This document shows positions 1 to 55,955 of a stretch of DNA of 55,955 nt, piece by piece. The stretch lies in the NCBI RefSeq assembly GCF_003053565.1, contig NZ_QAXS01000020.1, forward strand, positions 1-55,955. Reading direction: 5' to 3'. Within the stretch, counting starts at the first letter, position 1, and each line of letters opens with the position of its first letter. The notes beneath the pieces are model-generated. The model saw only the letters and a list, made by a program, of their open reading frames with translations, did not search any database and had not been told where the DNA came from. Position numbers and translations under genes: made by a program. Source of the stretch: Halanaerobium saccharolyticum (GTDB lineage Bacteria > Bacillota > Halanaerobiia > Halanaerobiales > Halanaerobiaceae).

Positions 1-112
1 CTGTATCTTATTTGAGCTGATTTTAGTGTAGAAAATACTGTTTAAAGTAATATTCTCTCTTTTTTATTTTTTAAAAATCATTTGCGGAATCTCTGTGAAC
101 CGTCAGCATTAA
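1..112. other. Non-coding AT-rich lead-in
   Basis: No convincing coding sequence is visible in this stretch on either strand. It is AT-rich with T-runs and lies directly before the OLE promoter. It may be the tail of an intergenic region whose upstream gene is outside the window. Confidence 0.5.
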
Positions 113-141
113 TTGAAGGGTTAATATAAATATGTTATAAT
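113..141 (+). promoter_or_regulatory. Sigma-A-type promoter for OLE RNA
   Basis: A -35 element TTGAAG (113-118) and a perfect -10 element TATAAT (136-141) are separated by exactly 17 nt. The predicted transcription start is about 147-149, only a few bases before the first strand of the proposed OLE closing helix at 153. That coincidence supports both calls. Confidence 0.75.
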
Positions 142-147
142 TAGTTA

Positions 148-720
148 AAATGCAGATGGTGCAGTATTCTAGTCAGCATACTATCTTTGAAGGCGGGCCT
201 AAAAATCCGTCAACGGGCATATCGATGAAGTTCTTTGTAATGGCTGCTGACGCCCAGTCGGGGGCCATTGCAGGGAGATAAGGGCTTGGGGCGATCCACA
301 ACGGCATGTGGGCGTTGACCCCTTTCCCGCGGAGGCCTGGTCGAGTTATTAAATACATAGCAAGGCCAGGTTCACCTGTTCTAACCGCAAGGTTGAGCAG
401 TGTAGCCTGCTTTGAAGTGGTACTGGAGACAGTAGCAAAACACAGGCGCCTGGATCCAGCCCTGGGTTGAACCTGCTGGAAACCAGTACTGCAAAAGAAG
501 CTAGGAGATAGTTTAAATGCTGTCAAGGAAAACTTCTAGACTGTCCAGAAGGGATATAATAGGGATTAAAGTGTGTTCTGAGTGGTAATCCAGCTCTGCA
601 GTGGGAGACCCTGCAGCGGGAATTTAAAGAGAAATCTCCTGAATGGCGACAGACAGGAATTCCCGGGGAAAACCTGCTGGACCTATGACACAGCATTTAT
701 CTATTATATTACCATCTGTT
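148..720 (+). ncRNA. ole: OLE RNA (ornate large extremophilic RNA)
   Basis: This GC-richer, non-coding, highly structured stretch of about 570 nt sits directly upstream of an OapA-like four-helix membrane protein and then dxs, tlyA, nadK, recN and spo0A. That is the genomic setting known for OLE RNA, which in extremophilic and anaerobic Firmicutes is about 600 nt and forms a membrane-associated ribonucleoprotein with OapA. Visible helices include CAGATGGT (153-160) with ACCATCTG (711-718) as a terminal closing helix, AGTAT/ATACT (163-167/178-182), GTACTGG/CCAGTAC (420-426/483-489), and a hairpin near 596-616. The 5' end is set by the promoter; the 3' end is inferred from the closing helix. 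The class assignment rests on size, structure and context plus general resemblance of the unpaired conserved blocks. It was not checked with a covariance model. Confidence 0.82.
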
Positions 721-744
721 ATTTTATTAATTGAGGTGAATATA

Positions 745-1302
745 TTGGCTAATTTAAAGAGCAGTATTATTATTGCTATTATGACTTTTTTTATTGCGGT
801 AAGTGTCTCATCAGTCTCGCAGACACAGGTACAATTTGTACCCCTACCGATGGCAGTAATAATACTGTTAATTATTATTATAGTAGGTGTTTTATCTGAT
901 ATGGTTGGAGTGGCAGCTACTGTTGCCAGGACTGAACCGTTTAACGCAAAGGCAGCAAAAAAAATATTTGGTGCTAAAACTTCCCTTTATCTGGCGAAAA
1001 ATGGTGATAAAGTAGCAAGTTTAATGTGTGATATAGTTGGTGATATCTGTGGAACTATCAGTGGTGCAATCAGTGCAGTTATTGCAATTGATTTGATTAA
1101 CTACTATGGTTTTTCGAATTTATGGACCAATCTGACATTAATTGGACTGGCTTCAGCCTTAACTGTTGGTGGAAAGGCATTTTTTAAATATTACGGAATG
1201 AAGAACTCGACAAAGATTATTTTTCTAGTTGGCCGTTTTCTAGCATTTTTTCATCTGACTTATGATAAAATTTACGGTTTTCTAAAAAAGAGGTGGATTT
1301 AA
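745..1302 (+). CDS. oapA: OLE-associated membrane protein OapA
   Basis: A small integral membrane protein of 185 residues that in characterised bacteria binds OLE RNA and recruits it to the membrane. I chose the TTG at 745 because a strong Shine-Dalgarno TGAGGTGA (732-739) lies just before it. An ATG at 643 in the same frame would read through the 3' part of OLE RNA and has no ribosome-binding site. Hydrophobic segments lie near residues 7-22, 30-50, 90-112 and 120-140. The loop before the third one contains an aspartate pair, D96-x-x-x-D100 (in CDIVGD), matching the conserved DXXXD motif of OapA. The C-terminus is basic (GFLKKRW). dxs follows after 4 nt. Family membership is from motif and context; function is from studied homologues. 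Confidence 0.82.
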   Translation: MANLKSSIIIAIMTFFIAVSVSSVSQTQVQFVPLPMAVIILLIIIIVGVLSDMVGVAATVARTEPFNAKAAKKIFGAKTSLYLAKNGDKVASLMCDIVGDICGTISGAISAVIAIDLINYYGFSNLWTNLTLIGLASALTVGGKAFFKYYGMKNSTKIIFLVGRFLAFFHLTYDKIYGFLKKRWI

Positions 1303-1306
1303 TTTA

Positions 1307-3238
1307 ATGAGTGACTATTTAGCGAAAATAAATGGAGTAGATGATTTAAAAAGATTAAAGGGGTCTCAGCTGAAAGAACTGGCTGCTGAAATTAGAGAAT
1401 TTTTACTGGAAAATATTTCAAAAACAGGCGGCCATCTGGCTTCAAACCTGGGAACAGTAGAACTGACAATTGCCCTGCATCATTATTTGAACAGTCCCAC
1501 AGATAAAATTATCTGGGATGTTGGCCACCAGGCTTATACCCATAAAATTTTAACCGGACGCAGAGACTGCTTTGCAAATTTGAGACAGAAAGACGGAATG
1601 AGTGGTTATCCCAAGTGTGCTGAGTCTCCTCACGATATCATTGGAGCCGGCCACAGCAGCACTTCAATTTCAGCAGCAGTTGGACTGGCTATGGCAAGAG
1701 AAAACCTTGACGAAATGGGAGATATTTACGCAGTAATCGGTGATGGAGCCCTGACTGGCGGAATGGCTTTTGAAGCCCTAAACCATGCCGGTCATATTGG
1801 TGCTGATATAAATGTGATTTTAAACGATAACGAGATGTCAATCTCCAATAATGTGGGAGCTATTTCTAATTATTTAGCCAATTTAAGAAATGATCCAACT
1901 CTAAAAAGAGTCAAGGAAGATATAGAATTTTTAATTAATAAGATTCCCCGCTTTGGTAAGACTGTTTCTAATACAGTTGATCGGGTTAAGAGCGCTTTAA
2001 AATACAGCTTTATTCAGGGAGTTCTTTTTGAAGAATTTGGTTTTAACTATCTGGGACCTGTAGATGGTCATGATATCATCGAATTAATGAAATACTTTAA
2101 GCAGGCAGAAGCGATCGAAGGGCCTGTGCTTTTACATGTTATAACTAAAAAAGGAAAGGGCTACCCACCTGCTGAAAATAACCCTGATAAATTTCACGGT
2201 GTTGGAGCTTTTAATATTGAAGACGGCAGTTCAAAGACGGTCAAAACAAAAGCAAGCTACAGTAAAGTCTTTGGTGAAACTCTAACTAGAATGGCTGAGT
2301 CAGATAAAAAGATCGCTGGAGTGACAGCAGCAATGCCCTCTGGAACAGGAATGGAGATATTTGCTCGTTCTTACCCAGAAAGATATTATGATGTCGGGAT
2401 AGCCGAACAGCATGCAGTAACTATGTCAACAGGTCTGGCCAGAGGTGGAATGAAACCTGTCTGTGCAATTTATTCAACTTTTCTGCAGCGGGCCTATGAT
2501 CAGGTTATTCACGATGCTGCGATTCAGAATTTAGATTTAACTATCGCTGTCGATCGAGCAGGTATTGTCGGCAATGATGGTGAAACTCATCAGGGGTTAT
2601 TTGATTATTCTTTTCTGCGCCCTGTGCCCAATTTAGTTATGATGGCTGTCAGAGATGCAGAACAGCTGCAGCATATGTTATATACTGCTGTTAATTATGA
2701 GGGTCCAGCTGTACTCCGCTATCCACGGGGTAGTGCTGCTGGAGATTATAAGCCTCTTAAAGTTGAAGAATTAAAAAATCTGGAGATCGGTAAGGCAGAG
2801 GAGTTAATCAAAATCGAAGCAGAAATGGATCTCACCATTCTGGCAGTTGGCTCAACTGTCTATCCAGCTCAAAAAGCAGCTGAAATTTTAAATAATAATG
2901 GCTATAAAACAGCTTTAGTTGATGCTCGTTTTATTAAGCCTCTGGATGAAGAAATGATCACCAGAGCACTTAAGAACTCAGAAAATATTATTACTGTTGA
3001 AGAACAGGTACTGGCTGGAGGTTTTTCTTCTGCTGTCCTGGAGTTTGCTGCCGACCGAGGTATTTCTCCCAAAAATATTAGGAGAATTGGTGTTGGCGAT
3101 GAGTTTGTCAGCCAGGGCGGAATGGATGAAATGAAGAAAGAATATCAGCTGGATGCCAGAGGTATTCTTAAAAATGCACTTTCTTTGCTTGCTCAGGCAG
3201 AGGAGGTAAATAAGTTATGGCCAGAAAAGAAAGATTAG
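1307..3238 (+). CDS. dxs: 1-deoxy-D-xylulose-5-phosphate synthase
   Basis: First enzyme of the MEP isoprenoid pathway. It condenses pyruvate and glyceraldehyde 3-phosphate to DXP with thiamine diphosphate and also feeds thiamine and pyridoxal synthesis. The 643-residue length is normal. The thiamine-diphosphate/Mg motif starts with GDGALTGG at about residue 145 and ends with NDNEMSIS. The N-terminal region has HVGH-like GHQAYTHKIL and GHSSTSIS motifs. The transketolase pyrimidine domain carries the catalytic glutamate in IAEQHAV (E367). The C-terminal transketolase domain is complete. The start is 4 nt after oapA, with GAGGTGG upstream, so it is probably translated from the OLE-oapA transcript. 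Its 3' end overlaps tlyA by 22 nt. dxr, the next enzyme of the pathway, is at 53.6 kb. Confidence 0.97.
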   Translation: MSDYLAKINGVDDLKRLKGSQLKELAAEIREFLLENISKTGGHLASNLGTVELTIALHHYLNSPTDKIIWDVGHQAYTHKILTGRRDCFANLRQKDGMSGYPKCAESPHDIIGAGHSSTSISAAVGLAMARENLDEMGDIYAVIGDGALTGGMAFEALNHAGHIGADINVILNDNEMSISNNVGAISNYLANLRNDPTLKRVKEDIEFLINKIPRFGKTVSNTVDRVKSALKYSFIQGVLFEEFGFNYLGPVDGHDIIELMKYFKQAEAIEGPVLLHVITKKGKGYPPAENNPDKFHGVGAFNIEDGSSKTVKTKASYSKVFGETLTRMAESDKKIAGVTAAMPSGTGMEIFARSYPERYYDVGIAEQHAVTMSTGLARGGMKPVCAIYSTFLQRAYDQVIHDAAIQNLDLTIAVDRAGIVGNDGETHQGLFDYSFLRPVPNLVMMAVRDAEQLQHMLYTAVNYEGPAVLRYPRGSAAGDYKPLKVEELKNLEIGKAEELIKIEAEMDLTILAVGSTVYPAQKAAEILNNNGYKTALVDARFIKPLDEEMITRALKNSENIITVEEQVLAGGFSSAVLEFAADRGISPKNIRRIGVGDEFVSQGGMDEMKKEYQLDARGILKNALSLLAQAEEVNKLWPEKKD

Positions 3239-4044
3239 ACATTGTAGTAACTGAAAGAGGTATGTTTAGAAGCCGCTCTCAGGCAAAAAGAGCAATTATG
3301 GCCGGTCTGGTTTTTGTTGATGGTCAGAGGGAAGATAAGGCAGGAACTCAGATTGATCCGGAAGCTGAAATTGAGTATCGGGGTGATAAAAACCCTTATG
3401 TTAGCCGAGGAGGTCTTAAGCTGGAGAAGGCACTTGAAATTTTTGCTGTTGACCCTGCAGCTAAAGAAGCAATTGACATCGGTGCCTCTACAGGTGGTTT
3501 TACTGATTGTCTGCTTCAGCACGGGGCGACAAAAGTTTATGCCATTGATGTCGGTTACGGTCAGCTGGCCTGGAAACTTCGTCAGGACAAAAGAGTTGAG
3601 GTGCTGGAGAGATGTAATTTCCGCCATTTAGAAAAGGATCAGCTGCCGGTTGAAGTTCCACTGGTAGTCACTGATGTTTCTTTTATTTCCCTGCGGCTGA
3701 TTGTACCGGGGGTTAAGAAATTTATTAAAAACAATGGTGATTTTATTGCTTTAATTAAACCACAGTTTGAAGCCGGCAGAGAACGGGTCGGCAAAAATGG
3801 TGTGGTTAAAGACCCGGCAGTACATATAGATGTAATTGAAAGCTTAAGTGATTTTTTTCTTAAAGAGGGTTTTGAACCACTTGCCCTAAATTATTCGCCA
3901 ATTACCGGTGCCCAGAGTAAAAATATTGAATATTTAGTTCATCTCAGATATTGCGAAAATAAGCCTGAATTTGACCGCCAGAGCTGGCAGGATAAAATAA
4001 ATAAAACTGTCAGGACGGCCCATACAGAGCTGGGGGGTTCTTAA
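3217..4044 (+). CDS. tlyA: TlyA family rRNA (cytidine-2'-O)-methyltransferase
   Basis: Predicted SAM-dependent methyltransferase of the TlyA/RrmJ-fold family, which 2'-O-methylates cytidines in 16S and/or 23S rRNA (the family affects capreomycin sensitivity). An S4 RNA-binding domain occupies about residues 1-65 (ERGMFRSRSQAKRAIMAGLV). The methyltransferase domain follows, with SAM motif IDIGASTGGFTDCLL near residue 87, DVSFISL, and IKPQFEAGRE. The 275-residue length is normal. Translation starts inside the end of dxs with AGAGGAGG upstream, implying translational coupling. nadK follows after 1 nt. Confidence 0.93.
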   Translation: MARKERLDIVVTERGMFRSRSQAKRAIMAGLVFVDGQREDKAGTQIDPEAEIEYRGDKNPYVSRGGLKLEKALEIFAVDPAAKEAIDIGASTGGFTDCLLQHGATKVYAIDVGYGQLAWKLRQDKRVEVLERCNFRHLEKDQLPVEVPLVVTDVSFISLRLIVPGVKKFIKNNGDFIALIKPQFEAGRERVGKNGVVKDPAVHIDVIESLSDFFLKEGFEPLALNYSPITGAQSKNIEYLVHLRYCENKPEFDRQSWQDKINKTVRTAHTELGGS

Positions 4045-4045
4045 A

Positions 4046-4897
4046 ATGAAAGCTGCATTAATAGTTAATTTAGATAAAAAAGAAGCCTTTACTGTTGCTG
4101 AAAGAGCTGTTGAGTGGTTTGAAAAAAGGGATAAAGAATTTCTGATTGAAAAGAGGGCTGCCTATCAGCTTGGTCAGAAAAAAAGAGGAGCAGATTACCA
4201 GCAGATTAAAAGAGAAGCAGACTACATAATAATCATTGGTGGTGATGGAACTTTTCTGCACAGCTCTCACCATTTTATCGGCAGTGAGATTCCACTCCTG
4301 GGAATTAATGTCGGCCACCTGGGCTTTTTAACAGATGTAGAAACTGATGAATTGATCAAAGCACTGGAAATGATCGATAATAATAATTATAATATCGAAA
4401 AGAGAATGATGCTGCAGACAGAACACTACCGAAGTGAAGAAAAAATAAACAGCAGTTATGCCCTCAATGATTATGTCATTAATCGAGATCCAGATTCTCA
4501 GATGCTTAAAATAGAGCTTTATATCAATAATGAGCTTGTCAATAATTTTCGGGGTGATGGTTTGATTATTGCTACCCCAACTGGATCTACAGCTTACTCT
4601 CTTTCGGCTGGAGGACCAATTATTAATCCCCGTCAGATCAAAGCGATTTTGATTACTCCAATCTGTCCTCATAATCTCCACCTGCGGCCGATGGTGATTT
4701 CTGCCGAAGAAAGAATCAGAATCAAAGTAGATAGTGATGGCCGCTCTGTTAAAGGCTGTGCAGATGGCAGACAGAAGAATGAGATTATTCCCGGTGATGA
4801 GATTTATATCAGTGGGGCAGACCAGGAATTATCAATTATTAAATTGCCTGACCGAACTTTTTACACTACTGTTAAAGAAAAAATGCACCTTGCCTAA
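4046..4897 (+). CDS. nadK: NAD kinase
   Basis: Phosphorylates NAD+ to NADP+ using ATP or polyphosphate. The 283-residue protein has the diagnostic GGDGTFLH motif at residues 65-72, the NxGxLGFLT motif (NVGHLGFLTD), and the NAD-binding TPTGSTAYSLSAGGPI block. It starts immediately after tlyA with GGGGGGTTC upstream. In many Clostridia argR lies between nadK and recN; here recN follows after 24 nt, so argR is absent from this position. Part of the oapA-dxs-tlyA-nadK-recN operon. Confidence 0.96.
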   Translation: MKAALIVNLDKKEAFTVAERAVEWFEKRDKEFLIEKRAAYQLGQKKRGADYQQIKREADYIIIIGGDGTFLHSSHHFIGSEIPLLGINVGHLGFLTDVETDELIKALEMIDNNNYNIEKRMMLQTEHYRSEEKINSSYALNDYVINRDPDSQMLKIELYINNELVNNFRGDGLIIATPTGSTAYSLSAGGPIINPRQIKAILITPICPHNLHLRPMVISAEERIRIKVDSDGRSVKGCADGRQKNEIIPGDEIYISGADQELSIIKLPDRTFYTTVKEKMHLA

Positions 4898-4921
4898 CTG
4901 TAACCGACAGGAGGAAAAATT

Positions 4922-6598
4922 ATGCTCAGTGATCTACAGGTTAAGAATTTCGCCTTAATCAATAAGGTGAACATTAATTTTAAACAGGGATTAAATATTT
5001 TAAGCGGAGAAACCGGTGCCGGTAAATCTATTATTATCGGAGCCCTGGATCTTTTGCTTGGAGCCCGGGCAAATACTGATATAATCCGCAGTGGTAAAGA
5101 AGCAGCCTATATCTCTGCTTTTTTTCAGCCTGAAGAGCTCGAAATAATTAATCAAATTTTGAGTGAGGCCGGAATCGAAAAAGAGGAGAGTGGAATCCTG
5201 ATTGCCAGGGAAATTCGGGAAAATGGGCGCAACCGCACCCTGATTAACGGTCAGCTTGCCACCCTGAAAATCGTTAAAAAAATCAGCCGCTATTTGATTG
5301 ACATCCACGGTCAGCATGAGCATCAGCTGCTTTTGGATCAAAGCTCTCACCTGATGGTTCTCGATGCTTTTATCGGTGATAAAATTAAGCCTTTAAAAAG
5401 CGAAATTAAAAGTCAGTATCAAAAACTGCTTCAGCTGCGCCAGGAGCTCTCTGAAATTGAAATTGATGATTCTCAGCGGGCAAGAGAACTGGATATTATT
5501 AATTTTCAGATTGAAGAAATTGAAGAGGCAGCTTTAAAAGAAGGTGAATACGAAGACTTAAAAGAGGAATACCAGACCCTTTCTCACGGAGAGGAAATCT
5601 ACAGAGTTGTGGCAGAATTAATATCTGCTCTTAGTGGTGATGATTACAAAGATAAGGGGATAATGGACCGGCTCTCAGTTCTAAAAAATAAATTTGCAGA
5701 AATTGAAGATTATAATCAGGAACTAAAAGAGCTAAATCAAAAATTTGCTGATATTTATTATGGTCTGGAAGAGTTCAGCTTTGATTTAAGTGATTTTGAA
5801 AGTTCTTTTGCCTATGATGAGGAAAGAATCTCAATGATTAGTGACCGTCTGGATCTGATCAATACTCTGCTGAGAAAATACGGAGAAGATGTGGAGACGG
5901 TAATTTCTTATCTGCAGGAACTTTATCAAAAAAGGGATAAATTAGAGAATGTTGAAGAAAAAATTGCTTCACTAACTAAAAGGGAACAAGAATTAAAAAA
6001 AGAGCTTACTGATAAGTCTAAAAAGCTTTCCCGGCACCGAAAAGAATCTGCTAAAAATCTAGAAACACAGTTAAAAAATGAACTTCAGGATCTGGCAATG
6101 GAAGATGTCAGGTTTAAAGTTGATTTTAAAGAAAAAGAAATTTCTGCTGATGGTACTGACCAGATTGAATTTTTAATTTCTCCCAACCGGGGTGAAGAGT
6201 TAAAATCACTTTCTAAAATTGCTTCCGGAGGAGAGTTATCGCGGATAATGCTCTCACTAAAAACCATTACCGCTGATCTTGATCAGGTTGATACCCTGGT
6301 TTTTGATGAGGTTGACAGTGGTGTTGGTGGCAAAACAGCTGCCAAGATGGCTTCAAAACTTACCCAGATTTCCAGAGACAGACAGATTATCTGTATTACA
6401 CATCTGCCTCAGCTGGCAAGTGCAGCCAACCATCACTTCTTAATTCAAAAAGAAAAGGGAGAAAACAGAACTTTTACTCAAATTTATGCTTTAGATAGAG
6501 CCGAAAGAGTTAAAGAGATTGCCAGGATGATTGGTGGGACAAAAATGACTGAAAAAACTCTTGCTCATGCAGAAGAATTACTGCTGATGGCTGAATAA
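4922..6598 (+). CDS. recN: DNA repair protein RecN
   Basis: SMC-like ATPase that acts at DNA double-strand breaks in recombinational repair. The 558-residue protein has an N-terminal Walker A GETGAGKS at residues 29-36. A long central region is rich in E/K/L heptads, typical of an antiparallel coiled coil. The C-terminal half has the ABC signature (SKIASGGELSRIML) and Walker B (TLVFDEVDSGVGG), followed by the H-loop ITHLPQLAS. A good ribosome-binding site (GACAGGAGG) precedes ATG 4922. It is the last gene of the OLE-headed operon before a terminator. Confidence 0.96.
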   Translation: MLSDLQVKNFALINKVNINFKQGLNILSGETGAGKSIIIGALDLLLGARANTDIIRSGKEAAYISAFFQPEELEIINQILSEAGIEKEESGILIAREIRENGRNRTLINGQLATLKIVKKISRYLIDIHGQHEHQLLLDQSSHLMVLDAFIGDKIKPLKSEIKSQYQKLLQLRQELSEIEIDDSQRARELDIINFQIEEIEEAALKEGEYEDLKEEYQTLSHGEEIYRVVAELISALSGDDYKDKGIMDRLSVLKNKFAEIEDYNQELKELNQKFADIYYGLEEFSFDLSDFESSFAYDEERISMISDRLDLINTLLRKYGEDVETVISYLQELYQKRDKLENVEEKIASLTKREQELKKELTDKSKKLSRHRKESAKNLETQLKNELQDLAMEDVRFKVDFKEKEISADGTDQIEFLISPNRGEELKSLSKIASGGELSRIMLSLKTITADLDQVDTLVFDEVDSGVGGKTAAKMASKLTQISRDRQIICITHLPQLASAANHHFLIQKEKGENRTFTQIYALDRAERVKEIARMIGGTKMTEKTLAHAEELLLMAE

Positions 6599-6653
6599 TA
6601 AGGAGATACTATTTTTATTAGGGATCATAATTTATAAGGGATATTAACAACAT

Positions 6654-6683
6654 ATTTTCAGCAGGGACTGAAAATGCTTTTTT
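6654..6683 (+). terminator. Intrinsic terminator after recN
   Basis: A perfect 8-bp stem ATTTTCAG (6654-6661) / CTGAAAAT (6668-6675) with a six-base loop is followed by GC and a run of six T. It separates the OLE-oapA-dxs-recN transcript from spo0A, which lies 22 nt downstream. Some read-through or a promoter hidden in the same stretch would be needed for spo0A. Confidence 0.65.
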
Positions 6684-6705
6684 AAATAAATGAGGGGGAA
6701 ATATT

Positions 6706-7494
6706 ATGGAAAAGACTATTGATATTTTGATTGTTGATGATAATAAGGAATTTTGTCAGCTCTTAGCTGAATTTTTTGATGAAAATGATGATTTTAATGT
6801 AGTGGGAATGCTTTATGATGGTGAGCAGGCTTTAGAATATCTTGAAAACAATAAAAAGCCGGATGTATTGATTTTAGATTTGATAATGCCTCATCTGGAT
6901 GGAATTGGAGTCTTAGAAGAGTTAAACTCCAAAGAACTAATAGATGAAATGAAAATTGTTGCTTTAACTGCAATGGGACATGATAAAATAATGAAAACAG
7001 TCCTTGAACTTGGAGTTCATTATTATATTATGAAACCCTTTGACCTGGATAAATTGACCCAGAGAATAAAACAGCTGATGGAAGCAGAGAGTAGCGCTGC
7101 TGATAATTTTACAGTTCAAAATGCAGAATTAGAGGTTGAAAATGGAAACTACAAGCCCCTGATAACTAAAATTATTCAGGAACTTGGAATCCCGGCGCAC
7201 ATCAAAGGCTACCGCTATGTGCGTCAGGCTGTTGAACTGGTAATTAAAGATATGGATTTACTTGGTGCGGTAACTAAAGAACTTTACCCCCAGGTGGCAG
7301 AGAAATTTGATTCTACCCCGAGCCGTGTTGAGAGAGCTATTAGACATGCAATTGATGTTGTCTGGCAGCGGGGAAATCAAAAAGCACTGGAAAAATACTT
7401 TAAAAATAATATTAACGAAAATGTTAAGCCGACCAATTCACAGTTTATTGCCAGAATCGCTGATACAATAATGGTTAATTTAAAAGTTTCATAA
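6706..7494 (+). CDS. spo0A: Stage 0 sporulation response regulator Spo0A
   Basis: Response regulator and transcription factor that commits Firmicutes to sporulation and other stationary-phase programmes. Residues 1-120 form a receiver domain with the acidic pocket D11-D12, phospho-acceptor D58 (LILDLIMP), the T/A switch (ALTA) and K of MKPF. After a linker, residues about 150-262 form the Spo0A DNA-binding domain, with the diagnostic helix SRVERAIRHAIDVVWQRGN. Length (262) is normal. A strong GAGGGGG ribosome-binding site precedes ATG 6706. Many relatives in Halanaerobiales are not observed to sporulate, so the target programme here is unclear. Confidence 0.96.
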   Translation: MEKTIDILIVDDNKEFCQLLAEFFDENDDFNVVGMLYDGEQALEYLENNKKPDVLILDLIMPHLDGIGVLEELNSKELIDEMKIVALTAMGHDKIMKTVLELGVHYYIMKPFDLDKLTQRIKQLMEAESSAADNFTVQNAELEVENGNYKPLITKIIQELGIPAHIKGYRYVRQAVELVIKDMDLLGAVTKELYPQVAEKFDSTPSRVERAIRHAIDVVWQRGNQKALEKYFKNNINENVKPTNSQFIARIADTIMVNLKVS

Positions 7495-7507
7495 ACGGAG
7501 GCTTATA

Positions 7508-8041
7508 ATGGAGATAAAAAAAGAAAAAAAGACTGCAGGTAAAACAATATATGAAGGAAATATTTTAAGATTATACAGAGATGAAGTTGAATTTCCTGAC
7601 AAACATAAATCCGCCCGAGAAGTAGTAGAACACAGTGGTGGGGTTTCTGTGCTGGCAGAAAATGAAGCTGGAAAGGTTTTATTAATCAAACAGTACAGAT
7701 ACCCGGTTGATGAAGTTATTTATGAAATTCCGGCCGGAAAATTAGAGCTGGATGAAGATGTGGTTGACTGTGCCGGCAGAGAATTGCGGGAAGAAACAGG
7801 CTATAGTGCTGAAAAATTTACTAAGTTATTTGAATTTTTTCCAACCCCGGGTTACAGTACCGAAACAATTTATATCTATCAGGCGGAAGATTTAAGATTT
7901 GTCGGTAGAGATTTAGAAGAGGGAGAATATATTGAAGTTGTTCCTAAAAGTAGAGAAGAATTAAGGGAACTGCTTAAAGCTGGAAAAATTAAAGACAGTA
8001 AAACTCTGATCGCAGTAATCTATTATCTTGGTGATTTTTAA
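7508..8041 (+). CDS. nudF: Nudix hydrolase, ADP-ribose pyrophosphatase type
   Basis: Predicted hydrolase of ADP-ribose or related nucleoside diphosphate derivatives. The Nudix box is intact in the region GKLELDEDVVDCAGRELREE followed by TGY, at about residues 78-100, with the RELREETG core that binds the metal. The IPAGKLE context before it is typical of the NudF subgroup. Length 177 is normal. Ribosome-binding site ACGGAGG precedes ATG 7508. Its stop overlaps the next start by 1 nt (TAATG), so it is translationally coupled to the EndoQ-like gene. Confidence 0.9.
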   Translation: MEIKKEKKTAGKTIYEGNILRLYRDEVEFPDKHKSAREVVEHSGGVSVLAENEAGKVLLIKQYRYPVDEVIYEIPAGKLELDEDVVDCAGRELREETGYSAEKFTKLFEFFPTPGYSTETIYIYQAEDLRFVGRDLEEGEYIEVVPKSREELRELLKAGKIKDSKTLIAVIYYLGDF

Positions 8042-9225
8042 TGTTAAAGCAGTACTTTGCAGACTTACATATTCATATTGGCGGGGGCAGTGACGGCAGT
8101 CCTGTCAAAATAACTGCTTCCCGAAAGCTCAACTTTCCCAATATTTTAAAAGAAGCTGCTTTTAAAAAAGGGCTTGATATTATTGGGATTATCGACTGTG
8201 CTTCACCAGTGGTTTTAAAAGATATCGATAGAATGCTGGCTGCCGGTGAGATGAGAGAGCTGCCTGAAGGAGGAATACTCTATTCAGACCAGCTGCTGGT
8301 TTTACCAGGGGCAGAAATTGAAAGTAGAGAAAAAAATGGTGGTCAGGTTCATTACCTTGCTTTTTTTCCCAGAATAAAACAGATTAAGAATTTCAGCACC
8401 ACAATGGATAATTATATCACTAATATAACTTTAAGCTCTCAGGCTGCCAGTCTAACAGGAGATGAGCTTTTAAAAATTGTCGATTATCATGGAGGAATCC
8501 TAATTCCCGCTCATATCTTTACACCCCATAAAAGTTTTTACGGCAGAGCTTTTAGTAATTACAGCCAGGTTTTTTCAGATGAAGAGTGGGACAAAATTCC
8601 TGCTATTGAGCTCGGGCTCAGTGCAGATACTGTGATGGCAGATTTAATGCCAGAATTAGCTGCCAAAACTTTTTTAAGTAACTCTGATGCTCATTCACTT
8701 CCCAAAATAGCCAGAGAATATAATATTATGGAACTGGAAGCTCTAAATTTTAAATCAGTACTGAAAGCTTTGAGGCGGGAATCCGGTCATCGAATTAGCA
8801 AAAATTACGGTTTAAATCCTGAACTCGGAAAATATCACCGCAGTCACTGTGAGGAATGTGACAAAATTTTCAGTGGTTCTAAAGCTGTACTAAAGTGTCC
8901 TGACTGTGGTTCTGATAAAGTTGTAGTTGGGGTAAAAGATAGAATTTTAGAAATTGCAGATAACTTAAGCCCCCAGCATCCTGACCACAGGCCGGAATAT
9001 ACCTATCAGGTTCCACTGCTTGATATTCCGGGGATTGGTAAAAAGACTGCCGCTAAGCTTTTTGAAAACTGCGGTACAGAAATGGATGTTATTCACAATC
9101 TAGCTCAGGCTGAGCTGAAAGAGTGTATGAGTTCTCGAGTTTTTAAAAAGATTAAAAAAGCCCGTGAACATGATTTTAGTTTCCAATCAGGTGGTGGCGG
9201 AACTTACGGCAAAGTTTTATTTTAA
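8041..9225 (+). CDS. Endonuclease Q-like PHP-domain protein
   Basis: A 394-residue protein of the PHP metal-dependent phosphoesterase superfamily, with the architecture of endonuclease Q. EndoQ nicks DNA 5' to deaminated bases (uracil, hypoxanthine, xanthine) and abasic sites in some archaea and a few bacteria. The PHP motifs are ADLHIHIGGGSDG (residues 8-20), PAHIFTP and SNSDAHSLP. A zinc ribbon CEEC...CPDC lies at about residues 277-300, followed by a helix-hairpin-helix-like segment LDIPGIGKKTAAKLFEN near residue 330. It is coupled to the Nudix gene upstream. The family is also annotated as an uncharacterised UvrD-associated PHP protein; the enzymatic specificity is inferred from the family only. 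Confidence 0.75.
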   Translation: MLKQYFADLHIHIGGGSDGSPVKITASRKLNFPNILKEAAFKKGLDIIGIIDCASPVVLKDIDRMLAAGEMRELPEGGILYSDQLLVLPGAEIESREKNGGQVHYLAFFPRIKQIKNFSTTMDNYITNITLSSQAASLTGDELLKIVDYHGGILIPAHIFTPHKSFYGRAFSNYSQVFSDEEWDKIPAIELGLSADTVMADLMPELAAKTFLSNSDAHSLPKIAREYNIMELEALNFKSVLKALRRESGHRISKNYGLNPELGKYHRSHCEECDKIFSGSKAVLKCPDCGSDKVVVGVKDRILEIADNLSPQHPDHRPEYTYQVPLLDIPGIGKKTAAKLFENCGTEMDVIHNLAQAELKECMSSRVFKKIKKAREHDFSFQSGGGGTYGKVLF

Positions 9226-9278
9226 TTTTTAAAGATCTTTTCTTCAATTTTAAAATAAAAAAGAAAGAAGGTTAAATT

Positions 9279-10382
9279 ATGGCAGATATGAAATTAAAAA
9301 AATATGCTGAATTACTTGTTAACTATTCACTTGAGATAAAAAAAGGAGATCAGGTTTTAATCCAGGGCGAAGATGTCAGTCAGGATTTGATCAAAGAAGT
9401 TTATATAGAAACTTTAAAAAATGGAGGCCACCCGCTGGTAATCACTAAATTTGCCGAGCAGGAAGAACTTTTTTATAAACATGCCTCCGAGGAACAGCTT
9501 GATTACAGTGCACCATTTACCAAATATTTAATGGAAAATGTCGATGCTTCTTTAAGAATTCTCGGCCACAACAACACAAAAAATTTAGCCGGTGTTGACC
9601 CAGAAAAAATAAAAAAACATTCAATTGCCAGAAAAGAAATAAGCGAAATTGTAATGAATCGGGCTGCAGAAGGTTCATTAAACTGGAATATCTGTCAGTA
9701 CCCAACTCACGCTGATGCTCAGGAAGCAGGAATGTCTTTAGCCGATTACAGAGAGTTTGTCTACAGAGCCTGTCACCTTAATAAAAAGGATCCGGTTGCA
9801 TACTGGACTGAATTTGGCAGGGAACTGGAAAGAATCGCTAAGATTTTAAATCAAAAAAATGAGCTGCATTTCATCTCCAAAGATACAGATTTAAAGTGTA
9901 AGGTTGGCGGCAGAACCTGGGTTGCAGATAAGGGTAAGGAAAATTATCCAGGTGGTGAAGTTTTTACAGGACCGATTGAGGACAGTGTTGAGGGTAGGAT
10001 TAGATTTTCTTTCCCCGGGATATACAGCGGCAAGGAAATTGAAGATATCCGACTGGAATTTAAAAATGGAAAGGTGATCAACGCCTCAGCTGCTAAGGGT
10101 GAAGAATTACTGCATTCACTGCTGGATACAGACGAAGGTTCCCGCTATGTAGGAGAGGTAGCAGTAGGCTGTAATGAAGGAATTACCCAATTTACAAGAA
10201 ACATGTTGTTTGATGAGAAAATTGGAGGTACAATTCATCTAGCACTGGGCCGCAGTTATCCAGAAACAGGCGGCGAGAATATTTCTACTATCCACTGGGA
10301 TATGCTCTGTGATATGAAAGACGGTGGAGAAATTTATGCTGATGGTGAATTGATCTATCGTGATGGTAAATTTATAATTTAG
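9279..10382 (+). CDS. M29 family metallo-aminopeptidase
   Basis: Peptidase of the M29 (AmpS/PepS/thermophilic aminopeptidase T) family that removes N-terminal residues from peptides in the cytoplasm. The N-terminus KYAELLVNYSLEIKKGDQVL is typical. The metal site is visible in GGEVFTGPIEDSVEG, GCNEGITQFT, LALGRSYPETGG and STIHWDMLCDMK, providing the conserved Glu, His and Asp ligands. Length 367 is slightly below the usual 370-410. AAGAAAGAAGG lies upstream of ATG 9279. It stands apart from its neighbours by 53 nt upstream and 121 nt downstream and may be a single transcription unit. Confidence 0.88.
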   Translation: MADMKLKKYAELLVNYSLEIKKGDQVLIQGEDVSQDLIKEVYIETLKNGGHPLVITKFAEQEELFYKHASEEQLDYSAPFTKYLMENVDASLRILGHNNTKNLAGVDPEKIKKHSIARKEISEIVMNRAAEGSLNWNICQYPTHADAQEAGMSLADYREFVYRACHLNKKDPVAYWTEFGRELERIAKILNQKNELHFISKDTDLKCKVGGRTWVADKGKENYPGGEVFTGPIEDSVEGRIRFSFPGIYSGKEIEDIRLEFKNGKVINASAAKGEELLHSLLDTDEGSRYVGEVAVGCNEGITQFTRNMLFDEKIGGTIHLALGRSYPETGGENISTIHWDMLCDMKDGGEIYADGELIYRDGKFII

Positions 10383-10503
10383 TTTTTTTTTGAATAATTA
10401 TTTCTAAACAGAGAAAAATTCAAACTAAATCAACTTTTAACTAAAATTTTTTCCATTGATTTTTAGAGAAAAATAAAAAATTACTAATTTGGAGGTTTTA
10501 ATT

Positions 10504-11316
10504 ATGCTTGAAGATATTAAAAATAATGCCGAAATTATTGCTGACGAGCTTGATTACAGGCCCGAAATTGGACTTATTTTGGGTTCAGGGCTTGGTGTAA
10601 TGGCTGAGGAAATTGAAAATCCTGTTTATATAGATTATGGTGAGCTCAATAACTTTCCTATTTCCACAGTTGAGGGTCATGCTGGTCGCTTTGTGATTGG
10701 CGAGCTGGAAGGAAAAAAAGTTATTGCCATGCAGGGAAGAACCCATTACTACGAGGGTTATTCAATGCAGGAACTGGTTATGCCGGTTAGAATAATGAAA
10801 GAAGTTGGAATTGAAAAATTGATTCTGACTAATGCCGCTGGTGGAGTTAATGAAGAATTTTCTGCCGGGGAATTTATGATTATTTCTGATCACATCAACT
10901 TAATGGGAGATAACCCGTTAATTGGTGAAAATTTTGCTGACTTTGGTCCTCGTTTTCCCGATATGTCTGAGGCCTATAACAAAGAACTAATTGAAGTAGC
11001 AGAAAATGTTGCTAGAGAAAACGGTATTTTGACCAGAAAAGGTGTTTATGCTGCTGAATCAGGTCCCAGTTATGAAACACCGGCTGAAATTAAATTTTTA
11101 AGAACAATTGGCGCTGATGCTGTTGGAATGTCTACAGTTCCAGAAGTAATTGCAGCCAACCATATGGGGCTTGGAATTGTTGGAGTATCCTGTATAACAA
11201 ACATGGCTGCAGGAGTTTTAAATCAACCTTTAGATCATAAAGAGGTTGTAGAGATTGCCGAAAAAGTAAGACCTGATTTTATTAAACTGATGAGAGGTAT
11301 TATTAAAAATATCTAG
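10504..11316 (+). CDS. punA: Purine-nucleoside phosphorylase
   Basis: Cleaves purine (deoxy)nucleosides with phosphate to the free base and (deoxy)ribose 1-phosphate. The trimeric PNP family motifs are GSGLGVMAEEIENP near residue 28, VEGHAGRFVIG, GRTHYYEGYS, TNAAGGVNEEF, GVYAAESGPSYETPAE and GMSTVPEVI. ATG 10504 is chosen because GGAGG (10491-10495) precedes it; a TTG at 10489 in frame would overlap that site. Length 270 is normal. pdp follows after 15 nt, forming a salvage operon. Confidence 0.95.
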   Translation: MLEDIKNNAEIIADELDYRPEIGLILGSGLGVMAEEIENPVYIDYGELNNFPISTVEGHAGRFVIGELEGKKVIAMQGRTHYYEGYSMQELVMPVRIMKEVGIEKLILTNAAGGVNEEFSAGEFMIISDHINLMGDNPLIGENFADFGPRFPDMSEAYNKELIEVAENVARENGILTRKGVYAAESGPSYETPAEIKFLRTIGADAVGMSTVPEVIAANHMGLGIVGVSCITNMAAGVLNQPLDHKEVVEIAEKVRPDFIKLMRGIIKNI

Positions 11317-11331
11317 CAGGAGGGTTTAGAA

Positions 11332-12636
11332 ATGCGTGCATATGATATAATATATAAAAAAAGAGAAGGTCAAAAACTTAATAAAGAAGAGTTAGAATTT
11401 CTAATTAACGGTTATGTTGAGGGAAATATACCTGATTATCAGATGTCAGCCTGGGCAATGGCAGTTTATTTTCAGGGGATGGATGCTGAAGAAACTGCTG
11501 ATTTAACCATGCTGATGGCAGAGTCAGGTGATATGATAGATTTAAGTCCGATTGAGGGGATTAAGGTTGATAAACACAGCACCGGTGGAGTTGGAGATAC
11601 AACTACTCTTATTTTAGCTCCCTTAGTTGCTTCAGCCGGAATACCAGTTGCTAAAATGTCAGGCCGCGGTTTGGGCCATACTGGAGGTACAATTGATAAA
11701 TTAGAATCAATTCCTGATTTTAATACTTCTTTAAGCAGAGATAAATTTTTCGATAATGTAAATCAGCATGGAGTAGCAGTTGTCGGTCAGACAGGAAATT
11801 TAACCCCGGCTGATAAAAAGCTTTATGCCTTAAGGGATGTTACAGCTACAGTGGAGTCAATTCCTCTGATTGCCAGCAGTATTATGAGTAAAAAACTGGC
11901 TGGAGGAGCGGACGCAATTGTACTTGATGTTAAAACCGGTAATGGTGCTTTTATGAAAGACTTTGCCAGTGCTAAAAAGCTTGCAGAAGCAATGGTTGCT
12001 ATCGGTAAAGAAGTTGGCAGAGATACAGCAGCTTATATAACTGATATGAATCAGCCCTTAGGTAATGCAGTGGGGAATGCATTAGAAGTTAAAGAGGCTA
12101 TTAAAACCCTTAGAGGTGAAGGACCGGAAGATCTAACAGAACTCTGTATTGAACTTGGTTCTGGAATGCTGCAGCTGGCAGGTAAGGTTGAAAATGCAGC
12201 AGAGGGCAAAAAGATTTTAAGAGAGAACTTAAAAAATGGTAAGGCTTTAGCTAAATTTGCTGAGATGATAACTGCTCAGGGCGGTAATGCAGAAGTTGTT
12301 GAAGATTTGTCACTGCTGCCAACTGCTGCTGGAGTTTTTGAAGTAAAAGCAGAACAGTCAGGTTATATTTCGGAAATTAAAGCTTTAGATGTCGGCCTGG
12401 CAGCAATGATTTTAGGTGCTGGTCGTGAAAATAAAGAATCCGAAATTGATCTTGCTGTTGGTTTAGAGCTAAATAAAAAAACCGGAGATCAAGTCAGTCA
12501 GGGTGACACTTTAGCAGTTTTACATTATAATGATGATAAAAATCTTGAAGAAGCAGAGCAAAAACTACTTAAAGCGTTTACGATTACTGATGCAGAGAAA
12601 GCAAAAAACAAGTTAATCTATGAGATAATTAAATAA
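11332..12636 (+). CDS. pdp: Pyrimidine-nucleoside phosphorylase
   Basis: Phosphorolysis of thymidine/uridine/deoxyuridine to base and (deoxy)ribose 1-phosphate. The 434-residue protein has the signature [17 protein letters not shown] and the phosphate-binding [12 protein letters not shown] at about residues 80-91. The C-terminal beta-rich domain ([16 protein letters not shown]) is intact. GCAGGAGG precedes ATG 11332. It is adjacent to punA and a nicotinate phosphoribosyltransferase homologue, which groups base and nucleoside recovery. Bacterial names differ (pdp for broad specificity, deoA for thymidine-specific); the broad type is usual in Firmicutes. Confidence 0.95.
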
Positions 12637-12658
12637 GTGAATTTTTAGAGGTGAGTTT

Positions 12659-13987
12659 ATGACTATTTTTAATGGTGAGCGTCTGGAAACTGAACTCTTC
12701 CAGTTAGATAGAGAAAGAATGGCTGATGGCTGGTATTCAGATGTTTATTTTCGTAATATTGCAGGTATTTTAACTGCTATCTCTGAGGAAGGCTATCAGT
12801 TTCAGGGACAGGATATTGGAAATATTGAAGTGGAAATGCAGATTTTTCCCAGACGTCAGCCATTTTGTATTCTTGGTGGGATAGATGAAGCACTTTCAAT
12901 TTTAAAAACTGCTACAGGCTATAAAGATGAAGACGGAAACTTTATCAACACCTCATCTAATTTAGAGGTAGAGGCCTGTCATGATGGGGAAAAGGCATAT
13001 TATAAAGGTAATCCTCATAATGTTGATCCGGTAATAAAAATTAGGGGTAGGTATCGTGATTTTTCAATTTTAGAAACTCCAATGCTTGGCTCACTAACAG
13101 AAGCCTCAAGAATTGCTACCAATGTCTATGAGGTGATGGTTGCCGCTCGGGGAAAAGATATTCTTTTCTTCCCGGCTCGTTTTACCCATTATAAATCACA
13201 GGCGATGCACGGTTATGCTTATTCTTTAGGGGTTAATGCCTATAATAATGAATATGGAACTAACACTCAGCGCTATATTTCGACTGATGAGCAGGGAGCC
13301 TGGTGGGGAGGAAAAGGTGGTGGAACTATCAGCCATTCTTATGTAGCTTCATTTTTGGGTGAGACTGCCGAAGCAATGCTGCAGTTCTGTCGTTTAATGC
13401 CGCTTGATGTGAACCGGATTGCTCTGGTTGATTTTGATAATGACTGTGTTAATACAAGTTTAGAAGTTTTAAAGGCGATGTTCGATAAATATCTTGAATT
13501 ATTAAAAGCCGGACAGGAAGAGGAAGCAAAAAAATATAAATTATTTGGGGTAAGACCTGATAATTCCTCTGATTTAAGAGACAAAAGTGTTGAGCCACTC
13601 GGCAAAAAAGAACTTGATAATGGTGTTAATTCCAGACTTATTTTCAACCTGCGCAACGCCCTGGATAATGCCTACCAGGAGTGGGATTTAAGACCTGAAG
13701 ATCTGGAAATAGCTAAAAATTACTGTCAGGATGTAAAAATTATTGCAACTGGTGGTTTTAACCCGGCAAAAATTGATCGTTTTGAATCATCACAGGTACC
13801 GGTGGATATTTATGGAGTCGGTAGCTGGCTCTTATCCAACTGCTCCTGTGAGGGAACCAAAAATGATTTTACAGCAGATGTTGTTAAGGTCAAATATGAT
13901 GGGGAATGGATTGACCTGGCAAAAGTTGGCCGTTCAGCTGCGGAAAATCCAAAACTGGAGAAAATTGACCTCAGTAAAATTGGATAG
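12659..13987 (+). CDS. Nicotinate phosphoribosyltransferase family protein
   Basis: A 442-residue member of the nicotinate/quinolinate phosphoribosyltransferase superfamily, predicted to make nicotinate mononucleotide from nicotinate and PRPP in NAD salvage. The visible features are the N-terminal substrate region (DGWYSDVYFRNI), the R/H-rich FPARFTHYKSQAMHGYAYSLG stretch shortened to its core FPARFTHYKSQ, a glycine-rich GGKGGGTISHSYVASFLGE segment, and a barrel strand ATGGFNPAKI. AGAGGTGAG precedes ATG 12659. It lies 22 nt after pdp and ends at a terminator, so it closes the salvage operon. The exact substrate was not established from sequence. Confidence 0.8.
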   Translation: MTIFNGERLETELFQLDRERMADGWYSDVYFRNIAGILTAISEEGYQFQGQDIGNIEVEMQIFPRRQPFCILGGIDEALSILKTATGYKDEDGNFINTSSNLEVEACHDGEKAYYKGNPHNVDPVIKIRGRYRDFSILETPMLGSLTEASRIATNVYEVMVAARGKDILFFPARFTHYKSQAMHGYAYSLGVNAYNNEYGTNTQRYISTDEQGAWWGGKGGGTISHSYVASFLGETAEAMLQFCRLMPLDVNRIALVDFDNDCVNTSLEVLKAMFDKYLELLKAGQEEEAKKYKLFGVRPDNSSDLRDKSVEPLGKKELDNGVNSRLIFNLRNALDNAYQEWDLRPEDLEIAKNYCQDVKIIATGGFNPAKIDRFESSQVPVDIYGVGSWLLSNCSCEGTKNDFTADVVKVKYDGEWIDLAKVGRSAAENPKLEKIDLSKIG

Positions 13988-14010
13988 AAATAAAATTTTG
14001 ATTATAATTC

Positions 14011-14037
14011 AGGCTGTCTCTATTGAGGCAGTCTTTT
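14011..14037 (+). terminator. Intrinsic terminator closing the salvage operon
   Basis: A 10-bp stem AGGCTGTCTC (14011-14020) / GAGGCAGTCT (14025-14034), including G-U pairs, with a TATT loop is followed by TTTT. It lies 24 nt after the phosphoribosyltransferase stop and just before the next gene. Confidence 0.7.
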
Positions 14038-14053
14038 AAAGTGGTGAATAATA

Positions 14054-15685
14054 ATGAAAAAGAAAAATGAATTATTAGATAAACTTCTTAATTCAATGGC
14101 AGAAGAATATTATACTTTTAATGGTCAGATCATCAAAGTTAATAATTTAAAAGAAGTTGATTTCAAAAAAATAGCTTTAAAAGTTGATCAGGAAGATCAA
14201 AGATATTATGTCGAAAACAATTATCTGATTGATGAAGATAATGTTTATTTTAATAAAGAAAGTGTTAACCTGTTAAAATATAAAATTCAGTTTTTAGGCA
14301 AATTAAAAGCAGGAGAGCATAAGGTTAGCTATCATAAAAATTATAAGTATCAGAGTTTAAGTATTGATCTGGACAAGGGTCTTGATTTATTAAAAAAATA
14401 TCAGAAGAACAATCATAATCAGGCATCTTTCCTCCACTATAAATCAGATTTAATAAAGCAACTGCCTGAAGAGAGACGAGAACTGCTCTTAAAACTTGCT
14501 GCAGAAGCTGCTGAGCTGGGATATAACCTCTATCTGGTTGGAGGCCAGGTTAGAGATTTATTGATCGATCTGCCGTTAAATAAAGATCTTGATATCTTAC
14601 TTGATGGTGATTTAGAAGACTTTTTTGCTCATTTAGAAGCTAAATTTGGTTATGACTATGATTACAACAACAAGTTTTCCACCGGCTTTTTACACAATGA
14701 ATACGGCTACTCAATTGATATAGCAAGCTGCCGGGAAGAAAAGTATCATTTCCCTGGTTCCCTGCCGCTGGTAGAAAAAGCTGATCTTTTTTCTGATTTG
14801 TTTCGCCGTGATTTTACAATTAACACCCTGGTAATTGATCTGCATCCAGATAGAAAAGGTTTTTTATATGATTTTTTTGGTGGTCTTACTGATTTAAAAA
14901 ATGGGATCCTCAGGGTGCTTCACAATTACAGCTTTCGGGATGATCCTTTAAGAATTCTAAGGGGAATTCGCTTTCAGACTTTAAAAGATTTTAAATTAAG
15001 TGCTGAAACTGTAGAATTAAGCAGGCGTTCTTTAAAAAATTATGATTATCATAAACTGGCCTTAGAAAGAATTTTTACAGAACTTGCCTACCTTTTTGAC
15101 GCCAGAAAAGATATTTCGCAGTTTTCATCTATTCTCTTAAATCAAATTCCAGTTTTAAATTTGATTAGAGATAATTACCAGTTTAACAGCAGTATAGATG
15201 CTGATTTTCTGAAGGGAGAAAAATTGCTTGCTTTAAGCAGAGAAAAAGGGCTGGAAGTTAATCATTTCCTTGTCAGATTAATGATTTTGTTTTATAATAA
15301 TAAAGAAAGCGTAATAAAATCCTGGCCGCTTTCGATTCCGGAAAAGAAAACTTTTATTCATAAAAACTGGGAAGAGCTTAATGCTTCAGTTTTTGACCTT
15401 AAAGATCCGGCTTTGAGATTTAGGGAACTGGAGTCCTATCAGGCAGAAGAACTAATTATGTATACGGTTCAGAATTATAAGCAGGAATATGTAGAAGAAG
15501 TTTTTAATCACCTGCAGCTCAGAAATGAGGTAGAAATACCTATTTCCGGTCACGATCTGCTGGAGATGGGAGTGGAGCAGGGACCGGAAATCAGAGAATA
15601 TTTACTTGAAGTCCGGGATCAGATACTGCGCAGACAGCTCAGTACTCGCGCTGAGGCTTTAGAATATCTAAAAGAAATTATTTAA
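14054..15685 (+). CDS. CCA tRNA nucleotidyltransferase / poly(A) polymerase family protein with N-terminal extension
   Basis: Class II nucleotidyltransferase of the tRNA CCA-adding/poly(A) polymerase family. The core begins only near residue 155, with LYLVGGQVRDLL and the catalytic carboxylates in NKDLDILLDGD. Further motifs are LFRRDFTINTLVI and FRDDPLRILRGIRF, the usual nucleotide-binding arginines. The C-terminal third is helical. Total length 543 exceeds the usual 400-450 because of about 150 residues at the N-terminus that resemble nothing I recognise (lysine- and tyrosine-rich, predicted mixed alpha/beta). Start ATG 14054 has GTGGTGA upstream. Full CCA addition versus A-adding or CC-adding activity cannot be told from sequence. 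Confidence 0.85.
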   Translation: MKKKNELLDKLLNSMAEEYYTFNGQIIKVNNLKEVDFKKIALKVDQEDQRYYVENNYLIDEDNVYFNKESVNLLKYKIQFLGKLKAGEHKVSYHKNYKYQSLSIDLDKGLDLLKKYQKNNHNQASFLHYKSDLIKQLPEERRELLLKLAAEAAELGYNLYLVGGQVRDLLIDLPLNKDLDILLDGDLEDFFAHLEAKFGYDYDYNNKFSTGFLHNEYGYSIDIASCREEKYHFPGSLPLVEKADLFSDLFRRDFTINTLVIDLHPDRKGFLYDFFGGLTDLKNGILRVLHNYSFRDDPLRILRGIRFQTLKDFKLSAETVELSRRSLKNYDYHKLALERIFTELAYLFDARKDISQFSSILLNQIPVLNLIRDNYQFNSSIDADFLKGEKLLALSREKGLEVNHFLVRLMILFYNNKESVIKSWPLSIPEKKTFIHKNWEELNASVFDLKDPALRFRELESYQAEELIMYTVQNYKQEYVEEVFNHLQLRNEVEIPISGHDLLEMGVEQGPEIREYLLEVRDQILRRQLSTRAEALEYLKEII

Positions 15686-15714
15686 TTTAAATAGATTTAT
15701 TGAGAGGTGAAATA

Positions 15715-16356
15715 ATGAGTACAGTTTATGAACTACTATTATTAATACCCGTGCTTTTACTTTCTTTATCTTTACATGAGTTTATGCACGGCTATGTTTC
15801 CTATAAACTGGGAGATCCAACTCCCAAAGCACAGGGGAGACTGACTTTAAACCCGCTGGCCCACCTGGATCCGATTGGCAGCCTGGTTTTAGTTTTAACC
15901 AGACGTTTTGGCTGGGCTAAGCCGGTACCGATTAATCCGAATTATTATAAAAAGCCGAGACAGGGAATGATGCTCGTCAGTCTGGCCGGCCCGGGATCTA
16001 ATTTTTTTCTGGCCGCCGTATTTGCTTTAATTGCAAGAGTTATTGTTTATTTTAGTTCGGCAAGTTTATATCAGCTGCAGATGGCCGGTTATGGCAACCT
16101 TGTTCAGACATTTTTTGTCTTTTTTCAGCTGGCAGTGATTATAAATTTAAGTCTGGGCTTTTTCAATCTTTTGCCGGTGCCACCACTTGATGGTTCCAAA
16201 ATTTTAATGGGAATTTTACCACCTAAATTTGATAAGTATATCCGCAAACTGGAAGGACCTTATGGAATGATTTTATTACTACTCTTAGCTTATACAGGTG
16301 TTCTCTGGAGTATTATCGGTCCACTGGTTAATACCATTTACGGAATATTACTTTAA
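15715..16356 (+). CDS. Site-2 protease family membrane metalloprotease (M50B)
   Basis: A small multi-pass membrane zinc metalloprotease of 213 residues that would cleave within or near the membrane. The metal motif HEFMH lies at residues 21-25 in the first transmembrane helix, and the third ligand is in NLLPVPPLDGSKIL. Four or five hydrophobic segments are evident. ATG 15715 is chosen because GAGAGGTGA (15702-15710) precedes it. This minimal form lacks the PDZ domain that rseP at 54.7 kb carries. It sits just upstream of scpA, a frequent arrangement in Firmicutes. The substrate is unknown. Confidence 0.9.
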   Translation: MSTVYELLLLIPVLLLSLSLHEFMHGYVSYKLGDPTPKAQGRLTLNPLAHLDPIGSLVLVLTRRFGWAKPVPINPNYYKKPRQGMMLVSLAGPGSNFFLAAVFALIARVIVYFSSASLYQLQMAGYGNLVQTFFVFFQLAVIINLSLGFFNLLPVPPLDGSKILMGILPPKFDKYIRKLEGPYGMILLLLLAYTGVLWSIIGPLVNTIYGILL

Positions 16357-16373
16357 GCGAAAGAGGTTAAGTT

Positions 16374-17102
16374 ATGGATTATAAATTAGTGCTCGATGAC
16401 TTTGAAGGTCCACTGGAACTTTTATATCAGCTGGTCAAAAAGAATGAAATTAATATCAGTGAGGTCTCACTTGCCAAAATTACTGATCAGTATCTTGATT
16501 ATTTAGATCAGATGCGGGAATTTGACATTGATCTGGCAAGTGAGTTTTTGATTATAGCTGCCGAGCTGATCGAAATTAAAATTAAGGCTCTGCTGCCTCA
16601 GGAAGAAGATGAAGAGGAAGAAGAAAGTGAGCATGAGCTAATAACTCGCCTAAGAGAATATGAATTATTTAAAAATATTGCTCAGATGCTTAAAGAATGG
16701 GAAGAAGAGGCCGGCAATCGCTATCAGGCTCAGGTTGATATTGAAGAATTAATGCCGGAAATGCTGCAGGTTGATCTGGAAATTTCCTCAGCTGAGCTCT
16801 ATGAGCTTGTTGTTAAGGCTTTAACAGCCGAAAAAGAGGAAGAAACAGAGGTCTTAAGAAATCCCAAACTTGAATATCTTAAAGAAGAGAAATTTAATAT
16901 CCGCAATAAAATTAGAGATATTTTAAAAGATATAAGAAAGGTCAATCAGGAGATTTCTTTTTATCAGTTAATCAGAGAAGAGAACAACCAGCTGGAAATT
17001 GTGGTTAGTCTGCTTGCTTTACTTGAGCTGATGAAGAGAAAGAGAATTAAGGTGGTTCAGGATAATAATTTTTCTGATATCCGAATCAGTATGGAAAGGT
17101 GA
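16374..17102 (+). CDS. scpA: Segregation and condensation protein A (kleisin)
   Basis: Kleisin subunit of the Smc-ScpAB condensin, which bridges the Smc heads and organises the chromosome. The 242-residue protein has the N-terminal FEGPLELLYQLVKKNEINI motif that contacts the Smc neck. An acidic, flexible linker rich in E follows at about residues 80-95, and the C-terminal winged helix ends in LLELMKRKRIKVVQDNNFSDI. It precedes scpB with a 4-nt separation from its stop, and smc lies at 19.0 kb. The start has AAGAGGTTAAG upstream. Confidence 0.95.
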   Translation: MDYKLVLDDFEGPLELLYQLVKKNEINISEVSLAKITDQYLDYLDQMREFDIDLASEFLIIAAELIEIKIKALLPQEEDEEEEESEHELITRLREYELFKNIAQMLKEWEEEAGNRYQAQVDIEELMPEMLQVDLEISSAELYELVVKALTAEKEEETEVLRNPKLEYLKEEKFNIRNKIRDILKDIRKVNQEISFYQLIREENNQLEIVVSLLALLELMKRKRIKVVQDNNFSDIRISMER

Positions 17103-17106
17103 TTTG

Positions 17107-17793
17107 ATGAGCGAAGATAATATAAGTTATCTCAGTCAAAAGAGAAGAGAAAAGGAACAAAAAATTCTGGAGAATCTTGGTTTTGAAGATTTAAAGCCAA
17201 AGGAAATCGCTCTGGTGGAGGCCCTTATTTTTAGTAGCAAAAAAAAGCTTCCCCGGGAGGTAATTAAGGAGATAACTTCATTTTCAGAAGAAAAATTAGA
17301 AAGAATTATTATCTATTTAGAGCAGAAATATCAGGGAGTAGAATTTGGAATTCAGCTCAAAGAATATAATGATAGTTATTTATTTCAGACTAAAAAGGAA
17401 TTCGCCCGTGAGATAGAGCAGTTATTTGATATCACAAAGGTTTCTTCTCTTTCTACTGCTTCTATGGAAACACTGGCAATAATTGCCTACAGACAGCCGG
17501 TGACCCGCTCAGAAATTGAGGAAATTAGGGGAGTTAGTGTGGAAAGAACTCTGACTACTTTAAGTAAATATGAGTTAATAGAAGAAGTTGGCAGAAAAGA
17601 AACTATTGGTAATCCAATTATTTATGGAACAACAGATCAGTTTTTAGAGTATCTGGATATTGAAGATTTAGCTGAACTGCCCGAAATTGAGAGGGTGGAA
17701 AAATTATTTGCAGAAGAAATAGAAGAGGCGGCCGAAAAGGCAGCTGCTGAGGAAAAAGAATTAGATGAAGAAGAAACTGACCAGAAGGAATAA
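17107..17793 (+). CDS. scpB: Segregation and condensation protein B
   Basis: Binds ScpA as a dimer and regulates condensin. Tandem winged-helix domains cover about residues 30-190, with the typical SMETLAIIAYRQPVTRSEIEEIRGV segment (core LAIIAYRQPVTRSEIE). The C-terminal about 45 residues are an acidic low-complexity tail rich in E and A. ATG 17107 is preferred over TTG 17104 because of the AAAGGTGA spacing. Length 228 is slightly long because of the tail. Functions with scpA immediately upstream. Confidence 0.95.
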   Translation: MSEDNISYLSQKRREKEQKILENLGFEDLKPKEIALVEALIFSSKKKLPREVIKEITSFSEEKLERIIIYLEQKYQGVEFGIQLKEYNDSYLFQTKKEFAREIEQLFDITKVSSLSTASMETLAIIAYRQPVTRSEIEEIRGVSVERTLTTLSKYELIEEVGRKETIGNPIIYGTTDQFLEYLDIEDLAELPEIERVEKLFAEEIEEAAEKAAAEEKELDEEETDQKE

Positions 17794-17857
17794 TCAGTTA
17801 AAGGAAATTAATTTATTAAGAAAACAATATTATCTAAAATAATTTTGAGGTGAAAAA

Positions 17858-18568
17858 ATGGAGAGACTGCAGAAAGTTATGGCCCATGCAGGGGTTGCTT
17901 CTCGCAGAAAATCGGAAGAAATTATAGCAGAAGGAAGAGTCAAAGTTAACGGCGAAGTTGTTACTGAGATGGGATTTAAGGTTGACCCCGACGAGGACGA
18001 AATAGTTGTTGATGGTGAACTTATAAGTGAAGAGAAAAAGAGATATCTTTTATTGAATAAACCGGAGGGTTATATTACTACAGTTTCTGACCCGGAAGGT
18101 CGGCCAACAGTTATGGATTTAATTCCTGACTTAAAACAGCGTCTTTACCCTGCCGGCAGACTTGATTATGACAGTTCAGGACTTTTAATTATGACCAATG
18201 ACGGTGATTTAACCTATAAACTGACTCATCCCAAAAAAGAAGTAGATAAAAAGTATCGAGTTCTTGTTCAGGGAGAAATGACTGAGGAAGACTTTAATAA
18301 ATTTGAAAATGGAATGGTTATTGATGGTCAAAAAACAGCACCGGCTAAAATATCAAATGTCAATTATAAAGGTGATAAGACCGAGTTTGATATAATTATT
18401 CATGAAGGCAGAAACAGGCAGGTCAGAAGGATGGCCCAAATTGCAGGTTTTTCAGTAATTTCTTTAAAAAGAATTGGATTTGCCTTTCTTACCCTTGCTG
18501 GAGTTAAAGAAGGAGAATTTAGATATCTCAGTAACCAGGAAATAACAAAATTGAAAAATATGCTTTAA
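17858..18568 (+). CDS. rluB: RsuA/RluB-family rRNA pseudouridine synthase
   Basis: Isomerises a specific uridine to pseudouridine in rRNA, in Firmicutes usually 23S rRNA helix 90-92 region by RluB. An S4 RNA-binding domain at residues 1-60 (VASRRKSEEIIAEGRVKVNG) precedes the catalytic domain. GRLDYDSSGLLIMTNDG holds the catalytic aspartate (D104 region), and HEGRNRQVRRM is conserved. TTGAGGTGA precedes ATG 17858. It follows scpA-scpB, the standard Firmicute arrangement. RsuA-type 16S specificity cannot be excluded. Confidence 0.92.
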   Translation: MERLQKVMAHAGVASRRKSEEIIAEGRVKVNGEVVTEMGFKVDPDEDEIVVDGELISEEKKRYLLLNKPEGYITTVSDPEGRPTVMDLIPDLKQRLYPAGRLDYDSSGLLIMTNDGDLTYKLTHPKKEVDKKYRVLVQGEMTEEDFNKFENGMVIDGQKTAPAKISNVNYKGDKTEFDIIIHEGRNRQVRRMAQIAGFSVISLKRIGFAFLTLAGVKEGEFRYLSNQEITKLKNML

Positions 18569-18720
18569 TTTAGCATAAAAGAAGGAATAACTCCTTCAAT
18601 CAAGAATTAAGTAACTAGCTGTTTAAATATTCTCATGATTATTTTTAATAATCCTGAAGATTCTCCACCTGTTTTTAGAAAAAAATATTATATTAATTTT
18701 GAGGGGGAGTTAAATTATTT

Positions 18721-18981
18721 ATGGAAGAATTAAAGGTTTCATCACATTCTGATCCAAAAGCTGTTGCAGGTGCCTTAGCAGCAGTAGTAAGAGAGGATAA
18801 AAAAGTTGAGTTACAGGCAGTAGGAGCTGGAGCAGTCAATCAGACTATCAAAGCGATTGCAATTTCCAGAGGCTATGTTGCCCCCAATGGAATGGACCTA
18901 ATTATGATTCCGGCATTTACTGAAATTGAAATTGATGGAGAAGAAAGAACAGCTATTAAATTTTTAGTAGAACCGAGATAA
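18721..18981 (+). CDS. spoVS: Stage V sporulation protein S
   Basis: A small Alba-fold protein of 86 residues, required for spore coat and cortex completion in Bacillus but also found in non-sporulating bacteria. The sequence is highly typical: ELKVSSHSDPKAVAGALA at the N-terminus, GAVNQTIKAIAISRGYV in the centre. A strong GAGGGGGAG ribosome-binding site precedes ATG 18721. It is flanked by a 150-nt AT-rich gap and a terminator, so it forms a single-gene unit. Alba-like folds bind nucleic acid; the molecular partner here is unknown. Confidence 0.95.
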   Translation: MEELKVSSHSDPKAVAGALAAVVREDKKVELQAVGAGAVNQTIKAIAISRGYVAPNGMDLIMIPAFTEIEIDGEERTAIKFLVEPR

Positions 18982-18994
18982 ATCACGATTTTTT

Positions 18995-19021
18995 AAAACC
19001 TATCCGTGAGGGTAGGTTTTT
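18995..19021 (+). terminator. Intrinsic terminator after spoVS
   Basis: An 11-bp stem AAAACCTATCC (18995-19005) / GGGTAGGTTTT (19010-19020) with a GTGA tetraloop is followed by T. The preceding A-run and the final T-run would make it functional in both directions. It is 14 nt beyond the spoVS stop. Confidence 0.8.
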
Positions 19022-19038
19022 AAATGTAAAATCAACTT

Positions 19039-22000
19039 GTGAGGTTGGTGGTTAATATTTTTCTAAAAAAAATTAGACTCAAAGGATTTAAGTCCTTTGC
19101 CAATAAAACTGATATAGAAATTGAAGAAAATATAACTGCTGTCGTGGGTCCAAACGGTAGTGGTAAAAGTAATATTGTGGATGCTATCCGCTGGGTTTTA
19201 GGGGAGCAGAGTGCCAAAAATCTGCGGGGAAGCAGAATGGCTGATATTATTTTCTCCGGCAGTGAAGAATTAAATGCCAAAAGGAAAGCCAGTGTAACCC
19301 TCTTTTTTGATAATTCCAGTGGTGAACTGCCAGTTGAAGGAAAAGAGCTGACACTTGGGCGTGAAGTTAGAGATGATGGCCGCAGTGATTATTTAATTAA
19401 TGGTGCTTCCTGCAGGTTAAAAGATATAGAAATGCTTTTAATGGACAGCGGACTGGGCAGTGATGGGTATTCAATCGTCGGTCAGGGCAGAATTGATTCA
19501 ATTATCAAATCCAAACCGGATAAAATGCGTCTTTTCTTCGAAGAGGCAGCGGGGATTATGAAGCATAAGTCCCGCAAGGAAGAAGCCGAAAAAAGACTTG
19601 AAAATACAAATAATGATTTAAATCGAATTCATGATCTGGTTGATGAACTGGAAAAAAGGCATGATCCCTTAAAGAAAGCAGCAGAAAAAGCTAAAAAATA
19701 TAAAGGTTATAAAGATGAGCTTTCTGATCTGGAAATTAGCCTTTTAAATAAACAGTGGAAAATTAATTCAACTAAATTTGAAGACTTAAGTAAAAAAAGA
19801 GAAGCACAGGAAAAAACATTAAATGAAAAGCAGAGCAGCTATAATGCCCTTTCTTATCAGCTGGATAATAATAAAGATCAGCTTAAAGCTCTAAAAAATG
19901 AAAAAGAAGAGGTCAGCAACAGCTACTTTCAGAATCAAAACAAGGTAAATGAGATTAAAAACAATCTTAATGTTATGGAAGAGCGAAAAAATAACTACAT
20001 AGAAAATAAAGAAAACCTAAAAGCTAAAATTGCTGAACTCAAAAAAGAGTGTCAAAATAAACAGGCAGAAGTAAAAAAAGCAGCCGAAAATTTTGAACTA
20101 ATAAATTCTGACCAGCAGAATATTAAAAAAGAGATTGATAAGTTAAAAAATAATATTACTCAGAATCAAGAAAAGATTGAATCACTCAATCAGCAAATTC
20201 AGGCAAAAGAAAATAAAATTGAGGCTAAAAAAAGGGAAATCCAGCAGGAAAATTCTGCTCTAGAGAGATTAAAAGAGCGGGTTGAAATTTCCAGTGATCG
20301 ACTCCAGGAAATATCTTCAGATCAAAATCAAATAGATGAGAAGATAAAGACTGAATCTGAGCACGCCTCTCAAATAGAGGAAGAACTGACTGCAGTAAAA
20401 AAAGAGATCGAAAATAAACAGGATAAATTAGAAGCTTTAAAAGCTAAAATCAAAGAAGAAGAGCAGGCTTTAGAAGCAGGTAAAGATCAGCTATTAGAGA
20501 CAAAAGAAAATTATCAGCATTATAATTCTCGGCTGCAGCTGATGGAAGAGATGCAGGAAAGTTACGAGGGCTATTATAATGGTGTACGCAGTATTTTAGA
20601 AAAGAGAGAGCAGTTTAGTGGTTTGATTGATGTGGTAGCAGAAATAGTATCTGTCAAAGCTGAATACGAAGAGGCCATAGAAACTGCACTCGGTGCCAAG
20701 ATGCAGAATATTATTGTTGAAGATGACCAGACAGCAAAAGATGCTGTAAAATACCTTAAGCAAAATAACAGAGGTCGGGCAACTTTTTTACCTCTCAATA
20801 TGGTTAATGGTTCCCGCCTTGGTGATCGTTATTTAGACAAGCTGGCCGATCAGAAAGGATTTATTGGGCTGGCAGTTGATCTGGTAGATTTTCCGGAGCG
20901 CCTGGAAAATGTATTCAATTTTCTTTTAGGGCAGATTGTAGTTAGTGATAACCTTGACCACGCTGTTAAGATGGCCAAAAATATCAGGCGCAGTTTTCGG
21001 ATTGTTACCACCGAAGGAGATGTTGTTTATCCTGGTGGTGCTATTTCTGGAGGAAGCAGCTCCAGCAACAGTAGAGATTTAATTGGCCGCAGTCGAAAAA
21101 TTGAGGAACTAAAGTCACGCAGAAGTAAATTACAACAAAAAGGAAAATCACTTGTTGAAAGATTAGAAAATGATAAAAAAGAGCTGGACCAGAAAAGAGA
21201 GAAGTTGGAGGATTTCAAATCAGATTTACAGGCTCTAAAAATGAAAGAAAACAATATTAAAAATGATAAAAATAGAGCTGAAGAAAATTTAAAAGAATTA
21301 AAATCTGACCGGAATTTAAGACAGGATAATTTTTCTGAGCTGGACACCAGTCTTCAGGATAATAAAGAGACCATTAAATTCAAGCAGGAGAAAATTGAAG
21401 ACTTCAAAGCAGAAATTAAAAATCTTAGTTCGGAGATCAATGATTTAAAAGCTGCTTTAAAGATAAAGCAGGAAAATCTTAAGGAACTGGAACCTCAGCT
21501 GAAGGAATTGGAACTTGATGGAGCCAGAATTTCAGAAAAAAGAAATAATGCTCAGGAAAAACTAAATGATAAAAAGCAGGCTTTAGAACTTAAGGAAAAA
21601 GAAATTAAAGAGCGTGAAAAAGAAATTAAAGAGATCAGCAGTGATCTGGAGAGAATTGCTGACCGCAAAGTTAAACTACAGCAGCAGAAAAAAGAGCTGG
21701 AATCTGAGGGTGAAAAACTAAAACATAAAAAGGATAGTTTAACAACTGAAGTTAAAAACCTGGAAAAAGAAGTTGAAAGCAAGGAAAAAGAAGCAAAAGA
21801 ACTGCAGGAGCAGTTAAATAAGGTAAAAGATAATTTTCATCAGCTTGACTTAAAATATACCAAGTTAGATGATAAGCTGGAAAATATTAAATCAATTTTA
21901 ATTAATGACTATGAGCTCCGTCCAGAGGAAATTGAGGAAGATCAGTTAATTAAAATTGAGGATGAAGATGAAGCTGAAGTAGAAACCAAGATTCATGATC

Positions 22001-22656
22001 TGAAGAAGAAGATGGACAGCCTGCATCCTGTTAACGAGGCGGCTGTAGAAGAATATGCTGAATTAAAAGACCGACTGGATTATCTGCATGAACAGCAGGC
22101 TGATTTAAAACATGCCCGCAATTCAATTGAACTTGTAATCTCTGATATAGAAGAATCAATGGAAAAAATGTTTGCTGATACTTTTTATCAGGTTAAGGAA
22201 GAGTTTTCAAAGGTCTTTAAGGCCCTCTTTCAGGGAGGAAAGGCAGAACTTAAATTAACCGATCCAGAAGAACTGTTAACAACTGGAGTAGAAATCCACG
22301 CTCAGCCGCCGGGTAAGAGTTTAAAGAGTTTATCCTTACTTTCTGGTGGGGAAAGGGCTTTAACAGCGATTGCTTTAATTTTTGCCTTTATCCAGGTTAA
22401 GCCAAGTCCTTTTTATGTGCTGGATGAAATTGATGCTCCTTTAGATGATGTTAATATTGTTCGTTTTGCCAGCTTTATCAAAAAATATGCAAAAGTAGCT
22501 CAGTTTATTATTATAACTCACAGACGTTATATGATGACTGAAGTAGATTCGCTTTATGGTGTAACTATGGAAAAATCTGGTGTATCACGTCTGGTTTCTT
22601 TAAAGTTAGATCAGGCAGAAGAATTTAATGATAATTATATCAAGGAGGCTTTATAA
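19039..22656 (+). CDS. smc: Chromosome segregation ATPase Smc
   Basis: Core condensin ATPase (about 1200 residues). N-terminal Walker A GPNGSGKSN lies near residue 38. Long coiled-coil arms cover about 170-500 and 680-1030, dominated by K, E, L and Q. The hinge (GYYNGVRSIL...GRATFLPLNMV) is at about 505-660. The C-terminal signature LLSGGERALTAIAL and Walker B FYVLDEIDAPLDD are intact. The coordinates use the first in-frame GTG. However, GTG 19039 has no ribosome-binding site, whereas GAGGTTGGTGG (19041-19051) precedes an ATT at 19057 that would give the family-typical N-terminus (FLKKIRLKGFKSF). The true start is therefore uncertain. ftsY starts directly after the stop. Confidence 0.97.
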   Translation: MRLVVNIFLKKIRLKGFKSFANKTDIEIEENITAVVGPNGSGKSNIVDAIRWVLGEQSAKNLRGSRMADIIFSGSEELNAKRKASVTLFFDNSSGELPVEGKELTLGREVRDDGRSDYLINGASCRLKDIEMLLMDSGLGSDGYSIVGQGRIDSIIKSKPDKMRLFFEEAAGIMKHKSRKEEAEKRLENTNNDLNRIHDLVDELEKRHDPLKKAAEKAKKYKGYKDELSDLEISLLNKQWKINSTKFEDLSKKREAQEKTLNEKQSSYNALSYQLDNNKDQLKALKNEKEEVSNSYFQNQNKVNEIKNNLNVMEERKNNYIENKENLKAKIAELKKECQNKQAEVKKAAENFELINSDQQNIKKEIDKLKNNITQNQEKIESLNQQIQAKENKIEAKKREIQQENSALERLKERVEISSDRLQEISSDQNQIDEKIKTESEHASQIEEELTAVKKEIENKQDKLEALKAKIKEEEQALEAGKDQLLETKENYQHYNSRLQLMEEMQESYEGYYNGVRSILEKREQFSGLIDVVAEIVSVKAEYEEAIETALGAKMQNIIVEDDQTAKDAVKYLKQNNRGRATFLPLNMVNGSRLGDRYLDKLADQKGFIGLAVDLVDFPERLENVFNFLLGQIVVSDNLDHAVKMAKNIRRSFRIVTTEGDVVYPGGAISGGSSSSNSRDLIGRSRKIEELKSRRSKLQQKGKSLVERLENDKKELDQKREKLEDFKSDLQALKMKENNIKNDKNRAEENLKELKSDRNLRQDNFSELDTSLQDNKETIKFKQEKIEDFKAEIKNLSSEINDLKAALKIKQENLKELEPQLKELELDGARISEKRNNAQEKLNDKKQALELKEKEIKEREKEIKEISSDLERIADRKVKLQQQKKELESEGEKLKHKKDSLTTEVKNLEKEVESKEKEAKELQEQLNKVKDNFHQLDLKYTKLDDKLENIKSILINDYELRPEEIEEDQLIKIEDEDEAEVETKIHDLKKKMDSLHPVNEAAVEEYAELKDRLDYLHEQQADLKHARNSIELVISDIEESMEKMFADTFYQVKEEFSKVFKALFQGGKAELKLTDPEELLTTGVEIHAQPPGKSLKSLSLLSGGERALTAIALIFAFIQVKPSPFYVLDEIDAPLDDVNIVRFASFIKKYAKVAQFIIITHRRYMMTEVDSLYGVTMEKSGVSRLVSLKLDQAEEFNDNYIKEAL

Positions 22657-23580
22657 GTGGGATTTTTACAGAGATTAAAAGATGGACTTAAAAAAACAAA
22701 AGAAAGCTTTGTCAATCAGGTAACAAATATTTTTACTGGCAGAACAAATATTGATGATGATTTATTTGAAGAATTAGAAGAAGTTTTAATTCAGGCAGAT
22801 GTTGGTGTAAAAACAACATTTACCCTGATTGAAAAATTAAGAGAAGATGTTGATCAGGAAGAAATAACTGAACCAGAGGAATTAATGGACTATTTTCAGA
22901 AAGAGCTGCAGAGTTTACTGCAGAATGATGAAGGTGGCTTTAAATTTGATAAAGATTTAAATATTATCATGGTGGTTGGAGTTAATGGTGCTGGAAAAAC
23001 CACCACCATTGCTAAGATTGCCGGTCGTTACAAAGAAGAGGGTAAAAAGGTAATGCTGGCAGCTGGTGATACTTTTAGAGCTGGGGCTATTGAGCAGCTT
23101 CAGATCTGGGGTGACCGTCTGGGAGTTAATGTAATTGCTCAGCAGGAAGGTTCAGATGCAGCAGCAGTTGCTTATGATGCTGTTCAATCTGCCAGAGCTA
23201 AAGATGTAGATCTCTTAATTGTAGATACAGCAGGCCGCCTGCACACTCAGACGAATTTAATGGAGGAGCTCAAAAAAGTAAAAAGAGTAATCGACAGAGA
23301 GGCAGCAGAAATAAGTGCCGGGGTAGAAGTTCTGCTTGTCCTGGATGCTACAACAGGTCAGAATGCAATTTCTCAGGCCAAGCTCTTCAACGATGCTGTA
23401 GATGTTGATGGAGTTGCTCTAACCAAACTCGATGGTACTGCCAAAGGTGGTATTGTAATTGCTGTTAAAAATGAGCTCGATATTCCAATCAAACTGATTG
23501 GAGTTGGAGAAGCAGCAGAAGACCTGCAGAACTTTGATCCAGAAGAATTTATAGAAGCCCTTTTCAGCAGTGAAGAGTAA
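22657..23580 (+). CDS. ftsY: Signal recognition particle receptor FtsY
   Basis: SRP receptor GTPase that docks Ffh-ribosome complexes at the membrane and Sec translocon. The N-terminal helical NG domain starts at once, without the long acidic A domain of E. coli, as in many Firmicutes (307 residues). The GTPase motifs are GVNGAGKTTT (residues 108-117), DTFRAGAIEQL, DTAGRLHTQTN, TKLDGTAKGG. It starts with GTG at 22657 immediately after the smc stop, with AAGGAGG inside smc, so the two are translationally coupled. The coding sequence is followed by an unusual 380-nt non-coding stretch. Confidence 0.96.
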   Translation: MGFLQRLKDGLKKTKESFVNQVTNIFTGRTNIDDDLFEELEEVLIQADVGVKTTFTLIEKLREDVDQEEITEPEELMDYFQKELQSLLQNDEGGFKFDKDLNIIMVVGVNGAGKTTTIAKIAGRYKEEGKKVMLAAGDTFRAGAIEQLQIWGDRLGVNVIAQQEGSDAAAVAYDAVQSARAKDVDLLIVDTAGRLHTQTNLMEELKKVKRVIDREAAEISAGVEVLLVLDATTGQNAISQAKLFNDAVDVDGVALTKLDGTAKGGIVIAVKNELDIPIKLIGVGEAAEDLQNFDPEEFIEALFSSEE

Positions 23581-23650
23581 TTAGTTACTTTTTAATAAAA
23601 GAAAAAGAATATGCGGCTAAACTTTTTAAAAAGATATTTAAAAAGAGAGT

Positions 23651-23969
23651 TTTGTAAGCTTAAAATTTCAAAACTTAATTAAAAATTTAATTAAAGAGTA
23701 GATTGAGCCCAGAAAAAATTAGATAAACTTGACTTAGTAACTTTTTATTGTAGTACTTAATGAGTATTTATTTAAAATCAGACCTACAAACAGGAGGTTT
23801 GTAGCTGAATGCAGCACAGGAGGTGCTGATCAAGAAGGTAGTCTGATTTTAAATGAATATAAATTTTTAGTGCTACAAAAAAGTTAATTTGGAGATTTAG
23901 ATAATTTTTCTGGGCTCAATCTTAACCTATTAAAAAATTTAAGGATGTTTTGAAATTTTAGCTTGACAA
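23651..23969. repeat. Large imperfect palindromic element between ftsY and ylxM
   Basis: A stretch of about 320 bp with no coding potential folds back on itself. Paired segments in nested order are TAAAATTTCAAAAC (23661-23674) with GTTTTGAAATTTTA (23947-23960), 14 bp; GATTGAGCCCAGAAAAA (23701-23717) with its complement (23905-23921), 17 bp; TGTAGTACT (23749-23757) with AGTGCTACA (23869-23877); and ATTTAAAATCAGAC (23770-23783) with its complement (23841-23854), 14 bp. The interior carries two short hairpins, each with an AGGAG loop. It could be a structured regulatory RNA or a miniature inverted-repeat mobile element. No transposase, target duplication or second copy was seen in this window. 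Confidence 0.75.
23784..23828 (+). other. Twin AGGAG-loop hairpins inside the palindrome
   Basis: Two perfect hairpins stand side by side at the apex of the palindrome. CTACAAAC/GTTTGTAG (23784-23791/23797-23804) and CAGCAC/GTGCTG (23812-23817/23823-23828) both have the five-base loop AGGAG, flanked as ACAGGAGGT. Exposed GGA in a hairpin loop is the general form of a CsrA/RsmA binding site, and AGGAGG also matches a Shine-Dalgarno sequence. Whether the element is transcribed is not known from the sequence. Confidence 0.55.
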
Positions 23970-23991
23970 AAGCTCCAAAATATCATATACT
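23963..23991 (+). promoter_or_regulatory. Sigma-A-type promoter for the ylxM-ffh operon
   Basis: A perfect -35 TTGACA (23963-23968) and -10 TATACT (23986-23991) are separated by 17 nt. Transcription would begin at about 23997-24000, 32-35 nt before the ylxM start. The -35 lies in the right-hand arm of the large palindrome. Confidence 0.8.
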
Positions 23992-24033
23992 ATCACCTGT
24001 GTTAAGTAAATTAACTTTACAGGTGATTTTTTT
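23992..24033 (+). terminator. Terminator-type hairpin overlapping the ylxM leader
   Basis: ATCACCTGT (23992-24000) pairs perfectly with ACAGGTGAT (24019-24027). An inner GTTAA/TTAAC stem (24001-24005/24011-24015) adds to it, and seven T follow. It has the form of a Rho-independent terminator for transcripts arriving from ftsY. Its 3' arm contains the ylxM ribosome-binding site AGGTGA (24021-24026), and the T-run contains the TTG start. A transcript begun at the adjacent promoter would lack most of the 5' arm. Confidence 0.65.
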
Positions 24034-24376
24034 GCTAAAGAAAACAATTAAAATTACAATGTTATTTGATTTTTACGGATCTCTGCTGACAGAAAAACAG
24101 CAGCAGATAATTAAAAGTTACTTCTATAATGATTTATCTCTTTCTGAGATTGCTGATAATATAGGCATCAGCCGGCAGGGAGTTTATGATCATTTACACA
24201 GAAGTGAAGAGAGCTTAGAAGATTATGAAGCTAAGCTTGGACTTTTAGAGAAATATAATAAAATTAGAAAAAATATAAATGACTTAGAAGAAATGATGAC
24301 AGCTAAAGGTATTTTAGCTGTAGATCAAAATCAGGATCTGCGCAAAAAACTGGAATCGATCAAATCGATCCTCTAG
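24032..24376 (+). CDS. ylxM: YlxM/p13-like SRP-associated helix-turn-helix protein
   Basis: A 114-residue protein of the UPF0122 family, encoded next to ffh in Firmicutes and thought to modulate SRP. The core LFDFYGSLLTEKQQQIIKSY and the helix-turn-helix LSLSEIADNIGISRQGVYDH resemble sigma-70 region 4. I chose TTG 24032 because AGGTGA (24021-24026) is correctly spaced and the predicted N-terminus (LLKKTIKITMLFDFY) fits the family. An ATG at 24059 has no ribosome-binding site, and the region upstream in frame runs through the promoter. ffh follows after 12 nt. Confidence 0.88.
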   Translation: MLKKTIKITMLFDFYGSLLTEKQQQIIKSYFYNDLSLSEIADNIGISRQGVYDHLHRSEESLEDYEAKLGLLEKYNKIRKNINDLEEMMTAKGILAVDQNQDLRKKLESIKSIL

Positions 24377-24388
24377 AGGAGGTAAATT

Positions 24389-25729
24389 ATGATTTTTTCA
24401 AATCTAGCTGAAAAGCTTCAGGATACCTTTGATAAGTTAAGAGGAAAAGGTAAACTGACAGAAAAAGATGTTAAAGCTGCTTTAAAAGAGGTAAAAATGG
24501 CTCTTTTAGAGGCGGATGTTAACTACAAAGTTGTTAAAAACTTTATTTCAAAAATTGAAGATAGAGCTGTTGGTAAGGAAGTTATGGACAGTTTAACTCC
24601 CGGCCAGCAGGTTATTAAAATTGTAAATGAAGAAATGCAGGAATTGATGGGTGGAAGTAAAGAAGATATTGCTATTGCTTCGGAACCACCTACAATTATT
24701 ATGATGGTTGGACTGCAGGGTTCTGGTAAGACAACAAGTGCAGGTAAGCTGGCCCGCAAATTATCAAAGGATGGTAAGAGTCCTTTGTTAGTTGCAGCAG
24801 ATGTTTACCGCCCGGCTGCGATTAGACAGCTACAGGTGCTTGGAGAAAGACTAGACCTGCCTGTGTTTTCAATGGGAGAAGACAGTGACCCGGTTGATAT
24901 AGCTAAAGGAAGTATTAATTATGCTTCTTCTCACAACTGTGACACTATTATCCTTGATACAGCAGGACGACTGCATATAGATCAGACTATGATGGAAGAG
25001 CTTGAGTCTATCAAGTCTACAGTTGAGCCAAATGAGATTCTGCTGGTTGTTGATGCAATGACAGGTCAGGATGCAGTTAATGTAGCTAAAAACTTTGACG
25101 ATCGTCTTGACATTGATGGAATTGTATTAACCAAAATGGATGGTGACGCCCGTGGTGGTGCAGCCTTATCTATTAAAGCAATCACCGGTAAACCAATTAA
25201 ATTTGCCGGTACTGGAGAAAAACTTGCGGATCTAGAAACATTCCATCCTGATCGTATGTCATCTCGTATCTTAGGTATGGGAGATGTTTTAAGCTTAATC
25301 GAAAAGGCAGAAAAGAGCATTGATAAAGAAAAAGCTCAGGCTCTGGAAGAAAAACTGAGAAAGAACGAATTTACTTTAGAAGACTTTATGGAGCAGATGG
25401 ATCAGGTAAGAAACATGGGTCCAATGGAAGATATTCTGGGCATGATTCCCGGGATGGGTGGAGCAAAACAGCTTAAAAATATGCAGGTTGATGATAAACA
25501 GCTTGATTATATTGAAGCTATAATTTCATCTATGACACCGGAAGAAAGAAGAGATCCAGAAGTTATTAATGGTTCTCGCCGTAAGCGGATTGCTCAGGGA
25601 AGTGGAACCAGCATCCAGGAAGTAAATCGTCTTTTAAAGCAGTTTAGACAGACTAAAAAGATGATGAAGCAGTTAAACAGTGGTAAAATGAAAAAAGGTG
25701 GAGGCTTTAATCTACCATTTTTCAATTAA
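24389..25729 (+). CDS. ffh: Signal recognition particle protein Ffh
   Basis: SRP GTPase that binds signal sequences of nascent membrane and secreted proteins, together with the SRP RNA (not found in this window). The N and G domains cover about residues 1-295, with GLQGSGKTTS near 107, DVYRPAAIRQL, DTAGRLHIDQT and TKMDGDARGG. The C-terminal M domain is methionine-rich (MEDILGMIPGMGG, RRKRIAQGSG) and ends in a typical K/M/G tail. Length 446 is normal. AGAGGAGG precedes ATG 24389. In the operon ylxM-ffh-rpsP-khpA-rimM-trmD-rplS. Confidence 0.97.
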   Translation: MIFSNLAEKLQDTFDKLRGKGKLTEKDVKAALKEVKMALLEADVNYKVVKNFISKIEDRAVGKEVMDSLTPGQQVIKIVNEEMQELMGGSKEDIAIASEPPTIIMMVGLQGSGKTTSAGKLARKLSKDGKSPLLVAADVYRPAAIRQLQVLGERLDLPVFSMGEDSDPVDIAKGSINYASSHNCDTIILDTAGRLHIDQTMMEELESIKSTVEPNEILLVVDAMTGQDAVNVAKNFDDRLDIDGIVLTKMDGDARGGAALSIKAITGKPIKFAGTGEKLADLETFHPDRMSSRILGMGDVLSLIEKAEKSIDKEKAQALEEKLRKNEFTLEDFMEQMDQVRNMGPMEDILGMIPGMGGAKQLKNMQVDDKQLDYIEAIISSMTPEERRDPEVINGSRRKRIAQGSGTSIQEVNRLLKQFRQTKKMMKQLNSGKMKKGGGFNLPFFN

Positions 25730-25776
25730 AATAGAATTTGCAACTTTTATTAGTAATGGAGGGAGGTGTTTGATAG

Positions 25777-26040
25777 ATGGCAGTTAAGATTCGTTTAAAA
25801 AGAATGGGAAGTAAGCGTAATGCATCATACAGAGTTATTGTTTCTGATTCCAAGAGAGCTCCTCAGGGATACTTTGTTGAGGAATTAGGTTTCTATGACC
25901 CTACAACTGAACCAGAAACATATAATATTGATGAAGAAAAAGCACTCAAGTGGTTAAATAATGGTGCAAAGCCTTCAGATACAGTTAAGACTTTGTTAAA
26001 GAAGTCAGGTGTAATGGCTAAGTACCACGGTAATGAGTAA
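25777..26040 (+). CDS. rpsP: 30S ribosomal protein S16
   Basis: Small-subunit ribosomal protein needed for 30S assembly. The 87-residue sequence is typical throughout: VKIRLKRMGSKRNASYRVIV at the N-terminus, RAPQGYFVEELGFYDP in the middle. A strong GGAGGGAGG precedes ATG 25777. Conserved placement between ffh and the KH protein. Confidence 0.97.
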   Translation: MAVKIRLKRMGSKRNASYRVIVSDSKRAPQGYFVEELGFYDPTTEPETYNIDEEKALKWLNNGAKPSDTVKTLLKKSGVMAKYHGNE

Positions 26041-26059
26041 TTAAAAGGAGGTTTTCTCC

Positions 26060-26287
26060 ATGGAAGAACTTATTCAATTTATTGCCGAATCCATAGTAGA
26101 CAATCCTTCCGAAGTTTCAGTTAATAGGGTTGAAGATAATAATTCTATTACTGTGGAGCTTTCTGTTGCAGATGAAGATATGGGAAAGGTCATTGGAAAA
26201 AGAGGCCGAATTGCTAAAGCAATTAGAACCGTTGTCAATGCTGCTGCAGCCAAAGAAGGAACAAAAGTAAGAGTTGATATTAAATAA
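26060..26287 (+). CDS. khpA: KH-domain RNA-binding protein KhpA
   Basis: A 75-residue single-KH protein (YlqC family) that binds RNA as a partner of KhpB/Jag in Gram-positive bacteria, affecting cell-size and small RNAs. The GXXG loop is visible in GKVIGKRGRIAKAIR near residue 42. AAAAGGAGG precedes ATG 26060. Its position between rpsP and rimM is conserved. Confidence 0.93.
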   Translation: MEELIQFIAESIVDNPSEVSVNRVEDNNSITVELSVADEDMGKVIGKRGRIAKAIRTVVNAAAAKEGTKVRVDIK

Positions 26288-26308
26288 TTTTTCAGGCTGG
26301 TGAAATAA

Positions 26309-26821
26309 TTGAGTGATAATTATTTAGAAATTGGGATAATAACTCGTTTTCAGGGAAACAAAGGTGAGGTTCGTGTCAAAGCAACCACCGATATTCCAGA
26401 GCGATTCTTTGATTTAGATACTGTTTATCTTAAAAGAGGAGATGAGCTTAAAGAGCTGGAAATTGATTATATCCGTTTTCACAAACAATTTGTAGTCATT
26501 AAGTTTTTTGACATTAATTCAATTAATGAAGCAGAAGAACTTAAAAATTATCAGGTTTTAATTGATGAGTCTGAAAAATATTTACTTCCAGAAGATAACT
26601 TTTATGTCGATGATTTAATAGACTGTGAGGTCTATCTTGAATCTGAGAAATATCTGGGAAAATTAATAGATGTTATTGACACTTCAGGCACAGATATTTT
26701 CCTGGTCAAAGGCCAGGATAAAGAATATATGCTGCCTGCCAGTCGTGAAATGATTATAGAAATTGACCTTGAAAACAAAAAAATTATTGTTGATCCTATT
26801 CCAGGGATCTTAGATCTTTAG
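26309..26821 (+). CDS. rimM: Ribosome maturation factor RimM
   Basis: Assists maturation of the 30S head by binding S19 and 16S rRNA. The 170-residue protein has the N-terminal barrel ([19 protein letters not shown]) and the PRC-barrel domain with [15 protein letters not shown], ending in [12 protein letters not shown]. It begins with TTG at 26309, with GGTGA five bases upstream. trmD follows after 11 nt. Confidence 0.93.
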
Positions 26822-26832
26822 GAGCTGAATTT

Positions 26833-27585
26833 ATGTTTTTTGATATTTTAACCCTTTTTCCCGAAATGTTTACGGGACCTTTTAGTGAGAGTATTTTAAA
26901 AAGAGCCAGAGAAAAAGATTTGATAGATATTAAAACAGTAAATATCCGTGATTTTGCTGAAGATAAACACCATACAACAGATGAGCCACCCTATGGTGGA
27001 GGTGCTGGCATGGTGATGAAGGCAGAACCGATCTTTAAAGCCTGGCAGGATACTCAAAATAAGAGGGGACATAAATCAAAAACTATTTTAATGAGTCCTC
27101 AGGGTCAGGAATTGACTCAGGATTTAGTAAAGGATCTAAGTCAGGAAGAAGGTTTAACGATAATTTGCGGCCGTTATGAAGGTGTGGATGAGCGGGTCAG
27201 AGAAACAATTGTCGATCAGGAAATCTCTATCGGTGACTATGTGCTTACCGGGGGAGAACTGCCGGCAATGGTGCTTGTTGACTCAATCTCCAGACTTTTA
27301 AGTGGAGTTCTGGGAGATGAAGATTCTTCTAAAAAGGATTCATTTTATAATGGGCTTTTAGAACATCCTCATTATACCAGACCCCGAGAGGTTAATGGCC
27401 TTAAAGTCCCTGATGTGCTGCTCAGCGGTAATCATCAGTTAATCGAGCGCTGGCGTAAAAAAGAGTCTTTAAAAAGAACTCTTTTAAGAAGAGAAGACTT
27501 ACTGGAAGATAGAAATCTTAGTGATTTAGAAAAAGAATTACTTAAAGAAATTAAGCTGGAACTAAAGGGTGAAGTTGATGAGTAA
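26833..27585 (+). CDS. trmD: tRNA (guanine-N1)-methyltransferase TrmD
   Basis: Methylates G37 next to the anticodon of a subset of tRNAs, preventing frameshifting. The SPOUT trefoil-knot motifs are [15 protein letters not shown] near residue 55, [28 protein letters not shown] and the C-terminal DNA/RNA-binding [12 protein letters not shown]. Length 250 is normal. GGAGCTGA precedes ATG 26833. The end overlaps the next methyltransferase gene by 8 nt. Confidence 0.97.
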
Positions 27586-28162
27586 AATTGAGGCAGATGT
27601 TTATCTTGGCTTAGTCCATAATCCTATTTATAATAAACTGGGTGAAGTTATAACAACAACTGTAACAAATTATGATCTACATGATATATCAAGAGCCGCA
27701 AAAACTTATGATATTAATAAATACTATATTATCAATAATCTAAAATCACAGCAGGAACTGGTAGAAAGAGTAAGAGACTACTGGACCGGGGGCCGGGGTG
27801 CTGATTATGTATATAACCGCCACCAGGCTTTTTCTGTTCTCGAGATTGCTTCTGAACTTGAAGAAGTAAAGGAAGAAATTAGAGAGGAAACCGGTCAGGA
27901 ACCTCTGCTGATTGCTACTGATGCTCGTGAATATCCAAATACAATATCCTATAAAGATATGCGCAGTGAATTACAGCAGGTTGATCGCCCCTTTTTGATT
28001 ATATATGGAACTGGTTATGGATTAACTAAGGAAATGGTTGCTGACTGTGACTATATACTCTATCCGATCTGGGGTAGGGGAGATTTTAATCATCTGTCAG
28101 TTAGAAGTGCTGCTTCAATCATAATGGATCGTCTGTTATCTGATCCCTGGTGGGAGGCATAA
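27578..28162 (+). CDS. SAM-dependent RNA methyltransferase (Tm1570-like SPOUT family)
   Basis: A 194-residue protein of the family whose Thermotoga homologue Tm1570 is fused or adjacent to TrmD. It is a predicted SPOUT-class RNA methyltransferase of unknown target. Visible features are [12 protein letters not shown] at the N-terminus, [12 protein letters not shown], and the C-terminal knot [21 protein letters not shown] 27578 is preferred to the in-frame GTG at 27569 because AAAGGGTGA precedes it. Overlap with trmD implies coupling. Confidence 0.82.
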
Positions 28163-28193
28163 ATTTAATTATTTTTTGAGAGGAGGTTTATAG

Positions 28194-28547
28194 ATGAACA
28201 TTATCAATGAAATAGAAAAAGACCAAATTCGTGATGATATCCCCGAATTTGCTGTTGGAGATACATTAGATCTGAAAGTATTAATCTCTGAAGGTGGCAA
28301 AGAAAGACTGCAGCCATTTAGAGGTGTTGTAATCAGAAGAAATGGTGGTGGTCTGAGTGAGACTTTCACTATTCGTAAGGTTGCTCACGGTGTAGGAGTG
28401 GAAAGAACTTTCCCACTACATACTTCTAAATTAGATACAATTACAGTAGTACGCCGTGGTGATGTTAGAAGATCTCGTCTTTACTATCTGCGGGATAGAA
28501 GAGGTAAGGCTTCTAGAATTAAAGAAAAAAGAGAAGAAAGAAAATAA
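28194..28547 (+). CDS. rplS: 50S ribosomal protein L19
   Basis: Large-subunit protein at the subunit interface. The 117-residue sequence is typical: [36 protein letters not shown], and [20 protein letters not shown] at the C-terminus. A GAGAGGAGG ribosome-binding site precedes ATG 28194. It is the last gene of the ffh-rpsP-trmD operon, followed directly by a terminator. Confidence 0.97.
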
Positions 28548-28560
28548 TTATTTTGATTTT

Positions 28561-28586
28561 AAGGTGGGGCTTTCTCCACCTTTTTT
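28561..28586 (+). terminator. Intrinsic terminator after rplS
   Basis: AAGGTGG (28561-28567) pairs with CCACCTT (28576-28582), followed by T-rich sequence (TTTTTT from 28581). It lies 13 nt past the rplS stop and closes the ylxM-rplS operon. Confidence 0.8.
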
Positions 28587-28641
28587 CAATATTAAATGGC
28601 TTAAAAATTAGTTTCAGAAAAAGTTTTAAGGAGTTTTAATT

Positions 28642-29526
28642 ATGATACAGTGGTATCCCGGCCATATGGCCAAAGCAAAGAGAATATTAAAAGAAGATTT
28701 AAAGTTAGTTGATATTGTTATTGAGGTGGCTGATGCTCGAGTCCCCTTAAGCAGTCAGAATCCTGACCTGAGGAAATTAATAGATAAACAGGCCAAGGTA
28801 ACTGTTTTAAATAAAAAGGATCTTGCTGATCCAGAATATAATCAGAAGTGGATTGACTATTTTCAGGATAAGACAGCTGAAGAAGCAGTTTTATTAAATT
28901 CTCTTACCGGAGAGGGTGTCAGTGAATTAAAGAGTATTTTAAATAATACTTATGACAAAATTGCTGCCAAACTTTCAAAAAAGGGAAGAAATCCTCGGAG
29001 ACTGCGGGCAATGATTATTGGAATTCCCAATGTTGGAAAATCAGCTTTAATTAATCTTTTAGCCGGTTCTAATATTACAACAATTGGTAATAAACCCGGA
29101 GTAACTCGAGGCAGGCAGTGGGTTAATGTCAGTAAAAAGGTGCGTCTCCTTGATACACCTGGAATCTTATGGCCAAAATTTAGTGATGAAGATAAGGCAT
29201 ATAAGTTAGCTCTAACCGGGGCTGTGGACAATGATATCTTTGATCCTGAGCTGGCAGCTTACAAATTGATTAAATTTATTAAGGAGATCAATGAGGAGAT
29301 CTTAATAGACGCTTACAGCCTTGATTATTTAGAAGCCCACCCTTATGATGTCTTGGCCGATATAGCCCGCAAAAGGGGCTGTTTAATGACAGGTGGTAAG
29401 GTTGACCGCAATCGAGCAGCTGGAATAGTAATCAATGATTTTAGAGATGGCAGGTTAGGTCAGATAACTTTAGAAAAACCAGCAGAAGCAGAAAGTTTAA
29501 AGGAAGCTGATCAGAATGAAAAATAA
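28642..29526 (+). CDS. rbgA: Ribosome biogenesis GTPase RbgA (YlqF)
   Basis: Circularly permuted GTPase required for a late step of 50S assembly. The 294-residue protein shows the permuted motif order: G4 (VLNKKDLAD near residue 55) comes before G1 (GIPNVGKSALIN near 126) and G3 (DTPGILWPK). The N-terminus WYPGHMAKAKRILKED is diagnostic. AAGGAG precedes ATG 28642. rnhB overlaps its end by 11 nt. Confidence 0.96.
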   Translation: MIQWYPGHMAKAKRILKEDLKLVDIVIEVADARVPLSSQNPDLRKLIDKQAKVTVLNKKDLADPEYNQKWIDYFQDKTAEEAVLLNSLTGEGVSELKSILNNTYDKIAAKLSKKGRNPRRLRAMIIGIPNVGKSALINLLAGSNITTIGNKPGVTRGRQWVNVSKKVRLLDTPGILWPKFSDEDKAYKLALTGAVDNDIFDPELAAYKLIKFIKEINEEILIDAYSLDYLEAHPYDVLADIARKRGCLMTGGKVDRNRAAGIVINDFRDGRLGQITLEKPAEAESLKEADQNEK

Positions 29527-30328
29527 TAATTTAGATCTACCTGAGTTTAGTCAGTTGACAGTTAAAGAGGTTAAAAACTTTGCTGCAGAGCTGAAAATTG
29601 ATAAAAATTTACCGGAGATAATTAAAATTTTAAACCAGGATTCCCGCAAAGGAGTCCAAAAAGTTGCTGCCAGACTGCAGCGCAAAATTAAGCAGCAGCA
29701 GCAAATAGAAGCTAAGTGGGAGCGGATGAATACTGTGGAAGCAGAGCTTAGAACTCAGGGCCATCAGATTATTGTCGGGCTGGATGAAGCTGGGCGTGGA
29801 CCTCTGGCAGGGCCTGTAGTAGCTGCCGCAGTAGTCCTTGACCCAGAGGCTAAAATTTATGAACTTGATGATTCCAAAAAATTATCAAAAAAGAAAAGAG
29901 AAATTCTATTTTCAAAAATCAAAGCCAGGGCAAAAGTGGGTATCGGTAAAGCAACAAGCAGTGAAATTGATAAATACAATATTCGTGAAGCTACCTTTGT
30001 TGCTATGAAGAGGGCAGTTAAGGATTTACTGCCGCAGTTAGCTGCAAATCCTGATATTTTACTGGTGGATGGAAATGCAGTTATACCTGAACTGACTGTA
30101 GCTCAAAAATCTATAATTGATGGAGATGCAGATGTAAATGCAATTGCTGCTGCTTCAATTATCGCTAAAGTTACCAGGGATAATATTATTTTTGAATATG
30201 CAGAGAAATTTCCTCAGTACAACTTTAAGTCCAACAAGGGCTATGGTACTGCTGAACATATAGCTGCTTTAGAAAAATATGGCTCTTCTTCGATCCACCG
30301 CAAATCATTTGGGAGAGTTCCAGAGTAA
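29516..30328 (+). CDS. rnhB: Ribonuclease HII
   Basis: Removes ribonucleotides from DNA and RNA in RNA-DNA hybrids. The catalytic motif DEAGRGPLAGPVVAAAVVL begins at D90-E91. The further carboxylates lie in LLVDGN and the SIIAKVTRD region, followed by SNKGYGTAEH. The extra about 80 residues at the N-terminus (LTVKEVKNFAAEL...) are as in Bacillus RNase HII. Length 270. The start overlaps rbgA, so the two are co-translated. Confidence 0.95.
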   Translation: MKNNNLDLPEFSQLTVKEVKNFAAELKIDKNLPEIIKILNQDSRKGVQKVAARLQRKIKQQQQIEAKWERMNTVEAELRTQGHQIIVGLDEAGRGPLAGPVVAAAVVLDPEAKIYELDDSKKLSKKKREILFSKIKARAKVGIGKATSSEIDKYNIREATFVAMKRAVKDLLPQLAANPDILLVDGNAVIPELTVAQKSIIDGDADVNAIAAASIIAKVTRDNIIFEYAEKFPQYNFKSNKGYGTAEHIAALEKYGSSSIHRKSFGRVPE

Positions 30329-30402
30329 ATTTAACTGAGTTTAATAACTTTGTTATTTATTAAAATTTAAAAATATAAGCTCTTAAGAAAGGAGATAAGA
30401 AA

Positions 30403-30849
30403 ATGAATACAAAAAGATTAGCTCGTGGAGCAGCGATTACTGCCTTATATGTTGTGATTACATATTTTTTGGCTCCAGTAAGTTTTGGACCAATTCAATT
30501 TAGAGCAGCTGAAGCTTTAACAGTTCTGCCAATTTTATTTCCAGAAGCAGTTCCGGCCCTATTTTTAGGAGTACTGCTGGCCAATGTGATTGGGGGACTT
30601 GGTTTAATTGATATTATTGGAGGAAGTCTGGTTACTCTGCTGGCTGCTTATGTGACCTATAAAAACAGAGATAATATTTTCGCTTATTTAAGTCCAATTT
30701 TATTTAATGCATTTTTAATCAGCATTTATCTTCACATTTTATTTGACCTTCCTTACTGGTTAAATGTTATTCAAATTGGTCTAAGTGAGGCAGCTGTTGT
30801 TTTAATTCTTGGTGTACCACTAATTAAATATCTAAAGAAGCATTTCTGA
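30403..30849 (+). CDS. queT: QueT family transporter (ECF substrate-binding component)
   Basis: A 148-residue multi-pass membrane protein that matches the QueT family, predicted substrate-binding subunit of an energy-coupling-factor importer for queuosine precursors. Five hydrophobic segments are evident. The conserved start RGAAITALYVVITYFLAPVS and the IQFRAAEALTVLPILFPEAV segment are typical. AAAGGAGA precedes ATG 30403. No preQ1 riboswitch is visible upstream, and no ECF ATPase is nearby. Its 3' end overlaps the tail of convergent comM by 18 nt. Confidence 0.85.
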   Translation: MNTKRLARGAAITALYVVITYFLAPVSFGPIQFRAAEALTVLPILFPEAVPALFLGVLLANVIGGLGLIDIIGGSLVTLLAAYVTYKNRDNIFAYLSPILFNAFLISIYLHILFDLPYWLNVIQIGLSEAAVVLILGVPLIKYLKKHF

Positions 30850-32358
30850 TTTTTCTGCGTACCAGCGAAAATCAACAGCTTCAATCAGATCTGATTCTGT
30901 AATTTGGGGATTTGAATTCAAGTCAGCAATAGTTCTCGCCACCCGCATCAGGCGGATATAACCGCGAACACTTAATTTAAGGCTTTCATAGGCCTGTTCC
31001 AAAACCTTTTTGGCACTGCTGTTAGGCTGACAGTATTTTTCTATATCCTCTAAGTTCAGCTCTGAATTATTTTTGATTCCAGTATCTTGGTATCTTTGAG
31101 CCTGCATTGAGCGGGCTTTTTTTATTTTTTTGAGATAATTTATTTTTTCAGCAGTAGAATTTTTAAATAAGATTTCATCTTTTTTTAGAGGTAGAACTTC
31201 AATCTGCAGGTCAATCCTATCTTTTAATGGACCTGATAATTTTTGCTGGTAGCGGACAATATCTCTTTCCGAGCACTTACAGTCACGATCTTTAACTCCT
31301 GCAAAACCACAGGGGCAGGGATTCATTGCCGCCAGAAACTGAAAATCTGCTGGAAAATAGTAACTTCCCTGCTGCCGGACAATTTTAATTTTCTTTTTTT
31401 CCAGAGGTTCTCTCAGATTGGCCAGAACAGAATTTTTAAATTCCGGCAGCTCGTCTAAAAAGAGAACTCCATTATGTGCCAGAGATATTTCTCCAGGCAC
31501 AGGTATCTGACCTCCTCCAATTAAACCAGCAGAGGTAATAGAATGATGAGGAGCAACAAAAGGGCGATATTTCTTCTTCAGATTAAGTTCATTTAAATTA
31601 TTGTTGATGCTGTAGATGGAGGCTGTTTCCAGCAGTTCTCTTTTATTGAGTGGTGCCAGCAGTTTTACAATAGATTCTGCCAGAACTGTTTTGCCACAAC
31701 CGGGAGGTCCAATTAAAAGTAAATTATGGCCTCCAGCAGCAGCTGTGACCACAGCTTTTTTGGCACTTTTCTGACCCCTGATCTGGTTGAGTTCTGGATA
31801 ATTTAGGCTGGAATCTTCATTTAATTTTGGTTTAAATTTACTTCTTTTTGCTGCAGCTTCCAAATTGTTAAGGTCATGCAGGTGTTTTAAAAGATAGGGA
31901 GTTAAATTTTTAACCAGCACAGCTTCCTTTTGGTTTGCGCCAGGCAGTACAGCCTCTAAATAATTGTTTTCTGCAGCTGTAAGCAGCATGGAAAGCACAC
32001 CTTTTACATGATTAATATTCCCATTTAAATTTAATTCACCAGCAAAAAATTTATTTTCTTTATTTTTAATTTTAATCTGCCCGGAGCATTCCAGCAGAAC
32101 TGCAGCGATTGCCAGGTCAAAATGAGAGCCATATTTATTGATATTACCGGGAGCTAGATTAACTGTTATTTTCTTAACCGGCCATTCGAAACCGGAATTG
32201 ATAATTGCTGAGCGGACTCTTTTAGCAGATTCTCGAACTGTTTTTCCAGCCAGCCCAACAATATTAAAGCCGGGCAGTCCTCTTGAAATATCTACCTCAA
32301 CTTTTACCATTTCTGCTTTTACTCCATGTATTACTGCTGAATAGAGATAGGAATACAT
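30832..32358 (-). CDS. comM: YifB/ComM family Mg-chelatase-like ATPase
   Basis: AAA+ protein of 508 residues. In naturally competent bacteria ComM is a branch-migration helicase used in transformation. The N-terminal Lon-protease-like domain has PGFNIVGLAGKTVRES and the GSHFDLAIAAVLL segment. The AAA+ core has Walker A GPPGCGKTVLAES near residue 216, Walker B GVLFLDELPEF, and MNPCPCGF with a conserved cysteine zinc motif. The start has AAAGGAG upstream on the minus strand. yraN lies upstream in the same transcript. With dprA at 40.5 kb it suggests a DNA-uptake or recombination role, but no uptake machinery is in this window. Confidence 0.92.
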   Translation of the reverse strand: MYSYLYSAVIHGVKAEMVKVEVDISRGLPGFNIVGLAGKTVRESAKRVRSAIINSGFEWPVKKITVNLAPGNINKYGSHFDLAIAAVLLECSGQIKIKNKENKFFAGELNLNGNINHVKGVLSMLLTAAENNYLEAVLPGANQKEAVLVKNLTPYLLKHLHDLNNLEAAAKRSKFKPKLNEDSSLNYPELNQIRGQKSAKKAVVTAAAGGHNLLLIGPPGCGKTVLAESIVKLLAPLNKRELLETASIYSINNNLNELNLKKKYRPFVAPHHSITSAGLIGGGQIPVPGEISLAHNGVLFLDELPEFKNSVLANLREPLEKKKIKIVRQQGSYYFPADFQFLAAMNPCPCGFAGVKDRDCKCSERDIVRYQQKLSGPLKDRIDLQIEVLPLKKDEILFKNSTAEKINYLKKIKKARSMQAQRYQDTGIKNNSELNLEDIEKYCQPNSSAKKVLEQAYESLKLSVRGYIRLMRVARTIADLNSNPQITESDLIEAVDFRWYAEKSEMLL

Positions 32359-32394
32359 TCAATTCTCCTTTCTAAAGTGGGTCGAAACTACAAA

Positions 32395-32760
32395 TTATTC
32401 TATTATATTTTTAAAATGCTTTAATTTATCAATACGTCTGGCAGCAGGATCAATTTTTAAAGCAATCAAGTCAAAACGAATTGAACTTAAATGGATGTTT
32501 TTTTCAGCAAAATAATAGATTGCTGCTCGACGGAGGTGAGCAATCTGTTGATTATAAAGAGAGTGGGCCAGCTCAATATAACTTTCGGAGCTGCGGCTCT
32601 TAACTTCAATAAAAATTGTATAATTATTTTTAGCAGCGATAATATCAATTTCTCCAAACTTATTTCTATAATTCCTTTCAATAATATAATAACCCTCCTG
32701 CCTTAAATATTTTACTGCAATATCTTCACCAATTTCTCCGATTTTATTGTGTAAAGCCAT
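32395..32760 (-). CDS. yraN: YraN / UPF0102 family nuclease-like protein
   Basis: A 121-residue protein with the restriction-endonuclease-like fold of the UPF0102 family, of unknown function. The N-terminus KIGEIGEDIAVKYLRQEGY and the catalytic signature EIDIIA...FIEVKSRS (D-x-n-E-x-K type) are intact. ATG at 32760 (reverse) is chosen, with AAGGAGGT six bases upstream. It starts the yraN-comM minus-strand unit. The family is often encoded near rnhB and comM. Confidence 0.92.
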   Translation of the reverse strand: MALHNKIGEIGEDIAVKYLRQEGYYIIERNYRNKFGEIDIIAAKNNYTIFIEVKSRSSESYIELAHSLYNQQIAHLRRAAIYYFAEKNIHLSSIRFDLIALKIDPAARRIDKLKHFKNIIE

Positions 32761-32997
32761 CAAAATACCTCCTTAAATAGAATATATTATATAATTATGT
32801 AAATAAATAGAAACTCCTGCATAAAAAATTAATTTTTTTATTATAATCTGGGAGAAGAAAAGTAAAGATCTTATTTAATAAGTAATTTCTATAATATTCA
32901 AAAGATAATTATTTTGGATTATTATAAATTAATTAGAGGATTTCAGCTGAATTTAAAGAATAATAATTATTAGAAAAGAAAATAATGTTCTCTTTTT

Positions 32998-33195
32998 AGG
33001 TGCTTCTTTAAATTAGAAGATAATAGGGAATCAGGTGAAATTCCTGAACGGGTCCGCCACTGTTAATCAGTAGGCCGATTAATTACCACTCACTCATCAA
33101 TGGCGCTGGGGAAGGTAAATCGGTAGAGCTGTAAAGTCAGGAGACCTGCCTAAAAGGATAACAGCCATCTTCGAGACAGGACTGGTTGTGGGCTA
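32998..33195 (+). promoter_or_regulatory. Cobalamin (adenosylcobalamin-type) riboswitch
   Basis: The aptamer is recognised by GGTGAAATTCC (33035-33045), the GGTCCGCCACTGT segment (about 33051-33063), the GGCGCTGGGGAAGG core (about 33102-33115) and the B12 box AAGTCAGGAGACCTGCC (33134-33150). It precedes a BtuB-like receptor gene, the usual target. A terminator hairpin immediately downstream (33209-33244) would be the expression platform: cobalamin binding favours termination, so the uptake genes are on when the vitamin is scarce. The region 32764-32997 upstream is AT-rich, with no gene; a promoter is likely there but no single choice is compelling. Confidence 0.93.
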
Positions 33196-33208
33196 ACTAT
33201 ATCTATTC

Positions 33209-33244
33209 TGACACCCTCAATGTATCCTTAGGGTGTCATTTTTT
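33209..33244 (+). terminator. Riboswitch expression-platform terminator
   Basis: TGACACCCT (33209-33217) pairs perfectly with AGGGTGTCA (33230-33238), followed by six T. Its place between the B12 box and the receptor start, 65 nt before the ATG, fits transcriptional control by the cobalamin riboswitch. Confidence 0.85.
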
Positions 33245-33309
33245 GTTTGTTTAGCCTTTTTTGTCTTAGGTGGCTGTGAGCAGACAAAAAACTCAAGGAG
33301 GAATTATTT

Positions 33310-35124
33310 ATGTTAAGAAAAACAGTTTTAGTCATGCTTACAGCACTCTTGATTTTTGCAGTGCCAGTAAGTGCCGAGGAAGAAGTTATGGAATTGGATG
33401 AGGTAGTCGTGACAGCAAGTCGTTATCAGGAAAGTATTATGGAGACTCCTGTCAGTATTGAGGTTATTGATCAGGAAGAGATAGAAGAGAGCAATGCCAG
33501 GAATTTAGCAGATCTTCTGCAGGATGCAGGTGGGGTTTATATTAAAAACTTCAGTGGGTTAACTGGAAAAAAAGATATAATAATTAGAGGAGCAAGACAG
33601 GACCAAATATTATACTTACTTGATGGTCAGCCTTTAAATAGTCCTCAGGATGGTGTAATTAGACTGGAGGATATTCCTATTTCAGTTATTAAAAAAATTG
33701 AAATTTCTAAGTCTGCCTCATCTTCAATTTATGGTGCAAATGCTATGGGAGGCGTAATCAATATTGTAACTCAAGACGCCGATCAGGAGAATAAAACAGA
33801 GATTGATTTTGGTTTAGGTTCATATAATACTCAAAATTATATTTTAACAACAAATTATAATTTTGATAATTCTTCAATATTTATCTCGTATGATAAATTA
33901 AGTAGTGATGATCATCGAGATGATCCTGATCAAGAGTCGGCATTGGATCGTAATGATTTATTTTTAAAATACAAATATAATCTGAGTAAAAAATCAACTT
34001 TTAACTTTTCATACAGATATAATAATGTTGAATCAAATTATCCAGGCTCAGATGCAAATGATGACTATGGTTTTCGTGATGACCAGGATAAGAATATCAA
34101 AATCTCTCTGAATCAAAATTTAGATAATAGAGATAGAACATTTTTATTATACAGTAATAATCGAGAGATGTATGATAGAACCAGAAGTACCTGGAGTTTA
34201 ACTGGATATAATCTAACTGATATAGATATTTTAAAAAGAGGTTTTAATTATAAAGAAACAAATTATTATTTTGACAACCATACATTAATTTATGGTTTTG
34301 AAATAGTAGAAAATGAAGTTAAAGATAATCAATTAGAAACTAATAATAAACATAGCAATCTAAATAAATCTTTATATATCCAGGATAAATTTAGAGTAAA
34401 TAATAATATTTTTGTTTATGGAGGAAGATATGATGATCATGAAGAGTATGGATCTAATTTAAGCCCTAAATTTGGATATATTTATCAAATAAATAATAAT
34501 TGGAATTTTAATTTTAATTATGGTGAATCATATAGGGCACCAACATTTCTAGATTTATATACTGGTTTTGGTAGCAACGAAAATTTAAAAGTGGAAGAGG
34601 GTAAAACTTTTGATTTAGGTTTTAAATATTCAGATTCAATTTGTAGCAGAGAGATTACATTTTTTAAAAGAAATTTCGAACAGTTAATCAATTATAATTC
34701 TGATACATTTATGATGGAAAATATTGATGAAGCTGAAATCAAAGGAATAGAGTTATTAACATCTAGAAAAATAGATGATAATTGGAGTGTTGATTTTGCA
34801 TACACCTATTTAGAAGCTAGAGATGATAGTGTTGATGGCCAGTCATTAAATATGCCATATAATCAGATTGCTTTAAATACAAAATACAGCGGCAAAAATT
34901 ATAAAGTTGTTCTTGACAATAGATATGTTGGTGAAACAAATTCTTATGGTGGGGAAACGGTAGAATCATATTTCTTATCTGATTTAAGATTATCTACAAA
35001 TTTAAGTAAAAACAAAGAACTTTCAGTTGAAATCAACAATCTTTTCGACAAAGACTATGAAGTAGTAGACGGTTATCCAATGCCGGGCCGCAACTTTATG
35101 GTGAACTTAAGCACTAACTTTTAA
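33310..35124 (+). CDS. btuB: TonB-dependent outer membrane receptor, BtuB-like (cobalamin uptake)
   Basis: Outer-membrane active transporter of 604 residues. A signal peptide (MLRKTVLVMLTALLIFAVPV, then SAEE) is followed by a TonB box (MELDEVVVTASR). The plug domain follows to about residue 150 (GGVINIVT at its end), then a beta-barrel of alternating aromatic strands. It ends in an aromatic terminal strand (GRNFMVNLSTNF), the outer-membrane insertion signal. The cobalamin riboswitch upstream indicates a corrinoid ligand. It is richer in N, D and Y codons and AT than core genes around it, compatible with horizontal origin or with relaxed barrel composition. CAAGGAGG precedes ATG 33310. Confidence 0.9.
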   Translation: MLRKTVLVMLTALLIFAVPVSAEEEVMELDEVVVTASRYQESIMETPVSIEVIDQEEIEESNARNLADLLQDAGGVYIKNFSGLTGKKDIIIRGARQDQILYLLDGQPLNSPQDGVIRLEDIPISVIKKIEISKSASSSIYGANAMGGVINIVTQDADQENKTEIDFGLGSYNTQNYILTTNYNFDNSSIFISYDKLSSDDHRDDPDQESALDRNDLFLKYKYNLSKKSTFNFSYRYNNVESNYPGSDANDDYGFRDDQDKNIKISLNQNLDNRDRTFLLYSNNREMYDRTRSTWSLTGYNLTDIDILKRGFNYKETNYYFDNHTLIYGFEIVENEVKDNQLETNNKHSNLNKSLYIQDKFRVNNNIFVYGGRYDDHEEYGSNLSPKFGYIYQINNNWNFNFNYGESYRAPTFLDLYTGFGSNENLKVEEGKTFDLGFKYSDSICSREITFFKRNFEQLINYNSDTFMMENIDEAEIKGIELLTSRKIDDNWSVDFAYTYLEARDDSVDGQSLNMPYNQIALNTKYSGKNYKVVLDNRYVGETNSYGGETVESYFLSDLRLSTNLSKNKELSVEINNLFDKDYEVVDGYPMPGRNFMVNLSTNF

Positions 35125-35151
35125 TTAAAAGCAAAAGAAAGGATGATGATA

Positions 35152-36219
35152 ATGAAGTATAATAAAACAATATATCTGACAGCCTTCCTCTTATCATTAT
35201 CCCTTATCCTGCTGCTGGAAGCTGCTTCTTTAGGGCTTCTGGCAGAGGATATAAAACCTGTTGAAAAAAAAGAGGTTGAAATTGAACTATTATTATCTAC
35301 TTCTAATCATCCTGCCGCAGAAAATACTCAGTCAGAAGGGAAGCAAAAACTTAAAGAAGCAAAAGCTGAGCAGGGAGATAATTTTTCTGAAAAGAAAGAG
35401 ACACTGGCTGAGGAAACAGTTAAAAGTAGTTCAAACAAAAATGAAGAAAAGAATGATCATTTTGTCGAAGAGGAAGAAAAAGAAGTAGATGAAGCAGAAA
35501 TTAAAACAGAAAAGATTCAGCAGGAGAATGATTTAAAAACCGAAGAAACAGACGAAACTTCTTCAGAAAACAAAGAAGTAGAAGAAAAACAGGAGACAAT
35601 GCCGGCCTGGTTAAATAATTCAAAAAATGAGACAGAGGAAGATAATTCAAAAGAAGCAGCAACTAAAAAAGAAGAAAATGAAGACAAATTTGATTTGGAT
35701 AGTTATCTGGCTGAATTAGAAAATGATGATTCAGCTGTTCAAGAAAACGAAGTTGATAAAGAAGTTAATAAAAAAAATGAGAATAAAAGTGATCATAATT
35801 TAAGAGAAAATGAATCAGAAACAGAAGGAGAGAGCAGAGAAAAAAACACAGTAAGTAAGTCAGAGAATAAAAAGGACAATGCTGCTGAAGAAGGTGCTCG
35901 GAATAATGAGGAACAAGAAGTTTATAATCTAAGAGAGGGCGGGAATGATATTCAAAAGCCTGGTCTGAAAAATTATGCTCAGCCAGAATATCCTTCTAAC
36001 TTGAGAAAAAGAAATATTGAAGGTGAAGTAATAATATCTTTGAGAATAGATAAAGCTGGTAAGGCTCATGATTTAAAAATCAGTCAAAGCTCGGGTTATG
36101 ACTCTTTCGATCAGGCTGCTCTTAGTGCAGTTTCCAACTGGAGATTTGAAGCTGCAGAAAAAGATGGTATTAAAGTTGAGGTAATTGTTAATCTGCCAAT
36201 TCGTTTTAAGTTAAATTAA
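35152..36219 (+). CDS. tonB: TonB family energy-transducing protein
   Basis: Periplasm-spanning protein that transmits the ExbBD proton-motive energy to the outer-membrane receptor. The N-terminal membrane anchor (about residues 5-25) is followed by roughly 240 residues of low-complexity E/K/N/S sequence as a spacer, in place of the proline-rich linker of Proteobacteria. The C-terminal TonB domain is clear (AQPEYPSNLRKRNIEGEV...DQAALSAVSNWRFEAA). The start is placed at ATG 35152, with GAAAGGA at 35137-35143; two earlier in-frame ATGs exist. 16 nt before exbB. Confidence 0.9.
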   Translation: MKYNKTIYLTAFLLSLSLILLLEAASLGLLAEDIKPVEKKEVEIELLLSTSNHPAAENTQSEGKQKLKEAKAEQGDNFSEKKETLAEETVKSSSNKNEEKNDHFVEEEEKEVDEAEIKTEKIQQENDLKTEETDETSSENKEVEEKQETMPAWLNNSKNETEEDNSKEAATKKEENEDKFDLDSYLAELENDDSAVQENEVDKEVNKKNENKSDHNLRENESETEGESREKNTVSKSENKKDNAAEEGARNNEEQEVYNLREGGNDIQKPGLKNYAQPEYPSNLRKRNIEGEVIISLRIDKAGKAHDLKISQSSGYDSFDQAALSAVSNWRFEAAEKDGIKVEVIVNLPIRFKLN

Positions 36220-36234
36220 CTGGAGGTAAAATTT

Positions 36235-36867
36235 ATGATTACAGAGTTTATTGAAACAGCAGGTATTGTTTCCTATCCACTGCTTTTAGCAGCATTTTTA
36301 ATGATTTTTATAGTTTTTGAGAGGAGTATAATATTTTTTTTAAATTATAGGCAAATTGATAAGGATAAATATTTAAAAGCAGTTCTTAATTTTAATGATA
36401 ATAAACAGCAGGCCAGTATTTTAAAGAATAAAAAGGGAGTAGCTGCTGAAATTTATAATAATATTTTAACTAAAAAGCCAAAAAGTAGAGAGGAATTCAA
36501 CTTATATCTTGATGCAGAAGAAGTTGATAAACTGCCGCAGCTTGAAAAACACTTAGGTTTTTTAAATTTTATTGCTCAGGTTTCACCAACCTTAGGTCTG
36601 CTGGGAACAGTAAGCGGTATGATCAAAACATTTCAGGTTTTAGGTGTGGGAGGCAGTCCGGAGCAGATGGCAGTAGGAATTTCAGAAGCTTTATTTACTA
36701 CTGCTGCTGGCTTAATCATATCAATACCTGCTGCAGCTTTTTACCACTATTTTTATGCTAAAATAGAAAAACTCCATAATCAGCTCAATAACTTAAGGTT
36801 AGAAAGTGAGAGCATTCTTTATAAAAAAGAGATTAAGGAGCTGAATAATAATGAAATATCAGCCTAA
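36235..36867 (+). CDS. exbB: ExbB/TolQ/MotA-type proton channel protein
   Basis: Inner-membrane proton channel subunit that energises TonB. The 210-residue protein has three hydrophobic segments (near residues 10-30, 100-125 and 145-170). The conserved LNFIAQVSPTLGLLGTVSGMIKTF motif (core SPTLGLLGTVSGMI) and the GISEALFTTAAGL segment are intact. TGGAGG precedes ATG 36235. It overlaps exbD by 17 nt, so they are co-translated. Confidence 0.93.
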   Translation: MITEFIETAGIVSYPLLLAAFLMIFIVFERSIIFFLNYRQIDKDKYLKAVLNFNDNKQQASILKNKKGVAAEIYNNILTKKPKSREEFNLYLDAEEVDKLPQLEKHLGFLNFIAQVSPTLGLLGTVSGMIKTFQVLGVGGSPEQMAVGISEALFTTAAGLIISIPAAAFYHYFYAKIEKLHNQLNNLRLESESILYKKEIKELNNNEISA

Positions 36868-37249
36868 AAAGAAAAGTTCAACTTTAAATCTGGCTCCAAT
36901 GATAGATATTGTCTTTTTACTTTTAATTTTCTTTCTTGTTTCTTCAACTTTACAGGGAGAAGAAGCATTATATAATATTAGCGTGCCGGAGAGCAGCATC
37001 GGTCAGAGTTCAGAGCAGAAAAATATAAGTGTCTTTTTGGATCAAAAAAACCAGATATATTATCAGGAAAAGGAATATAGCAGGCAGCAGCTGGATAAAT
37101 TATTTGCTGAGTTAAATGCTGGCCCGGTCGAAAAAGTTAAAATCTATGCTGATCAGGAGAGTAATTTTGATTCCCTGGTATTTTTAATCGAAAAATTTAA
37201 AAATAACGGCTATCAAAATATATCTTTTGCCCTGAGGGAGGAAAAATAA
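36851..37249 (+). CDS. exbD: ExbD/TolR family protein
   Basis: Partner of ExbB with one N-terminal membrane helix and a periplasmic domain. The diagnostic MIDIVFLLLIFFLVSST segment at about residues 18-34 holds the conserved proton-carrying aspartate (D19 region). The 132-residue length is typical. It starts inside exbB with AAGGAG upstream. With tonB and exbB it forms a dedicated energiser for the receptor encoded 2 kb upstream. Confidence 0.92.
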   Translation: MKYQPKKKSSTLNLAPMIDIVFLLLIFFLVSSTLQGEEALYNISVPESSIGQSSEQKNISVFLDQKNQIYYQEKEYSRQQLDKLFAELNAGPVEKVKIYADQESNFDSLVFLIEKFKNNGYQNISFALREEK

Positions 37250-37342
37250 AAAAGGATTTTCTCCATCTTATTAGAATTATATAATTAAGAGATTAATTAT
37301 TAAGCAAATAAAAATAATGATTAGTAAACGGAGGGGTTATTT

Positions 37343-38116
37343 ATGAACAGAAATGTAGGTATGTTTTTAGTTTTTATAGCTTTGATTTTATTATCTGTAA
37401 TAGTAGTTAATGGTTTGTATTTTAATACTCCAGCTGTAGAAACAGCAGAAAGAGAAGCTCCAGTTGAAAAAATAGAAAAAGATTATATTACAACTAATTT
37501 AAGTATCAGCCAGCAGCAGGAATATGATCCTGATATTGTTGATGTGGTGCTTGGCTTTGAAAATGAAAGTAGAGAACAGTCAGCAGCAGTAGAAGAAAAC
37601 AACCGAATAATGAGTGAAGTAATGGCTATTTTAGAAGCGGAAGAACTGGAAAATTTAGAAACACAGGGATTTAGAGTTTATCCCTATACCAGATATGAAG
37701 AAAGAGAAGATAGTGGTGAGGAAAGAGTAACTTATTATCAGGTCAACAATCAGATAAAATTCACTTCAAAAAATTTAGGAGAATTACCGGTCCTTTTAGG
37801 CAGATTACTGGACGCAGGGGCCAACAGAGTTGTTAACATAAACTATCGTTTAGAGAGCAACGAAAAAGCTTTAGAGGATGTTACAGCAGCAGCGTTAAGC
37901 AGTCTTAAAGATAAAGCTGCTTTTATGGCCGCAAATCTGGATAAAGAAAATTACAGAATCAAAGAACTTAATTTTGGTCAGCAGAATATTTATGGCAGTG
38001 ATGCTTTAAAAGCAATGAGCAGAACTGCAGAGTCAGCAAACTTTTCTGAAGTGCCTCTGGCAGAACAGAAGGTAAACATTAGTGTTTCACTTTCAGCAGA
38101 AATAGAATTATACTAA
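37343..38116 (+). CDS. SIMPL (DUF541) domain protein
   Basis: A membrane-anchored protein of 257 residues, with a single N-terminal hydrophobic segment (residues 5-25). The extracytoplasmic SIMPL domain follows: the typical start TNLSISQQQEYDPDIVDVVLGFE, the RVTYYQVNNQIKFTSKNL strand, and the DAGANRVVNINYRL region. These proteins are often periplasmic in diderms; their role is poorly known. ACGGAGGGG precedes ATG 37343. It is 93 nt after exbD and may be in the same transcript. Confidence 0.85.
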   Translation: MNRNVGMFLVFIALILLSVIVVNGLYFNTPAVETAEREAPVEKIEKDYITTNLSISQQQEYDPDIVDVVLGFENESREQSAAVEENNRIMSEVMAILEAEELENLETQGFRVYPYTRYEEREDSGEERVTYYQVNNQIKFTSKNLGELPVLLGRLLDAGANRVVNINYRLESNEKALEDVTAAALSSLKDKAAFMAANLDKENYRIKELNFGQQNIYGSDALKAMSRTAESANFSEVPLAEQKVNISVSLSAEIELY

Positions 38117-38117
38117 G

Positions 38118-38152
38118 TTAAAAAAACTGAGTGCATTAGTTGCACTCAGTTT
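38118..38152. terminator. Bidirectional terminator between the SIMPL gene and trkA
   Basis: AAACTGAGTGCA (38124-38135) and TGCACTCAGTTT (38141-38152) form a perfect 12-bp stem with a five-base loop. On the minus strand it is followed by seven T, so it terminates trkHA strongly. On the plus strand the T-run is interrupted and termination is weaker. Confidence 0.85.
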
Positions 38153-38155
38153 CAT

Positions 38156-38830
38156 TTATTTATTATATAAAAGAAAATTAGCAGCACTTTCCATATCATC
38201 TTTGGAGGCAACCAGGAAAACCTGATTTCCTGCAAAAATTTCTCTATTTCCGCGGGGAACAATGTATCTGTCCTGAGCTTTATCATAAATTCCTGCGATT
38301 ACACAGTTTTCTGGAAAAGTTTTCTGGCTCACTATATCAGAAATTTTCATCCCGGAAATTGGTGATTCAGGTGGAATGGTCAAAATTGAAACCTCAGCCT
38401 TACCATCTCCAAGTGAAGCCACCTTCCGCACATCCGGTTCTTCAATATCAGTAATAAAGCGATCTACTATTAATTCCATAGTTGCTGCAATATTGGTAGC
38501 TCCAGCCATCTGGTAGGCATTTTCATATTCTGGCTCTCTCATTCTGACCAGAATTTTTTCTACCCCAAAATTTTTGGCTAAAAGTGAAAAAGAAAGATTA
38601 TCAGCATCATCCCGCATTACTGCAATTGCAACATCACATTTTTCAATTCCAGCTTCTTTTAAAATATCAATTCTCGTAGCACTTCCCAGTACAGTTACTG
38701 CTCCATAACGGCTGTATATTTTTTCTGCAACACTCTGTTCTTTTTCAATTACAATTACATCATGTTTTTGAACAAGATTTTTAGTTAAGTTCCTTCCCGC
38801 AATACCTCCACCAGCAATAATAATATACAT
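38156..38830 (-). CDS. trkA: TrkA family potassium-uptake regulator
   Basis: Cytoplasmic gating subunit for the TrkH potassium channel. The 224-residue protein has a single RCK_N Rossmann domain (MYIIIAGGGIAGRNL, then the acidic VIEKE after strand 2) and an RCK_C domain at the end (SGMKISDIV...REIFAGNQVFLVA). This is half the size of the duplicated E. coli TrkA and is typical for Firmicutes and archaea. ATG 38830 (reverse) is chosen, with GGAGG upstream; an extension to 38851 would overlap it. Encoded directly after trkH. High potassium uptake suits a halophile. Confidence 0.93.
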   Translation of the reverse strand: MYIIIAGGGIAGRNLTKNLVQKHDVIVIEKEQSVAEKIYSRYGAVTVLGSATRIDILKEAGIEKCDVAIAVMRDDADNLSFSLLAKNFGVEKILVRMREPEYENAYQMAGATNIAATMELIVDRFITDIEEPDVRKVASLGDGKAEVSILTIPPESPISGMKISDIVSQKTFPENCVIAGIYDKAQDRYIVPRGNREIFAGNQVFLVASKDDMESAANFLLYNK

Positions 38831-38862
38831 ATCAATACCTCCAATTTGCAAAATAATAAAAA

Positions 38863-40353
38863 CTATTCTTCCCAGGCTTTTTTGGTAAATAAAATAATAA
38901 TCGGTAGAATTTCTAATCTTCCAGCCAGCATTCCTATTATATAGGTCATCTTGATTACAGGAGAAAGAGACGCCATCTTTTCTACAGAAAAGAAGAAAGG
39001 ACCTATATTACCCATAGCTGAAAACATTCCAGAAAAAGCCTGCCAGCCATTTAAATCAGAAAAGACTGAGGTTATAATCCCCCCGACTACAATTAAAAAA
39101 AGCCAGAAAGAAAATAAACCTGTTAATTTATTTATTTCATCACTATCAATAATACTTTTATCAAGTGTAACCGGTAAGACAGCATGATTTGGCAAATATA
39201 TTTTCTTTACCTCTCTTTTAAATAAGCCTCCCAAAATATTTAAGCGCATAACCTTAATCCCACCTGAGGTGGAACCAACACTCCCGCCAATCAGCATAAA
39301 AACTATAAAGATCTGTCTGGCTGCAGCCGGAAAAAAACTGGAATTAATATTATGCGTTCCAAAACCGGTTGTAGTAATAATCGATGTTACCTGAAATAAA
39401 GTTTTACGAAAAATTTCTTCAGCATTGAAATCTGCGGCAGTATTTAAAATTATAATTAAAACACTAATAAAAATAGTTGAATATAAAATCAGCCTGACAA
39501 AAGTCTTTAATTCACTATTTTTTTTGATGCTTGCAAAATCTTTTGTAAAAAATCTAAAGTGAAGTAGAAAGTTAACCCCACCTAAAAACATAAAAAATGT
39601 TATTACATATTCAATTAAAATATAATTGCTGTAGCCGCTATTTGCATAGTGAGCGATGCTGGCATCATAATGAGAAAAACCTCCGGTTGATAGGGTTGTA
39701 AAACTGTGAGTAAAAGCATCAAATGGAGATAGACCCAGTAAAATTAAGATCAGACTCTGCAGCAGCATAAAACCAAGGTAAATCAGCCAGAGTATTTTTA
39801 CAGTTTTAAAAACATTAGGTACAGGCCGGGAAACATTAATTTTATGACTTTCTGCACTAAAAAGCTGCCAGGTTTCTCCCTGAGCTCTAGTAGAGATCAA
39901 AAGAAAAAATGTTAAAATTCCCAGACCACCTAAGAGCTGCATCAAACTTCTCCAGAAAATTATAGATTTTGCCATTGAATCAAGGCCGGTAAAGACGGTG
40001 ATTCCTGTAGTAGTAAAGCCACTTACAGCTTCAAAAAAGGAATCAATAAATGATTTTTCGATCCCAATCATAAAGGGTAAGGCTCCGATTAGGGAAACAA
40101 TTATCCAGCCTGTGGCACAAAGCAGCATGGCTGTTGTTAAATCTATGTAAATATTTTCAGGGTCAGTCGGCAGTTTTAAGAGGGTACCGGTAATTAAGGC
40201 TATAATAATTGTATAGTAAAATGCCTGATAGATCTCATTACCATCCTGGTAAATAAAGGCCAGTATCAGAGGGATGACCATAATAAAGCCCATAATAAAA
40301 GCCAGGATGCTCAGAAAATATAAAATAGTATTATACTTAGTAGATTTCAGCAA
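38863..40353 (-). CDS. trkH: TrkH family potassium uptake protein
   Basis: Membrane K+ channel of 496 residues with four M1-P-M2 repeats. The selectivity-filter loops show as SGFTTTGIT, STGGFSHYD, TTTGFGTHN and the final SAMGNIGPFF segment. The GGLGILTFFLL and GGSVGSTSGGIKVMRL segments are also family hallmarks. The TTG start at 40353 (reverse) has AAGGGGG eight bases upstream. trkA follows 32 nt downstream. As the pore of the Trk system it imports K+ for osmotic balance. Confidence 0.93.
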   Translation of the reverse strand: MLKSTKYNTILYFLSILAFIMGFIMVIPLILAFIYQDGNEIYQAFYYTIIIALITGTLLKLPTDPENIYIDLTTAMLLCATGWIIVSLIGALPFMIGIEKSFIDSFFEAVSGFTTTGITVFTGLDSMAKSIIFWRSLMQLLGGLGILTFFLLISTRAQGETWQLFSAESHKINVSRPVPNVFKTVKILWLIYLGFMLLQSLILILLGLSPFDAFTHSFTTLSTGGFSHYDASIAHYANSGYSNYILIEYVITFFMFLGGVNFLLHFRFFTKDFASIKKNSELKTFVRLILYSTIFISVLIIILNTAADFNAEEIFRKTLFQVTSIITTTGFGTHNINSSFFPAAARQIFIVFMLIGGSVGSTSGGIKVMRLNILGGLFKREVKKIYLPNHAVLPVTLDKSIIDSDEINKLTGLFSFWLFLIVVGGIITSVFSDLNGWQAFSGMFSAMGNIGPFFFSVEKMASLSPVIKMTYIIGMLAGRLEILPIIILFTKKAWEE

Positions 40354-40453
40354 TAACTTTACCCCCTTTTAAAATTTTAATGATTTCCGTTAATTATATT
40401 ATTCAAGAATAAATGAGTATTTCCTTTTTTAGCCTAAATTTTAATTACTTAAA

Positions 40454-40482
40454 TTGATTTTTACATTATTTGGGTATATAAT
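40454..40482 (+). promoter_or_regulatory. Sigma-A-type promoter for dprA
   Basis: TTGATT (40454-40459) and TATAAT (40477-40482) are separated by 17 nt. The predicted start of transcription is about 40489, 19 nt before the dprA ATG, leaving just room for the AAAGGAGG ribosome-binding site. Confidence 0.7.
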
Positions 40483-40507
40483 ATAATTAAAATAAAGGAG
40501 GTAAATT

Positions 40508-41650
40508 ATGGATATAAACAGCCTGGCAGTAATTTTTTTAAATCAGTTGAGCGGTTTTGGACCCCGAACTATTATTGAATTAATGAGTAATCTAAATAAT
40601 CTTAACAAAATGTGGAGTTTAAATAAACAGCAGTTAAGAAATTTAGGCTTAACAGAAAAGAAAATAAGGATATTTAATGATCAGAAAGAAAAATTTAAGC
40701 CTCAGAAAATAACTGCTGAATTAAAAAAGAAAAATATTAATTATCTAACCTTATATAATCAAGAATATCCAGCTAGATTAAAAGAAATTTATGACCCACC
40801 ACCAGTAATTTTCTATAAAGGGGTATTAAACTTTCAGCTTCCTGCTGTTGCTGTAATTGGTTCCAGAAACTCTACTGTCTATGGACGCAAAATTGCAAGC
40901 AGAACAGCTTCTAAGCTGGCAGAGAAGGGAGTAAATATAATTAGTGGGCTGGCCAATGGAATAGACAGCACTGCTCATCAGGGGGCACTAGCAGCAGATT
41001 GTGGTATCACTACAGCTGTTTTAGGAAATGGCTTTGATTATTTATATCCTTCTCAAAATAAACTGCTCTCGCAAAAAATTATTGAAAAGGGTTTAATGCT
41101 GACAGAATTCAATCCAGCTGTAGCTCCGCGAGCCAAAAATTTCCCCCGCCGGAATAGAATTATCAGTGGTCTGGCAGATTTAATTTTAGTAGTAGAAGCT
41201 GGCGAAAAAAGTGGGACTTTGATTACAGTTGATTATGCTTTAGACCAGGGGAAAGATATTATGGCTGTACCAGGAAATATTGATCGACCAAATTCTGTTG
41301 GCTGTAATAGATTGATTAAAAAAGGAGCAGCAATTTTTACGCAGGTAAGTGATATTATAGATTTTTTAAGCAGATATTTACAGCAGATTGATAGTGAAAA
41401 TGAATTTGTAAATGATGATAAACAAATAAGTAAAATTTATCCCGAATTAAATCCAGATGAAATTAAAATACTGAAACTTTTTCAGCATGAAGTTGAAATA
41501 TATTATGCTGATTTATTAAAATTAAGTAATCTGACTACAGAAAAAGTTGATAAAATACTGATAAAATTAGAATTAATGGATCTGATAATTCGCTTAAAAG
41601 GGAAAAAATATCAGTTTAAGGGTTTACAAAATCTCCTTAAACCAATATAA
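40508..41650 (+). CDS. dprA: DNA processing protein DprA (Smf)
   Basis: Binds incoming single-stranded DNA and loads RecA during transformation; widespread also in non-competent bacteria. An N-terminal SAM-like helical domain (about 1-75) precedes the Rossmann domain with VAVIGSRNSTVYGRKIA near residue 117, SGLANGIDSTAH, and the PGNIDRPNSVG segment. A C-terminal winged helix covers about 310-380. Length 380 is normal. AAAGGAGG precedes ATG 40508. Confidence 0.95.
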   Translation: MDINSLAVIFLNQLSGFGPRTIIELMSNLNNLNKMWSLNKQQLRNLGLTEKKIRIFNDQKEKFKPQKITAELKKKNINYLTLYNQEYPARLKEIYDPPPVIFYKGVLNFQLPAVAVIGSRNSTVYGRKIASRTASKLAEKGVNIISGLANGIDSTAHQGALAADCGITTAVLGNGFDYLYPSQNKLLSQKIIEKGLMLTEFNPAVAPRAKNFPRRNRIISGLADLILVVEAGEKSGTLITVDYALDQGKDIMAVPGNIDRPNSVGCNRLIKKGAAIFTQVSDIIDFLSRYLQQIDSENEFVNDDKQISKIYPELNPDEIKILKLFQHEVEIYYADLLKLSNLTTEKVDKILIKLELMDLIIRLKGKKYQFKGLQNLLKPI

Positions 41651-41713
41651 TAATATACTAGTTAAAGATTTTTTACGATAGGGAGGCCTAAACGGCAGAA
41701 ATGCCAGAATAAT

Positions 41714-42202
41714 ATGAATAAAAAAGTTATAGAAATTTTAAGCATTCTTATTCAAAAAATGCTCCATGATGAAGATCTCTGGCGGAAACAGGAAGATATT
41801 ATAATTGAACTTGAAAATCAGGGATATACAATTGAAAATATCAGTGAGGCATTTGAAGTTATATTTAGTGAAGTGATTTCTGTTGAAGATCGTGATTTTT
41901 ATATAGATTATGAAATGTCAAGCGGCTACAATCGAGTTTTTACTAAAGTGGAAAATTTTTATTTTAGTAAAGAAATTAAAGCTATCATTTATAAATTAAA
42001 CGCTCTTGGCATCTTATCAGCAGATGAACTGGAAATAATAATTTATAGAATGATGGAAATTGCAACAATTGATGATCTTAAAACTGACCTTGTTTGGGAT
42101 ATAATTAATGATGTAGTTGATGATTCAGAGTTAATGATGACAATTTCTGCTGAAATTAATGAGTTTGATGGAAATTTTTCAAAACAGCAAAGAGTAAACT
42201 AA
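41714..42202 (+). CDS. smg: Smg family protein (DUF494)
   Basis: A 162-residue protein of the Smg/DUF494 family, of unknown function. In enterobacteria smg sits next to dprA (smf) and topA-related genes, and here it lies exactly between dprA and topA. It is acidic and helical, with the typical start EILSILIQKMLHDEDLWRKQ. The nearest good Shine-Dalgarno (GGGAGG, 41681-41686) lies 27 nt before ATG 41714, with a small GGC/GCC hairpin in between. No other in-frame start with a better site is visible. Confidence 0.82.
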   Translation: MNKKVIEILSILIQKMLHDEDLWRKQEDIIIELENQGYTIENISEAFEVIFSEVISVEDRDFYIDYEMSSGYNRVFTKVENFYFSKEIKAIIYKLNALGILSADELEIIIYRMMEIATIDDLKTDLVWDIINDVVDDSELMMTISAEINEFDGNFSKQQRVN

Positions 42203-42226
42203 GAGTTTACTGGAGGTATCAATTTA

Positions 42227-44305
42227 ATGGCAAAGAAAAAAAAGAATTTAGTAATTGTTGAGTCACCCGCAAAGGCAAAGACTATCAAGAAGTTTTTAGG
42301 TAGAAATTATAAAGTTGAAGCTTCAATGGGACATGTCCGTGATTTACCTAAGAGTAAATTAGGGATAGATTTAGAAAATGATTTCGAACCAAATTATATA
42401 ACTATTCGTGGTAAAGGAAAAACTTTAAATAAATTACGCAAAGAAGCTAAAAAAAGTGAAGAAGTTTATCTTGCAACTGACCCCGATAGAGAGGGTGAGG
42501 CTATTTCCTGGCATTTAGCCTATGCCTTAAAATTATCTGATGAAGAAAATAATAGAATCGAATTTAACGAAATTACAAAAAATGCGATTCAGAATGCTAT
42601 CAAAAATCCGCGCTCGATTAACAAAGACCTGGTAGATGCTCAGCAGGCAAGAAGACTGCTGGATAGACTTGTAGGTTATCGCTTAAGCCCTTTACTCTGG
42701 AAAAAGGTTCGTAAGGGTTTAAGTGCTGGTAGAGTGCAGTCCGTTGCAGTGAGGATTATCTGTGAACGAGAAGAAGAAATTCGTAATTTTGATGAAGAAG
42801 AATACTGGACCTTAGAGATTCAGCTTAAAAATGAAGATGGGGAACAGCTTAAAGCAGATTTATACAGAATTGATAATAAAAAGTTTAACCTGGAAAGTAA
42901 AGAAGAAGTTGATCAGGTAGTAAATGATATTCAAAAAGAAGATTTTGAGATCATAAAAGTTAAAAAGCGTAAAAGAAGACGCAATCCTAAATCACCTTTT
43001 ACAACTTCAACTTTACAGCAGAGAGCTTCTAATAAGCTTAACTATACTGCTAAAAAGACTATGTATTTAGCCCAGCAGCTTTATGAAGGTATAGATATTG
43101 GAAGTGAAGGTACAGTTGGTTTGATTTCTTATATCAGAACTGACAGCACCAGACTTTCTAATGAAGCAAAAAATGGAGCTAAGGATTATATTTTAAATAA
43201 ATTTGGAGATAAATTCTTAAAAAGCTCGAAGAAAAAGTCTAAAAATAATTCTAATGCTCAGGATGCTCATGAGGCTATCAGGCCGACCGATACTCAGCGC
43301 ACACCTGAAAAAATGAAAAAGCACTTATCTAAAGATCAGTATAAATTGTATGATTTAATCTGGAAGCGATTTGTTGCCAGTCAGATGAGTCCAGCTCTTT
43401 ATGAGAGCATTTCAGCTCAGTTTAAGGCTGGAGATAAATATAAATTTAGAGTCAGTGGATCTCGTCTTTTATTCCCCGGTCATTTAATTTTAACCGGTAA
43501 GGAAAAAGAAGATGACATTGACCTTCCAGTCTTAAATGAAGGTGACAGTTACAGTTTGGTAGATACAAATCCCGAGCAGCATTTTACCACTCCACCGCCC
43601 AGATACTCTGAGGCGACTCTGGTAAAAACTCTGGAAGAAGAGGGAATAGGACGCCCAAGTACCTATGCGCCTACACTTTCAACTATTGAATCCAGAGATT
43701 ATGTTGAAAAAGAGGGAAGATATTTTAAACCAACAGAGTTGGGAGAGACGGTAACTGAGTTATTAACTGAATATTTTCCGGATGTAACTGACGTAGAATT
43801 TACAGCTGAGCTTGAAAAGCGGCTTGATGAAATTGAAAAAGGAAATGAAGAGTGGAAAAAAATCCTTAGAGATTTTTATGAGCCATTCTACGAAAGACTG
43901 GAAAACGCAAGAGAAAATATGGAAAGTGTTCAAATAGTTGAAGAAACAGATGAGGTCTGTGATGAATGCGGCAGTCCAATGGTAGTTAAATACGGACGCT
44001 ATGGTAAATTCTTAGCCTGCTCCAGTTATCCAGAGTGTAAAAACACAAAACCTTATTTGATTAAAACTGGAGTTGACTGTCCGGAATGTGAGGATGGCGA
44101 GATCATTGAACGGACATCCAAAAAAGGAAGAACTTTTTATGGCTGCAGTAATTATCCGGACTGTAATTTTATGAGCTGGAATAAACCGGTCAAAAAGCCG
44201 TGTCCTAAATGCGGCAGTCTGATGGTAGAAAAAACTACAAAAGCCAAAGGTAAACATTATAAATGTACCAACAAAGAATGTGGACATACTGAAAAAGCAG
44301 ATTAA
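42227..44305 (+). CDS. topA: DNA topoisomerase I
   Basis: Type IA topoisomerase relaxing negative supercoils. The Toprim domain is at the N-terminus (VIVESPAKAKTIKKFLG; DPDREGEAISWHLA with the catalytic acidic residues). The active-site tyrosine is Y302 in SYIRTDSTR. Three C-terminal zinc ribbons are intact (CDECGSPM, CPECEDGE and CPKCGSLM start them), covering about 570-690. Length 692 is normal. GGAGGTATC precedes ATG 42227. In most Firmicutes trmFO and xerC follow; they are absent here. Confidence 0.97.
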   Translation: MAKKKKNLVIVESPAKAKTIKKFLGRNYKVEASMGHVRDLPKSKLGIDLENDFEPNYITIRGKGKTLNKLRKEAKKSEEVYLATDPDREGEAISWHLAYALKLSDEENNRIEFNEITKNAIQNAIKNPRSINKDLVDAQQARRLLDRLVGYRLSPLLWKKVRKGLSAGRVQSVAVRIICEREEEIRNFDEEEYWTLEIQLKNEDGEQLKADLYRIDNKKFNLESKEEVDQVVNDIQKEDFEIIKVKKRKRRRNPKSPFTTSTLQQRASNKLNYTAKKTMYLAQQLYEGIDIGSEGTVGLISYIRTDSTRLSNEAKNGAKDYILNKFGDKFLKSSKKKSKNNSNAQDAHEAIRPTDTQRTPEKMKKHLSKDQYKLYDLIWKRFVASQMSPALYESISAQFKAGDKYKFRVSGSRLLFPGHLILTGKEKEDDIDLPVLNEGDSYSLVDTNPEQHFTTPPPRYSEATLVKTLEEEGIGRPSTYAPTLSTIESRDYVEKEGRYFKPTELGETVTELLTEYFPDVTDVEFTAELEKRLDEIEKGNEEWKKILRDFYEPFYERLENARENMESVQIVEETDEVCDECGSPMVVKYGRYGKFLACSSYPECKNTKPYLIKTGVDCPECEDGEIIERTSKKGRTFYGCSNYPDCNFMSWNKPVKKPCPKCGSLMVEKTTKAKGKHYKCTNKECGHTEKAD

Positions 44306-44316
44306 GGTATATTATC

Positions 44317-44359
44317 AAGCTTTCTCCGGACTTTTTGTCGAATTCTGGAGAAAGCTTTT
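44317..44359 (+). terminator. Intrinsic terminator after topA
   Basis: AAGCTTTCTCC (44317-44327) pairs perfectly with GGAGAAAGCTT (44347-44357), and a short T-run follows. It ends the dprA-smg-topA transcript 11 nt past the topA stop. Confidence 0.75.
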
Positions 44360-44472
44360 AAAAACCAGACTCAGAAAGCGTTTACAATAATAATAATAAC
44401 TAATAAGAGCTAAGGCTGAGTATGGAAAAGATTAAAAAATGATTAAAATATTGTGAAATTTAGAGCGATAGC

Positions 44473-44502
44473 TTGACTTTTTTAATCTTTTCATGGTAAT
44501 AT
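44473..44502 (+). promoter_or_regulatory. Probable promoter for hslV-hslU-codY
   Basis: TTGACT (44473-44478) and TAATAT (44497-44502) are separated by 18 nt, giving a leader of about 70 nt before hslV. No CtsR or CIRCE operator was recognised. Confidence 0.55.
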
Positions 44503-44579
44503 AAACAAAATAGATTAAAATATTTTGAATCATGTGACAATTTAAAAAATATAAGATTATAAGTGAAGGAGGTTCTAAA

Positions 44580-45149
44580 TTGTCAATTACAGATTTTGAT
44601 GCAACTACCATAGTTGCTGTAAAACATAATGGTTGTATGGCTCTGGCAGGAGACGGCCAGGTAACACTGGGCAATACTGTTATGAAGAGTACAGCCAGAA
44701 AAGTCAGAAGATTATATAATGGTGAAATTTTAGCTGGATTCGCCGGAACATCTGCAGATGCTTTTACCCTTTTTGAAAAATTCGAGGGAAAGCTGGAAGA
44801 GTACCATGGAAGTCTGCAGCGGGCAGCTGTCGAGCTGGCCAAAGAATGGCGGACAGATAAAATTTTACGAAAACTTGAAGCTTTGCTAATTGTTGCAAAT
44901 CTGGATGAAATCCTTATTATTTCAGGTAATGGTGATGTGATTGAACCTGACGGCAATATTACTGCTATTGGTTCTGGTGGCCCTTATGCACGTGCGGCTG
45001 CTACAGCACTAACAAAACACAGCCAGGGTCTGAATGCCGGGGATATCGCCAGTGAAGCACTCAAAATAGCGGCTTCTATTTGTATTTATACCAATGAAAA
45101 TATTACTTTAGAGGAGTTAAATGGAGGTGAGTCTGAAGCAGGTGAATAA
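44580..45149 (+). CDS. hslV: ATP-dependent protease subunit HslV (ClpQ)
   Basis: Proteolytic core of the HslUV protease. The 189-residue precursor starts with TTG at 44580 (AAGGAGG upstream) and carries an eight-residue propeptide. The mature N-terminus is [10 protein letters not shown], so Thr9 is the catalytic nucleophile. GDGQVTLG and the conserved [11 protein letters not shown] segment are present. The 3' end overlaps hslU by 8 nt or more. Followed by hslU and codY, the classical Firmicute order codV-clpQ-clpY-codY minus codV/xerC. Confidence 0.95.
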
Positions 45150-46518
45150 TCAATTAACCCCAAAAGAGATCGTTGCTGAACTTGATAAATATATAATTGG
45201 ACAGGACAAAGCAAAAAAATCAGTAGCTATAGCTTTAAGAAACAGATATCGAAGAAAACTGGTTAAAGATGACATGAAAGACGAAATCATTCCCAAAAAC
45301 ATTTTAATGATTGGACCTACTGGTGTTGGTAAAACTGAAATTGCTCGCAGACTTGCTAAAATTGCCAGAGCTCCATTTATAAAAATTGAAGTGACCAAAT
45401 TTACTGAGGTAGGTTATGTTGGTCGTGATGTAGAATCAATGATCAGAGATTTAACCGAATCAGCGATCCGAATGGTCAAGGAAGAAAAAATGGAAGAGGT
45501 TGAAAAAGAAGCAGAAAATCAGGCTATTCAGCGAATTGTTAATCACATGTTTCCTGCTAAATCAAAAGGAAAAGATGATTATTATTCAAATTTAGTTGAT
45601 GATATTAATGCTTCTAAGTCTGATACTGATGATCGAGTAGCTGCCAGACGCAAGAGAATGTTTAAAAGAATTAAAGAAGGCAAACTTGACGATCAGAAAA
45701 TAGAAATTGAAGTCGAGGAAAACAACTCTCAGATGATGGAGGTTTTTTCTGAATCCGGTGTAGAGCAGATGGGAATTAACTTTCAGGATATGCTGGGAAA
45801 TATTTTTCCTAATAAAAAACAGAAGAAAAAAGTTACAGTTGCTCAGGCTAAAGAAATGCTTAAAGATGAAGAGGCTCAAAAACTGATAGATATGGATCAG
45901 GTCAAGGCCGAAGCAATAGAAAAAGTTGAGGAAGACGGAATAATCTTTTTAGACGAAATTGATAAAATTGCAGGTAGAGAATCTAATTCCGGTCCGGAGG
46001 TTTCCAGACAGGGTGTGCAGCGTGATATTCTGCCTATAGTTGAAGGCTCAACTGTAAGCACCAAGCACGGTTCAGTTAAAACAGATCACATATTATTTAT
46101 TGCTGCTGGTGCCTTTCATGTTTCTTCACCAGCTGATTTGATACCGGAGCTGCAGGGTAGATTCCCGCTGAGAGTTAATTTAGACAGCCTCAGCCGCGAA
46201 AATTTCAAAGATATACTCCTGCTGCCGCAGAATTCTCTGGTCAAGCAGTATAAGGCTTTACTGGAGACAGAAGGAGTAAAGATTGAATTTACTGAAGCTG
46301 CTGTTGATGAAATTTCTAGTTTTGCTTATGATATCAATGAGGAAACAGAAAATATTGGAGCCAGAAGACTGCATACAATAATGGAAAAGCTGCTTGAAGA
46401 CCTTTCTTTTGAGGCTCCAACCTTAGAAGAGGAAGAAATAGAAATTAATGTGGACTATGTTAATGATAAATTGAAAGATGTTGTGGCAAATAAAGATTTA
46501 AGTAAATATATTCTATAA
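45142..46518 (+). CDS. hslU: ATP-dependent protease ATPase subunit HslU (ClpY)
   Basis: AAA+ unfoldase that feeds substrates to HslV. Walker [12 protein letters not shown] lies near residue 60, Walker B is FLDEIDKIA, and the insertion I domain of about 120 residues (acidic, including the segment around 45500-45840) lies between. The C-terminal ends in a hydrophobic tail (DLSKYIL) that activates HslV. I place the start at GTG 45142, because GGAGGTGA (45123-45130) would otherwise sit inside the coding sequence; an ATG at 45121 is in frame. Length 458. Confidence 0.93.
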
Positions 46519-46547
46519 TTTAAAAACTGAAAATGGAGGAGATAAAA

Positions 46548-47330
46548 ATGGGTAGTTTATTAGAAAAAAGTAGAAAGATTAACCGGTTATTACAGAGAAC
46601 AGGTGGAAATGCAGTAGATTTTTCTGATATGGCTTATGTTCTAAAAGAGGCAGTTCAGTGTAATGTATATGTGACAAGTAAAAAAGGAAAGATTTTAGGT
46701 TACAGTCTGCTCGATGATTTTGAATGTGATATTATGGAAGAAGAAGTTATTGATCATGGTGAATTTCCTGATGAATATAACAAAGGTCTTTTACGAATCA
46801 GAGAGACTAAGTCTAACATTGAACAAAAAGACGGCAAGTGTGTTTTCGCTGATGGAGAAGACTGCTTATTTGAAGATAAATTAACTACAATTGTACCTGT
46901 AATTGGTGGTGGCGACAGACTGGGAACTTTAGTCTTAGCTCGTTATGGATCTGAATTTGATGATGAAGATTTAGTTTTAGCTGAGTATGGTGCTTCAGTT
47001 GTGGGAATGGAAATTTTAAGAGCCCGCAGTGAAAGAGTAGAAAAAGAAGCCCGCAAAAAAGCTGCAGTGCAGATTGCTATTGATACTCTGTCCTATTCTG
47101 AGCTGGAAGCAATTGAACATATCTTTGAGGAATTAGACGGAGAAGAAGGTCTATTAGTAGCCAGTAAAGTTGCAGATAGAGTCGGTATTACAAGATCTGT
47201 TATTGTAAATGCACTTCGTAAATTCGAAAGTGCTGGAGTTATTGAATCCCGCTCATTAGGAATGAAAGGAACATATATTAAAGTTCTTAATGATAATTTA
47301 TTAGATGAATTAGAAAAACTTAAAGCGTAA
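46548..47330 (+). CDS. codY: GTP-sensing transcriptional repressor CodY
   Basis: Global regulator of nutrient-limited genes in Firmicutes, activated by GTP and branched-chain amino acids. The N-terminal GAF-like domain (residues 1-155) begins [17 protein letters not shown]. The C-terminal winged helix carries the DNA-binding segment [26 protein letters not shown] (core [20 protein letters not shown]). ATG 46548 is preferred because GGAGGAGA lies just upstream; an ATG at 46533 in frame precedes that site. Length 260 is normal. Last gene of the hslVU-codY operon. Confidence 0.96.
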
Positions 47331-47353
47331 ATAAAGTTTAGTATGCTGATATC

Positions 47354-47385
47354 AAAGGCTCCTTAATTTATTTGGGGAGCCTTTT
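47354..47385 (+). terminator. Intrinsic terminator after codY
   Basis: AAAGGCTCC (47354-47362) pairs with GGAGCCTTT (47376-47384), followed by T. It lies 24 nt after the codY stop and separates it from the rpsB promoter. Confidence 0.8.
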
Positions 47386-47420
47386 AACTGCCAGACAAAA
47401 AAGATTTTTCTAAAAAACGC

Positions 47421-47449
47421 TTGATTAAAACTCAAGTCTATGGTATACT
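47421..47449 (+). promoter_or_regulatory. Sigma-A-type promoter for rpsB-tsf
   Basis: TTGATT (47421-47426) and TATACT (47444-47449) are separated by 17 nt. Transcription would start about 47456, giving a leader of about 110 nt that carries the nested hairpin annotated next. Confidence 0.75.
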
Positions 47450-47469
47450 TTTTTGTGGCAAAATACACA

Positions 47470-47532
47470 CGACAGTTGATCTAAATGCTGGTGCTGTATT
47501 TAATACAGTTGTGTTTAGAGTTGATGCTGTCG
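47470..47532 (+). promoter_or_regulatory. Structured rpsB leader, candidate ribosomal-protein S2 autoregulatory element
   Basis: Three nested helices are formed by CGACAG (47470-47475) with CTGTCG (47527-47532), CTAAAT (47481-47486) with the region around TTTAG (47514-47518), and CTGTATT/AATACAG at the tip (47494-47508). The GGAGG around 47533-47536 and the rpsB ribosome-binding site AAAGGAGGTG (about 47548-47557) follow. Ribosomal protein S2 is known to control rpsB-tsf in several bacteria through leader RNA; that this structure does so is inference. Confidence 0.55.
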
Positions 47533-47564
47533 GAGGCTAAAACCAGAAAGGAGGTGCAGGAGTT

Positions 47565-48302
47565 ATGTCAGTTGTAAACATGAAACAACTCCTCGAATCG
47601 GGTGTTCATTTTGGTCATCAGACTAAGAGATGGAACCCAAAGATGAAACCATATATTTTCACCGAAAGAAATGGGATTTATATCATTGACCTACAGCAGA
47701 CAGTTAAATTAATTGATAAAGCTTATAACTTTGTTAAGGATGAGGCTGCTGAAGGTAAAAATGTACTGTTCGTTGGAACCAAGCGTCAGGCACAGGAAAC
47801 TGTTAAAAAAGAAGCTGAAAGATGCGGAATGCCTTATGTTAATCAGCGCTGGTTAGGTGGTATGTTAACAAACTACCATACTATCAAAAAGCGTATTGAC
47901 CGCTTAGAAGAAATCGAGCAGATGGAAGAAGAAGGTATTTTTGAAGTTCTTCCTAAGAAAGAGGTTATCGAGTTAAACAAAGAACACGATAAACTTCAGA
48001 GATTCCTCGGTGGAATTAGAGATATGAATGGTTTACCAGATGTAATCTTTATCACAGATGCAAGAAAAGAAGATATCGCAGTTTCTGAAGCTAGAAAACT
48101 GGATATTCCAATTGTATCAATCTTAGATACAAACTGTGATCCAGATCTGATAGATTATGTCATTCCTGGTAATGATGATGCTATTAGAGCTGTCAAATTG
48201 ATTACCAGTGTTATTTCTGACGCAGTACTTGCTGGAAAGCAGGGTAAACAGGAAGCTGAAGTTCAAAAAGAAGCTGAAGCTGAAGAAAATACTGCTGAAT
48301 AA
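47565..48302 (+). CDS. rpsB: 30S ribosomal protein S2
   Basis: Small-subunit ribosomal protein of 245 residues. Typical segments are [40 protein letters not shown], and [18 protein letters not shown]. The C-terminal 20 residues are an E/A/K-rich tail. AAAGGAGG precedes ATG 47565. tsf follows after a terminator, so the ratio of S2 to EF-Ts is set partly by read-through. Confidence 0.97.
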
Positions 48303-48315
48303 TTAAGAATTAATA

Positions 48316-48356
48316 AAAGCGCTGGTAAAGTTTTATGCTTTGCAGCGCTTTTTTTC
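48316..48356 (+). terminator. Terminator between rpsB and tsf
   Basis: AAAGCGCTG (48316-48324) pairs with CAGCGCTTT (48343-48351), with inner pairing of GTAAAG/CTTTG, followed by T. A terminator here is known in other bacteria between rpsB and tsf and allows partial read-through. Confidence 0.82.
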
Positions 48357-48407
48357 TAGCATAATTTAGTTAATATTTATTCGTTATTATAAGGAGGTTT
48401 TTAATAA

Positions 48408-49307
48408 ATGGGAGTTACAATGAAAGATATAAAAGAGCTTCGTTCCCGAACTGGTGCAGGTGTACTTGACTGCAAGAAGGCTCTTAATAAGGTTGACGGC
48501 GATATTGAAGCTGCTGTTGAGTTTTTAAGAGAAAAAGGTATGGCAGCCGCTGCTAAAAAAGCAGGTAGAGTTGCAGCTGAGGGATTAGTAAGCTTAAATA
48601 TAAGTGATGATCGCAAAAAAGGTGTTCTGGTTGAAGTTAATTCTGAAACCGACTTTGTTGCTAAAAATGATAATTTCCAGGCCCTTGTTAATGATATTTC
48701 TGAGCATTTAATGCAGAGTGAAGCAGCTGAGGTAGAAGCTGTTGAAAATGAAGCCTGGTTTAAAGATGACAGTGAAACAGTAAGTGAGGTTATTAAGGCA
48801 GCAATTGCTAATATTGGTGAGAATATCAATCTGAGAAGATTCAAAAGAGTTGAAACAGATGGCTATTTATTTGGTTATATCCATATGGGCGGTAAAATTG
48901 GTGTTTTAGTTGAATTTGCCAATGAATTCACTGAAGAAAAGGCTCAAACTGCCAAAGATGTTGCAATGCATATTGCAGCTATCAATCCAGAATTCTTAGA
49001 TCGTGATTCTGTAGATGCTGAGTCTATTGAAAAAGAAAAGAAGATTTATAAAGAGCAGATGTTAAATGAAGGTAAACCTGAGCATATTATTGATCAGATT
49101 GTAGAAGGTAAGATCAATAAGTATTATACCCAGGTCTGTCTTTTAGAGCAGCCATTTGTTAGAGACGATGATCAGACTGTTGCTGAAATATTGGAAGCAA
49201 ATGATATGGAAGTTAAGCAGTTTACTCGTTTCGAAATTGGTGAAGGTATTGAAAAGAAAGAAGAAGACTTCGCTGCTGAAGTTGCTGCAATGACAAAAAA
49301 TCAATAA
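48408..49307 (+). CDS. tsf: Translation elongation factor Ts
   Basis: Nucleotide exchange factor for EF-Tu. The N-terminal UBA-like domain (VTMKDIKELRSRTGAGVLDC) is intact, followed by the core with NSETDFVAKNDNF, which inserts into EF-Tu (TDFVAKN motif near residue 80). Length 299 is normal. AAGGAGG precedes ATG 48408 with 11-nt spacing; an ATG at 48420 is a weaker alternative. Confidence 0.96.
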   Translation: MGVTMKDIKELRSRTGAGVLDCKKALNKVDGDIEAAVEFLREKGMAAAAKKAGRVAAEGLVSLNISDDRKKGVLVEVNSETDFVAKNDNFQALVNDISEHLMQSEAAEVEAVENEAWFKDDSETVSEVIKAAIANIGENINLRRFKRVETDGYLFGYIHMGGKIGVLVEFANEFTEEKAQTAKDVAMHIAAINPEFLDRDSVDAESIEKEKKIYKEQMLNEGKPEHIIDQIVEGKINKYYTQVCLLEQPFVRDDDQTVAEILEANDMEVKQFTRFEIGEGIEKKEEDFAAEVAAMTKNQ

Positions 49308-49317
49308 TAATTAAAAA

Positions 49318-49350
49318 AGGAGAGCACTTAGAGATAGTGTTCTCTTTTTT
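49318..49350 (+). terminator. Intrinsic terminator after tsf
   Basis: A stem formed by AGGAGAGCAC-type sequence (49318-49327) and its complement GTGTTCTCTT (49337-49346), with one G-U pair, is followed by several T. It lies 10 nt after the tsf stop. Confidence 0.75.
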
Positions 49351-49359
49351 TAAGTAAAT

Positions 49360-49389
49360 TTGCTTATAAAAAAGGAATTAGCTTAAAAT
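49360..49389 (+). promoter_or_regulatory. Possible promoter for pyrH-frr
   Basis: TTGCTT (49360-49365) and TAAAAT (49384-49389) are separated by 18 nt and follow directly after a terminator, upstream of pyrH. The elements are close to consensus but not perfect, so this is a moderate call. Confidence 0.4.
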
Positions 49390-49423
49390 TGAAGAATAAT
49401 ATTTAATGGAGGTTAATTATATA

Positions 49424-50143
49424 ATGACAGAAAAACCAGTTTATTCAAGAATACTGCTTAAGATTAGTGGGGAGGCTCTCGCCGGTAATAACGGCTTTGG
49501 TATTGACCCGCAAATGATCAAAAAAATTGCAGCCGAAATTAGTGATGTTGTCAAAACTACAAATGTTGAAATGGCAGTTGTAGTTGGTGGAGGTAATATT
49601 TTTAGAGGTATTGCAGGTAGTGCTAAGGGAATGGACCGCGGAACTGCTGATTATATGGGGATGCTGGCTACAGTAATAAACGCCCTCGCCCTGCAGGATG
49701 CGATAGAAAAATTTGATATTGAAACTCGAGTCCAGTCTGCAATAGAGATGCGCCAGATTGCTGAACCTTATATTAGAAGGAGAGCAATCAGACATCTGGA
49801 AAAAGGAAGAGTTGTTATTTTTGCAGCAGGTACAGGTAATCCATTTTTCTCAACAGACACAACTGCTGCCCTCAGAGCTGCCGAAATATCTGCAGATGCA
49901 ATTTTGATGGCTAAAAATGTTGATGGAATTTATGATTCTGATCCAGCTGTTAATGAAGACGCTCAAAAACACGAAACACTTTCTTATATTGATTTATTAA
50001 ACAACTCCCTTAGAGTCATGGACTTTACAGCTGTTTCTCTCTGTATGGATAATAAAATTCCTTTAAAAGTATTTGCAGTTAAAAAAGAAGGCAACATTAA
50101 GCGGGTATTACTCGGCGAAAATATTGGAACTTCTGTTAGTTAA
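49424..50143 (+). CDS. pyrH: Uridylate kinase
   Basis: Phosphorylates UMP to UDP in pyrimidine nucleotide synthesis; hexameric member of the amino-acid kinase fold. [20 protein letters not shown] near the N-terminus binds phosphate. [12 protein letters not shown], the [20 protein letters not shown] segment (core [17 protein letters not shown]) and the DGIYDSDP motif are intact. ATG 49424 is chosen because AATGGAGG lies upstream; an in-frame ATG at 49406 overlaps that site. Length 239. frr follows after 26 nt. Confidence 0.96.
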
Positions 50144-50169
50144 TAATCATATTTTAGGGGGTCAAATTT

Positions 50170-50727
50170 ATGTTTAGAGAAGTAATGAAAGAAACAGAAA
50201 ACAAAATGGAAAAAACACTTGAAAAAACCAAAGAAGATTTAAATACTATTAGAACAGGTAGAGCCAGACCTTCACTTGTGGAAAATATTAAAGCAAATAA
50301 TTACGGGGTAGCAACTCCCATTCAGCAGATGGCTAAAGTTTTTGCGCCTGAGGCCAGACAAATTGTAATTGAGCCCTGGGATAAAAATAATATTGAAGCA
50401 ATTGAAAAAGCAATTATGCAGGAAAATCTCGGCTTAAACCCCAGCAATGATGGTAGTGTAATTAGAATTAATATTCCACAGTTAACTGAAGAAAGAAGAA
50501 AAGAACTGGTTAAAATTCTACATGAAAAAGCAGAAAAAGGTAGAATAGCGATCAGAGCTATCAGAAGAGACGCCAATGAAGAACTTGAAATGCTGGAAGA
50601 TGAAGGTGAAATTTCTGAGGACAATATGCACAGAGGACTGGACAATGTTCAGGAACTGACTGATGAATATATAGGAAAATTAAATGATATTGTTGATAAA
50701 AAAGAAGAAGAGATTATGGAAGTTTAA
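50170..50727 (+). CDS. frr: Ribosome recycling factor
   Basis: Splits post-termination ribosomes together with EF-G. The 185-residue protein has the long three-helix bundle domain with KEDLNTIRTGRARPSLVENI near residue 20. The conserved EARQIVIEPWDKNNIEAIEK segment and the C-terminal helix RRDANEELEMLE are intact. TTTAGGGGGTC precedes ATG 50170. In the pyrH-frr-uppS-cdsA order. Confidence 0.96.
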   Translation: MFREVMKETENKMEKTLEKTKEDLNTIRTGRARPSLVENIKANNYGVATPIQQMAKVFAPEARQIVIEPWDKNNIEAIEKAIMQENLGLNPSNDGSVIRINIPQLTEERRKELVKILHEKAEKGRIAIRAIRRDANEELEMLEDEGEISEDNMHRGLDNVQELTDEYIGKLNDIVDKKEEEIMEV

Positions 50728-50729
50728 AT

Positions 50730-50936
50730 ATGGAGCTAGAAAACTTTTTAGCTTCTCCACTAGAGAAAGCAGTAGATTTTATGGAAGATAATGAGTTTGA
50801 TTATCAACTTAAGCAGATTAAACCTCCAACTCATTATGATAATAAATTTAAAAATAAAGGACAGAAAAGAGTCCTAAAGATCGAAAAAGAAAAAGATTAT
50901 TATCTTATAACCTGGTCTTTTCAATATAACAGCTAA
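50730..50936 (+). CDS. Small uncharacterised protein between frr and uppS
   Basis: A 68-residue acidic/basic mixed protein with no motif I recognise. It starts 2 nt after the frr stop, with a weak GGAAG upstream, so it is probably translated by coupling. The sequence has LASPLEKAVDFMEDNEFDY at the start, then KPPTHYDNKF, and a lysine-rich end that alternates charged and hydrophobic residues (RVLKIEKEKDYYLITWSF), suggesting beta strands. Codon usage matches neighbours. The position between frr and uppS, with PP near the middle, resembles small uncharacterised genes I believe occur there in some Clostridia, but I cannot verify homology. Confidence 0.6.
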   Translation: MELENFLASPLEKAVDFMEDNEFDYQLKQIKPPTHYDNKFKNKGQKRVLKIEKEKDYYLITWSFQYNS

Positions 50937-50940
50937 TTTA

Positions 50941-50960
50941 TACCCCCTTTTTAGGGGGTA
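50941..50960 (+). other. Hairpin before uppS
   Basis: TACCCCC (50941-50947) pairs perfectly with GGGGGTA (50954-50960), with a six-base TTTTTA loop. It is not followed by a T-run, so it is not a classic terminator. It lies 27 nt before the uppS ATG and could stabilise or modulate the frr-uppS transcript. Confidence 0.5.
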
Positions 50961-50986
50961 ATTAATTAATTGGAAGGGATGATTTA

Positions 50987-51706
50987 ATGACTACTCCCAA
51001 AAACATTGCAATAATTATGGACGGTAATGGCCGCTGGGCAGAAAAGAGAAATAAAAGTAGAAGTGCCGGTCATAAAGAGGGTGTTAAAACCTTAAAAAAA
51101 ATAGTAAAAGCTGCAGCAAACTTTAAAGTAGAGTCTTTAACTGTTTATGCATTTTCTACAGAAAACTGGAAAAGGCCAAAGGCAGAGGTTAATTTCTTAT
51201 TAACTCTCATGAAAAGGACAATAAGTAATGAAATAGAAGAATTATTGGATAGAGGAGTTAAAATAAAATTCCTGGGCAGAAAAGAAAACCTTTCTAAAAA
51301 TTTAATTGAAGAATTTAATTATATTGAAGAGAAGTCAGCAGAGAATAAAAATTTAACATTAAATATTGCTTTTAATTATGGCGGCAGGGCAGAAATTATT
51401 GATGCTGCTAAAAAGATAGCTGCAGATTATAAAAATAATCAACTAGAACTGGATAATCTGCAGGAGAATGATTTCAGCAGTTATTTATACAGTCAGGATT
51501 TAAAAAATGTTGAACTTGTAATTAGAACCGGAGGAGATTTGCGTTTAAGTAATTTTCTGCTCTGGCAGTCGGCTTATGCAGAATTATATTTTACAGAAAA
51601 GTTCTGGCCTGATTTTAATGAAGATGATTTAAAAAATGCAATTGAAGATTTCAAAAATCGTGAGCGGAGATTTGGCGGCCTAAAAGACGGTGATGCTAAT
51701 GCTTAA
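50987..51706 (+). CDS. uppS: Undecaprenyl diphosphate synthase
   Basis: Cis-prenyltransferase that makes the C55 carrier for peptidoglycan and other envelope polymers. The catalytic aspartate lies in IAIIMDGNGRWAEKRNKSR near residue 11. TVYAFSTENWKRP and the C-terminal DLRLSNFLLWQSAYAELYF (with the E of AELYF) are intact. Length 239 is normal. GGAAGGGATGA precedes ATG 50987. It uses farnesyl and isopentenyl diphosphate derived from dxs and dxr also in this window. Confidence 0.97.
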   Translation: MTTPKNIAIIMDGNGRWAEKRNKSRSAGHKEGVKTLKKIVKAAANFKVESLTVYAFSTENWKRPKAEVNFLLTLMKRTISNEIEELLDRGVKIKFLGRKENLSKNLIEEFNYIEEKSAENKNLTLNIAFNYGGRAEIIDAAKKIAADYKNNQLELDNLQENDFSSYLYSQDLKNVELVIRTGGDLRLSNFLLWQSAYAELYFTEKFWPDFNEDDLKNAIEDFKNRERRFGGLKDGDANA

Positions 51707-52508
51707 AAAAAGAGTGATTAGTGCAATTATCGGTATTTTATTATTAATATTTTTAGTTTTTTCAGGTTCACTTCCGTTTTTTTTAACTGTTAGTGTAATT
51801 GTCAGTCTGGCAGTTAGAGAATATAACCGCATGCTCAATATAGAATCAAAAACACTTAAAAGTATAATATCAGTAGCTGCAGTTTTAATAGTTTTTAATG
51901 TTTACCTCATTTCTAATGATTTTAATTATCTTCCATCCGGCATTATATTTTTCATTATTATTTTTGCGCTTTATCTATATAATTTAAATAATTATCAGGA
52001 AGAAAATTTTATTAAAAATATCAGTCACCAGCTTTTTTCTGTGATATATATTGGTGGTGGTCTATCTTTTGCTGTTTTTTTAAGAGATCTCAATCAGGGG
52101 CCATTTTTTGCAACCAGTGCCTTATGGCTGGTTTTAATTGCTACCTGGCTGACTGATTCCGGTGCCTATTTTGTTGGTAAAAAATACGGCAAAACACCAA
52201 TGGCTCCTGTTATCAGCCCTAATAAGACTGTGGCTGGAGCAGTTGGAGGAATTTTGACTACTGCTTTATTTATTATCTTAGCAGCTTTATTTTTTGAAGT
52301 TTTAAATATCTATTACTTTATTTTTGCATTTACTTTTCCTGTAATAGCAATTTTAGGTGATCTTTTTGAATCTTGTGTTAAAAGAAGTTTTGGAGTTAAG
52401 GACACAGGAACAATTATCCCGGGGCATGGTGGAATACTTGATCGTTTTGACAGTTTTATTTTCACCGCACCATTTACATATTATTTTATAATCTTACTAC
52501 TGGGGTGA
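51699..52508 (+). CDS. cdsA: Phosphatidate cytidylyltransferase
   Basis: Makes CDP-diacylglycerol for phospholipid synthesis. A multi-pass membrane protein (about 8 hydrophobic segments) with the family signature SVKRxxGxKDxGxxxPGHGGxxDRxD, visible as CVKRSFGVKDTGTIIPGHGG followed by ILDRFDS. ATG 51699 is chosen, with GGTGA five bases upstream; GTG 51690 and ATG 51693 are in-frame alternatives. It overlaps the uppS end by 8 nt. Length 269. Confidence 0.95.
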   Translation: MLKKRVISAIIGILLLIFLVFSGSLPFFLTVSVIVSLAVREYNRMLNIESKTLKSIISVAAVLIVFNVYLISNDFNYLPSGIIFFIIIFALYLYNLNNYQEENFIKNISHQLFSVIYIGGGLSFAVFLRDLNQGPFFATSALWLVLIATWLTDSGAYFVGKKYGKTPMAPVISPNKTVAGAVGGILTTALFIILAALFFEVLNIYYFIFAFTFPVIAILGDLFESCVKRSFGVKDTGTIIPGHGGILDRFDSFIFTAPFTYYFIILLLG

Positions 52509-52513
52509 ATTAG

Positions 52514-53575
52514 ATGAATATCAGCAAATGGTATATTAAATATTTTTTAATGTTTTTATTTTTATTAATCAGTCTGGTTATTTTAGAACATGTTTTTATC
52601 TATTTCACTCCCTTTATTATTGCGGCTGTCATTGCAAGTTTAATCAACCCGGTCGTTGATTTTCTTGATCAGAATATTCCAATTCACCGCGGTTTTACAG
52701 TGGTTATAGTGCTCGTGCTTGTAATAGTAATTCTGGTGACGATGATTATAATTGGTGGTGCCCAGGGGTATCTGGAATTAAACAGACTGCTGAAAAACTT
52801 ACCTGATTATCGCTCAATTGATTCTCAAATCAAATGGGTATCGGAACAGAATGAACAGCTGGAACACTTTATGGAAAACTGGGAAATATCAGATGCTGTA
52901 AAAGATGCAATCAACAGCAATTTACAGCTTTTATATAATGGGATAAGAGATGCTCTGATCTCAGTAATTAATAGTATTTTAGAGTTTTTAACAAAGCTTC
53001 CAAGCTTATTTATGATTTTATTTATTGCATTTATAGCTACTTTCTTTATCAGCAGAGATCGTGATAATATCAAGCTCTTTTTAGTGAATTTATTTCCAGA
53101 AGATGTTCAGCCTAAAATAGCAAATGTTTTTACTCAGCTGATTCGCTCAGCTATTGGATATATAAGAGCAATGCTGATCTTGATTTCTATCAGTGGTCTG
53201 GTAGCTGGTATAGGTGTTAAAATTATTGGTAACCAGTATGCTTTAATTGTTGGAGCAACAGCAGCTGTGCTGGACCTGATCCCAATCATTGGTCCTGCTC
53301 TTCTGTTTTATCCCTGGATTGTAATGTCAATAATTTTTGGTAATTTTTCTCAGGCTTTCGCTCTTTTTATTCTGCATTTATTTCTGGCAGCCATTCGCTC
53401 TGCTTCTGAGGGTAAAATTATGGGTAAAAGCCTCGGCCTGCACCCTCTGGCAACAATGATTGCTCTATTTTCGGGTTTCAGAATTTTGGGAGCTATAGGT
53501 TTTGTTGTAGGACCGACTTTTTTAGTTATTATAAAAGCGATTGTTGACTCTGACTTAATTGATATCAAAAAATAA
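52514..53575 (+). CDS. AI-2E family (YtvI/PerM-type) membrane transporter
   Basis: A 353-residue membrane protein of the AI-2 exporter superfamily (UPF0118). The N-terminal hydrophobic hairpin, a central region of lower hydrophobicity (about 85-150), then clustered helices are typical. The conserved GAIGFVVGPTFLV and the AAVLDLIPIIGPALLF segments are present. Family substrates include signalling molecules and Na+/H+ exchange in some members; the role here is unknown. TGGGGTGA precedes ATG 52514. Inserted between cdsA and dxr, where core order usually has none. Confidence 0.85.
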   Translation: MNISKWYIKYFLMFLFLLISLVILEHVFIYFTPFIIAAVIASLINPVVDFLDQNIPIHRGFTVVIVLVLVIVILVTMIIIGGAQGYLELNRLLKNLPDYRSIDSQIKWVSEQNEQLEHFMENWEISDAVKDAINSNLQLLYNGIRDALISVINSILEFLTKLPSLFMILFIAFIATFFISRDRDNIKLFLVNLFPEDVQPKIANVFTQLIRSAIGYIRAMLILISISGLVAGIGVKIIGNQYALIVGATAAVLDLIPIIGPALLFYPWIVMSIIFGNFSQAFALFILHLFLAAIRSASEGKIMGKSLGLHPLATMIALFSGFRILGAIGFVVGPTFLVIIKAIVDSDLIDIKK

Positions 53576-53603
53576 TAAAATCTAGTTTTTGAGGTGAAAA
53601 TAA

Positions 53604-54758
53604 ATGAAAGAAATTACTATACTTGGTTCTACAGGTTCAATTGGATGTCAGGCGCTGGAGGTAATAAGTGAATTAAAAACATGGCAGGTTAAGGCCCTGA
53701 CTGCCTATCAAAATATTGAACTTTTATATAAGCAGATCAAAAAATATCAGCCGGAATTTGTAGTAGTAGTTGATGAACAGGCGGCTCAGAACTTAGAAAA
53801 TAAATTAACTGCGACTTCGAACAAAACAGAGGTTCTAAGCGGTAAGGATAACTTAAAAACTGCTGCTGCCGAAAAAGTGGATCTTTTATTAAATGCAGTT
53901 GTTGGTTTTGCGGGTCTTGAGCCCTCTGTTGCAGCTGCTGAAGCTGGTAATGATATTGCTTTAGCTAATAAAGAATCGCTGGTTAGTGGAGGTCCGGTTT
54001 TGACCAGACTGGTTAAGGAAAATAATGTTAAGCTGCTTCCGGTTGACAGTGAGCATAATGCGATTTTTCAGCTTTTAAAAGGACACCAGAGTGAACTGGA
54101 TGAGATTATTTTAACTGCTTCAGGTGGGCCTTTCTTTTCTTATTCTCAGGAAGAATTAACTGAGGTAACAGTAGAGGATGCTCTTAATCATCCAAACTGG
54201 GAAATGGGAAGCAAAATCACTATTGACTCTGCATCTTTGATGAATAAGGGACTTGAAGTGATTGAGGCTCACTGGTTATTTGATTGTGATTATGATGATA
54301 TTAAAGTGCTGGTTCACCCCCAGAGTATTGTTCATTCGATGATTAGACTGCTTGATGGTACAATTCTGGCAGAGATGGGACCGGCAGATATGAAAATACC
54401 GATTCAGTACTGTTTAACTTATCCCCGAAGACTGGAAACAGCAGGCAGCAATCTGGAACTTGATCAAATTGCCGCTTTAGAATTTTTTCAGGCAGATACC
54501 GATAAATTTCCGAACTTAAAGTATGCCTATACTGCCGGTAAAGCTGGCGGTACCTTCCCAGCAGTATTGAACGCAGCAAATGAAATTGCAGTTTACAGTT
54601 TTTTAAAAGGAGAAATTCCATTTTTAGCTATGAGTCGAGTTGTAGCTTCAGTTCTGGATCGCCATCAGAATATTTCTGAGCCTGATTTAGAGGCAATTTT
54701 AAACGCCGATCAGGAAGCTCGCCGACTGGCAGTGGAGGTTATTAAAGAATGGTTCTAA
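53604..54758 (+). CDS. dxr: 1-deoxy-D-xylulose-5-phosphate reductoisomerase
   Basis: Second committed enzyme of the MEP pathway (DXP to MEP, NADPH- and metal-dependent), target of fosmidomycin. NADPH-binding GSTGSIGCQALEVI is at the N-terminus (residues 7-20). The metal/substrate motifs DSEHNAIFQLL, SASLMNKGLEVIEAHWLF and the HPQSIVHSMI segment are intact. Length 384 is normal. TTGAGGTGA precedes ATG 53604. It overlaps rseP by 10 nt. dxs for the preceding step is at 1.3 kb. Confidence 0.96.
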   Translation: MKEITILGSTGSIGCQALEVISELKTWQVKALTAYQNIELLYKQIKKYQPEFVVVVDEQAAQNLENKLTATSNKTEVLSGKDNLKTAAAEKVDLLLNAVVGFAGLEPSVAAAEAGNDIALANKESLVSGGPVLTRLVKENNVKLLPVDSEHNAIFQLLKGHQSELDEIILTASGGPFFSYSQEELTEVTVEDALNHPNWEMGSKITIDSASLMNKGLEVIEAHWLFDCDYDDIKVLVHPQSIVHSMIRLLDGTILAEMGPADMKIPIQYCLTYPRRLETAGSNLELDQIAALEFFQADTDKFPNLKYAYTAGKAGGTFPAVLNAANEIAVYSFLKGEIPFLAMSRVVASVLDRHQNISEPDLEAILNADQEARRLAVEVIKEWF

Positions 54759-55822
54759 CTATTGTTTCATTTATTATTGTTCTCGGAGTTTTAGTCTTTA
54801 TTCATGAATTTGGACATTATATAACAGCAAAAAAATCTGATATAATGGTTTCTGAGTTTGCGCTTGGTTTTGGTCCTAAATTGATTTCCAAAAAAGTTGG
54901 AGAGACTCTGTATTCGATAAGAGCGATTCCGCTTGGTGGTTTTTGTAATATGGTGGGAGAATTCCCTGCTGATGATTCAATGCCTGAAGCTGAAAGAGAA
55001 ATTTATGATCAGGCAAAAGCAGATGGACGCCTTTTTACACAAAAGTCAACCTTTAAGAGGCTTGCAGTCATCCTAATGGGGCCAATAATGAATTTTCTGC
55101 TGGCAGTTTTAATTTTTATACTTGCTTTTGCAATTTTTGGTGTTCCCACCTCAACTACAGAAGATGCAGTTTTGGGTGAAGTAATACCGGAACAGCCTGC
55201 AGCTGAGGCCGGCTTAAGAGCAAATGACCGCATTCTGGCTATAAATGAGCAGGAAATTAACAGCTGGGAGGAAATGTCTGCTGTAATTAGAGAAAATGTT
55301 GATCAGGAAATTAGTATTCGTTATCAGCGAAATGGAGAAGTAAATACAATTAATGTTACCCCGGTTCAGAGTGAAGATAGTGACCGTGGAGTAATTGGGG
55401 TTTATCCGCAGCTGATTCGAGAAAATGTCTCTTTTCTGAGGTCTATTTCTCTTGGCCTGCAGCAGTCGTACCAGGTTTTTGTGATGACTATTTCCGGTTT
55501 TGTGCAGATGTTTAGAGAAAGCTCAGCTGAAGATATTGGTGGACCAATAATGATTGCTTCAATCATTGGTCAGGCTGCCAGAGTAGGTATTTTGAATGTT
55601 TTAAACTGGACAGCGATAATCAGTATTAATTTAGGAATTATCAATTTACTTCCTTTTCCTGCTCTAGATGGGGGAAGAATACTATTTATTGTCATTGAAA
55701 TGATTAGAGGTAAGGCTGTAGATCCGCGCAAAGAAAGCTATGTGCATATGATCGGCTTTGCAATTTTAATGCTTTTGATGCTCTTTATTATTTATAATGA
55801 TTTGATGAGAACTTTCTTTTAA
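54749..55822 (+). CDS. rseP: Site-2 metalloprotease RseP (with PDZ domain)
   Basis: Intramembrane zinc protease that cleaves anti-sigma factors or signal-peptide remnants. Zinc ligands H19 and H23 with catalytic E20 lie in VFIHEFGHYITAKKSD. A PDZ domain covers about residues 135-200 (GEVIPEQPAAEAGLRANDRI). The third metal ligand is in NLLPFPALDGGRILF near the C-terminus. Length 357 is normal. It starts inside dxr. The window ends 133 nt later in AT-rich sequence, where ispG is usually next but is not seen. The 55823-55955 tail shows no gene. Confidence 0.95.
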   Translation: MVLTIVSFIIVLGVLVFIHEFGHYITAKKSDIMVSEFALGFGPKLISKKVGETLYSIRAIPLGGFCNMVGEFPADDSMPEAEREIYDQAKADGRLFTQKSTFKRLAVILMGPIMNFLLAVLIFILAFAIFGVPTSTTEDAVLGEVIPEQPAAEAGLRANDRILAINEQEINSWEEMSAVIRENVDQEISIRYQRNGEVNTINVTPVQSEDSDRGVIGVYPQLIRENVSFLRSISLGLQQSYQVFVMTISGFVQMFRESSAEDIGGPIMIASIIGQAARVGILNVLNWTAIISINLGIINLLPFPALDGGRILFIVIEMIRGKAVDPRKESYVHMIGFAILMLLMLFIIYNDLMRTFF

Positions 55823-55955
55823 ACAGATAAACAGAACTTTATTATTTGAACTAATTATTTTATGATTGCACTGCGAAAAGTCTAAAATAATTCAAAACGA
55901 ACTAAATTTACAAAAATATTGCTAAAACAAAGCCTTTAAACCTGGGCATCTATGC

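Follow-up and report, generated by a model that had tools for sequence, protein, structure and literature searches.

The stretch at positions 148–720 (+) of the window, the 55,955-nt piece of Halanaerobium DNA analysed here, is almost certainly a complete OLE RNA gene, and most likely a functional one judging from its sequence; OLE is a large structured bacterial RNA that acts at the cell membrane. The first-pass annotation had proposed an OLE RNA at this place and named the Rfam OLE covariance model as a check. When the entire window is scanned with Rfam (cmscan), two hits are returned, the first of which is OLE (RF01071) at 140–731 on the plus strand with 452 bits (E 1.6e-129); the match covers the full model, positions 1–616, is far above the gathering score of 50 bits, and bears out the proposed identity. 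The stretch therefore belongs to an already known RNA family, and a genome-wide check shows that the host carries one copy. A promoter with 17-nt spacing and a GC-richer, structured stretch of about 570 nt had also been described, and both are found. The promoter lies at 113–141, and a TATAAT matching its -10 element just upstream of OLE is present in all 31 of the genomes compared, with a spacing of mostly 17 nt. With transcription expected from around position 148 and the last base of the closing helix, P1, at 718, the boundaries 148–720 are accurate. The GC content is 0.45–0.55 within the stretch and about 0.30 outside it, and the folding energy is -227.6 kcal/mol compared to -179.0 kcal/mol for shuffled sequences, about 7 s.d. 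lower, with none of 100 shuffles as low; both properties agree with a structured RNA. The elements of the gene are as follows.

148–720, plus strand: OLE RNA gene (Rfam match 140–731; fold z -6.95; observed covariation reached by 0 of 500 shuffles)
113–141, plus strand: promoter TTGAAG-17 nt-TATAAT with an extended -10 (TG), agreeing with the consensus at 10 of 12 positions
153–160, plus strand: 5′ strand of P1, pairing with 711–718 (8 bp; 7 of 8 pairs compensatory, 99.6% of cells paired)
174–185, plus strand: 5′ strands of P3 and P3.1, pairing with 517–522 and 507–512 (12 bp; 10 of 12 pairs compensatory)
192–211, plus strand: P4 hairpin with A-rich loop CCUAAAAA (loop AAAAA invariant in 32 genomes)
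221–230, plus strand: J4a/5 AUCGAUGAAG, k-turn strand and predicted OapC target (model positions 83–92; C85 is window position 223)
231–277, plus strand: P5/P5.1 hairpin, with loop GCCCA at 252–256 complementary to the P6.1 loop (9 of 20 pairs compensatory)
282–328, plus strand: P6/P6.1, with loop ACGGCA at 301–306 (alignment, structure and covariation)
409–501, plus strand: P9 arm with apical palindrome GGAUCC at 452–457, a putative L9.3 kissing-loop site (alignment and structure)
637–658, plus strand: P13 hairpin with apical UGGCGACA, the predicted OapB target region (alignment and structure)

The secondary structure was evaluated in an alignment of the 32 OLE RNAs of class Halanaerobiia, with the Rfam structure overlaid and with P1, P3 and P3.1, which are unpaired in the Rfam model, added. 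Compensatory changes on both sides are seen at 107 of the 167 base pairs, and none of 500 shuffles reach the observed values. The proportion of cells that are paired is 89.2%, compared to 38–47% when the structure is slid along the alignment, although some excess over the slid versions is expected because the structure was drawn partly from the family model and the window sequence; the compensatory changes are independent of the source of the structure. P3 cells are paired in 98% and P3.1 cells in 90% of cases. Together these helices provide a 12-bp stem that would correspond to the proposed membrane-crossing stem, 12 bp being the length suggested to cross the membrane (Lyon and Breaker 2025, PMC12265935).

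These patterns also bear on two other readings of the region. A minus-strand frame at 173–526 and a plus-strand frame at 643–1302 are both open, but the sequence changes follow base pairs, and it is only from the TTG at 745, which has a ribosome site in front of it, that homology to OapA is seen, so that we regard it as extremely improbable that either frame is a real gene in this region. A cis-acting leader of the oapA-dxs operon, either riboswitch-like or an attenuator rather than a separate RNA, would account for the position of OLE directly upstream of oapA and for the lack of any terminator found between them. However, the family matched here over its full length has been investigated as a stable RNA within an RNP (PMC11332333, PMC9723947), the stretch shows neither an expression platform nor a terminator, and the conserved bases of the 32-genome alignment are scattered across the whole 570 nt; a leader is thus very unlikely, and we continue with the reading of the stretch as a separate OLE RNA.

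The genes to the right are those that the first-pass annotation had read from context, with an OapA-type gene followed by dxs, tlyA, nadK, recN and spo0A:

745–1302, plus strand: oapA, 185-aa CNNM-like membrane protein (PF01595, E 2.5e-4, below the cut-off)
1307–3238, plus strand: dxs (TIGR00204, 816 bits)
3217–4044, plus strand: tlyA (TIGR00478, 254 bits)
4046–4897, plus strand: nadK (PF20143 and PF01513)
4922–6598, plus strand: recN (PF02463 SMC_N/RecN, and place in the operon)
6706–7494, plus strand: spo0A (TIGR02875, 326 bits)

The TTG start codon of oapA is preceded by the ribosome site GAGGTG, and the closest OapA relatives in named genomes are those of MAG 5-U2 (97% identity) and H. kushneri (96%), which puts the window within Halanaerobium. 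The Spo0A neighbourhood had been singled out as notable but is ordinary, as sporulation genes are reported to lie near ole and to be correlated with it (Fernando and Breaker 2024, PMC11332333). At the left end of the window, positions 1–95 contain only the last few ispA codons and have no match to the ispA 3′ end that is present here in Halanaerobium relatives; this end of the contig may be chimeric or lie next to an insertion.

The protein partners OapA, OapB and OapC are all encoded by the host. The oapB gene lies between map and infA, and although the PF00467 (KOW) profile detects no OapB in this genome, the product matches the OLE-associated protein B structure PDB 7k9b (E 2e-8); OapB is cited as binding P13 in PMC11332333 and PMC12265935, and the P13 loop is present alongside the gene. 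OapC is an 83-residue YbxF protein encoded between rpoC and rpsL (matching 4lck and 3v7e at E 3e-12), and it too is accompanied by its predicted target, the J4a/5 k-turn with C85. Across the class, OapA relatives are found in all 32 OLE genomes and elsewhere only as short remnants in two genomes, and they also adjoin OLE in Syntrophomonas, Sinobaca and Salibacterium; OapA looks indispensable in the class. Among class genomes that are at least 95% complete, OapC occurs in 21 of 23 with OLE and in none of 18 others, and OapB in 17 of 23 and none of 18, with p-values (1e-9 and 7e-7, respectively) that are too small because related genomes are treated as independent. Two further genomes, G014 and G015, give no OapC call because their contigs end before the expected site. 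Across a broader set of 398 genomes, where scores with the YbxF profile are clearly two-peaked, OapC is present in 285 of 289 OLE genomes and 66 of 109 others, a share well above the approximately 45% of OLE genomes published, although sampling and cut-offs differ.

Four Halanaerobium genomes (G018, H. congolense; G021, H. polyolivorans; G019 and G022) retain OLE, OapA and OapC but not OapB. Their map-infA gaps are 96–203 bases rather than the usual ~370 and have the form of deletion scars, which in G018 and G022 retain the last oapB codons including the infA ribosome site, and a phylogeny of the OLE-oapA region requires oapB to have been lost independently three times within the genus. We looked for decay of P13 after loss of OapB, but P13 has no unique change in these four RNAs, and the idea that the protein and its site are lost as a pair is not borne out in them; either oapB disappeared only recently or P13 also serves some other purpose.

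OapC has been lost together with changes in its predicted site in one instance. Neither OapB nor OapC is found in G032 and G033, two genomes of a single genus in a related family, and among class members that carry OLE and are 95% complete or better, they alone are without OapC. The rpoC-rpsL gap of G032 is about half its usual length and contains an apparent oapC 3′ end (AAASAVLLN), making a gap in the assembly a less likely explanation. The OLE RNAs of the two genomes differ at nine otherwise invariant positions, two of which are C85 and G86 of J4a/5, with A87 also changed in one of them. The genus carries C85A, the same exchange that in B. halodurans eliminated both the binding of OapC and the function of OLE (PMC9723947); the C85 numbering was matched through the Rfam model and the U84-C85 context of that report, without the B. 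halodurans sequence. Because these lineages dropped them yet kept OLE, OapB, and in one case OapC, are accessory to it.

Whether the k-turn change follows from the loss of OapC is less certain. The palindrome AUCGAU within J4a/5 overlaps C85–A87 and is near a proposed OapA site, such sites being assigned to palindromic sequences within or close to P2 and P4a (PMC12265935), and it is quite conceivable, at somewhat below even chances, that the changes at C85, G86 and A87 reflect altered OapA binding or drift rather than OapC loss. A general rule of joint loss had been set as a prediction beforehand and was sought in further genomes; the phylum sample holds four OLE genomes without detectable OapC, and the three examined (G134, G158 and G228, which may be incomplete assemblies from which OapC is simply missing) all retain CGAUGAAG. 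The prediction fails in these three genomes, and the G032/G033 pattern is therefore a single event. Against altered OapA binding or drift, none of the other OLE RNAs compared, about 100 sequences, departs from C85, and the change coincides with the only near-complete OLE genomes of the class lacking OapC, one of which bears the gene remnant. Separately, the OLE of G392 (L104) has CAAUGAAG in place of CGAUGAAG, and that genome has OapC.

Loss of OLE itself can be seen in comparison with the MpfA genes. Within the 59 genomes of the class, MpfA is present in 21 of 32 OLE genomes and in all 27 OLE-free genomes (p = 0.0005), in line with the proposal in the literature that MpfA can take the place of OLE. 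Halalkalibacterium (Bacillus) halodurans lacks mpfA (PMC11332333). The host genome has both, so that OLE is not its sole candidate system of this kind, and the absence of MpfA from OLE genomes expected under the OLE/MpfA anticorrelation of PMC11332333 is not seen in it or in most OLE genomes of the class. One genus (G010–G012) includes a deletion: G010 has OLE and OapA with no MpfA detected, whereas G011 and G012 have MpfA, and cmscan finds no OLE remnants in either. G012 has lost OLE and the greater part of oapA by deletion, its ispA-dxs interval containing a 55-aa frame (L033:3666–3833) that matches part of OapA, and the genome still encodes OapB, OapC and MpfA.

The host is a salt-loving anaerobe with two membranes. 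It encodes lpxC, as do 55 of the 59 genomes of the class and 30 of the 32 with OLE, and the window contains an outer-membrane gene:

33310–35124: TonB-dependent B12 receptor-like (BtuB-like) gene (match below the model cut-off)

From lpxC and this gene the host is taken to be an LPS-type diderm. A cobalamin riboswitch (102 bits) is located upstream of the receptor-like gene (window 32981–35124). The link between OLE and a diderm made in the first-pass annotation thus stands, but it is less new than implied, because OLE occurs in 32 of the 59 Halanaerobiia genomes and, as Fernando and Breaker 2024 (PMC11332333) report, in almost all major classes of Bacillota, though not in Negativicutes. As the Negativicutes, which stain Gram-negative, are the sole major class without OLE, a connection with the cell wall has been tentatively suggested (PMC11332333). 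OLE has been described as a Gram-positive RNA; its presence in Halanaerobiia argues against the simple version of a Gram-positive wall link, and its conservation in LPS-type diderms also constrains the transmembrane model.

Dimerisation, membrane insertion, protein binding and a part in stress responses are extrapolated from H. halodurans and from the Clostridium structures. On this basis the ~575-nt RNA would dimerise through three sets of loops, namely the A-rich L4, L5/L6 and GGAUCC on P9; OapA would hold it at the inner membrane, the J4a/5 kink turn would receive OapC and P13 would receive OapB, and the particle may contribute to tolerance of Mg2+, cold and alcohol stress. OapA-dependent membrane localisation and the cold, ethanol and Mg2+ phenotypes come from H. 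halodurans and E. coli only (PMC10898510, PMC12265935). Should the transmembrane model hold, the place of domain 2 would be the periplasm beneath the outer membrane. We speculate, with considerable doubt, that in these diderms OLE may amount to little more than the RNA and an inner-membrane OapA, domain 2 being periplasmic; OapB would be dispensable, given its three or more losses within a single genus, and OapC and the k-turn would have been jointly discarded once via C85A. The natural oapB deletions in Halanaerobium and the genus without oapB and oapC offer ready-made tests of which partners are needed.

Overall the system is closest to the Halalkalibacterium (Bacillus) halodurans type of OLE, sharing the full-length RF01071 match, the substructures, the downstream oapA, the OapB and OapC genes and the dxs-recN-spo0A context, but its host is an LPS-type diderm that keeps an MpfA-type gene and has close relatives without oapB. 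OLE variants 1 and 2 (TANB77 and RF39 clades, PMC11332333) resemble Halanaerobiia in keeping OLE without OapB and/or OapC, whereas the Halanaerobiia RNAs are full length and the OapB site of Halanaerobium is intact though the gene has been lost. OapA shares a weak CNNM match with the MpfA/CorB Mg2+ transporters, as reported for the family, but is without their CBS and CorC domains.

The dimer contact sequences L4, L5/L6 and L9.3 are all present in the window RNA, as loop sequences. Compared to the Clostridium acetobutylicum OLE, seen as a dimer by cryo-EM (PMC12286853), the window RNA shares the A-rich L4, which corresponds to dimer bridge B1 there and in PMC12265935, the complementary L5.1/L6.1 loops, and an L9.3 palindrome of the GAUC form reported there for OLE. 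In contrast, the class member G016 (L007:1501–2044) has neither the distal P9 arm nor its kissing loop, in a nearly complete genome and with an RNA that still scores 489 bits. The L9.3 loop is non-palindromic in G009 (L015) and G013 (L012), and in G039 (L003) it is GGUACC, a palindrome outside the forms named in the accessible part of PMC12286853.
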